From positions 4,792,501-4,856,500 of the forward strand of contig NC_019676.1 in the NCBI RefSeq assembly GCF_000316625.1: a stretch of DNA of 64,000 nt, read 5' to 3'. The notes beneath the pieces were generated by a model that did not search any database, was not told the origin of the DNA, and saw only the letters and a list, made by a program, of their open reading frames with translations. The position numbers and the translations under genes are program-made. The stretch's first letter is position 1. Each line of letters opens with the position of its first letter. This document shows positions 1 through 64,000 of the stretch, piece by piece. The stretch is from Nostoc sp. PCC 7107. GTDB lineage: Bacteria > Cyanobacteriota > Cyanobacteriia > Cyanobacteriales > Nostocaceae.

Positions 1-259
1 TGATGCTGTCGATGCGCGGAGAGTGCAATAAAAATACACGCTCTACGCCTACTCCTTGAAATACGCGGCGAACGGTAATAGTTTCGTTAATACCGCCGTT
101 GCGTTTAGCAATGACAACACCTTCGTAGGGTTGCACACGGTATTTCTCACCTTCTTTGATTTTCACGCCGACTTTGATGGTATCGCCCACATAGATGTTG
201 GGCAAATTAGATTTTAGTTGTTCCGCTTCAATGGAGCGGATGATCTCTTGAGCGTTCAT
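1..259 (-). CDS. rplS: 50S ribosomal protein L19 (5' part, runs off the window)
   Basis: This is the first 86 codons of a gene whose 3' end lies before base 1. The reading begins [16 protein letters not shown] and continues through [17 protein letters not shown] and [12 protein letters not shown] to [11 protein letters not shown]. This is the conserved L19 core, which sits at the 30S-50S interface of the large subunit. The ATG at 257-259 gives the expected N-terminus of the family. The gene is divergent from the glycosyltransferase that starts near 411, with about 150 bp of AT-rich DNA between them that should hold both promoters. The family assignment is firm; only the C-terminal quarter is missing. 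Confidence 0.97.
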
Positions 260-410
260 AGCCTATCTGGTGAAAAACTCACAATCATCCATAATAAATC
301 GAGAATCTGCTTTCAGTCTAGTGATATGTGAGATTTAAAATTTTTACCCGATCCGCCATATCTAAAAATGAAAGCTATATTGCATAAAGCTTGCTACAGG
401 TGTGATGTTT

Positions 411-1349
411 ATGAAATTTAGTGTTGTGATCACTACCTATAACCGCGTAAGCTTACTACGCCGAGCCGTTGATTCTGCTATCAACCAGACAATTCCTTGT
501 GAGGTGATTGTAGCTGATGATTGTTCTGCTGATGACACGCAAGCCTACGTAGAAAGCTTAGGTAATAGAGTAATTTACCATCGCCATGAGGTAAACAAAG
601 GTCATGCAGCTACGGTAAATGCAGGAGTCAATCAAGCCAGTGGTGACTGGATTAAGTTTTTGGATGATGACGACTATTTGGCAACTAATTGTCTCGAAGA
701 GATGCTAAAAGCGATCGCTCTTTGTCCTAGGGCAGTGATTTGCTCTTGTGTGGCGGCTCAAGTAGATGAACATGGGGTAGAACTGAGTCGTACTCCTCAA
801 CTTGGACATGGGTTAGCTTTTTCTGTTCCCCAAGCTGATATTCACTATGGAATGCTTTTGGAATTACTGCCTTTTGGGACACCTGTACAAGTTGCTTGTA
901 GTCGTGATGCTTTTTGTCAAACAGATGGTTGGGATTCTCAACTTGATGCTAATTGTGATGACATAGATTCTTGGCTACGCATTGCCCAATTTGGTGATGC
1001 GATTTTCTTAAATCAATGTTTAGCTTATCGGACTATTTGGTCAGGTGCTTATAATCATAAGTTTTCTATATCTAAGCGGTTAGATACAAATATTTTGATT
1101 AAGGAAAAAATTTATGCTTTAGTTAATGAAAAGTATCGTCAGGATCTGCCCAAAATAGAAGATATAAAAAAATATCTCATATTACATTGGGCGTTTGTAG
1201 AACTGAAGCAGAGAAATGTTCCAGACTTTCTGATGATGTTGAATAAGTCGGCATTTTCGACAATGGCATGGAGAATTTTCTTAACTACTATTTTTTTACG
1301 CCGCTTGCACTTTCAAAGTCAACTTATCCGCAAGTTTGTCTTGTATTAA
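411..1349 (+). CDS. Family 2 glycosyltransferase
   Basis: A 312-residue GT-A fold glycosyltransferase. The N-terminus MKFSVVITTYNRVSLLRRA is the usual GT2 nucleotide-sugar-binding start. It is followed by VIVADDCSADDT (first acidic motif) and by WIKFLDDDDYL, the DxD-like metal/nucleotide site. Family knowledge predicts transfer of a sugar from a UDP- or GDP-sugar to a cell-surface glycan; substrate and acceptor cannot be read from the sequence. There is no membrane segment, so it is probably cytosolic or peripheral. In-frame GTG (402) and ATG (405) codons lie just upstream; ATG 411 was chosen because the GT2 fold begins directly there. It converges with the RND pump gene. Confidence 0.88.
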   Translation: MKFSVVITTYNRVSLLRRAVDSAINQTIPCEVIVADDCSADDTQAYVESLGNRVIYHRHEVNKGHAATVNAGVNQASGDWIKFLDDDDYLATNCLEEMLKAIALCPRAVICSCVAAQVDEHGVELSRTPQLGHGLAFSVPQADIHYGMLLELLPFGTPVQVACSRDAFCQTDGWDSQLDANCDDIDSWLRIAQFGDAIFLNQCLAYRTIWSGAYNHKFSISKRLDTNILIKEKIYALVNEKYRQDLPKIEDIKKYLILHWAFVELKQRNVPDFLMMLNKSAFSTMAWRIFLTTIFLRRLHFQSQLIRKFVLY

Positions 1350-1487
1350 ATTTACAACCAAAGGCAGTGACCAGTGATTTAAAATCATAGCCAGAATAGA
1401 ATTCGCAGCATCTTTTATTAAGATATAACCACGATTTCTATTCGCTTAAAATCACCAAAATTATGCTGATTTATTAATTGTCTTTAT

Positions 1488-4400
1488 TTAGTAATACCTA
1501 TTCTTCAATTTATCTAACTTGGTTAATATTTGCTTTAACCACCCAAAATCTAGGATGTCGTGTAGCAGTGTATAAAAACACGGAATAATAAACAATGTTA
1601 AGACAGTTGCTAATGACAAACCAGAAAAAACGACAACACCCAATGGTTGCAGAAACTCTGAGCCTTCACCAATTCCTAATGCTAAAGGGAACATACCTAA
1701 AACAGTGGTAATAGTAGTCATGAGTACGGGACGCAAGCGTTGTGGTGCTGCTTGTAAAATGGCAGTTTTGCGGTCAATATTGTCCCGTTCCCGAAGTTGA
1801 TTGGCTAACTCAACCATGATGATGGCATTGTTCACCACAATACCAACTAATAAAACGGCACCTACTATCACGGTTGCACCAATGGCAGTTTTAGTAATAT
1901 AAAGTCCAAAAATTCCCCCGGCTAGTGCTAACGGAATGGTAAACATAATTACCAATGGGTCAATGAGGGAATTATATTGTACTGCCATAACTACAAATAC
2001 AAGGAATGTGGCTAATCCACCTAATAGTTGTAGTGAGCTTTGCAATTGTTGATTTGATTCAGCCGCGGCGCTAGGTAAAACACTTATACCTTCTGGCAAT
2101 TCGAGGTTATCTATGACTTGTTTTACCTGGGCTATGGCTTGACTTAAACTAGCGCCCTCGGTTAAATTCCCTGCTAGGATGACAACTTGGCGCTGGTTGA
2201 TTCGCTGAATTTCACCAGGCGCTTGCCCTTCAATAATTCTAGCAACATCACTCAACCGGACTTGGTGATTATTGTCTACAAATAACGGCAATCTTTCTAA
2301 TTGAGATGGTTCTTGTACTGCTGTTTCATTCAACTTTACGCGTACATCTACTAAGCGGTTGCCACGTTGTAATTGTGTGGGGATACTACCCTCTAGAGCA
2401 GTCTGAATGGTATCGCCAATATCTGTAGTAGTTAGGCCTAAAGCTGCAACACGCTCCCAGTCTGGCAAGATTTGAATTTCGGGTTGTCTTTCATCAGCAT
2501 CGGGACGGAATCTAGCGAGGGTGGCTTGCTCTTCTAAAGCGGCTAAGACTTGACGGCCAGCGTCTTGTAAGGTGTCTGGGTTGTTACCTTGCAAAATCAC
2601 ATCAACATCAGCGCCCCGGACAGGAGAGTTATTCAAAATCAAACCCCGCACTTGTCCGGGTGAAAGGCGCAGACGAATGCCGGCTAAGTTTAATTTATCC
2701 AGTTCTTTGGTGACTCGTTCAACGTAAGCTTCGACATCAGTACCAGTTTTCAGGGTAATGTTGCTAGTACCGCGTAAGGGGTTGGCATTGGTTGTATTAC
2801 CAAATAAGGCTCCACCAGCAGTGGAAAATATATATTCTGTTTCTGGCTGCTGGCGGAGAACCTCATCCACAGCACTCATAACTTTGAGGTTAGTGTCTAA
2901 GGGTGTTCCGGGAGGAAACTGAGCGTTTAAGTTAGCTTGTCCGGTATTGATGCGGGGTAAAATTTCTTGGGGAATTTGGGGAGCCATCCACAAACTACCG
3001 CCACCAAAGAAGAGGAGGGCGATCGCCACTGTAATTAATCGCCAGCGTAATATCATAGTTAAAAAGCCGCCATATCCCCTGGTAGCAGCATCAAAGCGGC
3101 GATTAAATTCTTGCAATAGCCAAAATTCACTTAAACGGCTAGAAAACTTCCATCCTAATAAGCGAGATGCCATCATGGGTACAACCGTGACAGCAATAAT
3201 AATTGAAGCTGCTACGGAAAAGCTAATAGTTAAAATTAATTCATTGAATAGCAGGGCGATAAACCCACCAATGAGCAAAAATGGCAATACTGCGACCAAG
3301 TTGGTACTAGTAGAAGCTATTAATGCTGATTCGACTTCTCGACTACTTTGTTCTGATTGATTAATTAGTTGCTGTTTACTCAACTTGCTTCTAGCAGTTT
3401 TACCGGGGGTCATTCCCGCGCCTTCAGCAATGTTCTCCAACATCACGATGGAGTTATCAACTACAATACCTACACCCAAAGCTAAACCACCCAAACTAAA
3501 AACGTTGATGGATAAACCAAATAAACCCATTAAGATAATTGCGGCTAGGGTGGCTAAGGGGATAGCCAGGACAATAATCAAAGTTTGTCTGATGGAACCC
3601 AGGAATAGGAGAACTGCGATCGCGGCTAATGCTGTACCAATTAACCCGGAACTTGTAACATTAGAAATAGAATTACGAATAAACTTTGATTCATCTAAAG
3701 TAGATGTAATTACTGTTCCTTCAGGAATGACACCAGACTGTCGCAGTTCTTCTACACGCTGTTTAACTCCATCAACAACGTTGATAGTATTGGCATCTGG
3801 TTGTTTTTGAATACTGACTTTGACGGCTGGTTCACCATTGAGTGAAACGAAAACTCTTTGTTGTTCCGAGCCGTCGATAATTTCGGCAAAATCTCGCAAA
3901 TAAACACGGCGGGTAGGAACTGACGATTGAGTATTGGTAATTGTGGTAGAAGACCCAGAGGATACCTCAAAGGATAAATTTCTTAGTTCCTCAGCACTCC
4001 GAAAGCGACCCACTGTCCGAGTTAATGGCTCGGAATTCTGCCCTAAAATTCGACCGCCGGAAATATCTTGGTTGCGGTCTCTTAATTCATCTAAAACATC
4101 TGTTAAACCTACACCCAAAGCTTGCAGACGAGCTAAATCTAGATTGACTCTAACTTCTTCTGGTACTCCTCCCGATACGTCTACCCCGGCTACACCAGGG
4201 ACAACCCCTAATTCACGAGCTAGTTCTTCTTCGGCAAATACACGTAACTCTACACCTTCTAGGCTTGGTGAAGTTAAAGCTATTTCATAAACAGGTAACT
4301 GGGAAGGATCAACTTTAAATATGCGTGGTGCTTCTAGGGTGTCTGGTAAAGTACCTCTGGCTCGGTTAAAGGCCGCAGTAGCATCGTTTAAGGCTTGGTC

Positions 4401-4730
4401 AATATTGCCCCCTGGTTGAAAGTACAAATCCAAACTGACTTGTCCTTCACGGGTTTGGGAGAAGACTTGTAATACACCCTCGGTAGCGGAGAAGGCTTCT
4501 TCTAAAGGTTTTGTGACTTCATCAATTGCTACTTCTGGCGAAATCCCTGGTGCTTGTATCCGCACACCAATTCGAGGATAGGTAATTGATGGTAGTAAAT
4601 CTACTGGTAATTTAACTATAAAAAATACACCCATCACGATTACCGCTAGGGTAAGCATGAGAGTACCGATATGTTGACGAATGGAAATGGCGCTGATGCT
4701 AAATCCGCCGCTTTTGTGGACTTGCTGCAT
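1488..4730 (-). CDS. RND efflux transporter permease (HAE1/AcrB type)
   Basis: A 1080-residue inner-membrane proton-driven exporter of the AcrB/HAE1 superfamily with the normal duplicated layout: one N-terminal TM helix, a large periplasmic loop, a TM bundle, and the same again. Recognisable pieces are FFIVKLPVDLLPSITYPRIGV at the start, the TM4 motif GIVVDNSIVMLEN, and the C-half motif GIVVNNAIIMVEL. The TM4 motif carries one Asp of the usual DD pair; the second position is Asn. The adaptor gene lies 37 bp upstream on the same strand, so the two form an operon. No outer-membrane TolC-like gene is nearby, so the pump would have to share one. The substrate cannot be predicted (drugs, lipids or glycolipids are all possible). 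Confidence 0.95.
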   Translation of the reverse strand: MQQVHKSGGFSISAISIRQHIGTLMLTLAVIVMGVFFIVKLPVDLLPSITYPRIGVRIQAPGISPEVAIDEVTKPLEEAFSATEGVLQVFSQTREGQVSLDLYFQPGGNIDQALNDATAAFNRARGTLPDTLEAPRIFKVDPSQLPVYEIALTSPSLEGVELRVFAEEELARELGVVPGVAGVDVSGGVPEEVRVNLDLARLQALGVGLTDVLDELRDRNQDISGGRILGQNSEPLTRTVGRFRSAEELRNLSFEVSSGSSTTITNTQSSVPTRRVYLRDFAEIIDGSEQQRVFVSLNGEPAVKVSIQKQPDANTINVVDGVKQRVEELRQSGVIPEGTVITSTLDESKFIRNSISNVTSSGLIGTALAAIAVLLFLGSIRQTLIIVLAIPLATLAAIILMGLFGLSINVFSLGGLALGVGIVVDNSIVMLENIAEGAGMTPGKTARSKLSKQQLINQSEQSSREVESALIASTSTNLVAVLPFLLIGGFIALLFNELILTISFSVAASIIIAVTVVPMMASRLLGWKFSSRLSEFWLLQEFNRRFDAATRGYGGFLTMILRWRLITVAIALLFFGGGSLWMAPQIPQEILPRINTGQANLNAQFPPGTPLDTNLKVMSAVDEVLRQQPETEYIFSTAGGALFGNTTNANPLRGTSNITLKTGTDVEAYVERVTKELDKLNLAGIRLRLSPGQVRGLILNNSPVRGADVDVILQGNNPDTLQDAGRQVLAALEEQATLARFRPDADERQPEIQILPDWERVAALGLTTTDIGDTIQTALEGSIPTQLQRGNRLVDVRVKLNETAVQEPSQLERLPLFVDNNHQVRLSDVARIIEGQAPGEIQRINQRQVVILAGNLTEGASLSQAIAQVKQVIDNLELPEGISVLPSAAAESNQQLQSSLQLLGGLATFLVFVVMAVQYNSLIDPLVIMFTIPLALAGGIFGLYITKTAIGATVIVGAVLLVGIVVNNAIIMVELANQLRERDNIDRKTAILQAAPQRLRPVLMTTITTVLGMFPLALGIGEGSEFLQPLGVVVFSGLSLATVLTLFIIPCFYTLLHDILDFGWLKQILTKLDKLKNRYY

Positions 4731-4767
4731 GACTATGATTGCACTCCAAATCTAAATTCTTAATTTC

Positions 4768-6204
4768 TTAATTTCTCGTTCTGCTCGGTGTCGAATTTGA
4801 TTCGCCTGTTTCGGAAAGAATCGAAAGACGTACAGAGTTGCCATCTTTTAATGGTCTACCACTGCGAACTACATAGCGCTCTCCTGGTTGCAAACCAGAT
4901 AAAATCTCTACTTTGCTATCAGCTTTTTTGCCCAAGGTAACGGTACGTGCTATTACTGTTGGTTTGCCCTGCATATCTGTAACTACGAATACAGTGCCAT
5001 TTGTCTCGTCATTGGCTGCGTCAGATTCAGAAGGCTGTTTGGCTGATTTTTGAATGGCTGTTTGGGAGATTACAACTCGCGGTTGTATTTGATTTGCAAA
5101 ATTAACTCGTGCTAATAGTCCGCTACCAATATTGCCTTGATTGTTGGGAACTTCCACTTCTACTGGTATCAGGCGAGCAGTCGCATCGGCGGTGGGAGAT
5201 ATGCGTATAACTCTGCCAGTTAATGCTTTTTGGGGAAAGGCATCTAAGCGTACTTGTACAGATTGCCCAACTTTAATTTTTGCTAGTTCTAATTCTGAAA
5301 CTTGAACTACTACTTTTACTCGGCTGAAGTCGCCAATTTGGATAACTTCGCCGCCTGCTTGCAAAAGATTACCTGGTTCTGTAACTTTGCTGGTGACTAC
5401 ACCATTGATAGGGGAAATTAATCGGGAGTAGGAACGCCGTTCTTTGGCTTGGGCGACTACTGCTTGTTGCGCTAAAACTCTACCTTGGGTAGCGGCGACG
5501 GCTTGTTGTTCTGTGCGGACTTGTTCTATTGCAGCCCGCAAGGCTTGGGCGGCTGTTTGGGCTTGAGTGCGTGCTTGTTCGGCTGTTTGTTGGGCGATCG
5601 CACCTTGTTGGTATAATTGCTGTTGTCTTTTAGAGTCGGCTTGAGCTTGCACCATCTGTAACCGCAGTCTTTCAACTTCTGCACGCGCATTACTTACCTG
5701 GGTTATGGCTCTGGCTACGTCTGATTTTTGGGCTGCGAGTTCGGCTTCGGCTTGTTTTAATTCTGTCATCAGCAGGACATCATCTAGCTGTCCGATGTTT
5801 TGCCCTTTTTTGACAATACTGCCTACATCTACGTTTAAGGATAATAGCCGCGCTTCTATTTGCGATCGCATCGATACAGTACGGAAGGGTATTGTTGTAC
5901 CTGTATACTCTGGTTGTTTTTCTAGTGTATCTGTCCGCGCGATCGCTACATCTACAGGTGTCGCACCACCACCTTCTTTACTACCACGTTGCGATTGAGC
6001 TTCGGCGGCCTCTTTGGGTAGAGAAGCACAACTAGCAGAAAGTATTCCTGTAGTTAATAAGCAAACAAATAATGATAGGAATTTCCTTGTTTGTTCCTGG
6101 GGAAACATACTTTTTTTTGTTGGTTTCCCTGTGTCAATCTTGAAGATTAAATCTAACTGGCTATTCATCACTTGGATTGGAGCTATGTAGGTTTGCTGTT
6201 TCAT
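4768..6204 (-). CDS. RND efflux periplasmic adaptor subunit (membrane fusion protein)
   Basis: An adaptor linking the RND permease encoded just downstream to an outer-membrane channel. Visible in order are a hydrophobic export segment (FLSLFVCLLTTGILSASC, possibly lipidated at the Cys), a lipoyl-like half, a long Gln/Ala-rich coiled-coil hairpin (residues about 135-255), the second lipoyl half with YSRLISPINGVVTSK, then beta-barrel and membrane-proximal domains. The frame is open from an ATG at 6204 (478 aa). That start puts 32 residues before the signal segment; the ATG at 6108 (446 aa) would place the signal at the N-terminus and is the better biological choice. No clear Shine-Dalgarno sequence decides between them. 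Confidence 0.92.
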   Translation of the reverse strand: MKQQTYIAPIQVMNSQLDLIFKIDTGKPTKKSMFPQEQTRKFLSLFVCLLTTGILSASCASLPKEAAEAQSQRGSKEGGGATPVDVAIARTDTLEKQPEYTGTTIPFRTVSMRSQIEARLLSLNVDVGSIVKKGQNIGQLDDVLLMTELKQAEAELAAQKSDVARAITQVSNARAEVERLRLQMVQAQADSKRQQQLYQQGAIAQQTAEQARTQAQTAAQALRAAIEQVRTEQQAVAATQGRVLAQQAVVAQAKERRSYSRLISPINGVVTSKVTEPGNLLQAGGEVIQIGDFSRVKVVVQVSELELAKIKVGQSVQVRLDAFPQKALTGRVIRISPTADATARLIPVEVEVPNNQGNIGSGLLARVNFANQIQPRVVISQTAIQKSAKQPSESDAANDETNGTVFVVTDMQGKPTVIARTVTLGKKADSKVEILSGLQPGERYVVRSGRPLKDGNSVRLSILSETGESNSTPSRTRN

Positions 6205-6740
6205 CGATTTTTGCGGTTGTCCGTTTCAAATCATTTATTTTGCTTATGTAAATTTTTTTCTAAAAATAGCAGCCTTTTATACCCAAGTCATTTTGAATAT
6301 ATTTCCTTAGATAGAAGAATTAATCATCAAATAATGTTGAGCTAATTCTTCTTTTCTCAACTTTTACTACTGTTACTCAACTAAAGTTTAAGAATGCTGA
6401 TGTCATCTGCTGATGCAGACGTAGAACACTTTACCTTTGATAAAATCAAGGTATAGAGTATATTTTTTCTCATATCTTCAGCCTAAAGCTAAATTCTGAG
6501 ATTTATGAAAACTCGAAGTTAGCACTAAATTTCGCCCCAATTATGGCATTAGCACCCTTAAAATTAGGATATTTAGTTTTACTAAGTATAACTAATATAT
6601 ACTAGCAAAGATGCTAGAAAAGCAATCTGTAATTCTCAGTATTTATGAGAGATATTAAAAATTCTAAACCGTAATTGTCTTTTGTCACCATGTAGTATAT
6701 GTACAAACGCTATTTTTAGGATAGGCGAGGACAATAACGC
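6205..6740. other. Intergenic region between the efflux operon and the lyase gene
   Basis: About 535 bp of AT-rich DNA separates two divergent units, and no coding frame in it looks real. It should contain the promoters of both the adaptor-permease operon and the lyase gene. A TATAGAGTATAT stretch near 6450 and a purine-rich GCGAGGACA just before the GTG at 6741 are the only signals I can point to. I saw no RNA gene or long inverted repeat. Confidence 0.6.
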
Positions 6741-7280
6741 GTGACATCACCGCTAAGACTGACTCAACCCACTAACGCAGCAGAAATTACGGAATTTTTC
6801 GGCAAATCGGCCGGTCAGTGGCGCTCAGAAAGACGCTACTATACTCTGCCAGAGGGCGACACTAAAGAAATGGTGAGTCTGATCACTATTCGGTTTTTAG
6901 AAGCAGGATGCGCTGAGTTGCAAAAGTTGGCTCAATTACACCATTTACCTGAGACAGATAATTTAATCTGTGGTGCAGAAGTACTGTGGAATAGTACGGA
7001 CATACTAAAAAATAGACAAGATTCTCAAGGTTCGACATTATTTGGTGTATTAGGAAATATTTTGTACCGCGATCGCGGTTTTGCCACATCCAAACCCATC
7101 ACAGCAGAGTATCATTTTCCTAATTCGGAAACTCTGTGCTTGCGAACTGAGTACAATGACTCAGTTTTTGAGGAAGAATTAAAGTTAATTGGGAATAAAT
7201 ATCGCACCAGACAAACAATCATCTCTCGCGCTGGCGAACAGTTAATGATTGGGCAATATTTGGAAAAGCGAATTGACTAA
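6741..7280 (+). CDS. Phycobiliprotein lyase, CpcS/CpeS family
   Basis: A 179-residue cytosolic protein of the CpcS/CpeS (DUF1001) lyase family. These proteins attach phycocyanobilin or related bilins to cysteines of phycobiliprotein subunits during phycobilisome assembly. Diagnostic stretches are ITEFFGKSAGQWRSERRYYT near the N-terminus, then LFGVLGNILYRDRGFATSKP and the C-terminal YRTRQTIISRAGEQLMIGQYLEKR; together they form the lipocalin-like barrel. The length is normal for the family. Translation probably begins at GTG 6741, preceded by GAGGA at a good distance. Cyanobacteria of this group carry more than one paralogue, so I do not assign the exact member. The gene stands alone, and a strong hairpin follows it. 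Confidence 0.87.
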   Translation: MTSPLRLTQPTNAAEITEFFGKSAGQWRSERRYYTLPEGDTKEMVSLITIRFLEAGCAELQKLAQLHHLPETDNLICGAEVLWNSTDILKNRQDSQGSTLFGVLGNILYRDRGFATSKPITAEYHFPNSETLCLRTEYNDSVFEEELKLIGNKYRTRQTIISRAGEQLMIGQYLEKRID

Positions 7281-7295
7281 ACCGTAGAAAATAAT

Positions 7296-7324
7296 AGGGA
7301 ATAGATAATAAATATCTATTCCCT
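7296..7324. terminator. Perfect 12-bp hairpin between convergent genes
   Basis: The arms AGGGAATAGATA and TATCTATTCCCT pair without mismatch around a 5-nt loop. The hairpin starts 16 bp after the lyase stop codon and precedes the 3' end of the oppositely oriented DUF2839 gene, so it can act as a shared bidirectional terminator. It has no long T-tract. Confidence 0.75.
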
Positions 7325-7377
7325 GTCAATATGTTTTGTTTTAAAAACTAGGTGAAAGCGATACTATCTGAACTGTA

Positions 7378-7593
7378 TTAACCTACAATTTGCCACCAAC
7401 CAAAAGCAGGGCCGATAAAACGAATAGTTACCCAAGCGACAACCATACCGCCAATACCAATCCAGGCTCCGCGAGTAGTCCAAGCCACAAATAATTCAGA
7501 TTGGCGTTTGGTGATGGGAACCCAAGATAATATGCGCTCATCTTGACCGTATTTTTCCCCCAATGTTTCTTTGCGACGTTTTGCTTCACCCAT
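7378..7593 (-). CDS. DUF2839 small membrane protein
   Basis: A 71-residue protein that starts MGEAKRRKETLGEKYG and carries the pattern of the cyanobacterial DUF2839 family. A basic, soluble N-terminus is followed by one or two hydrophobic helices (VAWTTRGAWIGIGGMVVAWV and the end near FIGPAFGWW). The function is unknown. The ATG at 7593 was preferred over an in-frame TTG three codons upstream because MGEAKRRK is the usual start of the family. It is a single gene, convergent with the lyase. Confidence 0.85.
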   Translation of the reverse strand: MGEAKRRKETLGEKYGQDERILSWVPITKRQSELFVAWTTRGAWIGIGGMVVAWVTIRFIGPAFGWWQIVG

Positions 7594-7758
7594 AATTAAC
7601 AATTCAAAATTTCAATTAGTTTATGTGTCTTATCCCAGAGATGCGATCGCATCTCTAGTCCAATTGATGAAGTTCCAAATGTAAACACAAGCTGATAATA
7701 ACGTTTGCGGAAGGGGCGATCGCTATCCGTTGACAAAATGTAAATAGTTATTTGTCAT

Positions 7759-9315
7759 TTAAGCCGAATCTTCTTCATCTGGGTTGGCGAATAAACTGGG
7801 ATCGAGATAGTTAATGCGTGCTAGAGGGCTTAGTGCTGCGAGGATTTGTGAGCCATAGCTACGGTTAACAACTCGACTATCGAGTAAAGCTACTACACCT
7901 TGATTTTCGCGTACAGGGGCGATCGCGCGTTGTAGTTCATTCAAGGCTGCCGGAAGTAAGTATACCCGAAACCAATCTTGGTGCGATCGCTTGTAATGAG
8001 CTACTCTCCCAGCTACCAGAGGATTTTCTAAAGATGGTAGAGGTAAAGTCGCAATAATTAATAGATGTGGCGCAGGTAAAACATTTTGATGTTCTCGCCA
8101 ATATTCCCAACCACTAATTAAAATACCATTTTCATCTAAACAGGTTTTTTCTACTTGTACCCGTGTACCAAACTCTGAAGCTAAAATTGCGCCGACTTGC
8201 GCCTTGAGTGGGACATCTCCCACTAACACCACTGTTAACCCTGGCGCTGTCGCACTCAGACACAACAAGGTGCGGACTTTGTGAATAAAAGCAGGTTGAA
8301 ATTCTGGTGTATTGGGTAAAGGTAACTGATGGGGTACATACAGTTGAATCGCTTGAGCTTGACTATCTGAGGAGAACCTCAGACAAGTGACATCCTCCAA
8401 ACCCAAACGCTGGCGAAATACAGGCGCTTCTGTTTCTGGTTCTAATGCACTACCAATTAAAACTACTGGCTGTCGTTCCCAAATTGGCGAGAGTATCCCA
8501 GCCAGTTCAATCGGCGCGTAATGTAAAGAAAATAAGCCTTGGCGACGCTCAATTGTCGTCCAAAAAAGATGAGGTAGTTGATTTAAAGGTAAATTTTCAT
8601 GAATGTATTGAAATTGCTGCCAGAAATTTTGCCAAACATGAGGAATCACCTCTAAGTCTAATTGAGCAAAAAGACCATAAATAATTTCTGCTTCTGGCTG
8701 GGAGATGAGATAACACTCATAAGGATTTGCTGGATGCTGGAAGAATTCTTTGGTTAGTTGTGTTCTCGCAGCACGAATTGCTTCCACTTGGCGAGGACAA
8801 GCTAACATAAGTTCTTCCCAGTCTTGAGACTGCACATCTTGAATTAGCTGATGACGTACCCAATCTTCTAAATCATCTACACCATCAATAATTGTGGGAA
8901 TGCCAGGGGGAAAAGCCTCAGAAGATTTTAACTGCGCTTGTAACCAAGCTTCTGGAGAAGTTAGAAGTAGCCCTTGAAACCCAGAATTAGGCCAAGCGTT
9001 ACCTGTTCTGATTGGCTTTTGAACTTGTAACCACTGTTGTAGGCGGGGAATTTCTACTTGTAACAGACGTTGTTGGACAGTTTCTGGAGCAACAATAATA
9101 ACAGGGCCTTGCCACATCAATGCTGATGCGACAAAACTAGTGCGATATCGCCCTTGATAGCCGCAAGCCGCCCCAACTTGAATTAAAGCACTACGTCCTA
9201 GACGCAAGGCGCGGGCTACCAACCTTGCCATCGTCAAATGATGAGGCCAGGAAGGGAACCCCGCCTGCGATCGCAAAAAGTTATGTAGTGACAAATGAAC
9301 TTCTGCCTCAATCAC
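7759..9315 (-). CDS. DinG-like helicase-related protein with degenerate ATP-binding motif
   Basis: A 518-residue protein resembling the cyanobacterial DinG-type superfamily 2 helicases. It begins at a GTG (MIEAEVHLSLHNFLR) and contains HHLTMARLVARALRLGRSALIQVGAACGYQGR where motif I should be. The canonical GxGKT is absent: the sequence reads GAACGYQGRYRTS. A TIIDGVDDLEDW segment stands in the DEAH-box position, and VVLIGSALEPE resembles the motif III/IV SAT-type strand. The protein is much shorter than E. coli DinG and lacks an obvious four-cysteine iron-sulfur cluster. It may therefore be a catalytically impaired relative with a structural or DNA-binding role. Divergent from the M48 peptidase, 107 bp away. 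The family link is moderate; inactivity is inferred. Confidence 0.62.
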   Translation of the reverse strand: MIEAEVHLSLHNFLRSQAGFPSWPHHLTMARLVARALRLGRSALIQVGAACGYQGRYRTSFVASALMWQGPVIIVAPETVQQRLLQVEIPRLQQWLQVQKPIRTGNAWPNSGFQGLLLTSPEAWLQAQLKSSEAFPPGIPTIIDGVDDLEDWVRHQLIQDVQSQDWEELMLACPRQVEAIRAARTQLTKEFFQHPANPYECYLISQPEAEIIYGLFAQLDLEVIPHVWQNFWQQFQYIHENLPLNQLPHLFWTTIERRQGLFSLHYAPIELAGILSPIWERQPVVLIGSALEPETEAPVFRQRLGLEDVTCLRFSSDSQAQAIQLYVPHQLPLPNTPEFQPAFIHKVRTLLCLSATAPGLTVVLVGDVPLKAQVGAILASEFGTRVQVEKTCLDENGILISGWEYWREHQNVLPAPHLLIIATLPLPSLENPLVAGRVAHYKRSHQDWFRVYLLPAALNELQRAIAPVRENQGVVALLDSRVVNRSYGSQILAALSPLARINYLDPSLFANPDEEDSA

Positions 9316-9422
9316 ACGCTTTTAATCCCATACAAAGTGATTTTTACTTCCATTAGCCCCATTTCTATTATTCAGTTATTAGTTATTAGACTGATAACTA
9401 ATAACTGTTCACTGATTAAATT

Positions 9423-10385
9423 ATGCCAACTTACACAGGAATATCTAGCGATGCTTTCAGGCATCCACTTGACCGCCAAGCTGAACAAGCATTACGAAAT
9501 TTACCAGGGTTTGAGTTAATTGCCCGTAAATTCATGGAATTTGTCTACGAACGCCCGCAGTTAGTCTATCTAATGGGTAACACCATCCAAGTAGGGCCGC
9601 GACAATATTCCACTATTTACCAGATATTTCGGGAATGTGTGCGGGATTTGGATGTTTACCCAGAACCTGCACTGTTTGTCTCACAAAATCCCCAAGCGAA
9701 TAGCTATGCTTTGGGGCAAGAAAATCCTTACATTGTCATCAATACAGGCATACTAGACTTACTGGAGGAAGTCGAAATTAGGGCGGTGTTAGCCCATGAA
9801 CTGGGTCATATTAAATGTGGTCATACTATTTTAGTCCAAATGGCGATGTGGGCGATGAGTGCTGCTTCTGCCCTAGGTGAATTGACCTTTGGTATTGGTA
9901 ATTTCGTTACCCAAGCCTTGATCTATGCCTTTTTTGAATGGCGGCGAAAAGCTGAATTAACGGCAGATCGAGCCGCCTTGTTAGTAATTGATGACGTAAA
10001 TCCTGTGATGTCTTCGATGATGAAGATATCGGGTGGAAGTAGCAAATATGCCCATGAATGTAGTTTACAAGAATTCATCCGTCAGTCTGAAAATTATCAA
10101 GCACTGGATGAAGATGGACTGAATCAAATATATAAATTCCTGATCTACAATGGCGCTCAGGGTATGATGTTAAGCCATCCCTTTGCTGTAGAACGGATAC
10201 ATTATTTAAGGGAGTGGGCTGTATCAGAAGAATATCAGCAAATTCGCCGAGGAAACTATCAGCGATCGCCAGCCGAAGGTGCAGTAAATGTTGCATCCCA
10301 AACTTCCGCAAGTGAAGCAGAAAATTTACGGCGACAAATTGAAGAATTACAACAAGAAATTAACAGAATGAAAAGGTCTCAGTAG
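9423..10385 (+). CDS. M48 family zinc metallopeptidase
   Basis: A 320-residue peptidase. The zinc-binding motif HELGH lies in AVLAHELGHIKCGHT near residue 125, and the downstream EWRRKAELTADRAALL supplies the third zinc ligand (Glu) typical of M48/HtpX-like enzymes. Hydrophobic stretches flank the active site (VQMAMWAMSAASALGEL and FVTQALIYAFFEW), so membrane association is likely. The C-terminal 40 residues form a charged coiled coil. M48 members take part in protein quality control at the membrane; the substrate is unknown. The ATG at 9423 gives MPTYTGISSDAFRHP, a common N-terminus in cyanobacterial members. A G/C-rich hairpin follows the stop codon. Confidence 0.93.
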   Translation: MPTYTGISSDAFRHPLDRQAEQALRNLPGFELIARKFMEFVYERPQLVYLMGNTIQVGPRQYSTIYQIFRECVRDLDVYPEPALFVSQNPQANSYALGQENPYIVINTGILDLLEEVEIRAVLAHELGHIKCGHTILVQMAMWAMSAASALGELTFGIGNFVTQALIYAFFEWRRKAELTADRAALLVIDDVNPVMSSMMKISGGSSKYAHECSLQEFIRQSENYQALDEDGLNQIYKFLIYNGAQGMMLSHPFAVERIHYLREWAVSEEYQQIRRGNYQRSPAEGAVNVASQTSASEAENLRRQIEELQQEINRMKRSQ

Positions 10386-10386
10386 C

Positions 10387-10420
10387 TTTGAGGGTGGGCA
10401 TAATCATACCCACCCTCAAA
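10387..10420 (+). terminator. Rho-independent-type hairpin after the M48 peptidase gene
   Basis: TTTGAGGGTGGG pairs perfectly with CCCACCCTCAAA over a 10-nt loop and is followed by a T-rich stretch (TTGATTTTTATTT). The hairpin starts directly after the stop codon of the peptidase gene. Confidence 0.85.
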
Positions 10421-10914
10421 TAATTGATTTTTATTTACAATTTTCGTAACATACATAACATTATCTTATTACTTTTTATCCTTAAATGATAATTTTTTCA
10501 GCCCAGGCTTTTTACCTGCCTCTCTGAATATAGATTTTCTGTAGCGTGATTTATTTTTTAAGATTCCTTTATCTCCGATAATACTTTTTAGGGGTGCTTG
10601 GCAGAGATAAATATTCAGCAAAAACTTATCTTCTGCATTCTGCTGTTATGCCTTATGGACATAGGGTGCAAAATCATCTAAGCTACCATCTGTTTGTGAC
10701 TGTTCAAACAATTTTAGACTTTGCGAAAAGTTGCGCCATTGCGTTGAAATGGTTCTCCGATTTGAGCAAAATTTTCCAAACAGATTGGCGATTTTAGATT
10801 ACGAAAGACCTTTAATCTAAGATTTTTGGGTTTAAGGCTTGTATCTAGCTATCAATCCAAAATCCAAAATCTAAAATTGGCAGAGCATGAAATTTCGTTT
10901 AGGCATTTCTCAAC
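10421..10914. other. Intergenic region with no convincing gene
   Basis: Roughly 490 bp of AT-rich DNA. An open frame at 10594-10797 has no family features and no good ribosome-binding site, and I do not call it. Between 10850 and 10880 are short tandem AATCCAAAATC units, a kind of degenerate repeat that is common between genes in this group. The promoter of the next gene is presumably in the last 100 bp. Confidence 0.5.
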
Positions 10915-11340
10915 ATGGTAATTAACTTTCCTAAATGGCTGTTTTTGTTAGCTAATATTCTTGTCCTTGTCATATTCATGCCTGGGATTGCTTTAGCTAC
11001 GCCTCTACAAATTCATGCTAATTCTAGTGTGATTTTTGACCAAACTCACAAAGCTGCAATCAACTTAGCATATTCGGAAACTGATTTTACCCCACAAGAA
11101 CACCAACAACTCCAGGGTTTACGTCAACGCCGCAACAAAGAAATTAGTACTATCTTAAGTTCATCACAACGTGAAAAACTGAAAGAACAATTCCAGGTAG
11201 GTCATAATATTTATCAAGCCCTAGAGAGCCTAGATTTACACCCAGATCAGCAGAGTATGATCAAAGCTGTGATGCAGTTATATAACTTGAAAACGAAGGC
11301 CATTTTATCTCGGCATTCTCTACAATTAGGACAAGAATGA
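10915..11340 (+). CDS. Small secreted protein, possibly Spy/CpxP-like
   Basis: A 141-residue protein with a clear Sec signal (hydrophobic LFLLANILVLVIFMPGIALA, likely cleaved after the ALA). The mature part is helical and charged. FTPQEHQQLQGLRQRRNKEISTILSSSQREKLKEQ resembles the LTxxQ-type repeats of periplasmic Spy/CpxP proteins, in which a helix follows a ...LT-P-Q-Q... turn, but the match is loose. I do not assign a function beyond periplasmic, helical and perhaps chaperone-like. The gene stands alone between two hairpin terminators. Confidence 0.72.
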   Translation: MVINFPKWLFLLANILVLVIFMPGIALATPLQIHANSSVIFDQTHKAAINLAYSETDFTPQEHQQLQGLRQRRNKEISTILSSSQREKLKEQFQVGHNIYQALESLDLHPDQQSMIKAVMQLYNLKTKAILSRHSLQLGQE

Positions 11341-11406
11341 ATGTTGTCTTTGACCACTAACTTGGCAAATTTGTAGTTTTATATTTGTGTTAATAGCTGC
11401 ATCAAT

Positions 11407-11448
11407 AAAAAGCGATCGCCTGTATAAAAAAGAGTGCGATCGCTTTTT
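11407..11448 (+). terminator. Hairpin terminator built from two HIP1 octamers
   Basis: AAAAAGCGATCGC and GCGATCGCTTTTT form a 13-bp perfect stem around a 16-nt loop, ending in a run of five T. Each arm contains a complete GCGATCGC octamer. It lies about 65 bp after the secreted-protein gene and has the sequence form of an intrinsic terminator on either strand. Confidence 0.78.
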
Positions 11449-11631
11449 ATATTCATCGAGATTTTTAAAACCATGAGTAAACATACTTGTCCCTCAATCA
11501 ATCCCACTCGTTTATTGACTGTGGTATTCCTTGGGCGATCGTATATGAAAATTATGGCAAGCGCAAAAATCTCTCACTGTCTACTTTTACAGCATCTATA
11601 ATTAATCTTGCCCTCTGAATAGTTCGTTACC

Positions 11632-13317
11632 ATGTCGGAAGAAGATATCCGTGCCGCCAGGCTGGAAAAAGTAGCCCAGATTAAGCAGTTAGGGGGTAAT
11701 CCATACTCCTATCGTTGGGAATCTAGCCATCATGCCGCCCAATTGCAAGAAAAATTTGCTGATTTAGCCAGTGGCGAAGAAGTTGATTTAGAAGTTACCG
11801 TTGCCGGTCGCATCATGGCGCGGCGTGTTTTTGGTAAATTGGCATTCTTTACTTTGCAAGACGAAACAGGCAACATACAGCTATATCTGGAGAAAAATCG
11901 CATCCAAGAAAGCATGGCAGAAATTGATGCTGATGCTTTCAACCACCTCAAGCAACTCACAGATGCAGGCGATATTCTGGGAGTTAAAGGCACGATTAAA
12001 CGGACTGAAAAGGGCGAGTTATCAGTCTACGTCAAACAATACACCATCCTCACAAAATCCCTACTGCCCCTACCCGACAAGTGGCATGGATTAACAGATG
12101 TCGCCAAACGTTACCGTCAGCGCTACGTTGACTTGATTGTTAACCCCGAAGTCCGGCAAACTTTTCGCCGTCGCGCCCAAATCACCGCAGGTATTCGCCG
12201 TTATTTAGAACAGCGCGATTTTCTGGAAATTGAAACGCCTGTTTTGCAAAGTGAAGCTGGCGGTGCAGATGCACGTCCTTTTGTCACTTACCACAACACC
12301 CTAGAAATGGAATTGTATCTGCGGATTGCCACAGAACTCCATCTCAAACGCTTGATTGTCGGTGGTTTTGAAAAGGTGTTTGAATTAGGGCGAATTTTCC
12401 GCAATGAGGGAATTTCAACTCGACACAACCCCGAATTTACCTCCATCGAAGTTTATCAAGCCTACGCCGACTACAACGATATGATGGCGCTGACGGAAGG
12501 AATTATTACCACCGTCGCCCAAGATGTACTTGGCACATTGCAAATCACCTACCAAGGCGAAACTGTAGATTTAACACCACCTTGGCGACGGGTGACAATG
12601 CACGATGTAGTCAAAGAGGCCACAGGCTTAGACTTTAATGCTTTTTCAACCTTGGAAGAAGCAAAAGCCGCAGCTAAAAATGCTGGAATTCCTGGTGCAG
12701 GTGAAGCCCAAAGTATAGGTAAAATCCTGAATTTAGTCTTTGAAGAGAAAGTAGAAGCAAATTTAATTCAGCCTACCTTTGTTATTGACTATCCTGTAGA
12801 AATTTCGCCACTCGCAAAGCCCCACCGTTCTCAACTTGGTTTGGTAGAACGATTTGAGTTATTCATTGTGGGACGCGAAACCGCCAATAGCTTCTCAGAA
12901 TTAACAGATCCCATTGACCAAAGAGAACGCCTAGAAGCCCAAGCCGCCCGCAAAGCTGCTGGTGATTTAGAAGCCCAAGGTGTAGATGAAGATTTTCTCA
13001 CGGCGTTGGAATATGGAATGCCACCTACAGGCGGTCTAGGTATTGGGATTGATCGGTTAGTCATGTTATTAACTGATTCTGCCAGTATTCGAGATGTCAT
13101 TGCTTTTCCCTTACTCAAACCTGAAGGTAGCTTGATTAAGGAATTTAGCTATGATCCAAAAACTCAAACACTCACGATTGAATTTGATAGCGGCAGTGTT
13201 TACGAATATTTCAAAGTACCTTCTAGTATCAAAGAAGAATTATATAATGTACCGTCTAAAGGTCAATATTTTCATAAATTTATTAAAGGGAAATTTAAGT
13301 ATGAACAATTAAGTTGA
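11632..13317 (+). CDS. lysS: Lysyl-tRNA synthetase (class II) with C-terminal KTSC domain
   Basis: A 561-residue enzyme charging tRNA-Lys. The anticodon-binding OB fold occupies roughly residues 55-150 ([24 protein letters not shown]). Class II motif 1 lies near [25 protein letters not shown], motif 2 is the [15 protein letters not shown] segment, and motif 3 is [11 protein letters not shown] at about 475. Ordinary bacterial LysRS ends soon after motif 3. Here about 57 further residues follow ([22 protein letters not shown] ... [13 protein letters not shown]). They match the short KTSC domain, which Pfam names after its place at the C-terminus of some lysyl-tRNA synthetases. The reading frame is continuous, so this is a genuine fusion and not a frameshift. 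Confidence 0.96.
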
Positions 13318-13346
13318 GATATGTGATTGATGAAATACAATTAGTA

Positions 13347-13366
13347 GACTGACTGACTGACTGACT
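13347..13366. repeat. Short GACT tandem repeat
   Basis: Five perfect copies of the tetramer GACT lie 30 bp after the lysS stop codon. This is a simple microsatellite likely to vary in copy number; no function is suggested. Confidence 0.9.
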
Positions 13367-13512
13367 TCACTGAATTTTATCGGCGTTCATCGGCGGTTTC
13401 TTTTTATGCAACATTAGTTATTTCAGTCCTGTAGGGGTGCAAAGATTTGCGCCCCTCTGCGTTCAAAAACATTAGTTCTATACTTCACTTAACTGGGAAT
13501 CACCATAACTTA

Positions 13513-14229
13513 TCAAGCGGTTGTTGCTTCTGGCAATTCAAATTTATAACCGTAGCCGCGAACTGTTTTAATAAACTCAGGTACATTATGGTCAACTTCT
13601 AATTTCTTGCGTAGTTGACCAATGTGTACATCTACAACTCTTCCATCTCCTACATAGTCACAACCCCAAACTTTTTGGATGAGTTGTGAGCGACTCCAAG
13701 CTTGACCAGGATGACTTGCTAAAAAATGCAGAATATTAAATTCCAATGCTGTTAAATTTAGTGGTTTATCGTTTAGTGTGACTTCTCTACCTTCTGGGTT
13801 AATTGCTAGTTGCTTGAATACCAAGCGCTGTATAGAAGACGGATTAATGCAACGTATCCGCCTCAAAAGTGCTTGTACTCTAACTTCTACTTCTGCCAAA
13901 CTAAAAGGTTTAGTCATAAAGTCATCTGCACCCGCAGAAAGAATCTTAATTTTATCTTCTTCCGCATTTCTACTTGTTAGCATCATTACTAAGACATTAT
14001 TACGGCTCTGCATTTCTTCGCACAAATTGTAGCCACTGATATCTGGTAAATTCCAATCTAAAATTACTAAAGCTGGATTAAATTGCTCAAACATAGACAG
14101 AGCAGTTTTTCCATCTGCCGCAGACTCTATGTGATATTTTCGACCAAGAAAACGATAGATTAGATTACGTACACCAAAGTCGTCATCTACAACAAGAATT
14201 TTGGGATTTGTAGCAGGAAGCATCACCAT
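13513..14229 (-). CDS. OmpR/PhoB-family response regulator
   Basis: A 238-residue two-domain transcription regulator. The receiver domain (residues about 9-122) shows the acidic pocket in ILVVDDDFGVR, the phospho-acceptor Asp in ALVILDWNLPDISG, and the conserved Lys in FMTKPF. The C-terminal winged helix (about 140-232) ends in GDGRVVDVHIGQLRKKLE and IKTVRGYGYKFE, diagnostic of OmpR/PhoB DNA-binding domains. No histidine kinase is adjacent, so it is an orphan regulator here. ATG codons at 14229 and 14223 are both possible starts. It is divergent from the NACHT gene, and the long shared upstream region holds candidate regulator sites. The overall form resembles regulators such as NblR or RpaA, but I cannot assign it. 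Confidence 0.93.
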   Translation of the reverse strand: MVMLPATNPKILVVDDDFGVRNLIYRFLGRKYHIESAADGKTALSMFEQFNPALVILDWNLPDISGYNLCEEMQSRNNVLVMMLTSRNAEEDKIKILSAGADDFMTKPFSLAEVEVRVQALLRRIRCINPSSIQRLVFKQLAINPEGREVTLNDKPLNLTALEFNILHFLASHPGQAWSRSQLIQKVWGCDYVGDGRVVDVHIGQLRKKLEVDHNVPEFIKTVRGYGYKFELPEATTA

Positions 14230-14345
14230 AAAGTTCTAGCCTATTATTCATCTGGCAACTCGCAGTTGAGATAGCTTTGTTGGAATACGAGAAGCCACTC
14301 TAAGAAAGTTTAATTTTACAAAAATTTTTAGTTTTTCTTGACATT

Positions 14346-14368
14346 TATCTAAGTTGATTACTTAGATA
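14346..14368. promoter_or_regulatory. Inverted repeat upstream of the response regulator gene
   Basis: TATCTAAG and CTTAGATA form a perfect 8-bp inverted repeat with a 7-bp spacer, 117 bp before the regulator start codon. Its size and position suit an operator, but nothing shows which protein would bind it. Confidence 0.35.
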
Positions 14369-14475
14369 GAAAACAGCTTTTAGTCAAACATTGCCACTAC
14401 TTTACTGAGATACACTTAATTTTCTATTAAATTTGAGAAAAGTTCAGCTATCATAGTGCATACCAAATGTATAAG

Positions 14476-14495
14476 TTTTGTATGATTTTTGTATG
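14476..14495. promoter_or_regulatory. Two direct repeats TTTTGTATG spaced by 11 bp
   Basis: TTTTGTATG occurs at 14476 and again at 14487, exactly one helical turn later. OmpR/PhoB-family regulators usually bind such 11-bp-phased direct repeats. The site lies between the OmpR-type regulator and the NACHT gene, inside about 530 bp of otherwise featureless AT-rich DNA (14230-14762) shared by both promoters. The link to this regulator is inference. Confidence 0.35.
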
Positions 14496-14762
14496 TTTTT
14501 GAATATTGCAGTATATTGTAATACTTCTATCTTCACAGTAAGTTAAATTTCCTGAGTATTTCCCAAAAAAATACCCTTCAGACAGAAAGTAAATTCCTTA
14601 CTAAGTCTGGCTCGACTGATTTCAGGTGTACATCTAGTAAAATAATTCACTCTAAACTTTCCATAACTATCTCCTTTGGAAAAGTACAGCCATCTGTCCA
14701 GGGTGTGTCTACGTGCAGCTACCTTTTTCTATGTAACCAAAAACACTTAAAAAGCTGATTGT

Positions 14763-17153
14763 ATGACAAGCCAAGGACTCAGAGCTTCCTTAGAAGGTAT
14801 CAGAGCTGCAAAAACAGCTTTAACTGACAAAACTTTAAGCCAACATAAATTAGCAATAGCTTTAGGTATTACTCGTCAACCAGTATCTAAGTTTTTTGCA
14901 GGTGAGCCAGTTTCTCGCAGTTGCTTTGTCCAAATTTGTCAACATTTAGGATTATCTTGGCAAAAAATTGCTGGTCTACCAGAAGATAGAATTTCAGAAT
15001 TGACTGCTACATCACATGGCAACAATAGAGATTTAAATATATTGGTGCAGGAAATCCGCCAAAAGCGCCAAGACAAAATTCAAGACCAATGTGGTAATCT
15101 GCAAATATTGGATATTGCTCAGGCAATTCCATTAGTTGATATTTATACTATCGTTTATGTATTAGAAAAAATTACTAGCCAACGATGGCTAGAGATGGGA
15201 GATTTGTTGAAAGAATTTTGTTTTGAGTCAGGCTTTAAGCGACTGGAAAAAGACCAGATTTCCCAAAAATTATCAGGGTTAGAAGCAGTATTGCTTTACT
15301 CGAAGTTGATGATCCTTGGTAAGCCAGGTTCAGGTAAAACAACATTCTTAAAATATTTGGCGGTTGAGTGTAATAAAGGCAAATTACAACCAAATCTTGT
15401 GGCTATTTTTATCAGCCTCAAAGATTTTGCTGAAGACTTTAAAGATAATAGTGATTTCAGTTTGTTGAAGTATATTAGCCAAGAATTTCTGAGTTGTGGA
15501 ATTGAAGCTGAATCAACATTAAGTTTATTAATTGAAGGTAAAATGTTGATTTTATTGGATGGATTAGATGAGGTGCAAATGGATGAAGTCAATGAGATTA
15601 ATAAAGAAATTCGGCGTTTTTGTCAGACTTATTACAAAAATAAGTTTGTGATTAGCTGTCGAATAGCAGCTCAAAAATACAAATTTCCGGGGTTTACAGA
15701 AATTGAAATTGCCGACTTTGATATGCAACAGGCTGAGGTCTTTGTGAAAAACTGGTTCGTAGCAGTTGCTCATGAATCTAGAGAAAATGGGGAAGCTATC
15801 GGCAATTTATTTATTCATCAACTAAATTTACCAGAAAATAAGCAACTTAGAGAATTAGCGGTAACACCAATTTTGCTACATCTAATTTGTTTATTCTTTC
15901 AAGAAAAATCTGAATTTACATTTAAGCCAGCTAAGTTATATGAGCAAGCATTAAATATTTTGCTGAGTCGATGGGATGAAATGAAAGGTATTCAAAGACA
16001 TTCGGTTGACTGTAATTTAAACTTAGCTAATACAAAAAAGCTACTGGCTCAAATTGCTGCTATTACTTTTGAACAGGGCAATTATTTTTTTGACGAAGAA
16101 ATAATCCAGCCACTAATAGTTCAATATTTAACTAAAGATAATGAATATTGTCATGGTAGTTCAAAATTGCTAAATCAGCAGTTTCAAGATAGTGCAAAAT
16201 TAATGAAATTGCTTGAGGTAGATCATGGTGTATTAGTAGAGCGATCGCAGGAAATTTATTCTTTCTCTCATTTAGCTTTGCAAGAATATTTAACAGCGAA
16301 AAATATTGTCTTAAATCACCAATATCAGTCGATAAATCAACTTGTTAATCATATTACTGATAAGCGATGGAAAAATGTTTTTTTACTAACTGTGAGTATG
16401 TTGCCTGATGCTGAAGCAATGCTGCGGTTGATGAAACAAAAAATAGATTTTTTAGTGGCTCATGACCAGAAAATTCAAGATTTTCTATTGTGGCTGTATC
16501 AAAAATCTAACTCAGTTACTACTCAATATAAACCAGGTGCAATTCGAGCTTTTTACATCGTTTGTGTTGGGCGTTCATTAGAGGTATTTCTCAAAGGTAG
16601 CAATTTTCCTCAACACCAAGTCTTTTGCCATTCATCTAGTTATGGTCTGGAACGTGCTATGATTGGCAACTTAGCATTTAGTCCTGAACTTGCTATAGAT
16701 GAGTTTCTCACCAGTACTTTTGCCTGTGCTGGGGAACTAGAATTTGCCTGTAATTATATTTTGAATGATGCTATAGTTTTTGACTATGCCCACGCTTTAA
16801 ATATTGCCTTTGATAAAGCTCTAAATTTAGTTGTTGAGCCTAAATTTAAACAATTTATCCACAATCTGAAAAAACAACTACCAAATGCACAAAGCAATCA
16901 CCATAAATTTCGTAAGTGGTGGATAGAGCATGGTAAATTCTGGAATGAAAGATTTCGAGAACTTTTAGTTAAATATCGAAATATTTGTCACGACTGGCAG
17001 TTTAGTAAACAGCAAATAGAGTTACTTCAAGAATATTATATTGCTAATAAGTTATTAATAAATTGTCTGAATACTGCCAATAATATTAAACCTGCAATTA
17101 GACAGGATCTTGAAGAAAGATTATTATTGGCTAATACCAAGATAAAAAAATAA
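14763..17153 (+). CDS. HTH-NACHT STAND NTPase (bacterial NLR-like, likely conflict/defence protein)
   Basis: A 796-residue signal-transducing ATPase. Residues about 22-70 form a Xre-like helix-turn-helix (LAIALGITRQPVSKFFAGEPV). A linker follows, then a NACHT domain with Walker A GKPGSGKTT (186-194), Walker B LILLDGLDEV (262-271) and the downstream VISCR strand. Beyond the NACHT winged-helix region (FSHLALQEYLTAKNIV near 515-530) comes a helical C-terminal module. It ends in FRKWWIEHGKFWNERFRELLVKYR and resembles the NACHT-conflict helical domain called NCH2. Proteins of this layout are known in cyanobacteria, and several bacterial NACHT proteins protect against phage. There is no separate effector domain, so the helical end or the HTH would have to be the output. 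It is a single gene. Confidence 0.88.
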   Translation: MTSQGLRASLEGIRAAKTALTDKTLSQHKLAIALGITRQPVSKFFAGEPVSRSCFVQICQHLGLSWQKIAGLPEDRISELTATSHGNNRDLNILVQEIRQKRQDKIQDQCGNLQILDIAQAIPLVDIYTIVYVLEKITSQRWLEMGDLLKEFCFESGFKRLEKDQISQKLSGLEAVLLYSKLMILGKPGSGKTTFLKYLAVECNKGKLQPNLVAIFISLKDFAEDFKDNSDFSLLKYISQEFLSCGIEAESTLSLLIEGKMLILLDGLDEVQMDEVNEINKEIRRFCQTYYKNKFVISCRIAAQKYKFPGFTEIEIADFDMQQAEVFVKNWFVAVAHESRENGEAIGNLFIHQLNLPENKQLRELAVTPILLHLICLFFQEKSEFTFKPAKLYEQALNILLSRWDEMKGIQRHSVDCNLNLANTKKLLAQIAAITFEQGNYFFDEEIIQPLIVQYLTKDNEYCHGSSKLLNQQFQDSAKLMKLLEVDHGVLVERSQEIYSFSHLALQEYLTAKNIVLNHQYQSINQLVNHITDKRWKNVFLLTVSMLPDAEAMLRLMKQKIDFLVAHDQKIQDFLLWLYQKSNSVTTQYKPGAIRAFYIVCVGRSLEVFLKGSNFPQHQVFCHSSSYGLERAMIGNLAFSPELAIDEFLTSTFACAGELEFACNYILNDAIVFDYAHALNIAFDKALNLVVEPKFKQFIHNLKKQLPNAQSNHHKFRKWWIEHGKFWNERFRELLVKYRNICHDWQFSKQQIELLQEYYIANKLLINCLNTANNIKPAIRQDLEERLLLANTKIKK

Positions 17154-17335
17154 CTTATATAAGTTTTGTAGAAAGTAAATAATAATTTTTTAACTCTTAT
17201 AAAGAGGTTATAAATAGTAAAAAATCAACCAATATGCCATAAGAAAGACTTTCATAACATTCATACCAGAGAAAGAGCAATTAAATAGCTTAATCTCGTT
17301 AAATTGCTGTTAGTGAAGTCAGTTAAGGATATTTT

Positions 17336-17791
17336 ATGAATAACTTAGTAGGCGGTATTATTCCTCAACAGCCACCCATTGAGCCTCAGTCCGATGCTCA
17401 TGTTCTCAAGTCTCGCTTGGAATGGGGCGAACCAGCTTTTACAATTTTGGATGTGCGCGATCGCCAGACATATAACGAAGGCCATATCATGGGATCAATG
17501 CCCATGCCTATTGATGAATTAGCAGACCGCGCAGTACCATCTCTAGACAAAAGCCGTGATATTTATGTTTACGGTGGCAATGATGAGGAATCTGCTCAAG
17601 CTGCACAAGTTCTGCGTTCTGCTGGTTTTGAGCATATCTCTCAACTCATTGGTGGTCTAGGCGCATGGAAAGCAATTGGCGGCCCAACAGAAGGTATCGT
17701 TGAATCTAGAACTCCCGCAGGTGCAGATGACTATAATGTTGTCTCTCGTCTGAAAAATCACGCCGAAAATCAGCAAAAATCTGGTCAATAG
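17336..17791 (+). CDS. Rhodanese-like domain protein lacking the catalytic cysteine
   Basis: A 151-residue single-domain rhodanese homologue. FTILDVRDRQTYNEGHIMGSMPMPID matches the CH2-type N-terminal signature, and AQVLRSAGFEHISQLIGGLGAWKAIGGP is the conserved C-terminal half. In active sulfurtransferases the active loop reads VVYC-x4-RS. Here it is YVYGGNDEES: Gly replaces the nucleophilic Cys and Glu the usual Arg. Catalysis by persulfide transfer is therefore unlikely, and a binding or scaffolding role is more plausible. It is a single gene, convergent with the ribonuclease D-like gene. Confidence 0.9.
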   Translation: MNNLVGGIIPQQPPIEPQSDAHVLKSRLEWGEPAFTILDVRDRQTYNEGHIMGSMPMPIDELADRAVPSLDKSRDIYVYGGNDEESAQAAQVLRSAGFEHISQLIGGLGAWKAIGGPTEGIVESRTPAGADDYNVVSRLKNHAENQQKSGQ

Positions 17792-17797
17792 TTAATG

Positions 17798-17905
17798 GTC
17801 AAGAGTCAATAGTCAATGTATGGCAGGTGACAGTATTAAGAAACTGTGCTGTCTTGATTTTATATTTTACTGATGTCCTAATACTATGGACTATGGACTC
17901 TTGAC
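17798..17905. repeat. Long inverted repeat between convergent genes
   Basis: Seventeen bases at 17798-17814 pair with 17889-17905 with one mismatch (core GTCAAGAGTC against GACTCTTGAC). The arms are rich in AGTCAATAGTC-like units. Such repeats recur between genes in this group; a similar AGTCAATAGT hairpin lies at 48504-48540. It may end both convergent transcripts. Confidence 0.6.
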
Positions 17906-17911
17906 TTTTAA

Positions 17912-18541
17912 TCAATGCTCAAATAAATCTTTGAACTGTAATAAATCTAATGAAACGATTGTTGGTAGAACTTGAAAGCATTCTTGTGCAATTTCCCAAC
18001 GTTCTTCTCGTTTGAGCATTTCACGTAGTTTATACTGGACATTAATTAAATAGCGGACATCATTAGCCGCATAACTTAATTGTGCTTCAGTTAAATTCGC
18101 CGCATTACCCCAATCAGAACTTTGGGCGCTTTTATCAAGTTCTACTTGTTCTAATTCTTGTACTACTTCTTTAAGTCCGTGGCGGTTGGTGTAAGTTCGG
18201 GCTAACTTACTGGCAATTTTAGTACAAAAAACAGGTTGGACGTAAATTCCTAAGTTGTGGCGTAAAGTAGCAACATCAAAACGAGCAAAGTGAAATATCT
18301 TCAGTACATTCTTGGCTTCGAGAAGGTTTTTTAAATTAGGCGATTGGGTTTGTCCTCTAGCGATGCGAATTGCTGTTACTTTACCTTGTGAGTTGCACAG
18401 CTGCACGAGACACAAGCGATCGCGCTGTGGTAATAATCCCATAGTTTCTGTATCAACAGCGATCGCCTCGGCTTTTAAGTACTCACTGAGGGTAAAGTCA
18501 TTAATATCGCGATCGCAAACCTGAAAATCTGGTAATGTCAT
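17912..18541 (-). CDS. Ribonuclease D-like 3'-5' exonuclease
   Basis: A 209-residue DEDDy exonuclease domain. Exo I is AVDTETMGL (Asp, Glu), Exo II is IFHFARFDVATLRHNLG (Asp), and Exo III is LSYAANDVRYL (Tyr, Asp), so all catalytic residues are present. It ends after the exonuclease fold and lacks the HRDC domains of full-length RNase D. This is the usual compact form in cyanobacteria, presumably acting in tRNA or small-RNA 3' trimming. The start at ATG 18541 gives MTLPDFQVCDRDI. Convergent with the rhodanese gene. Confidence 0.92.
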   Translation of the reverse strand: MTLPDFQVCDRDINDFTLSEYLKAEAIAVDTETMGLLPQRDRLCLVQLCNSQGKVTAIRIARGQTQSPNLKNLLEAKNVLKIFHFARFDVATLRHNLGIYVQPVFCTKIASKLARTYTNRHGLKEVVQELEQVELDKSAQSSDWGNAANLTEAQLSYAANDVRYLINVQYKLREMLKREERWEIAQECFQVLPTIVSLDLLQFKDLFEH

Positions 18542-18616
18542 GAGTCACTCAACCATGAATGCAGTGTCTTTCACAAAAGAATACCCTTAGACACTACATA
18601 ATTTCATCAAGTGACT

Positions 18617-19153
18617 TTATCTAGTCAGAATAAAAATTTGCGTTAAATAAACTTCGCCTTGCTGATTAGTCGCTACACCAACCCCAGTTAGGTTGTATTT
18701 ACCCTTGATATTCTTTAAATGTCCAGGACTATCTAACCAACCAATCACAGCTTGACTAGCAGGATTGCTGTATCCCTGGTTCACTGCAACATTTTCGCCT
18801 GCACTGTTGAAGCGAATTGAAGTAGCTGTGACACGCTTTTCAAATCCGTTATGGCTGAAGGGAACTCTCCCCTTAGCCATATTTTGACTATGAATTCTAG
18901 CTTGTCGAGAGATATTGGCATTCAGAGTTAACTTTGGCAGTTTTTTAGATGCTCGATAGCGATTTATTTGCTCAAAAACTGATTTTTCTAATGCAGTCGT
19001 GTTAAAGGTAGTAGTTAATGAGGCCAGCTGACTTGAAGCAATCTGCTGAGTTGTGTTGTTAGTAGATGAGTGGCTTGGAATTGGAGTAGTGATAAATCCA
19101 CTAGCAAGGACAAGCGTACTTAAAGCGATGCCAAAAGCAGGTTGTCGAAACAT
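18617..19153 (-). CDS. Secreted CAP-domain (SCP/PR-1) protein, copy 1
   Basis: A 178-residue exported protein. A Sec signal (residues about 1-28, FGIALSTLVLASGFITTP) precedes a spacer and a CAP domain from about residue 55. The CAP signatures are VFEQINRYRASKKLPKLTLNANISRQARIHSQNMA, FSHNGF, AGENVAVNQGY and VIGWLDSPGHLKNIKG. The CAP His and Glu residues expected in the cleft are visible (HSQNMA, GENVA). CAP proteins are secreted and stable, with roles from lipid binding to wall association. It is clearly paralogous to the gene at 20173-20712 (same motifs, same length), with a Uma2 gene between the two. Confidence 0.93.
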   Translation of the reverse strand: MFRQPAFGIALSTLVLASGFITTPIPSHSSTNNTTQQIASSQLASLTTTFNTTALEKSVFEQINRYRASKKLPKLTLNANISRQARIHSQNMAKGRVPFSHNGFEKRVTATSIRFNSAGENVAVNQGYSNPASQAVIGWLDSPGHLKNIKGKYNLTGVGVATNQQGEVYLTQIFILTR

Positions 19154-19319
19154 GGAGAATTACAAAATATAGATGATTAAGACCTATACTCTACCTTCGA
19201 CTTGCGAGAATCTGTAACAGGATATTATGAAAAATTGCTCAACTTGGGAAATAGGGGCTAGAGGCTATAACCATTCAACCCTCCAAGCTAAAATCAACAC
19301 AAACGGGAAATAATCTGCT

Positions 19320-19901
19320 ATGGTAGCCGTCCCCCAACAACCGCAAAAAATGACCATCGAGGAATATCTCGTATGGGAACTCCAGCAAGAGCTTCGTTAT
19401 GAATATGTCAACGGCGAGGTTTTTGCTATGACAGGTGGTACAATTCCCCACAATGACATTGCACTGAATTTTTACACAGCCTTACGCCCACATTTACGCG
19501 CTAGAGGCTGCCGAGTGAATGTGTCAGATGTGAAAGTGCAATTTGATGCTAAAAGTATTTATTATTATCCTGATGTGATTGTTAGTTGCGACTCTCAAGA
19601 CAGGAATGCTCGCAAATTTATTCAAAATCCCACAATCATTGCTGAAGTTCTCTCCCCTGCTACAAGCAGCAAAGATCGGGGCGAAAAATTCACTAATTAC
19701 TTAACAATTCCCTCTTTACAAGAATATTTATTGATAGATTCGGAAAAAATCTCTGTTGAACGCTACTCTCGTGGAGAGGGAAGAATGTGGCTTTACTATC
19801 CCTATACTGAGGGAGATGTGATCACGCTATCGAGCATAGAATTTGAGTTAGCGATCGCACTACTGTATGAAGGTGTGGTACTTGCAGCAACAGAAGAATA
19901 G
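19320..19901 (+). CDS. Uma2 family (DUF820) putative endonuclease
   Basis: A 193-residue protein of the large cyanobacterial Uma2 family with a PD-(D/E)XK nuclease fold. MTIEEYLVWELQQELRYEYVNGEVFAMTGG is the usual N-terminus. The catalytic region shows YYYPDVIVSCD followed by PTIIAEVLSPATSSKDRGEK, giving the PD...ExxS-type acidic cluster, and ends with LQEYLLIDSEKISVERYSR. Cyanobacterial genomes hold dozens of copies. The biological role is unknown and nuclease activity is assumed from the fold. A second member lies at 43356-43919. It sits between two CAP genes on the opposite strand. Confidence 0.92.
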   Translation: MVAVPQQPQKMTIEEYLVWELQQELRYEYVNGEVFAMTGGTIPHNDIALNFYTALRPHLRARGCRVNVSDVKVQFDAKSIYYYPDVIVSCDSQDRNARKFIQNPTIIAEVLSPATSSKDRGEKFTNYLTIPSLQEYLLIDSEKISVERYSRGEGRMWLYYPYTEGDVITLSSIEFELAIALLYEGVVLAATEE

Positions 19902-20134
19902 TTTATCGTGCGATCGCTCTTGAAGTTGTGCGAAAATGCGATCGCACCAGCACCTATAATAAGTTTGCAAGAGAAATTCGATGTATCTAAGAACCATACA
20001 GCAAAAATAGGGTGCGTAACGCAAATTTAGTAACGCACCCCAAGTTTTAAGCAAGTTTTAACCGAATTTTATATCAGTCGAAGTAAAGATGAAGACATTT
20101 AAAGAGCAAGAATCCCAGAAGAGTAATAATTTTA

Positions 20135-20164
20135 CCTCCTGCCTCCTGCCTCCTGCCTCCTGCC
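20135..20164. repeat. Heptamer tandem repeat CCTCCTG (STRR type)
   Basis: Four complete and one partial copy of CCTCCTG run directly before the 3' end of the second CAP gene. Short tandemly repeated heptamers (STRR sequences) are a described feature of heterocystous cyanobacterial genomes, and this one fits that class. Confidence 0.88.
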
Positions 20165-20172
20165 ATATCTTC

Positions 20173-20712
20173 CTATCGTTTGAGGATAAATATTTGGGTG
20201 AAATAAACCGCACCTCTGCTATTTACCGCCACACCAACACCTGTGAGGTTGTAATTACCTTTGATGTTAGCCAAATGTCCCGAACTTCTTAGCCAGCCTT
20301 GCACGGCTTGGGTTGCAGGATTGCTGTATCCCTGATTGTACGCCACATTTTCAGCCGCTGCTCTGTAGGGTATTGTCACTGCGATCGCTTGAATTCTTGT
20401 GCCAAAACCATCATGACCAAATGCAACTCGCCCCTGAGCCATGTTTTGACTGTGAATTCTGGCTTGATTGTCAATAGTTGAGTTACGGCTTAACGCTGGT
20501 AGACCAAGTGAAGCCCGATATTGATTGATTTGGGTGAATACTTGACTTTCGAGGGTTGCCGTATTCACCGTAGATTGTGCCAGTTGGGTGCTGTGGTCTG
20601 ACATTTGGGTATGTTGCAAGGTAGCAGTTTGAACTGGTGTAGAAAAAGCGATTACGCCTCCAATCAAGGACAGAGTCGCTACACCAGCACTGGATATTTT
20701 ATTCTGAATCAT
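20173..20712 (-). CDS. Secreted CAP-domain (SCP/PR-1) protein, copy 2
   Basis: A 179-residue paralogue of the CAP protein at 18617-19153. The N-terminus (ISSAGVATLSLIGGVIAFSTPVQTA) is a signal peptide. The CAP domain contains VFTQINQYRASLGLPALSRNSTIDNQARIHSQNMAQGRVAFGHDGFG, AAENVAYNQGYSNPATQAVQGWL and IKGNYNLTGVGVAV. The two copies share the order and spacing of every motif and the C-terminus ...TQIFILKR or ...TQIFILTR. A local duplication followed by divergence, with a Uma2 gene in between, explains this best. The function is unknown beyond being exported. Confidence 0.93.
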   Translation of the reverse strand: MIQNKISSAGVATLSLIGGVIAFSTPVQTATLQHTQMSDHSTQLAQSTVNTATLESQVFTQINQYRASLGLPALSRNSTIDNQARIHSQNMAQGRVAFGHDGFGTRIQAIAVTIPYRAAAENVAYNQGYSNPATQAVQGWLRSSGHLANIKGNYNLTGVGVAVNSRGAVYFTQIFILKR

Positions 20713-20898
20713 TAATATGTAGCCCTAAACACACTGAAAGAGAACACTTCCAGATAATGTAACCGGACTCATGTAAACTAGACAAATAGGCTATTAGCCA
20801 GCATCTGGGGATTTATGCTGCTCTACCTTGCAAAATTGCCAACCAACTTACATATTCATAAATTTCCATACATCATCATTCTCTGGGTAGAAAAATAT

Positions 20899-21345
20899 TT
20901 ATTTACTTAACCAATCTATATCAAGTAATTGCTCAAGGGAATAAGGACATTCCAGAGGAAAATCAACAGTATTCTGAGTTTTAATTTTGACAAAACCTAA
21001 AGCATCTTTATAGATAAAATTTAATTCGGAATCGAGATAATTACGCAGACTAGTAGTCAGTCTTCGTTTTAATTGAGTGCGAAAATTATAGATTTCTTCT
21101 GGCCAGTGAATTGAATTATATTCAGATTCGCTTGTCCAATATTGCAGTAATAATAGATGACGGATAATTTGCTCTAAAAGACTGGCTACAGCATTTTTCT
21201 TTTCTCTGCCCAAATCCTCTAATTCCTCAACTAAATTCTCTAAATCTAGTTCTTGCAGTTGATGATTTTTAATTAGTTTGACTGTTTCTTCTAGCCATTG
21301 AGAATCATCAATGTCGTAGAGTTGTCTTAATTCATTAACTTTCAT
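20899..21345 (-). CDS. DUF29 family protein
   Basis: A 148-residue protein with the DUF29 pattern common in cyanobacteria. The N-terminal LYDIDDSQWLEETVKLIKNHQLQELDLENLVEELEDLGREKKNAVASLLEQIIRHLLLLQYW is followed by a helical C-terminal half with ...DFPLECPYSLEQLLD. It is all-helical and soluble, of unknown function, and often reported near toxin-antitoxin or mobile genes. The frame is open 12 codons further upstream, but ATG 21345 (MKVNELRQLYD) is the usual start of the family. Confidence 0.9.
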   Translation of the reverse strand: MKVNELRQLYDIDDSQWLEETVKLIKNHQLQELDLENLVEELEDLGREKKNAVASLLEQIIRHLLLLQYWTSESEYNSIHWPEEIYNFRTQLKRRLTTSLRNYLDSELNFIYKDALGFVKIKTQNTVDFPLECPYSLEQLLDIDWLSK

Positions 21346-21452
21346 AATATTTCGCAGTATAAAACTGAGTGGGAAAGCCATCTAAAGCGCTGGCTCCCCT
21401 ACACTCAGTATTACAAAAGTTTCACCTGGTCAAAGGTGTGATTCCAACAGAT

Positions 21453-22694
21453 TTACTGTGGGATTAAAAATTTAGCGACGGTTTGCACATCTTTGTCACC
21501 GCGTCCAGAACAGTTGATGATAATTCGAGGACTACCGCTAAGTTGGGGACAGAGAGTTTCGAGATAGGCGATCGCATGGGAGGTTTCTAAAGCTGGGATT
21601 ATCCCTTCTAAGCGAGACAGTTTTTGGAATGCAGCTAAAGCCTCAGCATCTGTCACACTATAATATTCAGCCCGATGAATATCTTTTAAATAACTGTGTT
21701 CTGGCCCTACACCGGGATAATCTAACCCAGCGCTAATTGAGTGCGCCTCCGTGACTTGTCCATCTTCATCTTGCAGCAGATAGCTCATCGCTCCGTGCAA
21801 TACACCAATTCGACCTTTTGTCAATGTGGCAGCGTGTTTATCTGTATTCACACCTTCACCAGCAGCTTCTACCCCAATTAACCGCACAGATGGCTCATTG
21901 ACAAACTCATAAAACAGACCCATTGCATTGGAACCGCCACCCACACAAGCCATGAGAATATCAGGTAAACCGCCCCACTTTTCTAAAGCTTGGGCGCGAG
22001 TTTCTTGACCAATCACCGCATGAAAATCTCGCACCATCATTGGGTAAGGATGGGGGCCAGCTACGGAACCGAGGATGTAGTGAGTTGTTTCAACATTCGT
22101 CACCCAATCCCGAATCGCTTCTGAAGTGGCATCTTTGAGGGTACCTGTCCCCGCCTCCACTGGCCGGACTTCTGCACCCATCAACCGCATTCTAAACACA
22201 TTCAAAGCTTGGCGTTCCATATCTTGAACGCCCATGTAAATCACGCATTCCAAACCAAACCGGGCGCAAACCGTGGCTGTTGCGACTCCATGCTGTCCAG
22301 CGCCAGTTTCAGCAATAATCCGTTGCTTACCCATGCGCTTCGCTAACAATACCTGACCCAAGGCATTATTAATTTTGTGTGCGCCAGTGTGATTCAAATC
22401 TTCTCGCTTTAAATAAATCTGCGCCCCTGTACCATCAGGTTGGGCATAATGAGCAGTCAGCCGTTCGGCAAAATATAACGGTGTAGCGCGCCCCACATAA
22501 TCCCGCAGCAGTTGTTGGAGTTCTGCTTGAAACTCTGACTCATAACGATATTTCTGATAAGCTGTTTCTAATTCAGCTAAAGCGGGCATCAGCGTTTCCG
22601 GGACGTACTTACCGCCAAAGCGTCCAAAGCGTCCTTGGGTATCGGGAACCTGAGCAGTTGTGGAAGAATTTGGAGAAAGGGGAGTAGTAGTCAC
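21453..22694 (-). CDS. trpB: Tryptophan synthase beta subunit
   Basis: A 413-residue PLP enzyme that makes L-tryptophan from indole and serine in complex with Trp[22 protein letters not shown] is the TrpB N-terminus. The PLP lysine lies in [15 protein letters not shown], the phosphate-binding loop is [13 protein letters not shown], and the C-terminal [11 protein letters not shown] is typical. The first 18 or so residues before GRFGGKY are a variable extension. No other trp gene is adjacent, which fits the dispersed trp genes of cyanobacteria. Confidence 0.98.
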
Positions 22695-22950
22695 GGAAAA
22701 ATATTGATGACAAGTAAAGACTTCATTAATTATAAAGAGTCTGGGGCAGATAATAACAATTTGTAATTCGTAATCTCAATTCTCTATCAAGTGAAGATGC
22801 GCTTAATTATTGGAAGATACAGCGAACCATCAGGAGAAAACTTCCGTGTACCTTTGCGTTGAAAAAAAGTACAATTACGAATTACTATTGAACTCGCATG
22901 ATCTCCCACCATAATAGATGTAGTAGAACTAATCACTACCGCAATTTTGT

Positions 22951-23298
22951 ATGTCTGCTTCTAAATCCAACTCATCTGATAACAAAATTATCTATCAGGA
23001 ATTTGGTAACGGTAACTCCGCTGCTACCGAAAGACCAATTCAAGAACTCCCACCGCAACAACAAAACTTAAGAATCCAAGCGAGTCGCACTGGACGCAAG
23101 GGTAAAACAGTCACAGTGATTACGGGGTTTCAAAGCAAGCCGGAAACTTTAGCCGATTTAGTCAAGCAGTTGAAAACGCAATGCGGTACTGGTGGGACAG
23201 TCAAAGAGAACACCATTGAAATTCAAGGGGAACACAAGCAGAAAATTTTGGAGATTGTCACCAAACTAGGTTACAAGGCTAAACTCAGTGGCGGTTGA
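22951..23298 (+). CDS. SUI1/YciH-family translation factor
   Basis: A 115-residue protein with the eIF1/SUI1 fold. The C-terminal half RKGKTVTVITGFQSKPETLADLVKQLKTQCGTGGTVKENTIEIQGEHKQKILEIVTKLGYKAK is the family signature. The N-terminal 45 residues are variable and Gln/Pro rich. Family knowledge says it binds the 30S subunit and influences start-codon fidelity. The Pmp3 peptide gene follows 72 bp downstream in the same direction. Confidence 0.94.
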   Translation: MSASKSNSSDNKIIYQEFGNGNSAATERPIQELPPQQQNLRIQASRTGRKGKTVTVITGFQSKPETLADLVKQLKTQCGTGGTVKENTIEIQGEHKQKILEIVTKLGYKAKLSGG

Positions 23299-23369
23299 GG
23301 AACCAAATTAACCACATTTTGGCAATGTTATCGTTGAGGAGTATCAATCAAAAGTGACAGGAGGCTGAA

Positions 23370-23528
23370 ATGGACTTAGTGAGAATTTTAGCAGCGATTT
23401 TCATCCCACCTTTGGGAGTATTTCTACAAGTAGGTTTGGGGAAAGATTTTTGGATTAATATCCTTTTGACCTTTCTGGGGTATGTTCCAGGGATTGTACA
23501 TGCGGTGTGGATAATAGCCAGAAAATAA
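23370..23528 (+). CDS. Pmp3/YqaE (UPF0057) membrane peptide
   Basis: A 52-residue peptide starting MDLVRILAAIFIPPLGVFLQ and ending VHAVWIIARK. It has the two-helix layout of the UPF0057 proteolipid family, with the conserved IFIPPLGVFLQVG and LTFLGYVPGIVHAVW segments. A strong ribosome-binding site, CAGGAGG, lies 7 bp before the ATG. In other organisms these peptides are induced by salt, cold or membrane stress. A second member is encoded at 55652-55837. Confidence 0.9.
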   Translation: MDLVRILAAIFIPPLGVFLQVGLGKDFWINILLTFLGYVPGIVHAVWIIARK

Positions 23529-23787
23529 TAGCGATCGCTTGATGATCACCAAGTCAAATATTCGGCACGTCAGCCATAGTGGTTTTCATCAAGCATTGTA
23601 CATAGTTTACGCAATCCCTACAGGTTGCAGCACTATGTGTGGGAAAGATGTTAATTTTTCAGGTAATAATACTACTTCCTCAAGACGTGAAGACCGATCT
23701 AGTTAGTTGCGCTCTGCTTCCTACAATAACCATATAAGAATTTGTTTTCTCTGCGCCTCATCTTTGGAGTGGTTATTCAAAAAGCCT

Positions 23788-26427
23788 ATGCAACCTACTA
23801 ATCCTAACCAATTTACCGAAAAAGCCTGGGAAGCGATCGCCCACACGCCAGATATTGCTAAACAATATCACCAACAACAAATCGAAAGCGAACACCTGCT
23901 CAAAGCACTGCTAGAACAAGAAGGTTTAGCCAGCAGTATTTTAACCAAAGCAGGTGCGAATCTGCAAAAAATCCGCGATCGCACTGATCAATTTCTCCAA
24001 CGTCAGCCAAGGGTATCTGGTACAAGTAGTTCTGTGTTTTTGGGACGCAGCTTAGATACCCTATTAGATAGGGCTGATAACTATCGCAAAGATTTTAAAG
24101 ACGAATATATTTCTATTGAACATTTATTGCTGGGTTATGCCAAAGATGACCGTTTTGGCAAAGGTCTACTCCAAGAATTCGGTTTAGACGAAGGCAAGCT
24201 GAAAAACATTATTAAACAAATTCGTGGGAGCCAGAAAGTGACCGACCAAAATCCAGAAGGTAAATACGAAGCACTGGAAAAATATGGACGTGACCTCACC
24301 GAAGCCGCCCGCAAAGGTCAACTTGATCCGGTGATTGGGCGAGATGACGAGATTCGCCGGACTGTGCAGATTCTCTCCCGTCGTACCAAAAATAACCCAG
24401 TGTTGATTGGGGAACCAGGAGTGGGTAAAACTGCGATCGCGGAAGGACTCGCCCAACGCATCATCGCGGGTGATGTTCCCCAATCCCTCAAAGACCGCAA
24501 ACTCATTGCTTTGGATATGGGTGCTTTGATTGCGGGGGCAAAATTCCGGGGTGAATTTGAAGAACGCCTGAAAGCAGTCTTAAAAGAAGTTACCGAATCT
24601 GGCGGGAATATAGTTCTATTTATTGATGAAATTCATACCGTTGTCGGTGCGGGTGCAACCCAAGGGGCGATGGATGCAGGTAACTTGTTAAAACCGATGT
24701 TGGCGCGGGGTGAGTTGCGTTGTATTGGGGCGACAACTTTAGATGAATATCGCAAATATATCGAAAAAGATGCCGCTTTAGAAAGACGCTTCCAGCAAGT
24801 TTATGTCGATCAGCCCAGCGTTGAAGATACGATTTCCATATTGCGCGGTTTGCGGGAACGCTACGAAAACCACCACGGGGTGAAGATTTCTGATAGTGCT
24901 TTAGTAGCAGCGGCGCAACTTTCGGGTAGATATATTAGCGATCGCTTTTTACCAGATAAAGCCATTGATTTGGTAGACGAAGCCGCCGCCCGGTTGAAAA
25001 TGGAAATTACCTCCAAACCAGAAGAACTCGACGAAATTGATCGCAAAATTCTTCAATTAGAAATGGAGAAACTTTCTTTGAAAAAAGAAAGTGATGCAGC
25101 ATCTCGTGAACGTCTAGAAAGACTAGAAAAAGAAATTGCTGATTTCAAAGAAGAACAAAGAACACTTAACACTCAATGGCAGTCAGAAAAAGATATTATT
25201 GAAAAAATTCAGTCTGTTAAAAAAGAAATTGAACGGGTTAACTTAGAAATTCAGCAAGCTGAAAGAAACTACGACCTCAACCGCGCGGCGGAATTGAAAT
25301 ATGGCAATTTAACTGATTTACATCGCCAACTACAAGTAGCGGAAAGTGAATTAGCTAACGCCCAAAGAAGTGGTAAATCTCTACTGCGGGAAGAAGTCAC
25401 CGAATCTGATATTGCGGAAGTTATTTCTAAATGGACAGGAATTCCCATCAGCAAGTTAGTGGAATCAGAAAAAGAAAAACTGCTGCATTTAGAAGACGAA
25501 CTACATCAGCGGGTAATTGGCCAAGATGAAGCTGTGACAGCCGTCGCCGATGCAATTCAGCGATCGCGTGCGGGATTGGCTGACCCCAATCGCCCCATCG
25601 CCAGCTTTGTGTTCCTCGGCCCTACAGGCGTTGGTAAAACTGAGTTAGCCAAAGCCTTAGCGGGATATATGTTCGACACTGAAGATGCACTGGTGCGAAT
25701 TGATATGTCTGAGTACATGGAAAAACACGCCGTCTCGCGGTTAATCGGTGCGCCTCCTGGATATGTGGGTTATGAAGAAGGCGGACAACTCACCGAAGCA
25801 ATTCGCCGTCGTCCCTACTCAGTGATTTTGTTCGACGAAATCGAAAAAGCCCACCCCGATGTCTTTAATATCTTCCTGCAAATTCTGGATGATGGACGCG
25901 TCACCGATGCCCAAGGTCATACTGTAGACTTCAAGAATTCAATTATTATTATGACCAGTAACATTGGTTCCCAGTTCATTCTTGATATTGCTGGGGACAA
26001 TTCTCGCTACGACGAAATGCGTCATCGAGTTATGGAAGCGATGCGGAATAGCTTCCGGCCAGAATTCCTCAACCGCATTGATGAACTGATCATCTTCCAC
26101 AGCTTAGATAAAAAAGAACTGCGCCATATTGTGCAGTTGCAAGTAGGAAGATTAAGAGAAAGATTGAGTGATACCTCCAGTGGGCTTCGCCAACGCAAAA
26201 TATCTCTCAAACTCGCCGATGCGGCGCTGGACTTCTTGGCTGAAGTTGGTTATGACCCTGTATTTGGCGCACGTCCACTCAAACGCGCAATCCAGCGTGA
26301 GTTAGAAACGCAAATTGCTAAAGCCATCCTGCGCGGCGAATTCCACGACGGCGACACCATTTTTGTCGATGTGCAGAATGAACGCCTAGCTTTTAGCCGT
26401 TTACCTGTGGAAGTATTTAGCAGTTAA
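23788..26427 (+). CDS. clpB: ATP-dependent disaggregase ClpB
   Basis: An 879-residue AAA+ protein that, with DnaK, pulls proteins out of aggregates. The N domain (1-145) is followed by NBD1 with Walker [10 protein letters not shown] and Walker B LFIDEIH. A long coiled-coil M domain (about 415-540, [28 protein letters not shown]) is the ClpB hallmark. NBD2 carries Walker [10 protein letters not shown] and Walker [15 protein letters not shown], and ends with [14 protein letters not shown]. The frame is open to 23707, but ATG 23788 ([16 protein letters not shown]) is the standard start. No CIRCE heat-shock operator is visible upstream. A terminator hairpin follows. Confidence 0.98.
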
Positions 26428-26444
26428 GTTAAGATTATTTCACT

Positions 26445-26476
26445 AAAAAATGCAGAGGTTCGCCTTTGCATTTTTT
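26445..26476 (+). terminator. Intrinsic terminator of clpB
   Basis: AAAAAATGCAGAGG pairs with CCTTTGCATTTTTT (one G-U pair) over the tetraloop TTCG and ends in six T. It lies 18 bp after the clpB stop codon. Confidence 0.92.
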
Positions 26477-26621
26477 GGTGTTGCTGATTAGTGGGATGTT
26501 TTTTGTTTCGCGCATTCGCCGCAAGGCGTTCTCGCAGAGTAGGCGCAAAGGCGCGAAAAATCGATAGTTCAATTTACTAAAAAGGCTTAATTCATCCCGC
26601 ATTTATGCAACGCCCATTTTT

Positions 26622-27050
26622 TTATGGATTATTTTCTGGTTCTGTATATTTGCAGAAAACGTTAATACCGATTTTGAGGATATACAAGACGACAATTGTG
26701 GCGATCGCGGCATCAATCGGAATACCATGAACAGCCGCTACAGTTACCAACGAACCAATAATACTATTAAGTAAAGCAGCACTACCAGGGTTTTTCGTAT
26801 ATTCTTTTATTTTGCCTTGTAGACCTTCATCGCCGCATATTTCCGCGCGAATTTCATTGAGGGTTAATTGTAAGAGAGATTTATTTTTACCAAAAGCTGT
26901 TTTACCAAATTGCTCTTGCCAAAGTTCATCAAAACTAGCTTCTAAATTACCTTTATTTTGTTGTATAGTCGTGAGTGCTTTTTGTGCCTGATCATCTTGA
27001 AGGATTTGTTGCAGTTCTTGAATTTCGGTAGAAGATAATTGAGTAGTCAT
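26622..27050 (-). CDS. Hypothetical membrane-anchored helical protein beside the RAYT transposase
   Basis: A 142-residue protein I do not recognise. The first 90 residues are soluble and helical (TEIQELQQILQDDQAQKALTTIQQNKG ... FDELWQEQFG). The last third holds two hydrophobic helices (ALLNSIIGSLVTVAAVHGIPI and AAIATIVVLYILKIGINVF) before a short polar tail. The ATG at 27050 lies one base after the stop codon of the transposase gene, so the two may be translated together. An upstream in-frame start inside the transposase gene is less likely. The coupling could be a chance insertion of the transposase gene in front of an older gene. Confidence 0.7.
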   Translation of the reverse strand: MTTQLSSTEIQELQQILQDDQAQKALTTIQQNKGNLEASFDELWQEQFGKTAFGKNKSLLQLTLNEIRAEICGDEGLQGKIKEYTKNPGSAALLNSIIGSLVTVAAVHGIPIDAAIATIVVLYILKIGINVFCKYTEPENNP

Positions 27051-27051
27051 A

Positions 27052-27474
27052 TCATGCCTCATCGTCATGCTTTTCTAAAGATGCGATCGCTGTTCCTTGA
27101 GAATGATGATTTTTTTGGTTTCTCACATAAGAAACAGCATTGTCTAACTGCTTACTACCTAATGACAATACACCATATCCGCGCTGCCAACCAAAAATAA
27201 TTGCATTATTTGATATATGATAATTTTGATTTAAAAAATGAGTGCTACTACCTTTAATATTTTTGACAAAATCAGCTATGGATAAACTAGGTGGTATTGA
27301 AGCTATTAAATGGATATGGTCTTCAATGCCGCCAATCGCATGAATAATACTATTAAGAAAATCAGCTTTCCCAATAATATAATTATAAAGTTCAGCTTCT
27401 TTATCATGCGTAATCAGAGGTTGGCGTTCTTTGGTTGCCCAAACAAGATGATAATAAAGCCGCCAAAAAGCCAT
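27052..27474 (-). CDS. REP-associated tyrosine transposase (IS200-like Y1 HUH enzyme, RAYT)
   Basis: A 140-residue single-domain HUH transposase. RLYYHLVWATKERQPLI is the N-terminal strand, GGIEDHIHLIASI contains the metal-binding H-x-H, and the nucleophilic Tyr is in NAVSYVRNQKNHH near the C-terminus. The protein has the full length of the family and no visible defect. Known RAYTs cut and rejoin single-stranded hairpin repeats (REPs) that lie next to their gene. Two copies of a multi-hairpin repeat begin 50 bp upstream of this start codon, which fits that role. No IS200/IS605 tnpB partner is present. Confidence 0.93.
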   Translation of the reverse strand: MAFWRLYYHLVWATKERQPLITHDKEAELYNYIIGKADFLNSIIHAIGGIEDHIHLIASIPPSLSIADFVKNIKGSSTHFLNQNYHISNNAIIFGWQRGYGVLSLGSKQLDNAVSYVRNQKNHHSQGTAIASLEKHDDEA

Positions 27475-27524
27475 GATATATTTTGCGGTATAAGAGATAA
27501 TTTCTCGATTGTATTTTCTTTAAA

Positions 27525-27682
27525 GTAAATCTGCCAAGTCCGCCTAGGAATTAATTCCTAGGCTCACAGCAAAAGTCCGTTGAAACGGACTTTTAATTTA
27601 TATAAATCAATTTTATTGACATCTTCATTAGTTGTCTTCAGACAACTTACGCTATGAGCCTGGGGTTTATAACCCTAGGCGG
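27525..27682. repeat. 158-bp multi-hairpin repeat, copy 1 (candidate RAYT substrate)
   Basis: The unit contains four hairpins. They are the perfect palindrome CCTAGGAATTAATTCCTAGG (27543-27562), AAAAGTCCGT/ACGGACTTTT with loop TGAA (27571-27594), GTTGTCT/AGACAAC (27631-27646), and CCTGGGGTT/AACCCTAGG (27659-27679). The outer ends CCGCCTAGG (27540) and CCTAGGCGG (27682) are themselves exact inverted repeats. GGCTCACAGC and GCTATGAGCC also pair (one wobble) and enclose the two middle hairpins, so an alternative cloverleaf fold exists. Confidence 0.92.
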
Positions 27683-27716
27683 GTATAGTCGATAGTGTAT
27701 TCTGTATTTGTTATGA

Positions 27717-27874
27717 GTAAATCTGCCAAGTCCGCCTAGGAATTAATTCCCAGGCTCACAGCAAAAGTCCGTTGAAACGGACTAATAATTTATATAAATC
27801 AATTTTATTGACATATTCATCAGTTGTCTTCAGACAACTTAAGCTATGAGCCTGGGGTTTATAACCCTAGGCGG
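27717..27874. repeat. 158-bp multi-hairpin repeat, copy 2
   Basis: A direct repeat of the unit at 27525-27682, 192 bp further on, of identical length with 6 substitutions and no gap. Two substitutions fall in loops or single-stranded stretches. The C in TTCCCAGG breaks the first palindrome slightly. The 34-bp spacer between the copies (27683-27716) is unique sequence. Confidence 0.93.
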
Positions 27875-27898
27875 ATGATTATGCTTCTCCATTAAAAC

Positions 27899-28108
27899 GT
27901 TGATTCACAACCTTATGTTGTTGGTTCACAACATTACGCCGTTAGTTCACAACCTTATGTTGTTGGTTCACAACCTTAAGCCGTTGATTCACAACCTTAC
28001 AATATTCATTCAAAACATTACAACTTTGGTTCAAAACATGACAATGTTGGTGCAGAACATTACAACTTTGGTTCAAAACATAACAACGTTGGTTCAAAAC
28101 ATGACAAC
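27899..28108. repeat. 21-bp minisatellite, ten copies
   Basis: Ten consecutive 21-bp units of the type GTTGGTTCACAACCTTATGTT show no gaps. Units 1-5 carry TTCACAAC and units 6-10 mostly TTCAAAAC, so the array has two sub-families. In the first type each unit contains GTTG...CAAC, able to pair. Because 21 is divisible by three, both strands stay open over the array; I do not regard either frame as a gene. Confidence 0.92.
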
Positions 28109-28218
28109 ATTTGTGTAAATGCTTATATATTCGCAACCACAACTTAAACAAAACTTATAACCAAATCACAATAAACTAGGATGAAAATCAAGAAATTCAA
28201 TCTCTCAAACTCTTCTCC

Positions 28219-31200
28219 TCAGCGCCTCCGCGTGAAATAAAAAATTGCATCATACATCTCTTCAGCGTACTCTTCACCCGTTGCCTCGAAAATAGCTTGA
28301 AACTGACTTTCGCCTAACTGCTGGAGTATACGGGCTAAAGCATCGATAACATAACCAATCCAATCTTGATTATTTTCTAAGCCAATAGCGAAAAGCCGAA
28401 TGTAAATTGGCAAAGCCTCAGCGTAATTTTCTTGAGCTTCTAAAACCCTTGCCCACTTACCCAATGTTTGTGAAGCCTTACGCCAATCGCGGAATTGCTC
28501 ATAAATTTCCCAGGCTTTTTGATAATAGTTAATTGCCACATCAAACTGCCGTTGCTCTTCGGCTATCATGCCCAGTTGGTGATAGTCACCAGCAGCACTG
28601 TAAAAATCCCCGGCATCTTCGTTTATCTTCAGCGCCTTGTTGTAGTAATCAACAGCCACATCAAACTGCCTCTGCTCTTGGGCTACCATGCCCAGTTGGT
28701 GATATTCTCTAGCAGCACTGTACAAATCCCCGGCATCTTCTTTTATCTTCAGCGCCTTGTTGTAGTAATCAACAGCCACATCAAACTGCCGTTGCTCTTG
28801 GGCTACTATGCCCAGGTGGTGATATTCTCTAGCAGCACTGTACAAATCCCCAGCATCTTCTTTTATCTTCAGCGCCTTGTTGTAGTAATCAACAGCCACA
28901 TCAAACTGCCGTTGCTCTTGGGCTACCATGCCCAGTTGGTGATAGACAGTTGCAGCAGAGTAGAAATCCCCTGCATCTTCTTTTATCTTCAGCGCCTTTT
29001 TGTAGTAATCAACAGCCACATCAAACTGCCGTTGCTTATAGGCGATATTGCCCAGTTGGTGATAGTCAGTTGCAGCAGAGTAGAAATCCCCTGCATCTTC
29101 TTTTATCTTCAGCGCCTTTTTGTAGTAATCAACAGCCACATCAAACTGCCGTTGCTTTTCGGCTACCGCGCCCAGTTGGTGATAGACAGTTGCAGCATAG
29201 TAGAAATTCCCTGCATCTTCATATATCTTCAGCGTCTTTTTGTAGTAATCAACAGCCACATCAAACTGCCGTTGCTCTTGGGCTACTATGCCCAGCTGGT
29301 GATACTCACGCGCAGCCGAGTAGAAATCCCCTGCATCTTCAAAAATCTTCAGCGCCTTTTTGTAGTAATCAACAGCCACATCAAACTGCCGTTGCTCTTG
29401 GGCTACTATGCCCAGTTGGTAATAAGCAACAGCAATTCTGTCATTCACTGAAGGGTCATTTAAAGCTATCAATTCATCTAAAATTTCTTGATGAACTTTT
29501 CCCGCCCCTTCTAAATCACCACTTAGCCGCGCTTCAATAGCTTCGTTACCCCGCAAATAAATCCAGAAATCAAAAGCATCTTTACCCTTTGGTTTTGCAT
29601 CTGCCAAGTGAATGCCAATTTGCTTCAGCGCCCGTTGTTGCAGTGACTTAAATTCGGGTTTGCGCCCGATGCGCTCATACACTTCTCCCAAGGTTTGCAG
29701 AATTTCCTGTGCATAAGCCCATTCTTGTTGCTGTTCGGCAAGGCGCAGGTTTTGCAACAGGTTTGGTTCTTCGACTCGCAGCATAAAGGTTGCCAGTTCA
29801 GCATTGCTGATGAGTTTCTCGCCGTAGTTATCCGCTAAATAAGCGTAGAAAATCAGCAACTTTTTTTCGAGTTTGTTAATCACCTCTTGGGAAGCCATTG
29901 TGTTTAACTGCTGACGCAAATACCAGGGTAGTGCTGGGTGAATTTTGTAGATAGTCTCACCAAATAAATATTCCAAAATACCTGCGGCGGCAGCTTCATT
30001 GAGAATTCTTAGCCAATCTGGTTTTTGCAAGTTCTCCCCAAACACGGCTTGATAAGCTTGCCCAAATTCATTATCAGGACTTGCTGAAAACAGAGGCAGC
30101 CAATCTGCATTAACCCGTTCCGAAAACAGCGCCAAAAATGGTAAATGTCGTCGTGTACGTTCTGACAATTTAGCAAAGGAATAATCCAACGACACAGTAA
30201 GAGATTTTTCTCTCCCTTCTTCCTCTTGTCCCCTAAAAGTATCCAACCCCCGCCGCAGCGCCTCAATTAACTGCACAGGTGTCTGTGTCTTTAAATGCGG
30301 TAACACCACCCGCAAAGACAACGGATGTCCCCCCAATAATTTCAACAATTCCAAATACTCTGCTGGTAGGTTCTTTCTCTCCACACCCACCGTTTGCAAA
30401 ATCTTCGCGGCTAACTCTTGGGCATCCGCTTGAGACAACCCCCGCAAGTTGATTAAACTATACCCACAATCCAACCAAGCTTCTTCGCCGCGACTGGTAA
30501 TTAATACCCAAGATTTACCACCCCGCAATTCTTTAAGAAACCGCTTCAGCTTGTTTCTTTCTTCCCCACTCAATAATGGTTCATTCCCCGTAGGGAAACC
30601 GTTGACAGGTTCAAAGTTATCCCAAATCAACAAGCAAGGATTAGTTTGCAGATATTGCCGCACCACATCCTCTTGCTTATCTGGCATCATTTGGGAAAAT
30701 CTCTCACCTCCTAACGCCCTACCAATTTGGTTAATTACCTGACTCAACCCCGCACCCTGTTCAAAGGAGGTGAAGAACATACCGCCTGTACGTCCTTGAG
30801 TGTCATTTAACCACCGGGTGAAACCTGCGGCTAACTCAGTTTTACCAACGCCGCCCATTCCCTGCACCAAAACCAGATGATTTTGCCGAAATGCTCTCTC
30901 TAAACGCAAAATCTCATAATCCCGCCCAATAAAACCATAAGCACTTTCATCGGGTAAACCTACAGCTTTGCTGCTTTCTGGAGTGTTGTCTGTTTGCGCC
31001 ATCAAATCAGCAAAACTCGGTGCTGTCTTCTTAGGAACAAAAGGCGTATAGGGTTCCTGCTGATACAACACCGGCACAAGCCAATCTTGTAAAGCTAAAT
31101 TTCCTTTGGGACTGGGGCGCATTTTGTCAATAGACATGGACTTACGCCCTGCTGCAACTGCTGTGGCGATACACTCTCCCCTGACTAATTCCCCATACAA

Positions 31201-32145
31201 CCGCCCAATAAAGTGTTCTGCACCTTTGGCGTAAACTGAATACGCCATTGCTACCACACCCTTAGCCCCCAATTTCACCAACTGTCCCGCCACAGAAGAA
31301 AAGGCTTCTTCCCCTACTTGTCCAGACTTGCAAGCATTCAGTACAAAAATCGGCACACGACAATCTGTTAAATATTGGGCAATTTCTCTAGCGCTGACAG
31401 CTTGCTCATTTCCCTGTTCATCCTCAAAGACTAAAACTCCCTGTGTCTCGCTGTCAAAATTCCCATGTCCATCAAAATGGACGATATGATAAAAACCCTT
31501 ATTCGCTTGCAGTTCTGCTTCAAATGCTTTCAAGCTAGGGGGACGCAATACCTTAAGATTGACTCGCTGTCGTATTGGTTGCAGCGCCGCCAGCAGTGGA
31601 CGGGCAATGGTTTTAAACCCAATATCTTGCTGATCGTAAGGACGGGCAATAACTAGTAAAATATTCAGTTGGTCATCGGGCATTGCTGGCAATGGTGCTT
31701 TTACGCCCTGACTGCTGAGACTGCGATACATCCCCGCCAGTGAAGGTGCAAGAAATTGATAATCGTGGGAATATAGCAATTCCCAAGGCAAATTCAGCAC
31801 GTTGGCGTTATCAGAAATGATGCCCAGTTCACAGTTATCTAGCCCTTCTCGTGTCGCTTCCTGAAAAAACTCTCTTCCTTTGTCTGTACTGCGAAATACT
31901 AGCTCAAATAGCTGTTGTCCCCAATGCTGTAATTTTTGTTCAATTTTTACAGCGTTATCTGGAAAAATACCGTAAGGAAACTTGAGATAATCTTCTAAAT
32001 ACCAGCGCAACTCGGCTGCGTTTTCTTCATCGAAGGGTTGCTGGAAGGCGACTTCTGACGCAAAACGAGGACTTTCATATCCGCGTTGCCAAGAAAGTTG
32101 GATTTTGTCGTCTTGATGCGTAATCCGCAACCAATTTTGCGCCAT
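28219..32145 (-). CDS. CHAT protease-NB-ARC-TPR STAND protein
   Basis: A 1308-residue protein. After an N-terminal region (about 1-125) comes a caspase-like CHAT domain (about 160-365) with the catalytic pair His227 (HFDGHG) and Cys272 (LNACKSG). The NB-ARC NTPase follows, with Walker A GMGGVGKT (429-436) and LLIWDNFEPV as Walker B. After the winged-helix region the C-terminal part is eight almost identical 40-residue TPR units (EQRQFDVAVDYYKKALKI type) and a helical cap. Known proteins of this architecture sense a signal through the repeats, oligomerise on ATP and activate the protease. Translation probably starts at ATG 32145 (MAQNWLRI); an in-frame GTG lies 5 codons upstream. Its substrate is unknown. 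Small genes precede it on the same strand. Confidence 0.93.
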   Translation of the reverse strand: MAQNWLRITHQDDKIQLSWQRGYESPRFASEVAFQQPFDEENAAELRWYLEDYLKFPYGIFPDNAVKIEQKLQHWGQQLFELVFRSTDKGREFFQEATREGLDNCELGIISDNANVLNLPWELLYSHDYQFLAPSLAGMYRSLSSQGVKAPLPAMPDDQLNILLVIARPYDQQDIGFKTIARPLLAALQPIRQRVNLKVLRPPSLKAFEAELQANKGFYHIVHFDGHGNFDSETQGVLVFEDEQGNEQAVSAREIAQYLTDCRVPIFVLNACKSGQVGEEAFSSVAGQLVKLGAKGVVAMAYSVYAKGAEHFIGRLYGELVRGECIATAVAAGRKSMSIDKMRPSPKGNLALQDWLVPVLYQQEPYTPFVPKKTAPSFADLMAQTDNTPESSKAVGLPDESAYGFIGRDYEILRLERAFRQNHLVLVQGMGGVGKTELAAGFTRWLNDTQGRTGGMFFTSFEQGAGLSQVINQIGRALGGERFSQMMPDKQEDVVRQYLQTNPCLLIWDNFEPVNGFPTGNEPLLSGEERNKLKRFLKELRGGKSWVLITSRGEEAWLDCGYSLINLRGLSQADAQELAAKILQTVGVERKNLPAEYLELLKLLGGHPLSLRVVLPHLKTQTPVQLIEALRRGLDTFRGQEEEGREKSLTVSLDYSFAKLSERTRRHLPFLALFSERVNADWLPLFSASPDNEFGQAYQAVFGENLQKPDWLRILNEAAAAGILEYLFGETIYKIHPALPWYLRQQLNTMASQEVINKLEKKLLIFYAYLADNYGEKLISNAELATFMLRVEEPNLLQNLRLAEQQQEWAYAQEILQTLGEVYERIGRKPEFKSLQQRALKQIGIHLADAKPKGKDAFDFWIYLRGNEAIEARLSGDLEGAGKVHQEILDELIALNDPSVNDRIAVAYYQLGIVAQEQRQFDVAVDYYKKALKIFEDAGDFYSAAREYHQLGIVAQEQRQFDVAVDYYKKTLKIYEDAGNFYYAATVYHQLGAVAEKQRQFDVAVDYYKKALKIKEDAGDFYSAATDYHQLGNIAYKQRQFDVAVDYYKKALKIKEDAGDFYSAATVYHQLGMVAQEQRQFDVAVDYYNKALKIKEDAGDLYSAAREYHHLGIVAQEQRQFDVAVDYYNKALKIKEDAGDLYSAAREYHQLGMVAQEQRQFDVAVDYYNKALKINEDAGDFYSAAGDYHQLGMIAEEQRQFDVAINYYQKAWEIYEQFRDWRKASQTLGKWARVLEAQENYAEALPIYIRLFAIGLENNQDWIGYVIDALARILQQLGESQFQAIFEATGEEYAEEMYDAIFYFTRRR
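28501..29460. repeat. Eight 120-bp tandem repeats inside the TPR region
   Basis: Eight exact-length 120-bp units encode the 40-residue TPRs. The segment GTAGTAATCAACAGCCACAT recurs in almost every unit without change, and many synonymous sites are identical too. The central units at 28621-28980 are closest to one another. This level of DNA identity points to recent unit duplication or gene conversion. Confidence 0.92.
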
Positions 32146-32373
32146 AACGAACTCTACCACTGGTTAGTTAATCTGATGGTAACTTAACTCAGTAATTCAC
32201 GTAGAGGTCGGTTGATTACGTAAAATCGATACTATTTTGATGGTCTGTTGCCAAGCTTTTCTGGCATCAATAAATTTGATGATACTGCGCTGCGATCGCC
32301 TATCAATTTTCATTGGGGGAAGTTAAACAACTCAACTTCCCCCAGGCTTGTACAACGATAAATTGAGCAGCTT

Positions 32374-32580
32374 TTACTCCCGATAGTTAGCATCTAACCA
32401 ACAGCGCGGTAAACTTTCACCGGAAGGAAAAACGAGATTTTCTTTTGAAAAAGAATCGTTATCTTGTTCTTCTTGACCTGTTTGGTCTTTTCCATGCACG
32501 ATATTCACATTCGGGTCGATTAATTCCTGAATATCAGTAATTTTTACTAAATCGCTAGTATCTTTGATTTGTAAGAACAT
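32374..32580 (-). CDS. Small acidic hypothetical protein (68 aa)
   Basis: A 68-residue soluble protein starting MFLQIKDTSDLVKITDIQEL. It has a polar acidic middle (GKDQTGQEEQDNDSF) and ends NLVFPSGESLPRCWLDANYRE. A strong ribosome-binding site (CGGAGGTC) precedes the ATG, so it is very likely expressed. I recognise no enzyme domain. It lies 228 bp before the CHAT gene on the same strand and 31 bp after a second small reading frame. The compact shape with one Cys near the C-terminus would suit a binding partner or protease target, but that is only a guess. Confidence 0.72.
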   Translation of the reverse strand: MFLQIKDTSDLVKITDIQELIDPNVNIVHGKDQTGQEEQDNDSFSKENLVFPSGESLPRCWLDANYRE

Positions 32581-32611
32581 AATTGACCTCCGTAATTAGA
32601 TTAGTTCAAAA

Positions 32612-32818
32612 TTATTTACCAGAAGCTTCCACTAGTTTCTTAAAGTGCATATATGCTTGTTCTGGTGTCAGCAGTTGGTATTCTTATTGCCTGCTATCAG
32701 GAAGATGATGCACTATAAAGCTAGGTATGAGATTTAACTTTAAGACCTTTTTTCCTAGTTGATCGGCTGTTTCCGCCAGAGTATATTCATCGTGAAATTT
32801 ATAGGTATTCATATCCAT
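32612..32818 (-). pseudogene. Small gene interrupted by an in-frame TAA
   Basis: An excellent ribosome-binding site (TAGGAGGTG) precedes ATG codons at 32818 and 32812. The frame reads MDMNTYKFHDEYTLAETADQ and so on to ...FIVHHLPDSRQ, then meets TAA at 32686-32684 (44 aa). The same frame continues without shift as EYQLLTPEQAYMHFKKLVEASGK to a second TAA at 32614-32612. The second half still looks like protein, so a single nonsense substitution in a 68-codon gene is the simplest reading. A genuine 44-residue product or a sequencing error are the alternatives. It lies in the same row of small genes as the 68-aa protein at 32374-32580. Confidence 0.6.
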
Positions 32819-32877
32819 CACCTCCTAAAAATAGGTGTGTTAAAAGATTAATTTATGGAATAATTAAAATCCCAAAA

Positions 32878-33186
32878 TTAGAATTCGCGTTGATATTTTT
32901 CTAAAATATCAACCAGATTCACCTGACATTGCAGGGGAAGTAAATCGATTAATGCTAGTTCCCTTCTCCCGCCACCTATCTTTACAGGTATAGATTCCAA
33001 AACTTTAGTTACGCTGTCTTCATTGACAGCGTTAGAAGTAATTAAAGGATATAACTGCTCGGCGACAACAGTATGTAATTTGGCATCAGATAAATAAAGA
33101 TGCCACTTGGCAATATCTATATAGACATTTTCGCCAATTTCCGCTGCTAGGGCTTCTAGTAATTCTGCTGTGTTAGTCTTAGCCAT
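32878..33186 (-). CDS. DUF3181 family protein
   Basis: A 102-residue protein with the DUF3181 pattern of cyanobacteria: ALAAEIGENVYIDIAKWHLYLSDAKLHTVVAEQLYPLI, then VLESIPVKIGGGRRELALIDLLPLQCQVNLVDILEKYQREF. It is a soluble mixed alpha/beta protein of unknown function. ATG 33186 (MAKTNTAELLEAL) was preferred over an in-frame start three codons upstream. The next small reading frame follows after 59 bp on the same strand, so co-transcription with the genes below is possible. Confidence 0.9.
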   Translation of the reverse strand: MAKTNTAELLEALAAEIGENVYIDIAKWHLYLSDAKLHTVVAEQLYPLITSNAVNEDSVTKVLESIPVKIGGGRRELALIDLLPLQCQVNLVDILEKYQREF

Positions 33187-33307
33187 AAAAATCACCCTAT
33201 ATTAAGAAAGAGTGCCAGATTTTAGCCTATATAACCATTATCGCTCAATTACTCAAGCTAAATCTACTCCCGCAGGTTACATAAGCCCTAGCATGAATTG
33301 TCCATCT

Positions 33308-33565
33308 TCAGGTGGATTTAGGCGGTGTGGATGAATAGTTAGCGATCGCTGCAATATAAACTAGATGCACCAATAAAACTATTCCCCAGGCTGTGGTCAA
33401 TAACGGTAGCCACTGCCAATCTGTTGTTTTCAAAATATGAAAAAACCAAAGACCAGAATTAATTGTGGCAGCTACAGCGACATGGACAGCAAAATTCATT
33501 CGGTCATCTAACCTGCGAAATTCGGGGTCACTGCGATCGGGTTTGCGAGGCCAACGAGGAGGCAT
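33308..33565 (-). CDS. 2TM-domain membrane protein
   Basis: An 85-residue protein. A basic N-terminus (MPPRWPRKPDRSDPEFRRLDDRM) leads into two hydrophobic helices (FAVHVAVAATINSGLWFFHIL and WLPLLTTAWGIVLLVHLVYIAA). The layout matches the 2TM domain found alone or before regulators in many bacteria. The function is unknown. A HIP1-like octamer lies within its C-terminal codons. Confidence 0.82.
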   Translation of the reverse strand: MPPRWPRKPDRSDPEFRRLDDRMNFAVHVAVAATINSGLWFFHILKTTDWQWLPLLTTAWGIVLLVHLVYIAAIANYSSTPPKST

Positions 33566-33663
33566 AAATATTTGTTACAAATTTCAATACACTTGATTAT
33601 TTTAAATTGTTTGGGAGTGTAGTTGCGATCGTCTCGGAAGAATGCCAAGCCGCAACTTTAACT

Positions 33664-34041
33664 TCAGGCATTTTTGTAAGCAGACTCGATAGTTTTTAAT
33701 AACTCTGGAATGTCATAAGGTTTGGAAATGAAATGAGCAATTCCCAAGGAAGACGCTAATTCGTCTAGATAACCATGTGCTGTGGCTAACACGATGGCTA
33801 TTTTTATACCTTGTGCTTGGAGGTGCTTGCATACTTCAACTCCTGTGAGTTTTGGCATTCTATTATCTAAAATTAATAAATCTGGCTGTTCTTTGATCAG
33901 TATTTCTAGCGCTTCTTCACCGTTCTTGGCTTCCTTAACTTCCCAACCTTCCTCCTCTAAAAGGAAACTCAGCATCTCTCGACTATCATCGTCATCATCG
34001 GCAATTAGTATTTTGCGCTTTCCTGAATTTTTACTGTTCAT
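33664..34041 (-). CDS. Stand-alone response regulator receiver
   Basis: A 125-residue CheY-like protein with no output domain. The acidic pocket is ILIADDDDDSRE, the phospho-acceptor Asp is in LLILDNRMPKLTG, and the switch Lys is in HFISKPYD. Its first codons overlap the end of the GAF-protein gene by 11 bp, so the two are translationally coupled. Such receivers pass phosphate or act by protein contact; the partner is presumably the upstream gene product or a distant kinase. Confidence 0.95.
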   Translation of the reverse strand: MNSKNSGKRKILIADDDDDSREMLSFLLEEEGWEVKEAKNGEEALEILIKEQPDLLILDNRMPKLTGVEVCKHLQAQGIKIAIVLATAHGYLDELASSLGIAHFISKPYDIPELLKTIESAYKNA

Positions 34042-35236
34042 CTTTCATTCTGGTGATTGGTAGATAAAAAACCTGCGAAGTCGGTGTTGATTGAGAGATA
34101 TCAAAGACTGAATTCACTATGAAACTAATTTGCGCTAACTCAGAATTAGGAATTTCCTTTACTACTACTTTGACTGTTCTACCTTTACCTGCATGATCAA
34201 AAGCTTGGAGAAAATAGTGCAGCAGCTGGCGTAAAAGACTCCTCGGATCAGCTACTACCGTGATTGGTTCGTACCAGTCAGTAACTACTTGTACCTGACG
34301 AATTACAGCTTCTGTCGAGAGAAGATCCACTAAATTGGATATATTATCAGTCAATGACACAGGTTGGAGTGTACCAATCTCGAAGGATGCTAAATTGCGC
34401 CAAATTTCCGCACGACGACGAAATAGTTGAATTGATTGTTCAGCCTGACGCAGCAATTGTATCGCGTAATCTAAACGGTTAACTGCTACCATCCGCGAAA
34501 CGACTTCTAGTTTTAAGCGTGCAGCCTGATGTGCTTGGACAATATCTTGACGTAAGTCTTCCAGTGGTCGATATTCGTTGGGGTTAGACTCTAAAACCAG
34601 ACGAACATCTTTTTCTAAGTTAGCGATTAATAATTCTGCTTCAACTCCGTGAGAAGCGCACAGCAATATCTCTTTCAGGCGTTGTCTAGCATCTGCGCGT
34701 CGTAAAGAGATACTCAAAACTCCGATAATGTTCTGTTTGTCATCACGTAAAGGAATTCCCTGACAGGTAAACGGATGGAAGCCATCAATGAAATGCTCTG
34801 CACTAATAATTTCTACATAATCTGCTTCTGCTAATGGCGTACCAATACCGTTAGCACCAGCTACAGCCTCCGATAGCAAAGCACCAGGCCCAGGAAAAGG
34901 TTCTGGCCCTTGTACAGTCTGTTTGTCACCCACAACATCCAGCACGATCGCTTCACTGTCGCCTAACATGACTGCATGACGATCTGTCCCCGCGGCTTGG
35001 GAGAGCATCCGAATATAAGGTGCAGCCACTTGAATTAAAGTCCGCTTTTGCTCTATCAATCGCTCTGTAGCTAGGATTGATAGTTTTTCGGCTTGCAGAG
35101 CTTGAGAGTTCGCGCCTTGTAAATGCGATCGCTCCCATGCACGATATATAGTTGAGCGCAACATCTTAGCTGGAATCGCACCAGTAGATTTATATACCCG
35201 TCGAGCTTCTAATATATCTAGCTCTTGAGGGGACAT
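34031..35236 (-). CDS. GAF-domain protein with degenerate histidine-kinase-like C-terminus
   Basis: A 401-residue protein. Residues 15-55 resemble the helical start of acetoin-type regulators (MLRSTIYRAWERS). A GAF domain follows (about 70-200, FPGPGALLSEAVAGANGIGTPLAEADY ... HPFTCQGIPLRDDKQNIIGVLSIS). A long helical dimerisation region leads to a C-terminal HATPase-like fold with VVADPRSLLRQLLHYFLQAFDHAGKGRTVKV. The N-box Asn is missing (QLLHYFLQAFDH), no H-box histidine is visible, and the DxGxG loop is replaced (FDISQSTPT). It is therefore probably a pseudokinase that binds a ligand and signals through the coupled receiver. Confidence 0.8.
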   Translation of the reverse strand: MSPQELDILEARRVYKSTGAIPAKMLRSTIYRAWERSHLQGANSQALQAEKLSILATERLIEQKRTLIQVAAPYIRMLSQAAGTDRHAVMLGDSEAIVLDVVGDKQTVQGPEPFPGPGALLSEAVAGANGIGTPLAEADYVEIISAEHFIDGFHPFTCQGIPLRDDKQNIIGVLSISLRRADARQRLKEILLCASHGVEAELLIANLEKDVRLVLESNPNEYRPLEDLRQDIVQAHQAARLKLEVVSRMVAVNRLDYAIQLLRQAEQSIQLFRRRAEIWRNLASFEIGTLQPVSLTDNISNLVDLLSTEAVIRQVQVVTDWYEPITVVADPRSLLRQLLHYFLQAFDHAGKGRTVKVVVKEIPNSELAQISFIVNSVFDISQSTPTSQVFYLPITRMKDEQ

Positions 35237-35479
35237 AGCTTTAATACCCCTTAGCTGATCAATTTCAGCTTTATATTTTCATCCTAAGCTGTTATAGCAA
35301 TTTTTTGATCACTAAAAAATTCTCTGACTAATCGTAAAATATGAATAAACCTCCGTCTCGGCAAAACTTAATAATTTATTTATAATTAAGATTTTTGTAA
35401 TATTTATTAATCTCATCAAAAATATCTCATTTAGCACAAAATAAATATTTTCTTCATTTATATCTATTAAAAAAGATTT

Positions 35480-35536
35480 GTTATTAATCATTATTCATTA
35501 GTCTTTTTTGATTACAAATGATTAATGACTAATAAC
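35480..35536. repeat. Inverted repeat in the region downstream of moaC
   Basis: GTTATTAATCATTA (35480-35493) pairs with TAATGACTAATAAC (35523-35536) with one mismatch. This is a possible moaC terminator on the minus strand. The rest of 35237-35587 is very AT-rich and holds a second small palindrome (AATTTTTT/AAAAAATT near 35297). I see no gene in it. Confidence 0.5.
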
Positions 35537-35587
35537 CAATGAACACCATGACACTAATTTTTTCAATTAAAACCGGATTTTTAGAGT

Positions 35588-36097
35588 TTATAGTTCTGAT
35601 GCGGAATAATCTCCAGATTTCCCCCCAGTTTTACTAATTAAATGAATTGATTCAATTTGAATCGACTTTTCTAAGGCTTTCGCCATATCGTATAAAGTCA
35701 AAGCTGCGACAGAAACGGCAGTTAAAGCTTCCATTTCCACACCAGTTTCTGCTTTGGTTTTCACGGTAGCTTGGATGTGATAACCGGGTAATTGGGAATC
35801 GGGGGTAATTTCCACAGCAACTTTTTGCAATGGTAGGGGATGACACAAGGGAATTAAATTCGCTGTTTGTTTAGCTGCCATAATCCCAGCTATCCGCGCC
35901 GTTGCTAACACATCACCTTTAGGTGTATTGCCAGCCTGAATCGCTGCTAAGGTTTCTGGCAACATCCGCACCCTAGCAACAGCCACAGCTTGGCGGACTG
36001 TAGAGGCTTTATCGGAAACATCTACCATCTGTGCTTGTCCTTGAGAATCGAGATGACTTAACTCGGCAGAAAAATTTTTTTCAGAATTGTCTTGCAT
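35588..36097 (-). CDS. moaC: Cyclic pyranopterin monophosphate synthase
   Basis: A 169-residue enzyme of molybdenum cofactor synthesis that works with MoaA to turn GTP into cyclic pyranopterin. [25 protein letters not shown] is the N-terminal signature. [17 protein letters not shown] holds the conserved Cys-His region, and [27 protein letters not shown] the GVEMEAL motif with catalytic Lys. The length is normal. The start codon lies 37 bp from the divergent tRNA-Arg, leaving very little room for two promoters. Nitrate reductase in these organisms needs this cofactor. Confidence 0.97.
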
Positions 36098-36134
36098 TGC
36101 TTGGGAATATGGTGCTAATATGTTTTTCTGGCAG

Positions 36135-36208
36135 GGGCGTGTAGCTCAGTGGACTAGAGCACGTGGCTACGGACCACGGTGTCGGGGGTTCGAATCCCTC
36201 CTCGCCCG
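36135..36208 (+). tRNA. tRNA-Arg (anticodon ACG)
   Basis: The acceptor GGGCGTG pairs with CTCGCCC apart from a U-U at position 6:67, followed by discriminator G. The D stem is GCTC/GAGC, the anticodon stem CGTGG/CCACG with loop CTACGGA (ACG), and the T stem GGGGG/CCCTC around TTCGAAT. CCA is not encoded. The gene is divergent from moaC and is followed by a hairpin terminator. Confidence 0.95.
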
Positions 36209-36226
36209 TTAAATAAAGCAAAATTA

Positions 36227-36273
36227 AAAAAGCAAAAGGCAAAAGAATTATATTCAATTACCTTTTGCTTTTT
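36227..36273 (+). terminator. Terminator after tRNA-Arg
   Basis: AAAAAGCAAAAGG pairs perfectly with CCTTTTGCTTTTT over a 21-nt loop and ends in five T, 19 bp after the tRNA. The rest of 36274-36649 has no gene that I can support; it must carry the promoter of the phosphatase gene. Confidence 0.82.
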
Positions 36274-36649
36274 CAATTCGTAATCTATACCATCTGAGAG
36301 ATAAGTGTATCCGAACAATAATGGAATAATATCAATACCAAATATTGATGTTTTCAATGGTGTATTAAATGTAAATTACCCTTTGCTAGTTTTCAAAATG
36401 CTATTGTGTAACTAAATCTAAACTTGTGGTATTATTTACCGTATTTAGGCAAGGTTAAAAATTTTTTATTTAACAGCAGGGTTTAAACCTATGCAGGGCA
36501 AACCAAATACTCCAAATCCCCAAAAACCCTGTCGACCAAATTTATCAACGAACCAAAAAAAGATGTCAACCAATGTTGACATTATAGCTCTGTTTATTTA
36601 TACGAGTATCTTTGAAATCATATTAGTTAATATTTCAAGAGGCATAGTT

Positions 36650-37399
36650 ATGAAACAGTTTCTTTTCATCACAGATCTGGACTATACACTGATAGGTGAT
36701 GATGATGCAATGGCAAAGCTAAATCAGCAGCTAGAATTGCATCGTCAGCAATATAGTACTAAAATTGTTTATTCCACAGGTCGTTCACCTTTTCTTTTTC
36801 AAAAACTTGCCAAAGAAAAAACCCTATTAGATCCAGATATACTGGTTTGTTCTGTAGGTACAGAAATTTATATCAATGGTAGTCGAGACCCAGATTATAC
36901 ATGGTCTGATAAACTTTCTCAAGCTTGGGATAGAGATTTAGTAAAAACAATATCTGCAACTTTTACTGAATTGAAACCTCAGCCAGAAAGTGAACAAAGA
37001 GATTTTAAAGTTAGCTATCTTCTGGAAGAAAAAATTGCTGGAAAAGTCGTACCAGAGTTAGAACGTTCTTTGTTAGAAAAGGGATTAGATATTCAAGTTA
37101 TTTATAGTGGCGGTAAAGATTTAGATATTTTGCCACGTCATGCAAATAAAGGTATGGCTATGACCTTTGTACGGCAACATTTAGAAATAGATATAGCAAA
37201 AACCGTTGCTTGTGGAGATTCTGGTAATGATATTGCTTTGTTTGCTAACAGGGAAGAGAAAGGTATCATTGTCGGTAATGCAAGACCAGAATTGCTCGAT
37301 TGGCACAAGGCTAACCCAAACCCAAATCGTTATCTAGCAACAGCTAAGTTTGCCAATGGAATTGAAGAAGGATTGCACTATTTCGGATTTTTTGAATAG
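36650..37399 (+). CDS. Sucrose-phosphate phosphatase (HAD superfamily)
   Basis: A 249-residue HAD hydrolase that removes phosphate from sucrose-6-phosphate, the last step of sucrose synthesis. Motif I is LFITDLDYTLIGDD (two Asp), motif II YSTGRSP, motif III has Lys near HANKGMAMTFVRQH, and motif IV is VACGDSGNDIALF. The cap domain contains the sugar-binding CSVGTEIYINGS. The frame is open upstream to 36491, but only the ATG at 36650 (MKQFLFITDLDYT) gives the normal length. Sucrose is the carbon carrier to heterocysts and an osmoprotectant in this group. It is a single gene. Confidence 0.9.
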   Translation: MKQFLFITDLDYTLIGDDDAMAKLNQQLELHRQQYSTKIVYSTGRSPFLFQKLAKEKTLLDPDILVCSVGTEIYINGSRDPDYTWSDKLSQAWDRDLVKTISATFTELKPQPESEQRDFKVSYLLEEKIAGKVVPELERSLLEKGLDIQVIYSGGKDLDILPRHANKGMAMTFVRQHLEIDIAKTVACGDSGNDIALFANREEKGIIVGNARPELLDWHKANPNPNRYLATAKFANGIEEGLHYFGFFE

Positions 37400-37569
37400 T
37401 CAACTAGATCCTTGAGTTAACTTTCAATAGTTTCAGAAATTACGCACAAAGATTGTCGATGGAGACTGATTGTAGGAGTGAAAAGGTATGAAGTGTAAGA
37501 TTTTTGCATACATACACCCCCAAAACTTTACAATCTTGCCATTTATTTTTCTTTTTCATGCGTAATTCC

Positions 37570-40500
37570 TCATTTTGAAGCTCCTAGTTCTTCCAAAGCT
37601 AAGATTTGGGGTAAGTCAAAACCTTTAACACCAGAAATACTCATACCTTGATATGGTTTGCCAAGTTCTAGAGTATGGATACTAATATTAATTTCCCCTT
37701 CTACCTGCCAAAACTTGATAGTCTGGTCTTGGCTACAGCTAATAAGTTGTTTGCCATCAGGAGTAAATACTACAGACTCTACAGTACGTTTGTGTCCTTT
37801 AAATGTTTTTATAAGTTTTACATTATTGGGATCATCAACATCCCATAGTTGAATAATGTGATCATGTCCAGCACTAGCTACAATTTGTTTTTTTGGATGA
37901 AATGCAACAGATAGTATTTTTTGATATCCATACCAATGCCCAATAAGTTTTTGCCTCTTGACATCCCATAATTTTAGTTCCCTATCAAAATCTCCGCTAA
38001 CCAACTTATTACTATCTGGGCTAAAAGCAATGCTATGAACTTGGTCTTTATGGGAATCACTATGATTTCCTAGCAAGTAATTATTTCCTAGCGAGTAAGG
38101 CTTATGATTGGTGTCTACTTCTATTAGATAAATATTTTGATCACGGCTACTACTAGCTAGGTAATTACCATCTGGGCTAAAAGCTACAGACAGTACTCGG
38201 TCAGTATGTTTAGTAAACCCTGATAATATTTGAGGACTTTGTAAATCTGTTATGTCCCATAAAATAATTTTATTATCATTTCCTGCACTAGCCAGATTAT
38301 ATCCATCAGGATGAAACACAACACATCGGACACGTTTCTCATGTCCCTTGATTTCAGAATTTCCTACCAACTCACAAATATGTTGCCATTTCCCCTCTTG
38401 TAACCCCCACAAATAAATTTTATTATCTTCACAAGCACTCGCTAAAATATCAGCATTGGGGCTAAATGCTACTGACCAAACCCAATTACTATGTTTGTCA
38501 AGAGTTTGAAGTGGAATATGTGTGCGTTCATGATAATTCCAAAGATGAATTTTACTGTCTTCACCTCCACAAGCAAAGGTTTTACCATCTCTACTTAGTG
38601 CTACTGACCAAATACGATTAGCATATCCTTCTAACTTACGGTTAGATAATTCCCATCTTTTGTCTTCCTGATGCCAAAATAAAACAGTGCGTCCATCACC
38701 ACCACTGACTAAAAGTTTAGGATTATGAGACTGGGGACAAAATGCTAAACTTCTAATCGCATGTTCATGACCCTCCAATGTGTCTATCCAGTTGTTTTCA
38801 GAGAAACTCCATAGCTTAATTTTATGCTCACTCTCTCCATTTAAATTATTATCTATACATCCAACAGCAAGAATATTCCCATCTTGATTAAATGCTAGTG
38901 TCCGTACTTGACTAATTTCTGTTTTCAGGTCAAATCTCTCCATATAGCGATTATTAGGATCAAGATGCAATAAGTGTAATTTTCCATCTTCTCCTCCAAT
39001 AGCTAAAATCTTTTTGGTACTATGATAAGCAATACATCGTAATACTGCCTGTGGATGTACAGTCCAACTTGCATCTTTATTCCTATTTCTCGGTTCTATA
39101 TGCGAGAGTCTGATATGGCCATCCTGACTGCCACTAGCAATACAATCATTACTAATAAAGGTCATGCAAGATATTTGGCTAACATTTAAAGTACTGCTAT
39201 GAGCATAACTATGATTAATTTTTATAACCTTGATATTTTCATCTCCTCCAATTGCTAAAGTATTCCCATCAGGACTAAAAGCTACTGATAATATACGTTT
39301 TGTTTCATTTATTTCATGAATAAGGTTTGGCTCCGTCTTATTATCTGATGAGGTGTTAGTTGTAATCTCATACAACCTGACACTACCATCTTCTGCTCCC
39401 CAAGCTAACATTTCTTTTTCTTTATTATGTTTGTTATCTTTCCTAAAAGCAACTGACCAAATCTGACTTTTCCTTTCATTATGAAAAAAACATAGTTCTA
39501 AAGTCTTTGTATTATGAACTCGAATTGAACCATGAGCATCACCTGTAGCAAAATAACTACCATCAGTATTAAAAGCAATGGAGTGAATACAACCTAATGG
39601 TTGAGAAAATTTAGAGTTTTTCAGGTCAGAATTGCTAAAATCTACTCCTGTTAAAATAGCTTCTGTTAAATCAGCATTCCAAATGGAAATATTTGATAGA
39701 TCAAAGTAACTAAAATTTTTCTTGATGTTGAGTTTAATTAATAAATTAAAAATATTTCCAACCGCATAATTTTCTGATAAGTTTCCATCATTCTCCTCTT
39801 TTTGTAAATTCTTAATTATATTGATTAGATAATCAGCAAGCGTTAATCCATCTATTTGAATTAGAGTTTGCAATCTCTCTTTAAGAGACTCTAAATTAAG
39901 ACGTTCTAGGATTTTAAAAATTGAATAATTTTTTAAAATATTTAATCTCTTTTCTTTAATTTCTTCAAGAATAGCATTAATAATTATTTCCGGAAAATAA
40001 TTTAAGAATTTTTCTGTTAAAACAAATACGGTTTGAGAACTATGTTCTTTTTCAACAATTACTTCTTCTACTAACCTTCTTATTAAATGATCTTCGCTAA
40101 TCTCTTGTTTCTCAGTATCCTCAAGTCCAATTTTATAAACTATTTGCTTTTCTCTATCATTTAATTTATCGAAGTATTCCCATGAATTATCATAGATAAT
40201 TTGGCAAATGTGAGCTTGAAATTCCTTATTATTTTTATCATATACAGTTTTTTCATCACCAAATTTGTTGTGTATCTCTGGTGAAAAGGATTTATGTGTT
40301 TCTACGTCAACAACAAAATATTTTCCTGGTTCTGCATTTGCTTCTAGACGATAAGCCTTAACGATAGTGTAGCCTGTCAAGGTGTTACCATCATAGTTTT
40401 CAACAAGTTCGCCAGTTGCGGCTCCAATACGGAACCGTCTTTCTGCCGATGGTTCGGTTTGCTTATCATTATATGATTTAGTAGCTTTATGAACGGCTGT

Positions 40501-40773
40501 GGCAAATTTATAAGCTTCATCAGCATTATCTAAAATAATCACAGCGTTATCTCCATTGGTTGCTTGAACTACATCTTCACGCTTCTTATTTATTGTCTCT
40601 AACCCTTTATCAATAAAGTTTTGAATATGCCTGTTGATGAATGGCAAAAGATTCAAATTATCACAACCAAATTTTTGTCTGAATTCTTGACAAAATTCTT
40701 CTACTTCTCTAACAATTTCACTGTATCCCTTAAGATCAATTTCCACCACAGTTTTTATCACAGGTTCATTCAT
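37570..40773 (-). CDS. Class III nucleotide cyclase fused to STAND-type linker and 14 WD40 repeats
   Basis: A 1067-residue protein, second gene of a unit with the PycTM-like gene. Residues 5-165 form a class III cyclase homology domain. The first metal Asp is in VVEIDLKGYSEI (Asp13), the second in TNGDNAVII (Asp75), followed by RIGAATGEL and by AYRLEANAEPG with the conserved Arg. The Asn usual just before that Arg is replaced. Residues 200-392 match the winged-helix, helical and pentapeptide-like linker (NADLTEAILTGVDFS) normally found between NB-ARC and WD40 in cyanobacterial STAND proteins, but the NTPase itself is missing. Residues 395-1045 are about 14 WD40 units, enough for two propellers. 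I infer a sensor that makes a cyclic nucleotide for the membrane effector encoded upstream. Confidence 0.85.
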   Translation of the reverse strand: MNEPVIKTVVEIDLKGYSEIVREVEEFCQEFRQKFGCDNLNLLPFINRHIQNFIDKGLETINKKREDVVQATNGDNAVIILDNADEAYKFATAVHKATKSYNDKQTEPSAERRFRIGAATGELVENYDGNTLTGYTIVKAYRLEANAEPGKYFVVDVETHKSFSPEIHNKFGDEKTVYDKNNKEFQAHICQIIYDNSWEYFDKLNDREKQIVYKIGLEDTEKQEISEDHLIRRLVEEVIVEKEHSSQTVFVLTEKFLNYFPEIIINAILEEIKEKRLNILKNYSIFKILERLNLESLKERLQTLIQIDGLTLADYLINIIKNLQKEENDGNLSENYAVGNIFNLLIKLNIKKNFSYFDLSNISIWNADLTEAILTGVDFSNSDLKNSKFSQPLGCIHSIAFNTDGSYFATGDAHGSIRVHNTKTLELCFFHNERKSQIWSVAFRKDNKHNKEKEMLAWGAEDGSVRLYEITTNTSSDNKTEPNLIHEINETKRILSVAFSPDGNTLAIGGDENIKVIKINHSYAHSSTLNVSQISCMTFISNDCIASGSQDGHIRLSHIEPRNRNKDASWTVHPQAVLRCIAYHSTKKILAIGGEDGKLHLLHLDPNNRYMERFDLKTEISQVRTLAFNQDGNILAVGCIDNNLNGESEHKIKLWSFSENNWIDTLEGHEHAIRSLAFCPQSHNPKLLVSGGDGRTVLFWHQEDKRWELSNRKLEGYANRIWSVALSRDGKTFACGGEDSKIHLWNYHERTHIPLQTLDKHSNWVWSVAFSPNADILASACEDNKIYLWGLQEGKWQHICELVGNSEIKGHEKRVRCVVFHPDGYNLASAGNDNKIILWDITDLQSPQILSGFTKHTDRVLSVAFSPDGNYLASSSRDQNIYLIEVDTNHKPYSLGNNYLLGNHSDSHKDQVHSIAFSPDSNKLVSGDFDRELKLWDVKRQKLIGHWYGYQKILSVAFHPKKQIVASAGHDHIIQLWDVDDPNNVKLIKTFKGHKRTVESVVFTPDGKQLISCSQDQTIKFWQVEGEINISIHTLELGKPYQGMSISGVKGFDLPQILALEELGASK

Positions 40774-40829
40774 GATTTATGAGTAAATTTATAGTAGGTT
40801 TTGGGGGCGATTATTCTTAAAAATTTTAT

Positions 40830-41399
40830 TTATAATGTTTTATGAATTACCAAACTAATTAAAATTGAACAAGGAATTACTAAAATTGAGAAGATTAATA
40901 TGTAAACGGCATAGGTAAATATTCTAAATTTTAGAAACGTAATTCTAGCATTAATAGTAATTTGGCTTGCTATATCTTTGTATTCTTTTTTAAAAGTTTT
41001 CATATTGTTATCAAAATAGTATTTATTTAATGCTTTAAGTAATCCTTGCGAGTCGTATTTTTGTAAGTCACCAAAGAAATATAGGTTATCTGTATCTCTG
41101 ATGGCAGATGTAGAATTTCTCATAGGCATGGTTTGTAACCATAGCAGTCGCTCTAAGTTCGTTTTAGGAATAAATGAAAGAGAACAGATTAAGGCTGAAA
41201 TACAAAGCAGAGATGTTGTCAATAACAATCCAATACGTAAGGAGTTTGGCAGCTTTTCTACTGTAGCTAGAAGAGTGATGGTTGCGGTAACTCCAGCACC
41301 AGAAAAAGCAAGTAAAATAGCATTTTTTGCTTCTGCAAATCTCAGCCATTCATTGACATTCTGAAAAATAATTAGTAGTTTACTGGTCACTTCATCCAT
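40830..41399 (-). CDS. Pycsar effector-like membrane protein (PycTM/DUF5706 type)
   Basis: A 189-residue protein with hydrophobic helices at about 27-46 and 54-77 and a third near the C-terminus at 163-185. NEWLRFAEAKNAILLAFSGAG, NLYFFGDLQKYDSQGLLKALNKYY and QITINARITFLKFRIFTYAVY correspond to the conserved blocks of the Pycsar transmembrane effector family. Known members bind cCMP or cUMP and damage the inner membrane during phage infection. The gene ends 56 bp before the cyclase-WD40 gene on the same strand, so the two form an operon with the effector first. Its assignment rests on motif resemblance seen by eye. Confidence 0.82.
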   Translation of the reverse strand: MDEVTSKLLIIFQNVNEWLRFAEAKNAILLAFSGAGVTATITLLATVEKLPNSLRIGLLLTTSLLCISALICSLSFIPKTNLERLLWLQTMPMRNSTSAIRDTDNLYFFGDLQKYDSQGLLKALNKYYFDNNMKTFKKEYKDIASQITINARITFLKFRIFTYAVYILIFSILVIPCSILISLVIHKTL

Positions 41400-41896
41400 A
41401 AAAGATTTGCTTACCTAATTTACTAATCATATTTATATGTTTTCCATGTCTATCTTTAAATGACATATAAACAATTTATATACAGCAATCTTATGTGATT
41501 TAAAAACCTACTCTCTAAGGAAAAAAAGGCACAGAGTTGTTTAAATACACCATGTACATGATTATAGCTATAACAAATATTGTAGGAGATATTTAAAACA
41601 CCTCTACAGATTGTAAAAGCTAACCAATCACTTTAACTGAACTGTATTTATTTTCTATTTAAGAAACACATAATAAATAGCATTATAAACTAAAAATCAA
41701 AAAATAATTCTTGAATCAAAAAAAGCAATAGTAGTAAATTTTCGATTTTTAAGCGATTATTAAAAATTATAAAAAAATATGAAATTTATAGAAAAACTGT
41801 CTTTTGCATTATAGAAAAGTTGCCAAAAATTTACAAATCTCAAATACTAGAAGAAACAAGATACTAGATACTGAAAAGAGTCTCTAATATTTTACA
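41400..41896. other. AT-rich intergenic region before the cyclase/effector unit
   Basis: About 500 bp with no plausible gene on either strand and very low G+C. It lies between the end of the MFS gene unit and the start of the effector gene and should contain the promoter of the latter. Long A/T runs near 41700-41800 make it unlike the surrounding DNA. I found no repeat beyond the terminator at 41897. Confidence 0.55.
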
Positions 41897-41934
41897 GATT
41901 TGTAGGGAGGTAAAATTTCACCTTTCTACAAATC
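41897..41934 (-). terminator. Terminator of the MFS transporter gene
   Basis: GATTTGTAGGGAGGT pairs with ACCTTTCTACAAATC (two G-U pairs) over an 8-nt loop, giving a 15-bp stem 24 bp beyond the MFS stop codon on the minus strand. Confidence 0.8.
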
Positions 41935-41957
41935 AAATCTTTTCAACAACTCAACAT

Positions 41958-43199
41958 TTAACTCACGTCAATATTATTTAACGAAAAGGCATCTTCACCT
42001 CGACCAAGAGCAAAGCGCAAGGAATTAGTGAGATTTTTGTTGGATAAGGTGAGGAAAATTAGTAATGCTAAAAAGGTGAGTGCTGCACTATAACCAAACA
42101 TATTACGGTAGCCGACAAACTCACTGACATAGCCAAATATAGGCGCAGCGATCGCAATTCCTAAATCCAATCCAGCTAGACAAATAGCAAAAACTCGCCC
42201 CCGTTCTTGGGGTAGTGAACGATCTGCCATCATAGTAGCCATCATCGAAAATATTGTGCCACCACCGCAGCCTTCGGCGATCGCAGATATCAAAAAAGCA
42301 TTGGTGCTGTTAGCTTGCCATAGTAATACACAAGCCAAGGTATATGAAGCAATTCCAAAGGTAATAAACAAACCTCGACCGAAGCGATCGCTGGCGCGAC
42401 CAGCCAACACTCTGATTATAAAACTAGAGATGGCGGAAACTGTGAAAAACCAACCACCATTAAAACTTACTTCAGTAGATTTAATAAATAACGACACAAA
42501 GACATGCAAAGCACCGATAGATGTACCCACCAGTAACATCACTACAGCCGGAACTTTCACTCTTGAACTAGTTAATATTTGCCAAAAATTACTTTTTTGG
42601 CGTTCCGATTGTGATTGTGCATTTAATGGTGGATTGATGACTTGTGATCCACACAATAGTGCAATCATAGCAATGGTGGCGGTAAACAAAAAGAATTGCG
42701 AATAGCCAAAACTCTCTTGTAAATATCCACCAATTGCTGGCCCCAGGGCTAAACCAATGGGGCCAGTTAAACTCATGTAACTAATAATTTCTCCACGAAT
42801 AACCACAGGTGCTAAATCAGCTACCAAAGCACTGTAGCCAGTGCTAAAAGCAGCAATACTAATTCCGTGAAAAATCCGTAGCAGGAATAATAAGGGGATG
42901 GATTTAAACACTAAATAGCCAAAAGGTGCGATCGCTGCTACTGTGATGCCAATCAATAAAACCAGTTTCCGTCCCCGTGTATCTGCTAGTTTTCCCAGCA
43001 TAGGACGAAACACCAACAACCCAATGGCAAAGCCACCCATAACTATGCCAATTTCTTGCTTACTACCACCTATATCCTGAATGTATAGCGGTAGCGTTGG
43101 TAAAAAAGCGGCCGTGCTTGACCAGAATAACAAACCTGCTGCAAACAAAATCAGTAGGTTTCGCCGGAGGTCGGTATCAAATGTATTAAAAGCTTTCAA
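41958..43199 (-). CDS. Major facilitator superfamily transporter
   Basis: A 413-residue inner-membrane exporter or importer with 12 predicted helices. The MFS loop 2-3 motif appears as GKLADTRGRKLVLLIG near residue 68, and its second-half echo as GRASDRFGRGLFITFG near 268. The N-terminus RRNLLILFAAGLLFWSSTAAFLPTLPLYIQDIGGSK is typical of drug-efflux-like cyanobacterial MFS proteins. The substrate cannot be told. It is a single gene followed by a strong hairpin. Confidence 0.93.
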   Translation of the reverse strand: MKAFNTFDTDLRRNLLILFAAGLLFWSSTAAFLPTLPLYIQDIGGSKQEIGIVMGGFAIGLLVFRPMLGKLADTRGRKLVLLIGITVAAIAPFGYLVFKSIPLLFLLRIFHGISIAAFSTGYSALVADLAPVVIRGEIISYMSLTGPIGLALGPAIGGYLQESFGYSQFFLFTATIAMIALLCGSQVINPPLNAQSQSERQKSNFWQILTSSRVKVPAVVMLLVGTSIGALHVFVSLFIKSTEVSFNGGWFFTVSAISSFIIRVLAGRASDRFGRGLFITFGIASYTLACVLLWQANSTNAFLISAIAEGCGGGTIFSMMATMMADRSLPQERGRVFAICLAGLDLGIAIAAPIFGYVSEFVGYRNMFGYSAALTFLALLIFLTLSNKNLTNSLRFALGRGEDAFSLNNIDVS

Positions 43200-43355
43200 G
43201 GTAGATGCAAAGAACGCTAACTATAATTGTTCTAATATTGTTATGTTGGTTAACATTTTTTGCCACTAGTTCCCGTATCCGAACAGCTATTAAAGCACAT
43301 TGAGGCAAGTATAGGAGTATAAAGGCAGAAGTGCTGGGTAGAATTTTACTCAGCG

Positions 43356-43919
43356 TTATTCAAATACTACATCTTCGTAAAGTTCTGCCATTTTTCCTTC
43401 AAAATTAACACTCTTGAGTCGAAATGATTGTTCTTGAGATGTGTATGTTTGTAAAACCCAAAAACCATCATCATTGAGGCGAAAACATTCAACTCGTTGG
43501 CGTTTCGTATTAATTAAAACGTATTCTTTTAAGCTTTCTATTGTTTGATAATCAGCGAATTTATCACCCCTGTCAAAAGCTTCAGTAGAGTTAGATAAAA
43601 CTTCAACAATTAGACAGGGAAATCTTTTATGTCCGTGTGTTTCTTGGTCTCGTGAATCGCAAGTCACCATCACATCAGGATAGTAATATCGATTCAAAGA
43701 TTCAATTCTAGCTTTCATCGCCAGAATATAAACACGGTATCTCGAACCGCGCAACTTATTTCTTAAAAGTACACCAATATTTCCAGCAATTGTAACGTGG
43801 GAATCTATTGATCCATCTAGTTTATATGTGTAGCCATCAATATATTCGTGTTTAATGGAGCTTGTTTCCTCCATTTGCAGATATTCTGCGGGTGAGATGT
43901 AGTTGGGTGAAGCTATCAT
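43356..43919 (-). CDS. Uma2 family (DUF820) putative endonuclease
   Basis: A 187-residue Uma2 protein. MIASPNYISPAEYLQMEETSSIKHEYIDGYTYKLDG is the N-terminus, RYYYPDVMVTCDSRD the PD motif, and PCLIVEVLSNSTEAFDRGDKFADYQTIESLKEYVLINTKRQRVECF the rest of the PD-(D/E)XK core. It belongs to a different sub-branch from the copy at 19320-19901 (different spacing after the PD motif). Its function is unknown. It lies between the MFS and glycosyltransferase genes on the same strand, 53 bp after the latter. Confidence 0.92.
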   Translation of the reverse strand: MIASPNYISPAEYLQMEETSSIKHEYIDGYTYKLDGSIDSHVTIAGNIGVLLRNKLRGSRYRVYILAMKARIESLNRYYYPDVMVTCDSRDQETHGHKRFPCLIVEVLSNSTEAFDRGDKFADYQTIESLKEYVLINTKRQRVECFRLNDDGFWVLQTYTSQEQSFRLKSVNFEGKMAELYEDVVFE

Positions 43920-43972
43920 AATCAGTCAAACATCCCAAAAAAACCTACTACTAATGTTAATTACGAATTACA

Positions 43973-44992
43973 TCAAGTTGGGTTATTTTTATTGTCAACT
44001 ACTTCTCTGACTCGGTAAATAGGTCTTCCCTGCGATTCATGGTAAGTACGCATCAACAATTCTGCCAACAAACCAAAGCAAAATAGCTGTACACCAGTTA
44101 CTAATAATAAAACTGCCAAAATTAGCAACGGACGATTACCAATCATTTCACCCATTGCAAACTTGACAAATGTCAAATAAATTCCTATTCCCACACCCAA
44201 AACCATCGAAATCAAACCCAACAACCCAAAAACGTGCATCGGGCGGGTGAGGAACTTTTTCATAAACAAAATAGTTAACAAATCCATTAACACGCGAAAA
44301 GTCCGGGATATGCCGTACTTACTCCGCCCAAATCGCCTCGCGTGGTGACGCACGGGCATTTCCGTAATTCTTGCCCCTTCAATATATGCCAGTGCTGGTA
44401 AGAATCGGTGTAATTCGCCGTAGAGGTGCATATCTGCTACCAATTCTGAGCGATAGGCTTTGAGGGAACAGCCGTAGTCATGAATATAAACACTAGTAGT
44501 ACGCCTAATCAGCCAGTTAGCAATTTTAGAAGGAAGTAAGCGATTTACAGCCCCATCTTGGCGTTTTTGCCGCCAACCACTGACCAAATCGTAACCTTCA
44601 TCCAACTTCGCCAATAACATCGGGATATCAGCAGGATCATTTTGCAAGTCAGCATCTAAAGTTACTACGGCTTTGCCCACTGCATAGTTAAAACCAGCAG
44701 ACATGGCTGCTGTTTGTCCATAATTACGCCGCAGAATTACCGCTTTTAAATCATTGCGAATTTGTGCTTGTTGTTTGAGAAATTCCGCCGAACCATCTGT
44801 AGAACCATCATCAACACAGATGATTTCATAACTAATTTGACTATTAGATAAAGTAGATGCGATCGCCTCGATTAAATGTGGTAAGCTTTCAACCTCATCA
44901 CGTACAGGTACAACTACCGAAACCGCAGGTAAATTTGCGGAAATCGCCTTATTTTCCTCATTCATTCTCTCTGGAATCAACCCACTCCTCAT
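43973..44992 (-). CDS. Polyprenyl-phosphate glycosyltransferase (GT2, DPM1/GtrB-like)
   Basis: A 339-residue GT2 enzyme with a membrane domain. VSVVVPVRDEVESLPHLIEAI starts the GT-A fold, EIICVDDGSTDGS and VTLDADLQNDPADIP give the DxD site, and two hydrophobic helices (VFGLLGLISMVLGVGIGIYL and LLILAVLLLVTGVQLFCFGLLAELL) follow. This layout is that of enzymes that load a sugar onto polyprenyl phosphate for wall or surface glycans. The start may be ATG 44992 or ATG 44965 (MNEENKAIS); both have purine-rich sequence before them. The NlpC/P60 gene ends 14 bp upstream on the same strand, so they can share a transcript. Confidence 0.92.
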   Translation of the reverse strand: MRSGLIPERMNEENKAISANLPAVSVVVPVRDEVESLPHLIEAIASTLSNSQISYEIICVDDGSTDGSAEFLKQQAQIRNDLKAVILRRNYGQTAAMSAGFNYAVGKAVVTLDADLQNDPADIPMLLAKLDEGYDLVSGWRQKRQDGAVNRLLPSKIANWLIRRTTSVYIHDYGCSLKAYRSELVADMHLYGELHRFLPALAYIEGARITEMPVRHHARRFGRSKYGISRTFRVLMDLLTILFMKKFLTRPMHVFGLLGLISMVLGVGIGIYLTFVKFAMGEMIGNRPLLILAVLLLVTGVQLFCFGLLAELLMRTYHESQGRPIYRVREVVDNKNNPT

Positions 44993-45006
44993 AACTCTCC
45001 GCGTCC

Positions 45007-45711
45007 TCAGCGCCTCTGTGGTTCGTAACTTTGCACAACTCTGCCAGCACAGCGTAGTTGCTGATAATATGACCGACTCACTGCATCTCCCTGTTCCGAG
45101 AGAACATCAATACCTATACCATTGCGTCCTTGTGCCTTTCCTGAACTATGGATATAAGCACCATCACTTAAATAAAGCCCGACATGGGTCGCTCTTGCTG
45201 GTGTGCCGAAAAATACTAAATCTCCTAGTGTTAATTCTGATAGCTTGACTGGTTGAACAAAAGCTTCTTGCTGATAAGCATCTCTTGGTAGCCAAATTCC
45301 CACCGAGACAAACGCCGCCTGCATCAAACCAGAACAGTCATAATTTGGCCCGACTGTCCCACCCCAAAGATACTCATTAGGTTGTTCCATCGCTTTTTGG
45401 GCAAAAACAATCACTTTGGGAAGTAGTTTTTTAATTTCAGTTTCCGCCAATGTTGCAGCTTGATAATGTACAGTAGCAGGTTGTAATAAACCTAAATCAG
45501 CAAACGACACCCAGCCTGGATAATCATCCTCACATAAATACACCTCAACTGCTGTATCTTGATGATTTGATGTTACCTGTAAATGTCGCCCAGCCGCAGC
45601 TTGAGTTGCCAAGCCAGTACATTCTGGAGAATCGTATAAGTTGAGGTTTGCGAGACACTGGTATTCAGAGGCGGTGAAATTGAGGATTTGGGATTCTGGA
45701 TTAGAGAGCAT
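45007..45711 (-). CDS. NlpC/P60 peptidoglycan endopeptidase with SH3-like domain
   Basis: A 234-residue C40 cysteine peptidase. An SH3b-like domain occupies about residues 10-90 (YQCLANLNLYDSPECTGLATQA). The catalytic domain has Cys in NYDCSGLMQAAF, His in ATHVGLYLSDGAYIHSSG, and the LGDLVFF segment. The family includes a structurally studied Anabaena enzyme that cuts gamma-D-Glu-diaminopimelate links in stem peptides. No export signal is visible, which suggests recycling of wall peptides in the cytoplasm. ATG 45711 (MLSNPES) was chosen; the next gene begins 6 bp away on the other strand. Confidence 0.93.
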   Translation of the reverse strand: MLSNPESQILNFTASEYQCLANLNLYDSPECTGLATQAAAGRHLQVTSNHQDTAVEVYLCEDDYPGWVSFADLGLLQPATVHYQAATLAETEIKKLLPKVIVFAQKAMEQPNEYLWGGTVGPNYDCSGLMQAAFVSVGIWLPRDAYQQEAFVQPVKLSELTLGDLVFFGTPARATHVGLYLSDGAYIHSSGKAQGRNGIGIDVLSEQGDAVSRSYYQQLRCAGRVVQSYEPQRR

Positions 45712-45717
45712 TATTCG

Positions 45718-46656
45718 ATGGTTTTCTTTAGAAAAGACGAACAACTGGAAAATTTGGGTAATGGCATTTTAGAGGCAACTTGGGCAACATTTCCGACATT
45801 AGCCCAAAATCAAATTGCTTTGACTTGGGTTGTCTACGATCCGCCAGTACTCGTAAATACTGGTGGTGCTTTAACTCCCGATGCCTTTTGGAATCACCCA
45901 GTTCGTGGTTTTACTTATCGTGGTGTAGAACGGATTTACCCCGCAAGTGTGGTTAAGTTATTTTACTTGGTAGCAGTAAATGAGTGGTTAGAAAAAGGCA
46001 TGATCCAAACCTCGAAGGAATTGGAGAGAGCCTTGGGCGATATGATAATTGATTCTAGTAATGATGCGACCAGTTTAGTGGTAGATATTTTGACTGGTAC
46101 CACTTCGGGGCCAGAGTTATCATCAGGGCCTTTTGAAACTTGGAAGCAACAACGTCATATTGTTAACCGCTACTACCAATCTTTAGGTTGGGAGGAAATG
46201 GAGACAATTAATGTTTGCCAAAAAACTTGGTGTGATGGCCCTTATGGACGGGAGAGAGCATTTTATGGAGAGACGCTGGATAATCGCAATATGTTGACGA
46301 CAAATGCGATCGCTCGGTTACTACATAGTATCGTGGGTGGGGTCGCAGTTTCGAGTTGGCGATCGCAAGCTATGATGAATCTACTCAAACGCAGTCTAAA
46401 ACCAGAAAATTTACCTCAAAACGTCGAAGAAGACCAAATCACAGGTTTTATCGGTGGTGGTTTACCGCAAAACGCGCAAATTTGGTCAAAGGCAGGTTGG
46501 ACAAGTCAAGTGCGTCACGATGCAGCGTATATTGAGATACCTGAACAACGTCCTTATTTACTAGTAGTTTTTACTGAAGGTAAAGCCAATGCTACCAACC
46601 GCGAAATTCTACCCTTTGTCTCTAAACTAGTTACAGAAGCTATTAGCAATCTGTGA
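45718..46656 (+). CDS. Serine beta-lactamase-like hydrolase (class A fold)
   Basis: A 312-residue protein with the motifs of penicillin-recognising serine hydrolases: SVVK at 77-80 (YPASVVKLFYL, the SxxK site), SSN at 113-115 (IDSSNDATSLV), and a KAG triad near the C-terminus (WSKAGWTSQV). There is no signal peptide, unlike secreted beta-lactamases. A housekeeping peptidase or esterase acting on wall fragments, alongside the divergent NlpC/P60 enzyme, fits better than antibiotic resistance. ATG 45718 was chosen over an in-frame upstream start that would overlap the neighbouring gene. Its promoter must lie inside the NlpC/P60 gene. Confidence 0.86.
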   Translation: MVFFRKDEQLENLGNGILEATWATFPTLAQNQIALTWVVYDPPVLVNTGGALTPDAFWNHPVRGFTYRGVERIYPASVVKLFYLVAVNEWLEKGMIQTSKELERALGDMIIDSSNDATSLVVDILTGTTSGPELSSGPFETWKQQRHIVNRYYQSLGWEEMETINVCQKTWCDGPYGRERAFYGETLDNRNMLTTNAIARLLHSIVGGVAVSSWRSQAMMNLLKRSLKPENLPQNVEEDQITGFIGGGLPQNAQIWSKAGWTSQVRHDAAYIEIPEQRPYLLVVFTEGKANATNREILPFVSKLVTEAISNL

Positions 46657-46720
46657 AGTTTTTAGCAGCCCTGAATAAATCACAAACAAACTACTCCCCA
46701 CTCCCTAAAAGTAAAAAAGC

Positions 46721-46750
46721 AAAAGGCAAAAGAAAATTCTTTTGCCTTTT
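46721..46750 (+). terminator. Hairpin between convergent beta-lactamase-like and ABC-binding genes
   Basis: AAAAGGCAAAAG pairs perfectly with CTTTTGCCTTTT over a 6-nt loop. The arms end in A- and T-runs on both strands, so it can serve both genes. Confidence 0.82.
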
Positions 46751-46864
46751 TAAGTAGAACTGTGCAAATAAACCGAACTATGTAACAAAAAGTAAAGTGG
46801 CTTGAAAACCTCTTTCCTCCTGCCTTGTCATAACGACAATTTTTAACACCTACCTACTTAATCG

Positions 46865-48178
46865 CTATTTAGGTGTAACTTTATCTATCACGCTAATTTT
46901 GCCGTCATCTCCGACTGACCAAACGTCATAAACACCGAGGACATCACCGTTAGCATCAACATCTACGTTGCCACTAGCACCTTGGTAGTTAATCGTTTTA
47001 CCTTCTTGGAGTAACTTTAACCCTTCACAAACATCAGTAACTTCTGTACCTGAACCAGCTGCAACTTCCCGAATTTTACTGGAAATGCCCACACCTGTGT
47101 TGTCTTTAGCGGCTTGTGCTGCCAAGACTAACAATGCAGCTGCATCCCAGGCTTGAGGTGCGTATTCTCCCGGTGAACCACCTTTTTTCTCTTTCCACAA
47201 TTTGTTAAAAGCTTCTAAGGCTTTGCCATCGGAACCTGGCACTGTACCCAAAGCCCCAGCTAAAATAAATTTGCCATCGCTACCTTTACCTACTTGTTCT
47301 GGGAAGGTAGGTGATTTCACACCATCTGTCAGCAAAACTTGGACTCCCTTGGTCAAACCTTGTTGATAAGCAGCTTTCAGGAGTAGACTACCTGTCTCTG
47401 CATAAAGTACAGCGACTACTGCATCTGGCTTACCAGCAAACGCCGCCGCCGCTTCGGTGTCAAAGGTTTGGGCTTTGGGATCGTAACGCACTGGGTTATT
47501 TTTATTAACTACTGTGCCACCTAATTTTTCAAAAGTTTCGACAAATGCTTTTTCAAAACCCACACCGTAATCGTTGTTAATCACAACTGTGGACACGCGT
47601 TTAAAACCTTTTTTGTTGGCTAACTGGGCTAATGCTAATGCTTGGTAAGTATCTGGGGGTGCAGTCCGCGCCCAAAAGCCTTTAAAGTCGCCTTTTTTCG
47701 CTTTATCTGTAAATACGGGACTGGTGCTACCAGGAGACACCAACATAACTTTATTCGGTACAGCAACAGAAACCGCCGCTGTTGAAACACTACTGGCAAA
47801 GGAACCGACTACACCTGCAACTTTATCTAGTGTTGCCAGTTTGGTCATCCCAGATGCACCTGCTTTCGGGTCGGTTTGGTCGTCTACTTGTACGAGTGTG
47901 ACATTTTTACCATTGACTCCACCACAGGCGTTAACGGTATCCACTAGCAAAGGCACAGAACCTACCATCTGCTGTCCGATGGAAGCTAAGTCACCTGTTG
48001 TTGGTAGTAAAGTCCCAATTTTTAACCCATCAGTACTGCTGGTTGTAGTGGTTGAGGTCGCTGTTGGGGAATTAGTACTGGTCGTATTGTTTGTATTCGC
48101 ATTCTCACAAGCTGCCATGAAAAAGCCTGTAGCTATGGTAGCTACACTCAAGGCTAGGGCAGTAGTAATTCTCGGCAT
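46865..48178 (-). CDS. Branched-chain amino acid-type ABC transporter substrate-binding lipoprotein
   Basis: A 437-residue type I periplasmic binding protein. A lipoprotein signal ends FFMAAC (Cys24), followed by an Asn/Thr/Ser-rich linker. LKIGTLLPTTGDLASIGQQMVGSVPLLVDTVNACGGVNGKNVTLVQVDDQTDPKAG is the Leu/Ile/Val-binding family start, and VVINNDYGVGFEKAFVETFEKLGGTVV the hinge region. It delivers amino acids, amides or urea-like compounds to an ABC permease, but no permease or ATPase gene is adjacent. The ligand cannot be told by eye. The protein is longer than LivJ because of the linker. Confidence 0.92.
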   Translation of the reverse strand: MPRITTALALSVATIATGFFMAACENANTNNTTSTNSPTATSTTTTSSTDGLKIGTLLPTTGDLASIGQQMVGSVPLLVDTVNACGGVNGKNVTLVQVDDQTDPKAGASGMTKLATLDKVAGVVGSFASSVSTAAVSVAVPNKVMLVSPGSTSPVFTDKAKKGDFKGFWARTAPPDTYQALALAQLANKKGFKRVSTVVINNDYGVGFEKAFVETFEKLGGTVVNKNNPVRYDPKAQTFDTEAAAAFAGKPDAVVAVLYAETGSLLLKAAYQQGLTKGVQVLLTDGVKSPTFPEQVGKGSDGKFILAGALGTVPGSDGKALEAFNKLWKEKKGGSPGEYAPQAWDAAALLVLAAQAAKDNTGVGISSKIREVAAGSGTEVTDVCEGLKLLQEGKTINYQGASGNVDVDANGDVLGVYDVWSVGDDGKISVIDKVTPK

Positions 48179-48373
48179 AATTAACTTTCACTCCTCTGAT
48201 ATTTAGGAGTCTGAAAGCAAGATTCAAACTATGTTTCAGGTTAGCTTTATCTTAACAGACTCCAAATGTTAAATGATAACATCTACCATAAGGAGTATCT
48301 GTGTTAATGCCAACATAGATATTAATATTTGTTTAATGATTTGCAGTACTGAGTGGAATGTACTGATGGAAAA

Positions 48374-48465
48374 CGGAGAGGGAGGGATTCGAACCCTCGG
48401 TACGGAGTTGCCTGCCGTACAACAGATTAGCAATCTGCCGCTTTCGACCACTCAGCCACCTCTCC
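48374..48465 (-). tRNA. tRNA-Ser (anticodon GCU)
   Basis: On the minus strand the acceptor GGAGAGG pairs with CCTCTCC, followed by discriminator G. The anticodon loop reads TTGCTAA (GCU), and a long class II variable arm (TGTACGGCAGGC region) precedes the T arm GAGGG TTCGAAT CCCTC. The total length of 92 nt fits tRNA-Ser. It lies between the ABC-binding and crtB genes. Confidence 0.96.
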
Positions 48466-48545
48466 AGGGTCACGAATATCTATGTTAGCAGTTTTTCATC
48501 AATAGTCAATAGTTATTTATTTTGCTGTTGACTATTGACTAAATT

Positions 48546-50901
<2,356 letters not shown>

Positions 50902-51169
50902 TTAAACCTACTGTTGTTCAATATTTCTTAATGGTTTTGCCGTTCTCATTATACGTTGCAAACCGTTACATTTGGCAGTAATTGTGCGATCGCTTACCTA
51001 AAAACTTCTCGTCAGGGGAACAAGAGGAGTAATATTTTTTACTAATTACTTAATTAATCAACACTTTTTCCAGCTAGACCACTATGAGAGAATCAAAACG
51101 TTTCTTCCCTAGGCTCTAGTCCCTAATCTCTCGTCTCCAAATTTAAACAATAACTATAGGTAATAAATT

Positions 51170-52258
51170 ATGCCAGTATCACGGGAGCTAGAACTATTCG
51201 GAAATCATGTAATTCTAGGTGTTTCCGGCACAAAATTAAGTGATGATGATAAACGGGCGCTCAGTGAATTAAAACCAGTTGGGGTGATATTTTTTGCGAA
51301 AAACTTTATAGATGGTGTTCCTTATCAGGTTTGGTTAGCCAGCTTTCAAGAACTCATAGACCAAATTCGTGAATATGCGGAACGTGATTCAATGTTCATG
51401 ACGTTAGATCATGAAGGTGGGCGTGTAGTCCGTACACCCTTACCAATTACGAGATTTCCTTATGCTGCGTTGTTGCGATCGCAAGCTAAAGAAGTAGCAA
51501 AGGCCACAGCACGAGAGTTGAAATCACTGGGAATTAACGTATCTTGGTCGCCTGTTGCTGATGTTTATTCTAATCCGCATAACCCGATAATTGGGCCGCG
51601 TGCCTTTGGTAACACGCCGGAAACAGCAGCACAAGGAGCGTTGGCATATTATTTAGGGCTACAAGAGTCTGGTATTTTAGGATGTGCCAAGCATTTTCCG
51701 GGACATGGAGACACCAGTACAGATTCTCATTTTGAGTTACCAGTACTAAATTTAACTGTACAAGATTTGCGCGATCGCGAACTGATACCTTTCAAAGCTT
51801 TGATTGATGCTCAAGTTCCTTTAATTATGACAACTCACATTTTATTTCCCCAAATTGACCCAGATGTCCCGGCGACTATTTCGCAACGGATTTTGAAAAA
51901 TATCCTTCGGGATGAACTAGGGTTTGAGGGTGTAGTTGTCTCTGATGACTTGGATATGAAAGCAGTTTCCGATAGGTTTACCCAAAGTGGAACCGTCGCC
52001 CGCGCTTTTAACGCTGGGTGTGACTTGTTTATTCTCTCGCGGAATATCAACTCATCGTCTTTGGAACGCACTTATTACATGGCGGGGGATTTTGCTGATG
52101 CGCTCAGTAACGGTAACTTAAAGAAAGAGGTAGTTACAGCTGCTAGTCAGAGAATTGAAAATTTACTAGCACAGACACCCCAATATATTGTCCATGCTTT
52201 AGATAAAGCTACATTACTACAACACGCGGAGTTAGCGATCGCTTGTTCTTTCTCATAA
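51170..52258 (+). CDS. nagZ: Beta-N-acetylhexosaminidase (GH3)
   Basis: A 362-residue family 3 glycosidase that releases GlcNAc from recycled muropeptides in the cytoplasm. The NagZ signature KHFPGHGDTSTDSHFELP (catalytic His in the flexible loop) lies near residue 175. The nucleophile Asp sits in VVVSDDLDMKAVSD near 262. MTLDHEGGRVVRTPLPITRFP is the conserved N-terminal loop. The protein is slightly longer than the E. coli enzyme but complete. Divergent from crtP. Confidence 0.95.
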   Translation: MPVSRELELFGNHVILGVSGTKLSDDDKRALSELKPVGVIFFAKNFIDGVPYQVWLASFQELIDQIREYAERDSMFMTLDHEGGRVVRTPLPITRFPYAALLRSQAKEVAKATARELKSLGINVSWSPVADVYSNPHNPIIGPRAFGNTPETAAQGALAYYLGLQESGILGCAKHFPGHGDTSTDSHFELPVLNLTVQDLRDRELIPFKALIDAQVPLIMTTHILFPQIDPDVPATISQRILKNILRDELGFEGVVVSDDLDMKAVSDRFTQSGTVARAFNAGCDLFILSRNINSSSLERTYYMAGDFADALSNGNLKKEVVTAASQRIENLLAQTPQYIVHALDKATLLQHAELAIACSFS

Positions 52259-52524
52259 AACTTTAATAAATTAGCAGCAGATATTTCATTCACATCTCCA
52301 ACTCCTGATTCTCTCTGGGTGAAATGAATGATATTTTGTTAAGTTATACTGAGAGATGGTTGAAAGTTTGCTTTTAAACGCAGAGGCTGGCGGAGGTAAA
52401 CGCAAAGTTACGCAGAGTCTTTGTGTAATTTATCCGCTATAAAAATATAGATGAAATTGATTGCGGAGAACGCAATACATCTTAAATGGACTAGGAAAAA
52501 TCAACAATTAAGAATTATTTTGCA

Positions 52525-54171
52525 ATGACATCATCTGTATTTGCCGCTGAACGTCTTTTATTTACTCAAACTACTCCTGATACTGATGCAATACCTTTAA
52601 TTTTTGCCTTCCCGAATGAATATAGTGTAGGTATTACTAGCCTTGGCTATCAGGTAGTTTGGGCAACTTTAGCAACGCGCGATGATGTGCAGATAAGTCG
52701 TCTATTTACTGATATTCATGAACAACTTCCCAGACAGCCAGAAATTGTAGGATTTTCGATTTCTTGGGAATTAGATTATGTAAATATTTTAAATTTGTTG
52801 GAATCGTTGAATATTCCAATTCGGGCAAGTTTGCGTGATGAAAATTATCCTATCATTTTTGGTGGTGGCCCAGTTTTGACGGCTAATCCTGAGCCTTTTG
52901 CTGATTTTTTTGATATCATTTTGTTAGGAGATGGAGAAAATCTGCTGGGAGATTTTATTGCAGCTTACAAAGAAGTTAGACATGCTCCTAGACAAATTCA
53001 GTTAAAAAGATTGGCACAAATACCGGGGATTTATATTCCAAGTTTGTATGAGGTGGAATATCAAACACCTAATGGTGAGGTAAAGTCAATTAAGCCGATT
53101 GATTCAGATGTTCCGGCTATTGTTCAAAAGCAAACTTATCGGGGAAATATTCTCTCAGCTTCAACGGTAGTCACTGAAAAGGCTGCTTGGGAAAATATTT
53201 ATATGGTGGAGGTGGTAAGAAGTTGTCCCGAAATGTGTCGCTTTTGTTTGGCAAGTTATCTGACTTTACCATTTAGAACTGCTAGTTTGGAAAGTTCATT
53301 AATTCCAGCGATTGAACGTGGGTTGAAAGTAACAAACCGCTTGGGATTATTGGGTGCTTCTGTGACACAACATCCTGAGTTTGAGGAGTTATTAAATTAT
53401 ATTAGTCAGCCAAAATATGATGATGTGCGGTTGAGTATTGCGTCGGTGAGAACTAATACAGTAACGGTGCAGTTGGCAGAAACTTTAGCAAAACGTGACA
53501 CGCGATCGCTTACCATTGCGGTAGAAAGTGGTTCCGATAAACTCCGGCAAATCATCAACAAAAAGTTGCAAAATGATGAAATCATCCAAGCGGCGATAAA
53601 TGCTAAAGCTGGCGGACTCTCAGCATTAAAACTCTACGGGATGGTAGGTATTCCTGGAGAAGAGGCGGAAGATTTGGACGCAACTGTAGCGATGATGCGG
53701 AATATCAAAAAAGCTGCGCCTGGACTAAGATTAAGCTATGGCTGTAGCACCTTTGTGCCGAAATCCCATACACCATTTCAATGGTTTGGGGTAAATCGTC
53801 AAGCAGAAAAACGGTTGCAGCTTTTACAAAAACAACTCAAACCCCAGGGGATAGATTTTCGTCCCGAAAGTTATAACTGGTCTATCATACAGGCTTTGTT
53901 ATCCAGAGGCGATCGCCGCTTATCTCAACTTTTAGAACTTACCCGCGACTTTGGCGACTCTTTGGGTAGTTACAAACGTGCTTTTAAGCAACTTAAAGGA
54001 CAAATACCCGATTTAGATTTCTACGTCCATAATACTTGGTCAACATCTCAAGTCTTGCCTTGGAGCCACTTGCAAGGGCCGCTACCGCAGTCTACACTAC
54101 TAAAGCACTTGGATGAGGCTACCAGTCATTTCCGTTCATCCTCCAAAGAACTGCAACCCTTAAATTCATAG
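52525..54171 (+). CDS. B12-binding/radical SAM protein
   Basis: A 548-residue protein. The N-terminal part (about 20-150) resembles a cobalamin-binding Rossmann domain (YSVGITSLGYQVVWATLATRD and FGGGPVLTANPEPFADFFDIILLGDGE). The radical SAM core follows with a CX3CX2C cluster at Cys234, Cys238 and Cys241 (VRSCPEMCRFC). The catalytic barrel includes LTIAVESGSDKLRQIINKKL and LKLYGMVGIPGEEAEDLDATV. The substrate is unknown; family members methylate RNA, peptides or small molecules. A small Cys-rich gene follows after 11 bp in the same direction, so the two form a probable operon. Confidence 0.92.
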   Translation: MTSSVFAAERLLFTQTTPDTDAIPLIFAFPNEYSVGITSLGYQVVWATLATRDDVQISRLFTDIHEQLPRQPEIVGFSISWELDYVNILNLLESLNIPIRASLRDENYPIIFGGGPVLTANPEPFADFFDIILLGDGENLLGDFIAAYKEVRHAPRQIQLKRLAQIPGIYIPSLYEVEYQTPNGEVKSIKPIDSDVPAIVQKQTYRGNILSASTVVTEKAAWENIYMVEVVRSCPEMCRFCLASYLTLPFRTASLESSLIPAIERGLKVTNRLGLLGASVTQHPEFEELLNYISQPKYDDVRLSIASVRTNTVTVQLAETLAKRDTRSLTIAVESGSDKLRQIINKKLQNDEIIQAAINAKAGGLSALKLYGMVGIPGEEAEDLDATVAMMRNIKKAAPGLRLSYGCSTFVPKSHTPFQWFGVNRQAEKRLQLLQKQLKPQGIDFRPESYNWSIIQALLSRGDRRLSQLLELTRDFGDSLGSYKRAFKQLKGQIPDLDFYVHNTWSTSQVLPWSHLQGPLPQSTLLKHLDEATSHFRSSSKELQPLNS

Positions 54172-54182
54172 TCAAAAATTGA

Positions 54183-54374
54183 ATGCAAACAACTGCTGAG
54201 TATTACTGTGCCTTTTGTGGCGAACCAAACTTAACCTTTATTGACTTGAGTGCTGGGGGACAACAATCTTATGTTGAAGACTGTCAAGTTTGCTGTAACC
54301 CCAATATTTTGTATGTGCGGATTGATGAAGATACTCTAGATATTGAAATAGATACCGAATATGACGAAGGCTGA
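54183..54374 (+). CDS. CPXCG-type cysteine-rich small protein
   Basis: A 63-residue protein with a zinc-ribbon pattern: CAFCGEPNLTFIDLSAGGQQSYVEDCQVCCNPN holds two C-x2-C-type pairs about 30 residues apart. It matches the CPXCG cysteine-rich family. The acidic C-terminus (DEDTLDIEIDTEYDEG) is also typical. The function is unknown. It lies directly after the radical SAM gene. Confidence 0.9.
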   Translation: MQTTAEYYCAFCGEPNLTFIDLSAGGQQSYVEDCQVCCNPNILYVRIDEDTLDIEIDTEYDEG

Positions 54375-54490
54375 TACTATTTTGGATTTGAGATTTTAGA
54401 TTTAGAATCGCTTTGTGTCTCTTGGGTGTATCAACAACCATCTGTCGCCATCATTTTTCCCATTGGTATGAGTTTTAGGTTTTGCTGTTC

Positions 54491-54955
54491 ATGTTGCACT
54501 TCAACCATTCATCTGTAATTAATGCGCCAATAGAAGTAGTTTGGCAATTTCATGAAAGGCCAGATATTCTACAAATGCTAACTCCACCTTGGCAACCAGT
54601 CAAAGTAGTTCGGCGCGAGGGAGGCTTGCAAGTAGGTGCTATCACAGAGTTTCGTTTGTTTCTGGGACTAGTACCTTTAACTTGGTTAGCACGTCACACC
54701 GAATGTGAACAATATCGCCTATTTGTAGATGAACAAATATCAGGCCCCTTTGAAACTTGGATACATCGGCACGAATTTCAGCTAGAAGATGGCAAAACTA
54801 GATTAACCGATGCGATTTCTTACTCTATGCCAGGGGGAGATACAGTTGAATTTATCAGTGGTTGGCTAATCCAAACTCAACTAGAAGCGATGTTTCGCTA
54901 CCGCCATTATGTGACAAAGCAACAATGTGAGGGTAAAGGCGGTAACTGGTGGTAA
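54491..54955 (+). CDS. SRPBCC (START-like) family protein
   Basis: A 154-residue protein with the ligand-binding helix-grip fold. MLHFNHSSVINAPIEVVWQFHERPDILQMLTPPWQPVKVVRREGG starts the fold, and ETWIHRHEFQLEDGKTRLTDAISYSMPGG with the C-terminal long helix (TQLEAMFRYRHYVTKQ) completes it. It may bind a lipid or other hydrophobic ligand. ATG 54491 was chosen over in-frame TTG and CTG codons just before. There is no close partner. Confidence 0.88.
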   Translation: MLHFNHSSVINAPIEVVWQFHERPDILQMLTPPWQPVKVVRREGGLQVGAITEFRLFLGLVPLTWLARHTECEQYRLFVDEQISGPFETWIHRHEFQLEDGKTRLTDAISYSMPGGDTVEFISGWLIQTQLEAMFRYRHYVTKQQCEGKGGNWW

Positions 54956-55123
54956 AAATAGAGACTAGTGCCAGTTTCCTAGTAATTTGTGGCAGTTTCT
55001 CCCAAAATCAGCCAATTGGTAGAAGCTGAATCTATCTTGCTAGAGAGGGTAAATCTTCCCACATTGTTCATGATAGTAGAAACACATTCAAACAAACTAT
55101 CACTGAAATTTTAGGTAAAAAAA

Positions 55124-55531
55124 ATGTTGGGAACATTTCTAATAACTCTAGCTACAGCACTAAGCTTACTAATTGTTGATTTAGTTGTGCCTGGTGTGAA
55201 TATTGCAAATTTTCCCTCTGCTTTAATTGCTGCTGTCGCAATTGGCTTAATTAATAGTTCCGTAAAGCCAGTTCTATCTACTTTATCTTTACCTTTAAAC
55301 CTCGTAACATTCGGCGCATTTTCTCTGGTTGTTAACGGTATCTGTTTTGCATTAGCAGCATTTTTAGTACCTGGGTTTAGCGCTCACGGAATTATCGCTT
55401 TTATTCTCGGCCCAGTGGTTCTATCTTTGGCTAATACCTTCATTGTTAACTACTTTGCTGAAAGAAATGTGGCTTTAACTGGCAACACTTCAAGCCCAGG
55501 TGAATTACCTCAAGGCAATCCTCAGCAATAG
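55124..55531 (+). CDS. Phage holin 4_2-like (YvlD/DUF360-type) membrane protein
   Basis: A 135-residue protein with four hydrophobic helices (LITLATALSLLIVDLVVPGV, ALIAAVAIGLINSSVKPVL, LNLVTFGAFSLVVNGICFALAAFLVPGF, IIAFILGPVVLSLANTFIVNYF). This matches the Phage_holin_4_2 family of small bacterial membrane proteins, which despite the name are chromosomal and of unknown, probably envelope-stress, function. No phage gene is nearby. A Pmp3 peptide gene follows after 120 bp in the same direction. Confidence 0.88.
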   Translation: MLGTFLITLATALSLLIVDLVVPGVNIANFPSALIAAVAIGLINSSVKPVLSTLSLPLNLVTFGAFSLVVNGICFALAAFLVPGFSAHGIIAFILGPVVLSLANTFIVNYFAERNVALTGNTSSPGELPQGNPQQ

Positions 55532-55651
55532 TACAAGTATTGTCTTTGGGAAAAGTTATACGGAATTAACCTAATTCCGGCGACAGAGTTGGTAATTAAG
55601 TTAATTCTGGACAATGTGAATTAAACAAGTTGAAAAAGTAACAGCAAATCT

Positions 55652-55837
55652 ATGAAATTATTTCGGTTTCTTCTGGCTCTCGTACTGCCTCCTTTAGGCG
55701 TTTTTCTCACAGTTGGTGTTGGCCCTACTTTAGTAATTAATATTCTGCTCACCTTGCTTGGTTGGCTTCCCGGTAGTATTCATGCACTGTGGGTAGTAGC
55801 TAAGAGAGAAGAAGCATTGAATAGCGGAACCTACTAA
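55652..55837 (+). CDS. Pmp3/YqaE (UPF0057) membrane peptide
   Basis: A 61-residue peptide with the UPF0057 layout, MKLFRFLLALVLPPLGVFLTVG and LLTLLGWLPGSIHALWVVAKR, i.e. two helices around a polar turn. It is a paralogue of the peptide at 23370-23528 but has a longer polar C-terminus. Family members elsewhere respond to salt and membrane stress. It is followed by a strong hairpin. Confidence 0.92.
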   Translation: MKLFRFLLALVLPPLGVFLTVGVGPTLVINILLTLLGWLPGSIHALWVVAKREEALNSGTY

Positions 55838-55891
55838 AATAGGTTGCTACTTAGGCTAGAAACTCGGCACAAGCCTCTCGCAATAAGGGCA

Positions 55892-55933
55892 AATAATTCA
55901 GGGTAGATTATTATGAATCTACCCTGAATTATT
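55892..55933. terminator. 18-bp perfect hairpin between convergent genes
   Basis: The arm at 55892-55909 (centre TTCAGGGTAGATT) pairs without mismatch with 55916-55933 (centre AATCTACCCTGAA) around the loop ATTATG. It lies between the Pmp3 peptide gene and the oppositely oriented coiled-coil gene. Confidence 0.85.
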
Positions 55934-56022
55934 ACGTATTTTATTGTTGTTGTGGATATAACTAGCCGAAAATAATAGAGACGTTGCATTGCAAAGTCTC
56001 TATATTTCTATATATCTAGTTT

Positions 56023-56811
56023 CTAGTTTTTGTCTGCTGGTTCCTTGTCTTTAAACAAATCAGCAGTTGCGAGAAGTAACTCGCGCAAGGTTTGTTTAAG
56101 TTGAAGTTCTTTTCGAGCTATAGCTGTACCCGCTTCTCCTAGTTTATCTTCTAACTGCGATCGCTTCTGTGATACTTGGGTTGCTAAAACTTCTGCTTGG
56201 GGACGAGCCTGATTATACCAAGTTTTGGCATCATTCAGATAATTTTGAACTTCTTCAGAACGTCCGCCATAACGCGCAGCTAAATTAGCTCGAACAATGG
56301 CTAATTGTGCTTGCAATTGTGCATAACGTTTTTTTAACAAAGAAACTTCATCACTATCTTTGATAGAACTAACAGCCGAGTCAATAATGGTTTGAGTATC
56401 AGCAGTGTTTTGCTTACCTGTTTCCTCAATCTCTGCTAATATCACATCTACATCTTGCTGAAGCTTTTCTTCTTCACTATCTAATTGAGTTTGCAACCTT
56501 TGGAGTTCTGATTGCGTTTGAATAATATTTGCATGTCTTTTATGATTAACTCCCTCTAAAGCACCTTCAATGGAAGCTGTAACTTCTTCTTTAATTTCGC
56601 CACCCCGTTCTTGTAGGGTTTCAATGACAGCAGAAACCGCATCTCTGACAAGTCCCCGTAGTTCAATTGAACCTTCTTTAAACTCAGAAGCAACTTGAGT
56701 AACGGCTGATTTGACAATTTCTCGCACTCTTTCTGTCCGTAACTGGCCAGTTTCTTTAACTTGCTTCAGGTCAGTTTGAATTTGCTCTTTGATATTTCTA
56801 ACCATTTTCAA
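56023..56811 (-). CDS. Long coiled-coil protein of unknown function
   Basis: A 262-residue protein that is almost entirely charged amphipathic helix. NIKEQIQTDLKQVKETGQLRTERVREIVKSAV is followed by a repeated-looking block (GLVRDAVSAVIETLQERGGEIKEEVTASIEGALEGV). A coiled coil (SELQRLQTQLDSEEEKLQQDVDVILAEIEE) and a C-terminal helix complete it. There is no signal peptide or membrane segment. It resembles apolipoprotein-like helical proteins in pattern only. It may bind membranes, DNA or another coiled coil. I do not recognise an orthologue with a known role. Confidence 0.75.
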   Translation of the reverse strand: MKMVRNIKEQIQTDLKQVKETGQLRTERVREIVKSAVTQVASEFKEGSIELRGLVRDAVSAVIETLQERGGEIKEEVTASIEGALEGVNHKRHANIIQTQSELQRLQTQLDSEEEKLQQDVDVILAEIEETGKQNTADTQTIIDSAVSSIKDSDEVSLLKKRYAQLQAQLAIVRANLAARYGGRSEEVQNYLNDAKTWYNQARPQAEVLATQVSQKRSQLEDKLGEAGTAIARKELQLKQTLRELLLATADLFKDKEPADKN

Positions 56812-57038
56812 CTCTGGGTATTTAGCTAATTTGGATAAATTAATTTAGTTTAAGTACGGTGTCACATCTAAATTTTGACGTATTCCATTGAGAATAGGCA
56901 CTTCCTTTAGATAGAAAATGCAAAATCATTAGTGTTTATCTGCGAACATCGATGGTTTTATTTACATAGAAAATATCATGTATCACTATGTACATACTTG
57001 TGAGAAGATGAATTCTGATTTCTAGTTAAGATGGAAAA

Positions 57039-57416
57039 ATGATTAACGCCAAATCACAAATCAAGCTCATGAGAATTAACTTGCTAAAAATCCTGCAATT
57101 AGTATGTTTAATTCTCTTGTTATCTACCACTAATTTTACCTTACCTGCTAGTGCCAGTGATACAGCTAATGGTGCAGAAATATTTAGTGTGCATTGTGCT
57201 GGCTGTCATATCAATGGTAGTAACATTATCCGACGAGGAAAGAATTTAAAAAAGCCAGCGCTGAAGAAATACAATATGGATTCCATAGAGGCAATTACAT
57301 CGATTGTCACTAATGGTAAAAGTAATATGTCTGCCTACAAAGACCGCCTCACGGAACAACAAATTCAAGATGTTGCGACTTACGTTCTGGAACAAGCTGC
57401 AAAAGACTGGCGTTAA
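57039..57416 (+). CDS. Cytochrome c6-like soluble c-type cytochrome
   Basis: A 125-residue exported heme protein. The hydrophobic leader (LQLVCLILLLSTTNFTLPASASA region) ends near ASA. The heme motif is CAGCH in FSVHCAGCHINGSNIIRRGKNLKKPAL. The axial Met is in VTNGKSNMSAYKDRLTEQQIQDVATYVLEQAAKDW, where classical cytochrome c6 has AMPAFGGRL. The basic patch and the replaced MPAF block suggest a c6-variant that may not carry the main photosynthetic electron flow. ATG 57039 or the in-frame ATG 57069 could be the start. It is a single gene. Confidence 0.88.
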   Translation: MINAKSQIKLMRINLLKILQLVCLILLLSTTNFTLPASASDTANGAEIFSVHCAGCHINGSNIIRRGKNLKKPALKKYNMDSIEAITSIVTNGKSNMSAYKDRLTEQQIQDVATYVLEQAAKDWR

Positions 57417-57601
57417 ATAAATAATTCAAAATTCAACTATATGGTGCTATTGGCAGACAGTCGTCTTCAACTTACGCCCGTGACTGTTCCGAATGTGGCT
57501 GTGCGTTACATTATCAATAATAATTTAAAGTAAACTCTGTTTAAGAGTTAAACTTCTACCCTAGTAAGGAAATTTATTCTGCCCTCTTATCTAACTGCTG
57601 T

Positions 57602-58105
57602 ATGAAAAGTATCCTTGCTCCTGGACATTTGCGAAAAGTGCATCACATTGCTCTCAACGTTAAAGATATGCAGGCTTCGCGTCACTTTTACGGTAGTGTT
57701 TTAGGCCTGCATGAATTGACAGGTAAGCAAGTACCCGCAACTCTAGTGGAACTTGTCGCTGAAGGGAAAGTTGCCAACTTTGTAACACCTGATGGCGTAA
57801 TTTTAGACTTATTTTGGACACCTGATCTCAATCCACCCCATCCAGAACCAGAACAGAGTTTTACAAGAGCCTATCATCTAGCTTTTGATATAGATCCGCG
57901 ATTTTTTGAGACAGCACTGGCTGTTTTGGCAGAAAATAAGGTAGCGATCGCTCATGGCCCAGTTACTCGTCCTACAGGTAAAGGTGTGTACTTTTATGAC
58001 CCCGATGGATTTATGATTGAAATCCGTTGCGATCCTCAACCTGAAAACACAGTGCTGAGTAGTTCTGTAAACTTGATTTCTCCTTTCCCTTTCCTTTGTC
58101 TATAG
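57602..58105 (+). CDS. VOC (glyoxalase/dioxygenase-fold) family protein
   Basis: A 167-residue protein with paired beta-alpha-beta-beta-beta modules. LRKVHHIALNVKDMQASRHFYGSVLGLHELTG carries the first metal-site His. YHLAFDIDPRFFETALAVLAENKVAIAHGP and KGVYFYDPDGFMIEIRC carry the second half and the C-terminal Glu. Substrate and reaction are not predictable. The last 20 residues are less regular than usual for the family. The next small gene starts 2 bp after the stop codon, so the two are probably co-translated. Confidence 0.92.
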   Translation: MKSILAPGHLRKVHHIALNVKDMQASRHFYGSVLGLHELTGKQVPATLVELVAEGKVANFVTPDGVILDLFWTPDLNPPHPEPEQSFTRAYHLAFDIDPRFFETALAVLAENKVAIAHGPVTRPTGKGVYFYDPDGFMIEIRCDPQPENTVLSSSVNLISPFPFLCL

Positions 58106-58107
58106 CA

Positions 58108-58386
58108 ATGCAGATATTTGAAGTTATCGAAGCCGCACTCACAAAACCACCCATTCCCCACGAACCATATAAACAATCTTTGAAAGCTTGGGCTATGTAT
58201 TGCTTGCGTGACCGAGGTTTCAAGGTTGTTTATGCTCAAAATGCTGATTTTGCCATTGAACCAAAAGGAGCAGAAAAAATCTATTTTAAAGTTACCAATA
58301 ATGCAGGTGATGTGGATAGTTCCTGCGCTTGGATAGTTTGGGATAGTGTCACCAAAATTGCCAGTTTGATTCCACCATCATCTTGA
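58108..58386 (+). CDS. Hypothetical protein coupled to the VOC gene
   Basis: A 92-residue protein that I do not recognise. MQIFEVIEAALTKPPIPHEPYKQSLKAWAMYCLRDRGFKVVYAQNADFAIEPKGAEKIYFKVTN suggests an N-terminal helix pair and three strands. The ...RGFKVVYAQNADFAIE...YFKVT rhythm is faintly like a small PD-(D/E)XK nuclease core, but the lysine arrangement is not right and I do not claim it. A start codon 2 bp after the VOC stop favours a real, coupled gene. Antisense frames here are shadows. Confidence 0.6.
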   Translation: MQIFEVIEAALTKPPIPHEPYKQSLKAWAMYCLRDRGFKVVYAQNADFAIEPKGAEKIYFKVTNNAGDVDSSCAWIVWDSVTKIASLIPPSS

Positions 58387-58395
58387 TAATTAGGT

Positions 58396-59658
58396 CTAAT
58401 TTTCTAATATCTGCCGTGCAAACTCAATGGCATCTTCGGCTGTAGTAATTTTACCCTCAGCTTGGGCTACAGCAATCTCTTTTAGTAGCTCACCGACAAC
58501 TGGCGACGCTGGAATATTTAATGCTACCATTAGATTTTTACCACTTACTAGTTGAGTGGGATGAGCGACCAGATCATCAGGGTTAAGGTAGCGGCTGACC
58601 AAAGGTGAGTAAACCAACAAAGATTTGTCGCCGGAAATCGCCTCTACCAAAGTATCTTGGGCCACAGCCAATACGACAATAGTAGGAAATACATTACCTG
58701 CTTCTTGGAACAAAAGATATTGTTCTCGGATGGAATTATTGGTAGATTTTAACTGCGGAAACAGTTTCAGCGCAGTCATAACGGCGCGAATTTCCGCACG
58801 GCTATAGGTGAGTGCTTGTAGTTCTATTTCTGCAACTTCGGGATGAGGATGTACAAGACAAGCGAGTTTAGCAATACCTAACCAAGTTGTTTTGACAGTA
58901 TCGCGTACATATTGTTGTAGTTCTGTACCAAATTGCGGTGCAAGTATGGTGGCGGCTGTGTCAACAGCGGCGAGTTTTTCAAAGCTGGCGGCTGTCGCAT
59001 TTTTAAATAAATCTGTTAGTAAACCATCTTTTCCGGCGTTGGCTAACCAAGGTGTACCTTGGAGACTAGCTAGAAGATAGCCAATTTCTGCACGGACTCG
59101 TTCGGCGGCGACTGTGGTAATGTATGATGCTAAAGCGCGAATTGTCTCTTTGGTAGTCGGTTCAATATTAAAACTCAGTTGGGCAGCTTGGCGATAAGCT
59201 CGCATTAACCGTAAAGGGTCATCTTTGAGGTTGGCTGGTGATATCATACGCAACAGACTTTGCTGTAAGTCAGCACAACCTTGTAATGGGTCGATGATTT
59301 CTTGGGTATGGGGATTATAAGCGATCGCATTAATTGTAAAATCCCTTCTATGCAAGTCAATCTCTATACTATTGCCTTCTTGTTGGGCAAAGTCAGCCGT
59401 AGCTTGGGGAAATACCACACGGGCAATTTTGCGTTCTGCATCCAGCAAGACAAACCCAGCTTGATAATGTTTAGCGATCGCTCTGGCTACCTTCACCGCA
59501 TCCGATGGTATCACAAAGTCAAGATCCCAATATTCACGAGTTCTGCCCAAGATAGCATCACGCACCGCACCACCCACCATATAAGCTGGTTGTGGCAACC
59601 ATTCTAAGCTAAAAGGCCAATTTGACGGCGCGAGAATAGCAGCAACAGAACTGTGCAT
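58396..59658 (-). CDS. CCA tRNA nucleotidyltransferase / poly(A) polymerase-family protein
   Basis: A 420-residue class II nucleotidyltransferase. MVGGAVRDAILGR is the GG motif and YWDLDFVIP the DxD metal motif. IEIDLHRRDFTINAIAYNP carries the RRD segment, and LKDDPLRLMRAYRQAAQLSF the ERxxxE-like nucleotide-recognition helix. The C-terminal half is helical, as usual. Cyanobacteria often have separate CC- and A-adding enzymes, so whether it adds CCA, CC or A cannot be told from motifs alone. ATG 59658 was chosen; an in-frame TTG lies further upstream. Divergent from ycf34. Confidence 0.9.
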   Translation of the reverse strand: MHSSVAAILAPSNWPFSLEWLPQPAYMVGGAVRDAILGRTREYWDLDFVIPSDAVKVARAIAKHYQAGFVLLDAERKIARVVFPQATADFAQQEGNSIEIDLHRRDFTINAIAYNPHTQEIIDPLQGCADLQQSLLRMISPANLKDDPLRLMRAYRQAAQLSFNIEPTTKETIRALASYITTVAAERVRAEIGYLLASLQGTPWLANAGKDGLLTDLFKNATAASFEKLAAVDTAATILAPQFGTELQQYVRDTVKTTWLGIAKLACLVHPHPEVAEIELQALTYSRAEIRAVMTALKLFPQLKSTNNSIREQYLLFQEAGNVFPTIVVLAVAQDTLVEAISGDKSLLVYSPLVSRYLNPDDLVAHPTQLVSGKNLMVALNIPASPVVGELLKEIAVAQAEGKITTAEDAIEFARQILEN

Positions 59659-59745
59659 TGTAATAAAAATCAACTCCGCAACTAGTGAACAAAACCTTCG
59701 CTTACGTTAGATTAGCAATAAAGCTTCCTTGGAGGTGGTTATATT

Positions 59746-59994
59746 ATGTGTATTTGCGTAAACTGCCACTACGTAGACCGTTGTGTAACCTATCATGCCG
59801 TAGAAACCCAACACCAACAGCCTCATTTAACTGAGAACCCAACTTTTGACCCCAATGAACCTTCTATCAATGTCAATATCCGCACCAAAGAGGATTTCAT
59901 TGAAATGGAATGGGACGTTGTTGGTTGTCTTAGCTTCAAGCAAGAAACTGGTAAATGGTCGAAATTGCGTCCAGGTGAACTAGTACCGACGTGA
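59746..59994 (+). CDS. ycf34: Ycf34 family Fe-S cluster protein
   Basis: An 82-residue protein with the Ycf34 pattern MCICVNCHYVDRCVTYHAVETQH. The N-terminal Cys residues (three in CICVNC, one in DRC) can hold an iron-sulfur cluster. FIEMEWDVVGCLSFKQETGKWSKLRPGELVPT is the conserved C-terminal part. Ycf34 is conserved in cyanobacteria and algal plastids and linked to photosystem assembly. A very good ribosome-binding site (TTGGAGGTGG) lies upstream. Confidence 0.93.
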   Translation: MCICVNCHYVDRCVTYHAVETQHQQPHLTENPTFDPNEPSINVNIRTKEDFIEMEWDVVGCLSFKQETGKWSKLRPGELVPT

Positions 59995-60117
59995 TGGCTA
60001 TGATAGGTAAATTTCCAGCGGCTACTGCTGTTTATTGCAGTAGTCGTAATATTTTTATGATTTTATGCTTGAATAAATATCACGCCAACTCTAAAAAAAT
60101 TTATATAATTACTTGCT

Positions 60118-60768
60118 TTGACAACAGAATTAACAACTCTACCCGCCCAAAAATATGCTTTATCACTGCACACCACTACGCCAGAATTAGGCTTGGCTAT
60201 TAGTAACTTTGCTGATGAAACTCGCACAAATGTTTGGCATTTAGGGCGTGATTTATCCAGTTATGTGCATCAATATTTAATTGATTTTATTCAACCCCAA
60301 ACTTGGTCAGATTTGGCATTTATCGCCGTTGCTAAAGGGCCAGGTGGTTTTACAGGAACTCGTATTGGTGTAGTCCTCGCCCGTACTTTAGGGCAACAAT
60401 TAAATATCCCTGTGTTTGCTATTTCTACTTTAGCCGCGGTAGCTTGGTCACACAAAAATGATCATCAAAAATTAATTGCTACAGAAATGTCAGCACAAAG
60501 AGGTAAAGTCTTTGGTGCTATTTATCAAATTAATTCAGCTACGTCCGAAATGTCAGCTTTATTTCCAGATACATTACTCACACCAGAAGCTTGGCAAGAA
60601 ACTTTAGCTAATTGTAATACTGAGTATCAGCTAATTCAAGCACAATCTGGGTTAGCCGCAACTGTAACCAGTATTTTGGAACTTTCTTCTCTAGAATGGC
60701 GACAAGGAAAACGACCTGATTGGTCAGAGGCCTTACCTTATTATGGGCAACATCCAGTGGAAATGTAA
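60118..60768 (+). CDS. tsaB: tRNA threonylcarbamoyladenosine biosynthesis protein TsaB
   Basis: A 216-residue ASKHA-fold protein that partners TsaD in forming t6A37 on tRNA. YALSLHTTTPELGLAISNF starts the fold, and VAKGPGGFTGTRIGVVLARTLGQQLNIPVFAISTLAAVAW is the core family signature. No ATG precedes the conserved start, and the first in-frame start codon that fits is TTG at 60118 (TTG ACA ACA GAA), without a strong ribosome-binding site. The gene follows ycf34 by 123 bp. Confidence 0.92.
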   Translation: MTTELTTLPAQKYALSLHTTTPELGLAISNFADETRTNVWHLGRDLSSYVHQYLIDFIQPQTWSDLAFIAVAKGPGGFTGTRIGVVLARTLGQQLNIPVFAISTLAAVAWSHKNDHQKLIATEMSAQRGKVFGAIYQINSATSEMSALFPDTLLTPEAWQETLANCNTEYQLIQAQSGLAATVTSILELSSLEWRQGKRPDWSEALPYYGQHPVEM

Positions 60769-60892
60769 AACTTAGAAGCATTTCTCCACATCATAGTTAT
60801 ACTGCTGTCATCACAATGCAAAATTTGTAATGTAAAACTAAAATATTATAAATGGAAATGCACTTAATCAATGTTAATTAAGGGGTATTAAT

Positions 60893-61819
60893 GTGTTTAG
60901 CAATAAAAAAATCCAACTTTTAATAACAGCAACAATTACACTAGTTTCTACAGCTGGTAGCTTAAGTTTGGCAGGATTTCTGTACAAAGATTATCTTAAA
61001 AATACTTTATTATTTTCACAATTAATAGGTAAGCAATCATCCAATGGCTTGAATGGGTCAATATCAGTAAAAGCACAAGATATTACTTTAAATACAAACA
61101 AAGAAGCTATACCGAAAGAATTTCAAGGACAAACTATTTATGAAGCAAAACTACCAATCAAAGATAAATTTATTGCGCTGACATTCGATGACGGCCCCAG
61201 CCCAAAAAATACAACACAAGTACTAGAAATTTTAAAGCAAAATCATATCAAAGCTACATTTTTCTTAGTTGGGCAAATGGTTAGCTTTCATCCTCAAATT
61301 GTCAAACAAATTGCAGCTGAAGGTCATGTGTTAGGAAACCACACATGGCATCATTGGTATCGGCGGATGGATGTTGGTACAGCCGCTAGTGAAATTAATC
61401 GTACAGCAGACATCATCTATAAACTTACAGGGGTGAAAACTACACTATTTCGTCCCCCCGGAGGCTTTTTACACAATGGTTTAGTTGATTACGCCAAAAG
61501 TCAAAAGTATGCAATCATGATGTGGTCAGATGAATCAGGAGATTCACAACGTCGGGGAGTGGCTACAACTTTAATTAAAAATGTCGAAAAAAGTGTCAAA
61601 CCCGGTGGCATTGTGTTGATGCACGATGGTGGCGGTAATCGTTCTCGAACTGTTAAAGCATTACCGCAAATTATTGTAGATTTAACAGCCAAAGGGTATA
61701 AGTTTGTCACCATACCCGAATTACTGGAAATGCAAACTCAAGCTAAAGATGTAGTGACGGCAGAATCATCTATAGTTACTAAAGATGAGCATCCTAATCA
61801 TCAATTACATAATCAATGA
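60893..61819 (+). CDS. Polysaccharide deacetylase (NodB homology domain)
   Basis: A 308-residue exported or membrane-anchored CE4 enzyme. The N-terminal helix (LLITATITLVSTAGSLSLAGFLY) acts as signal anchor. The NodB domain begins LTFDDGPSPKNTTQVLEILKQNHIKATFFLVGQMV (catalytic Asp pair) and continues VLGNHTWHHW (metal-binding H-x3-H), FRPPGG and IVLMHDGGG. It removes acetyl groups from peptidoglycan or chitin-like glycans. The start is GTG 60893 with AAGGGG just upstream; the ATG two bases earlier is out of frame. Confidence 0.94.
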   Translation: MFSNKKIQLLITATITLVSTAGSLSLAGFLYKDYLKNTLLFSQLIGKQSSNGLNGSISVKAQDITLNTNKEAIPKEFQGQTIYEAKLPIKDKFIALTFDDGPSPKNTTQVLEILKQNHIKATFFLVGQMVSFHPQIVKQIAAEGHVLGNHTWHHWYRRMDVGTAASEINRTADIIYKLTGVKTTLFRPPGGFLHNGLVDYAKSQKYAIMMWSDESGDSQRRGVATTLIKNVEKSVKPGGIVLMHDGGGNRSRTVKALPQIIVDLTAKGYKFVTIPELLEMQTQAKDVVTAESSIVTKDEHPNHQLHNQ

Positions 61820-61852
61820 GGCGGGAGTTAAACGCAAAGGAAAACAGAGGGT

Positions 61853-61894
61853 AACGCAGAGGTACGCAAAGCATACTCGGCAATACTCTGCGTT
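61853..61894. terminator. Inverted repeat between convergent deacetylase and methyltransferase genes
   Basis: AACGCAGAG pairs with CTCTGCGTT over a 24-nt loop. The arms belong to an AACGCAGAGG-type repeat family seen also near 52380-52420 in this window. It could end both transcripts. Confidence 0.55.
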
Positions 61895-61898
61895 TAAA

Positions 61899-63077
61899 TT
61901 AAGGTGACAACATTACTAACTGTTGCTGAATCAACTTTCTCACTCCATCCAAGTTGAACTGCACGTTTGCCAAAATCTCCCCTACTGTCGCTTGTCCATC
62001 ACAAGTTTGCATAAATTCAAATTCTGCTGTTGACAAATTGACTATTTGGTAGTCGTAATTAAAAATACATTGACTCGGAAAACCATCAATACAAGGGTTT
62101 AATTCGGGAATTGCGGATAAAAGAGTGTCATCACTTGACCAGTCAGTTTTGATGATAGGGGGACGACCAAGAAAAAATTCGTAGTGGGTAACTTCTGGGT
62201 CGAGTAATTCTATTAAACGATATAACTGACGCTGATTGAGATTTTCGGCTCGTTTGATTAACTCTAGTGCTTTACCCAAAAGTCTATCTAACTGCCAAAA
62301 ACCAGGATTTGAGAAGCTAATAAATTCTAAACCAGACGCATCAATTAATTCAAATAATGTCTCAACGTTGTAATCAACTTCTTGGGGATGAACGTACATA
62401 TCCGCGAAGCATTCATCTCGCTGATTTTCCATTGCCCAGCGTTGTTTTTCGTATTTGACAATTCGATTATTTTCTGGTAGAGACGAAAATATTTTTCGTC
62501 CGACTTGCACACCATCACGGTAGTCGCCGCGTTGTTCACCTTGGAGAAGGGCGATCGCTTTTTGCATGAGTTGAATTTCCCAACGTCCCAACTCACCATA
62601 CACAAAAATGTGCATGAAACCGCCTGGGGCTAATTTCTTGGCTAAAGCTTGAATACCACGAATTGGGTCGGGGAGGTGATGTAATACCCCGACGCAATTA
62701 ATGAAATCAAATTCACCTGGTAACTGCTCCACATCATAGATGCTGAGGTGATGAAACTCAACGCGGTTTGCGCCAGAACGCTGACAACGTTCTTTCGCCA
62801 CAGCTAAAGCACCCGCACTCAAGTCAATACCAACTACAGAAGCTTGGGGGTTGAGATGAACCAAGTATTCTGTACCTACACCTGTACCGCAGCCAGCATC
62901 TAAAATGCGAATATCTTGCTTTTGCGGTTTTTGACCTGTGCAGAAGTTATAAGCTGCTAACCAATTCCAACGCCAGTTATAGCCTGGGGGTGGTTCATCT
63001 AGCAAGGGTTCTGGAGGAAAGGGATAGGTATTGTAGAGTTTGGCAACAGCAGCACTAACGCTTTTGGAATCTGACAT
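61899..63077 (-). CDS. Class I SAM-dependent methyltransferase
   Basis: A 392-residue protein. Motif I is ILDAGCGTGVGTEYLVHLN near residue 59. The acidic end of strand 2 is VVGIDLSAGALAVAK, and FDFINCVGVLHHLPDPIRGI is motif IV-like. A long C-terminal extension (about 180-392) ends in LSTAEFEFMQTCDGQATVGEILANVQ, which resembles a small winged-helix/PqqD-like module. The N-terminus VAKLYNTYPFPPEP is typical of a cyanobacterial methyltransferase group of unknown substrate. ATG 63077 (MSDSKSVSAA) was preferred to ATG 63089. Confidence 0.87.
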   Translation of the reverse strand: MSDSKSVSAAVAKLYNTYPFPPEPLLDEPPPGYNWRWNWLAAYNFCTGQKPQKQDIRILDAGCGTGVGTEYLVHLNPQASVVGIDLSAGALAVAKERCQRSGANRVEFHHLSIYDVEQLPGEFDFINCVGVLHHLPDPIRGIQALAKKLAPGGFMHIFVYGELGRWEIQLMQKAIALLQGEQRGDYRDGVQVGRKIFSSLPENNRIVKYEKQRWAMENQRDECFADMYVHPQEVDYNVETLFELIDASGLEFISFSNPGFWQLDRLLGKALELIKRAENLNQRQLYRLIELLDPEVTHYEFFLGRPPIIKTDWSSDDTLLSAIPELNPCIDGFPSQCIFNYDYQIVNLSTAEFEFMQTCDGQATVGEILANVQFNLDGVRKLIQQQLVMLSP

Positions 63078-63164
63078 GATCAACAACATCGCAGTATTTC
63101 TGAGTTTACCGAAATGCTGGACATTTGTGATAAGAGTTTTTGAACGCTAAGAGGCGCGGAGTTG

Positions 63165-63551
63165 TTATTCCCGTTCTTGGTAGTCTTCAGCGGATTTTGG
63201 ATCTAGTTCCCAGCGGCGATCGTCGCGTTGTTCGAGAATATCATTGGTGCGGAGGAAAGCGCGATCGTCCATTTCTAAGCCGACGGCTGCTTCGATTTCT
63301 TCGGTGACATCTTGTTCAGGGACAGCGACTGTACCACCAACAGCTTCATCACCTACGGTATCTTGCCAATAAGTGTAACTGTCCTGACTGGTGACTTCGG
63401 GGCTATCAGGATACTCTGGGGTACTTTGATCAAGCGATCGCTCACCAATATTGTATCCTGGCAAGTCTTTCACTCCAGTGCCGTAAGATTCGGTAATTTC
63501 CTGTGGTAAATCTTCAGAATTAATTTCCTGATGTTGATTTTTTTCTGCCAT
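63165..63551 (-). CDS. DUF6335 family acidic protein
   Basis: A 128-residue acidic, probably disordered protein. ESYGTGVKDLPGYNIGERSLDQSTPEYPDSPEVTSQDSYTYW is followed by VGLEMDDRAFLRTNDILEQRDDRRWELDPKSAEDYQERE. This matches the DUF6335 pattern of cyanobacteria. There is no known function or membrane segment. Divergent from the DUF2267 gene across a repeat-containing spacer. Confidence 0.88.
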   Translation of the reverse strand: MAEKNQHQEINSEDLPQEITESYGTGVKDLPGYNIGERSLDQSTPEYPDSPEVTSQDSYTYWQDTVGDEAVGGTVAVPEQDVTEEIEAAVGLEMDDRAFLRTNDILEQRDDRRWELDPKSAEDYQERE

Positions 63552-63730
63552 AATATCTGCCTTTTCTGCCTCCTTACAATAACGTTTTTGTTAGCAAAAT
63601 TTGTCTCACTTTAGAAGTACAACTTTAGAGATAAAAAAATCTATCCCCTTAGAACGAAGTTAAGGTAGTTTTTACAGCCTAATCTTGTAAGTGTAAATTC
63701 AAGGTCAAGCAACTTGTAGTTGAATCTGTT

Positions 63731-63798
63731 AGTTATGAGTTAGAAGTTATCAACTCACACAACAAAATCCCCCAATTCTTGCTTCTTAACTCATAACT
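63731..63798. repeat. Inverted repeat with T-tract between divergent genes
   Basis: AGTTATGAGTTAGAAG (63731-63746) pairs with CTTCTTAACTCATAACT (63782-63798) with one bulge, and a run of eight T follows. On the plus strand it has the form of an intrinsic terminator, though no gene on that strand ends here. It lies in the 336-bp spacer 63552-63887, 90 bp before the DUF2267 gene. Confidence 0.6.
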
Positions 63799-63887
63799 TT
63801 TTTTGGTTAAGAAATCACTATTTGTATTTTTATTCCTGAAACTTCTCATACTCATAGTGTTGAGTTTTTTTTCAGCGGAGGTAGAAA

Positions 63888-64000
63888 GTGGAATATCAAG
63901 AGTTTATTATCCATGTTCAAAGCCTATCTCAATCCACTTCTCTTGAGGAGGCGGAAGTTGCTACTCGCGCGACATTAGAAACTATCAAGGAACGTATTGC
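63888..64000 (+). CDS. DUF2267 domain protein (5' part, runs off the window)
   Basis: Only 37 codons are present (MEYQEFIIHVQSLSQSTSLEEAEVATRATLETIKERI), but they match the N-terminal helix-turn-helix-like start of the DUF2267 family, whose function is unknown. The start is GTG 63888, with CGGAGGTAG giving a strong ribosome-binding site. Confidence 0.85.
   Translation, partial: MEYQEFIIHVQSLSQSTSLEEAEVATRATLETIKERI

Follow-up and report, generated by a model that had tools for sequence, protein, structure and literature searches.

The two 158-bp repeats that lie beside a transposase gene in Nostoc sp. PCC 7107 are, we conclude with high confidence, paired double-hairpin ends of the subclass-1.2 HUH transposases, present here as tnpA-less units next to the gene. 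Taken as a whole, the system is probably a subclass-1.2 HUH-Y1 TnpA together with an inverted pair of double-hairpin ends, the units being non-autonomous elements of a REPIN- or PATE-like kind. In 2018, subclass 1.2 was separated as a group of IS200-like proteins with neither IS ends nor REPs, which left its role open; the present finding gives the whole subclass a defined candidate DNA substrate and a link to dispersed cyanobacterial repeats. Positions are those of the window, the whole 64,000-nucleotide stretch of this genome that was analyzed, unless a genome or another locus is named.

The transposase gene and its hairpin repeats

The repeat pair occupies 27525-27682 and 27717-27874, the copies differing by 6 substitutions and 0 gaps, and 50 bp separate the first repeat (27525) from the transposase start (27474), as a sequence-only reading of this DNA had described. 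The four hairpins per repeat, the outer inverted ends CCGCCTAGG and CCTAGGCGG and the complementary pair GGCTCACAGC and GCTATGAGCC that it had reported are likewise present. Each repeat has a palindromic core of 143 bp, unit 1 (27540-27682) and unit 2 (27732-27874), with covariance model scores of 121 and 122 bits, respectively, and support from fold tests and pair counts. On the forward strand of unit 1, the outer hairpin hp1 (27544-27561, from alignment and pair counts) is followed by a linker of the general form GGCTAnnnGC-AAA (27562-27573), conserved among aligned halves, and then, from pair counts, by the inner hairpins hp2 AGTCCGTTGAAACGGACT (27574-27591), which is followed by TTTT, and hp3 AGTTGTCTTCAGACAACT (27630-27647) and the outer hairpin hp4 (27660-27678). 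Alignment and pair counts place the corresponding forward-strand hairpins of unit 2 at 27736-27753 (outer, hp1), 27766-27783 and 27822-27839 (inner, hp2 and hp3), and 27852-27870 (outer, hp4). Tandem Repeats Finder reports a period of 192 bp, 1.8 copies and 96% match across both units, and the two arose by a 192-bp tandem duplication (27524-27874).

The adjoining tnpA gene (27052-27474, reverse strand) encodes a 140-aa HUH-Y1 transposase. It matches Y1_Tnp (Pfam PF01797) with 95 bits against a cut-off of 23 and passes the NCBIfam IS200/IS605 model NF033573 with 83.7 bits against 55, and its nearest solved structures by sequence are the TnpAs of ISDra2 and ISHp608. It had earlier been called a RAYT, a label of which the IS200/RAYT superfamily stands and the RAYT itself does not: the RAYT model NF047646, whose cut-off is 80 bits, gave 23.3, and the Y---NP signature, which defines the RAYT catalytic motif in PMC6006769, is absent, with YVRNQKNHH in its place. 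The motifs DHIH, WQ and YVRNQKNHH correspond to the subclass-1.2 set (DH[IV]H, WQ, Y---Q--HH), the residues H53, H55, W96-Q97, Y116, Q120 and H123-H124 are all intact, and the length compares with about 148 aa typical of the subclass. The genome carries one intact and one broken subclass-1.2 tnpA, the latter at genome positions 5486079-5486475 and flanked on either side by a four-hairpin unit that belongs to another sequence family. The dN/dS values of 0.08 and 0.18 against the orthologues in Nostoc LEGE 06077 (G007) and Nostoc TH1S01 (G008) point to purifying selection on tnpA although it is single-copy.

The same place in these two relatives holds three units, one of them degenerate, beside a 99% identical TnpA in LEGE 06077, and two units beside a 94% identical TnpA in TH1S01. 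All three loci lack a half 3' of tnpA. A small conserved ORF lies there (26622-27053, reverse strand), beginning at the tnpA end and overlapping its 3' end in all three genomes; its product of about 143 aa has a hydrophobic C-terminus, is 91% identical in both relatives and has no Pfam or NCBIfam match. A site downstream of this ORF is empty in LEGE 06077 (L023 2531-2540), contains an element of about 210 bp with four hairpins in TH1S01 (L024 4471-4728) and a different insert of about 140 bp in the window (26476-26617), and looks like an insertion hot spot. Beyond unit 2, a 21-bp tandem repeat of about 10 copies (27890-28108) precedes a large gene (28219-32160) that, judged from its own sequence, appears to encode a CHAT/NTPase/TPR protein and that contains a 120-bp DNA-level repeat of 7.4 copies (28535-29424). 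Short tandem arrays also adjoin other subclass-1.2 tnpA loci (14-15 bp at L057/L108, short units at L086, and L084).

Folded as single-stranded DNA and compared with dinucleotide shuffles, the units reach z scores of −7.1 (unit 1) and −8.5 (unit 2), and folded as RNA −8.2 and −10.3; 0 of 200 shuffles fold as well as either unit, as DNA or as RNA. Among 22 units of the genus, 97% of the cells in the four local hairpins are paired and 11 pairs show double changes. The covariation of the four-hairpin model is 0.260 versus 0.104 when shuffled, with compensatory changes in all four hairpins, and the pattern is repeated in the C-type family of units. The alternative cloverleaf that had been suggested for the unit fails on this comparison: its two private helices have 0 and 1 compensatory pairs, and most sequences break them at several positions (up to 17 of the 22), whereas the four local hairpins covary. 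The structure under selection is four local hairpins, not a cloverleaf, and the complementarity of GGCTCAYAGC and GCTRTGAGCC results from the same linker being present in both halves in inverted orientation.

Paired ends at subclass-1.2 loci

Subclass 1.2 has been described as generally lacking the terminal structures of IS200 and the properties of an IS, as occurring mostly in Cyanobacteria and Bacteroidetes, and with no REPs listed (Quentin et al. 2018, PMC6006769). A class-wide search of 194 genomes yielded 41 subclass-1.2 genes, spread over 31 of them, and these loci, along with loci collected earlier, provided a first set of 50 flanking regions. The detector relied on structure only, with two hairpins and a linker making a half and two halves being required to have inversely complementary linkers, in flanks of 400 bp. 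Inverted double-hairpin pairs were detected at 35 of the 50 loci, compared with 0.75 for shuffled flanks and 1 positive among 36 distal windows; stricter versions of the detector had given 18/50 and 24/50 on this set. The settings, loosened once, were left unchanged for a second set of 72 further loci from a second collection scan, Chloroflexota included, and 53 of these were positive (shuffles, 1; distal windows, 4/62). A few positives look spurious (L095, L219, L243 and L249), and in many first-set negatives one half or more can be seen on inspection.

The gene lies between the halves in 29 of the 35 positives of the first set and 46 of the 53 of the second. With both sets pooled, four-hairpin ends are found at 88/122 loci and tnpA sits between ends at 75/122. 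Since tnpA is usually located between two ends, the four-hairpin unit corresponds to that end pair without the gene. The published absence of ends in subclass 1.2 (PMC6006769) looks wrong, and a partial literature search turned up no paper reporting such ends for the subclass.

The aligned halves follow a common grammar: the outer hairpin is followed by GGCTA and a linker, nearly constant in length and ending in AA, and then by an inner hairpin of about 18 nt. Preceding the outer hairpin is TGAGCC in the window units and often GTAGCC in the C-type relatives. At three loci of Chloroflexota transposase relatives (L263, L267 and L283), the double-hairpin plan of the ends is kept with sequences of their own. 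One locus (L073 873-2464, in G188) has about 10 C-type four-hairpin units in tandem with a period of 164 bp beside a subclass-1.2 tnpA. In 5 Nostocaceae genomes, the C-type tnpA lies directly upstream of what reads as a DndD/SMC-like ATPase gene (L051, L052, L058, L059 and L072).

The sequences of the ends track those of the transposases. TnpA identity and half-unit similarity are correlated (Mantel r = 0.85, p 0.0005), a correlation that comes partly from shared descent because ends and gene travel together. Where two divergent TnpAs occur in one genome, such as L073/L094 in G188 and L072/L088 in G139, they have separate end families, each matching that of the nearest TnpA elsewhere.

Dispersed units and competing explanations

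A BLAST search of the window genome with the full unit returned only the two local copies, which by itself would have spoken against dispersal; the covariance model then recovered more units, for a total of 11 strong places, with 2 at the locus, 2 at the broken paralogue and 7 elsewhere. A strict detector run on an evenly spaced 400-kb sample plus the window found 1 unit, the one in the window, so units are sparse in this genome. In the relatives, where the rows of matches were halved because the near-palindromic unit matches both strands, LEGE 06077 and TH1S01 contain at least 75 units each. A-type units number about 20 in each of two genomes without this tnpA (G003 and G005) and are fewer in the remaining genomes. 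The two unit-richest genomes, LEGE 06077 and TH1S01, carry this tnpA, as does G000, but the latter has few units; G000 does have many C-type units, yet a search for an intact C-type tnpA there gave none. Of the 31 genomes that have a subclass-1.2 tnpA, 18 contain C-type units, as against 32 of the 163 that lack one (Fisher p 2.8e-5, with phylogeny ignored), and genomes at the maximum number of C-type matches listed make up 11/31 and 5/163 of these groups. Units are also present in genomes where the matching tnpA went undetected.

The general claim of the sequence-only reading, a four-hairpin unit longer than usual beside its transposase, is borne out, and the unit is associated with the gene and dispersed elsewhere. 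On the two outcomes it had set against itself, namely a unit found nowhere else or mainly in genomes without the RAYT, the picture is mixed and not refuting: by BLAST the unit is confined to this locus and by covariance model it is not, and the association with the transposase is seen in the C-type counts alongside unit-bearing genomes with no detected tnpA.

In the CHAT-TPR gene of LEGE 06077, a four-hairpin unit lies in frame (L023:5742-5869) and adds about 40 residues, and the window orthologue is without it; TH1S01 keeps a single outer hairpin at this site, and the window sequence differs around it. This comparison indicates gain or loss of a unit, with no clean boundary. In none of the three regions compared did we find a clean empty site that gave the unit boundaries exactly; nested insertions or rearrangement obscured all three.

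In the genus, the majority of the dispersed A-type copies that were examined sit inside an element of about 210 bp with outer inverted repeats GGTGTACACACAA of its own, and it is on account of these repeats that such copies may have been spread by another, second transposase. The units could then be regarded as the mere interior of a conventional MITE, with a DDE transposase acting on GGTGTACACACAA and the four hairpins carried as passengers, and the arms are indeed conserved between copies. This explanation is unlikely, as the window units have no GGTGTACACACAA arms, other arm-less copies exist (L023:5742-5869 and L035; L180 and L181 in the window genome itself; and all C-type units seen), and what flanks tnpA at 88/122 loci is four-hairpin ends, not outer repeats.

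We also regard it as improbable that the locus is a remnant in which a tnpA with no present activity adjoins decayed ends duplicated by slippage. The 192-bp tandem period is compatible with slippage, one of the three units in LEGE 06077 is degenerate and the 3' side of the window tnpA has no half, but the gene is intact, with dN/dS of 0.08-0.18 and all catalytic residues, and units in three genomes have kept all four hairpins. Far less plausible still is a structured RNA ahead of tnpA, be it a small RNA, an attenuator or a terminator cluster, with the tandem copies serving dosage or regulation. The very stable RNA folds, the TTTT after hp2 of unit 1 and the compensatory changes, which suit RNA and DNA equally, would fit such an RNA; weighing against it, both strands of the near-palindromic unit score, most relatives have halves to either side of tnpA, units are dispersed away from tnpA, and Rfam has no family at gathering threshold for the units, only sub-threshold matches to Acido-Lenti-1.

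A candidate mechanism and comparison with known systems

If the repeats are the ends of subclass-1.2 transposases, the DNA partner of TnpA would be two inverted ends, each made of an outer hairpin, GGCTA..GC, AAA and an inner hairpin. In most relatives these ends flank tnpA, so that the whole resembles an IS about 0.55 kb long, and the four-hairpin unit would be two ends joined without tnpA, a non-autonomous element. Once the locus is single-stranded, as may happen on the template of the lagging strand, the hairpins could fold, and TnpA could bind them, cut beside the outer hairpin through its tyrosine and carry the unit along in single-stranded form. Either strand might serve as substrate, the unit being near-palindromic. 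We infer the binding, cleavage, excision and insertion of units by TnpA, with single-strand cleavage and transfer at the outer hairpins deduced from the transposase family and the anatomy of the ends. At the window locus, tnpA no longer lies between ends, and the gene is vertically kept with adjacent units in a REPtron-like arrangement.

More tentatively, subclass 1.2 could represent a third Y1 working mode beside the one-hairpin IS200/IS605 and REP/RAYT modes. Its ends might be mirror-image composites, in which two hairpins and a linker of fixed length are read as a unit, with either strand as substrate, and its enzyme might spread tnpA-less four-hairpin units in cyanobacteria and Chloroflexota. 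With these findings the REP/REPIN theme, a single-strand transposase together with paired palindromes, also reaches the IS200 side of the superfamily, and the co-varying families of TnpAs and ends are good material on hairpin recognition by HUH enzymes.

The window TnpA shares all the signatures, the length, the low copy number and the cyanobacterial distribution of the subclass-1.2 TnpA_Y1 proteins of PMC6006769; the subclass as published has no terminal structures, whereas paired ends are present at most loci here, and, unlike in that account, in some Chloroflexota too. The GTAG-15 dimers that lie inside long palindromes in cyanobacteria (PMC3733652) resemble the units as paired palindromes that are embedded, in heterocystous cyanobacteria, in a larger palindromic tract. 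Their consensus tract differs, and they were not linked to subclass 1.2.

The IS200/IS605 elements (IS608 and ISDra2, TnpA subclass 1.1) are similar in having an HUH-Y1 TnpA, the nearest solved structures, and hairpins near both ends, with tnpA between the ends as in most of the relatives here. They differ in having one subterminal hairpin per end versus two here; each end described here is the inverted copy of the other, the motif is Y---Q--HH, and tnpA copies are few per genome (in the window genome, one and a broken paralogue). One hairpin per end with tnpA in between, the arrangement that defines an IS200/IS605 element, is not what the window locus contains. Such elements are also characterized by excising and inserting as single strands beside a fixed tetra- or pentanucleotide. 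PATEs are tnpA-less IS200/IS605 derivatives of haloarchaea. Like them, the units are non-autonomous and combine both ends of an element of the IS200/IS605 type; unlike them, they are four-hairpin, near-palindromic, bacterial and associated with subclass 1.2.

With REPs, REPINs and their RAYTs (TnpA_REP, class 2), the units share an inverted palindrome pair forming one dispersed non-autonomous unit, as in a REPIN, one transposase gene per unit family, clustering of units at the gene as in a REPtron and, often in the C-type, GTAG just 5' of the outer hairpin. The differences are a class 1 rather than class 2 transposase, two hairpins per half, tnpA between the halves in most relatives, and GAG rather than GTAG in the window unit: a REP has GTAG/GTGG within 0-2 nt 5' of its one hairpin, and the window units have TGAGCC before the outer hairpin. 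The system would thus work much like both REPIN/RAYT and IS200/IS605, yet each of these has defining features that are absent here, and we therefore class it as a variant of these known systems.
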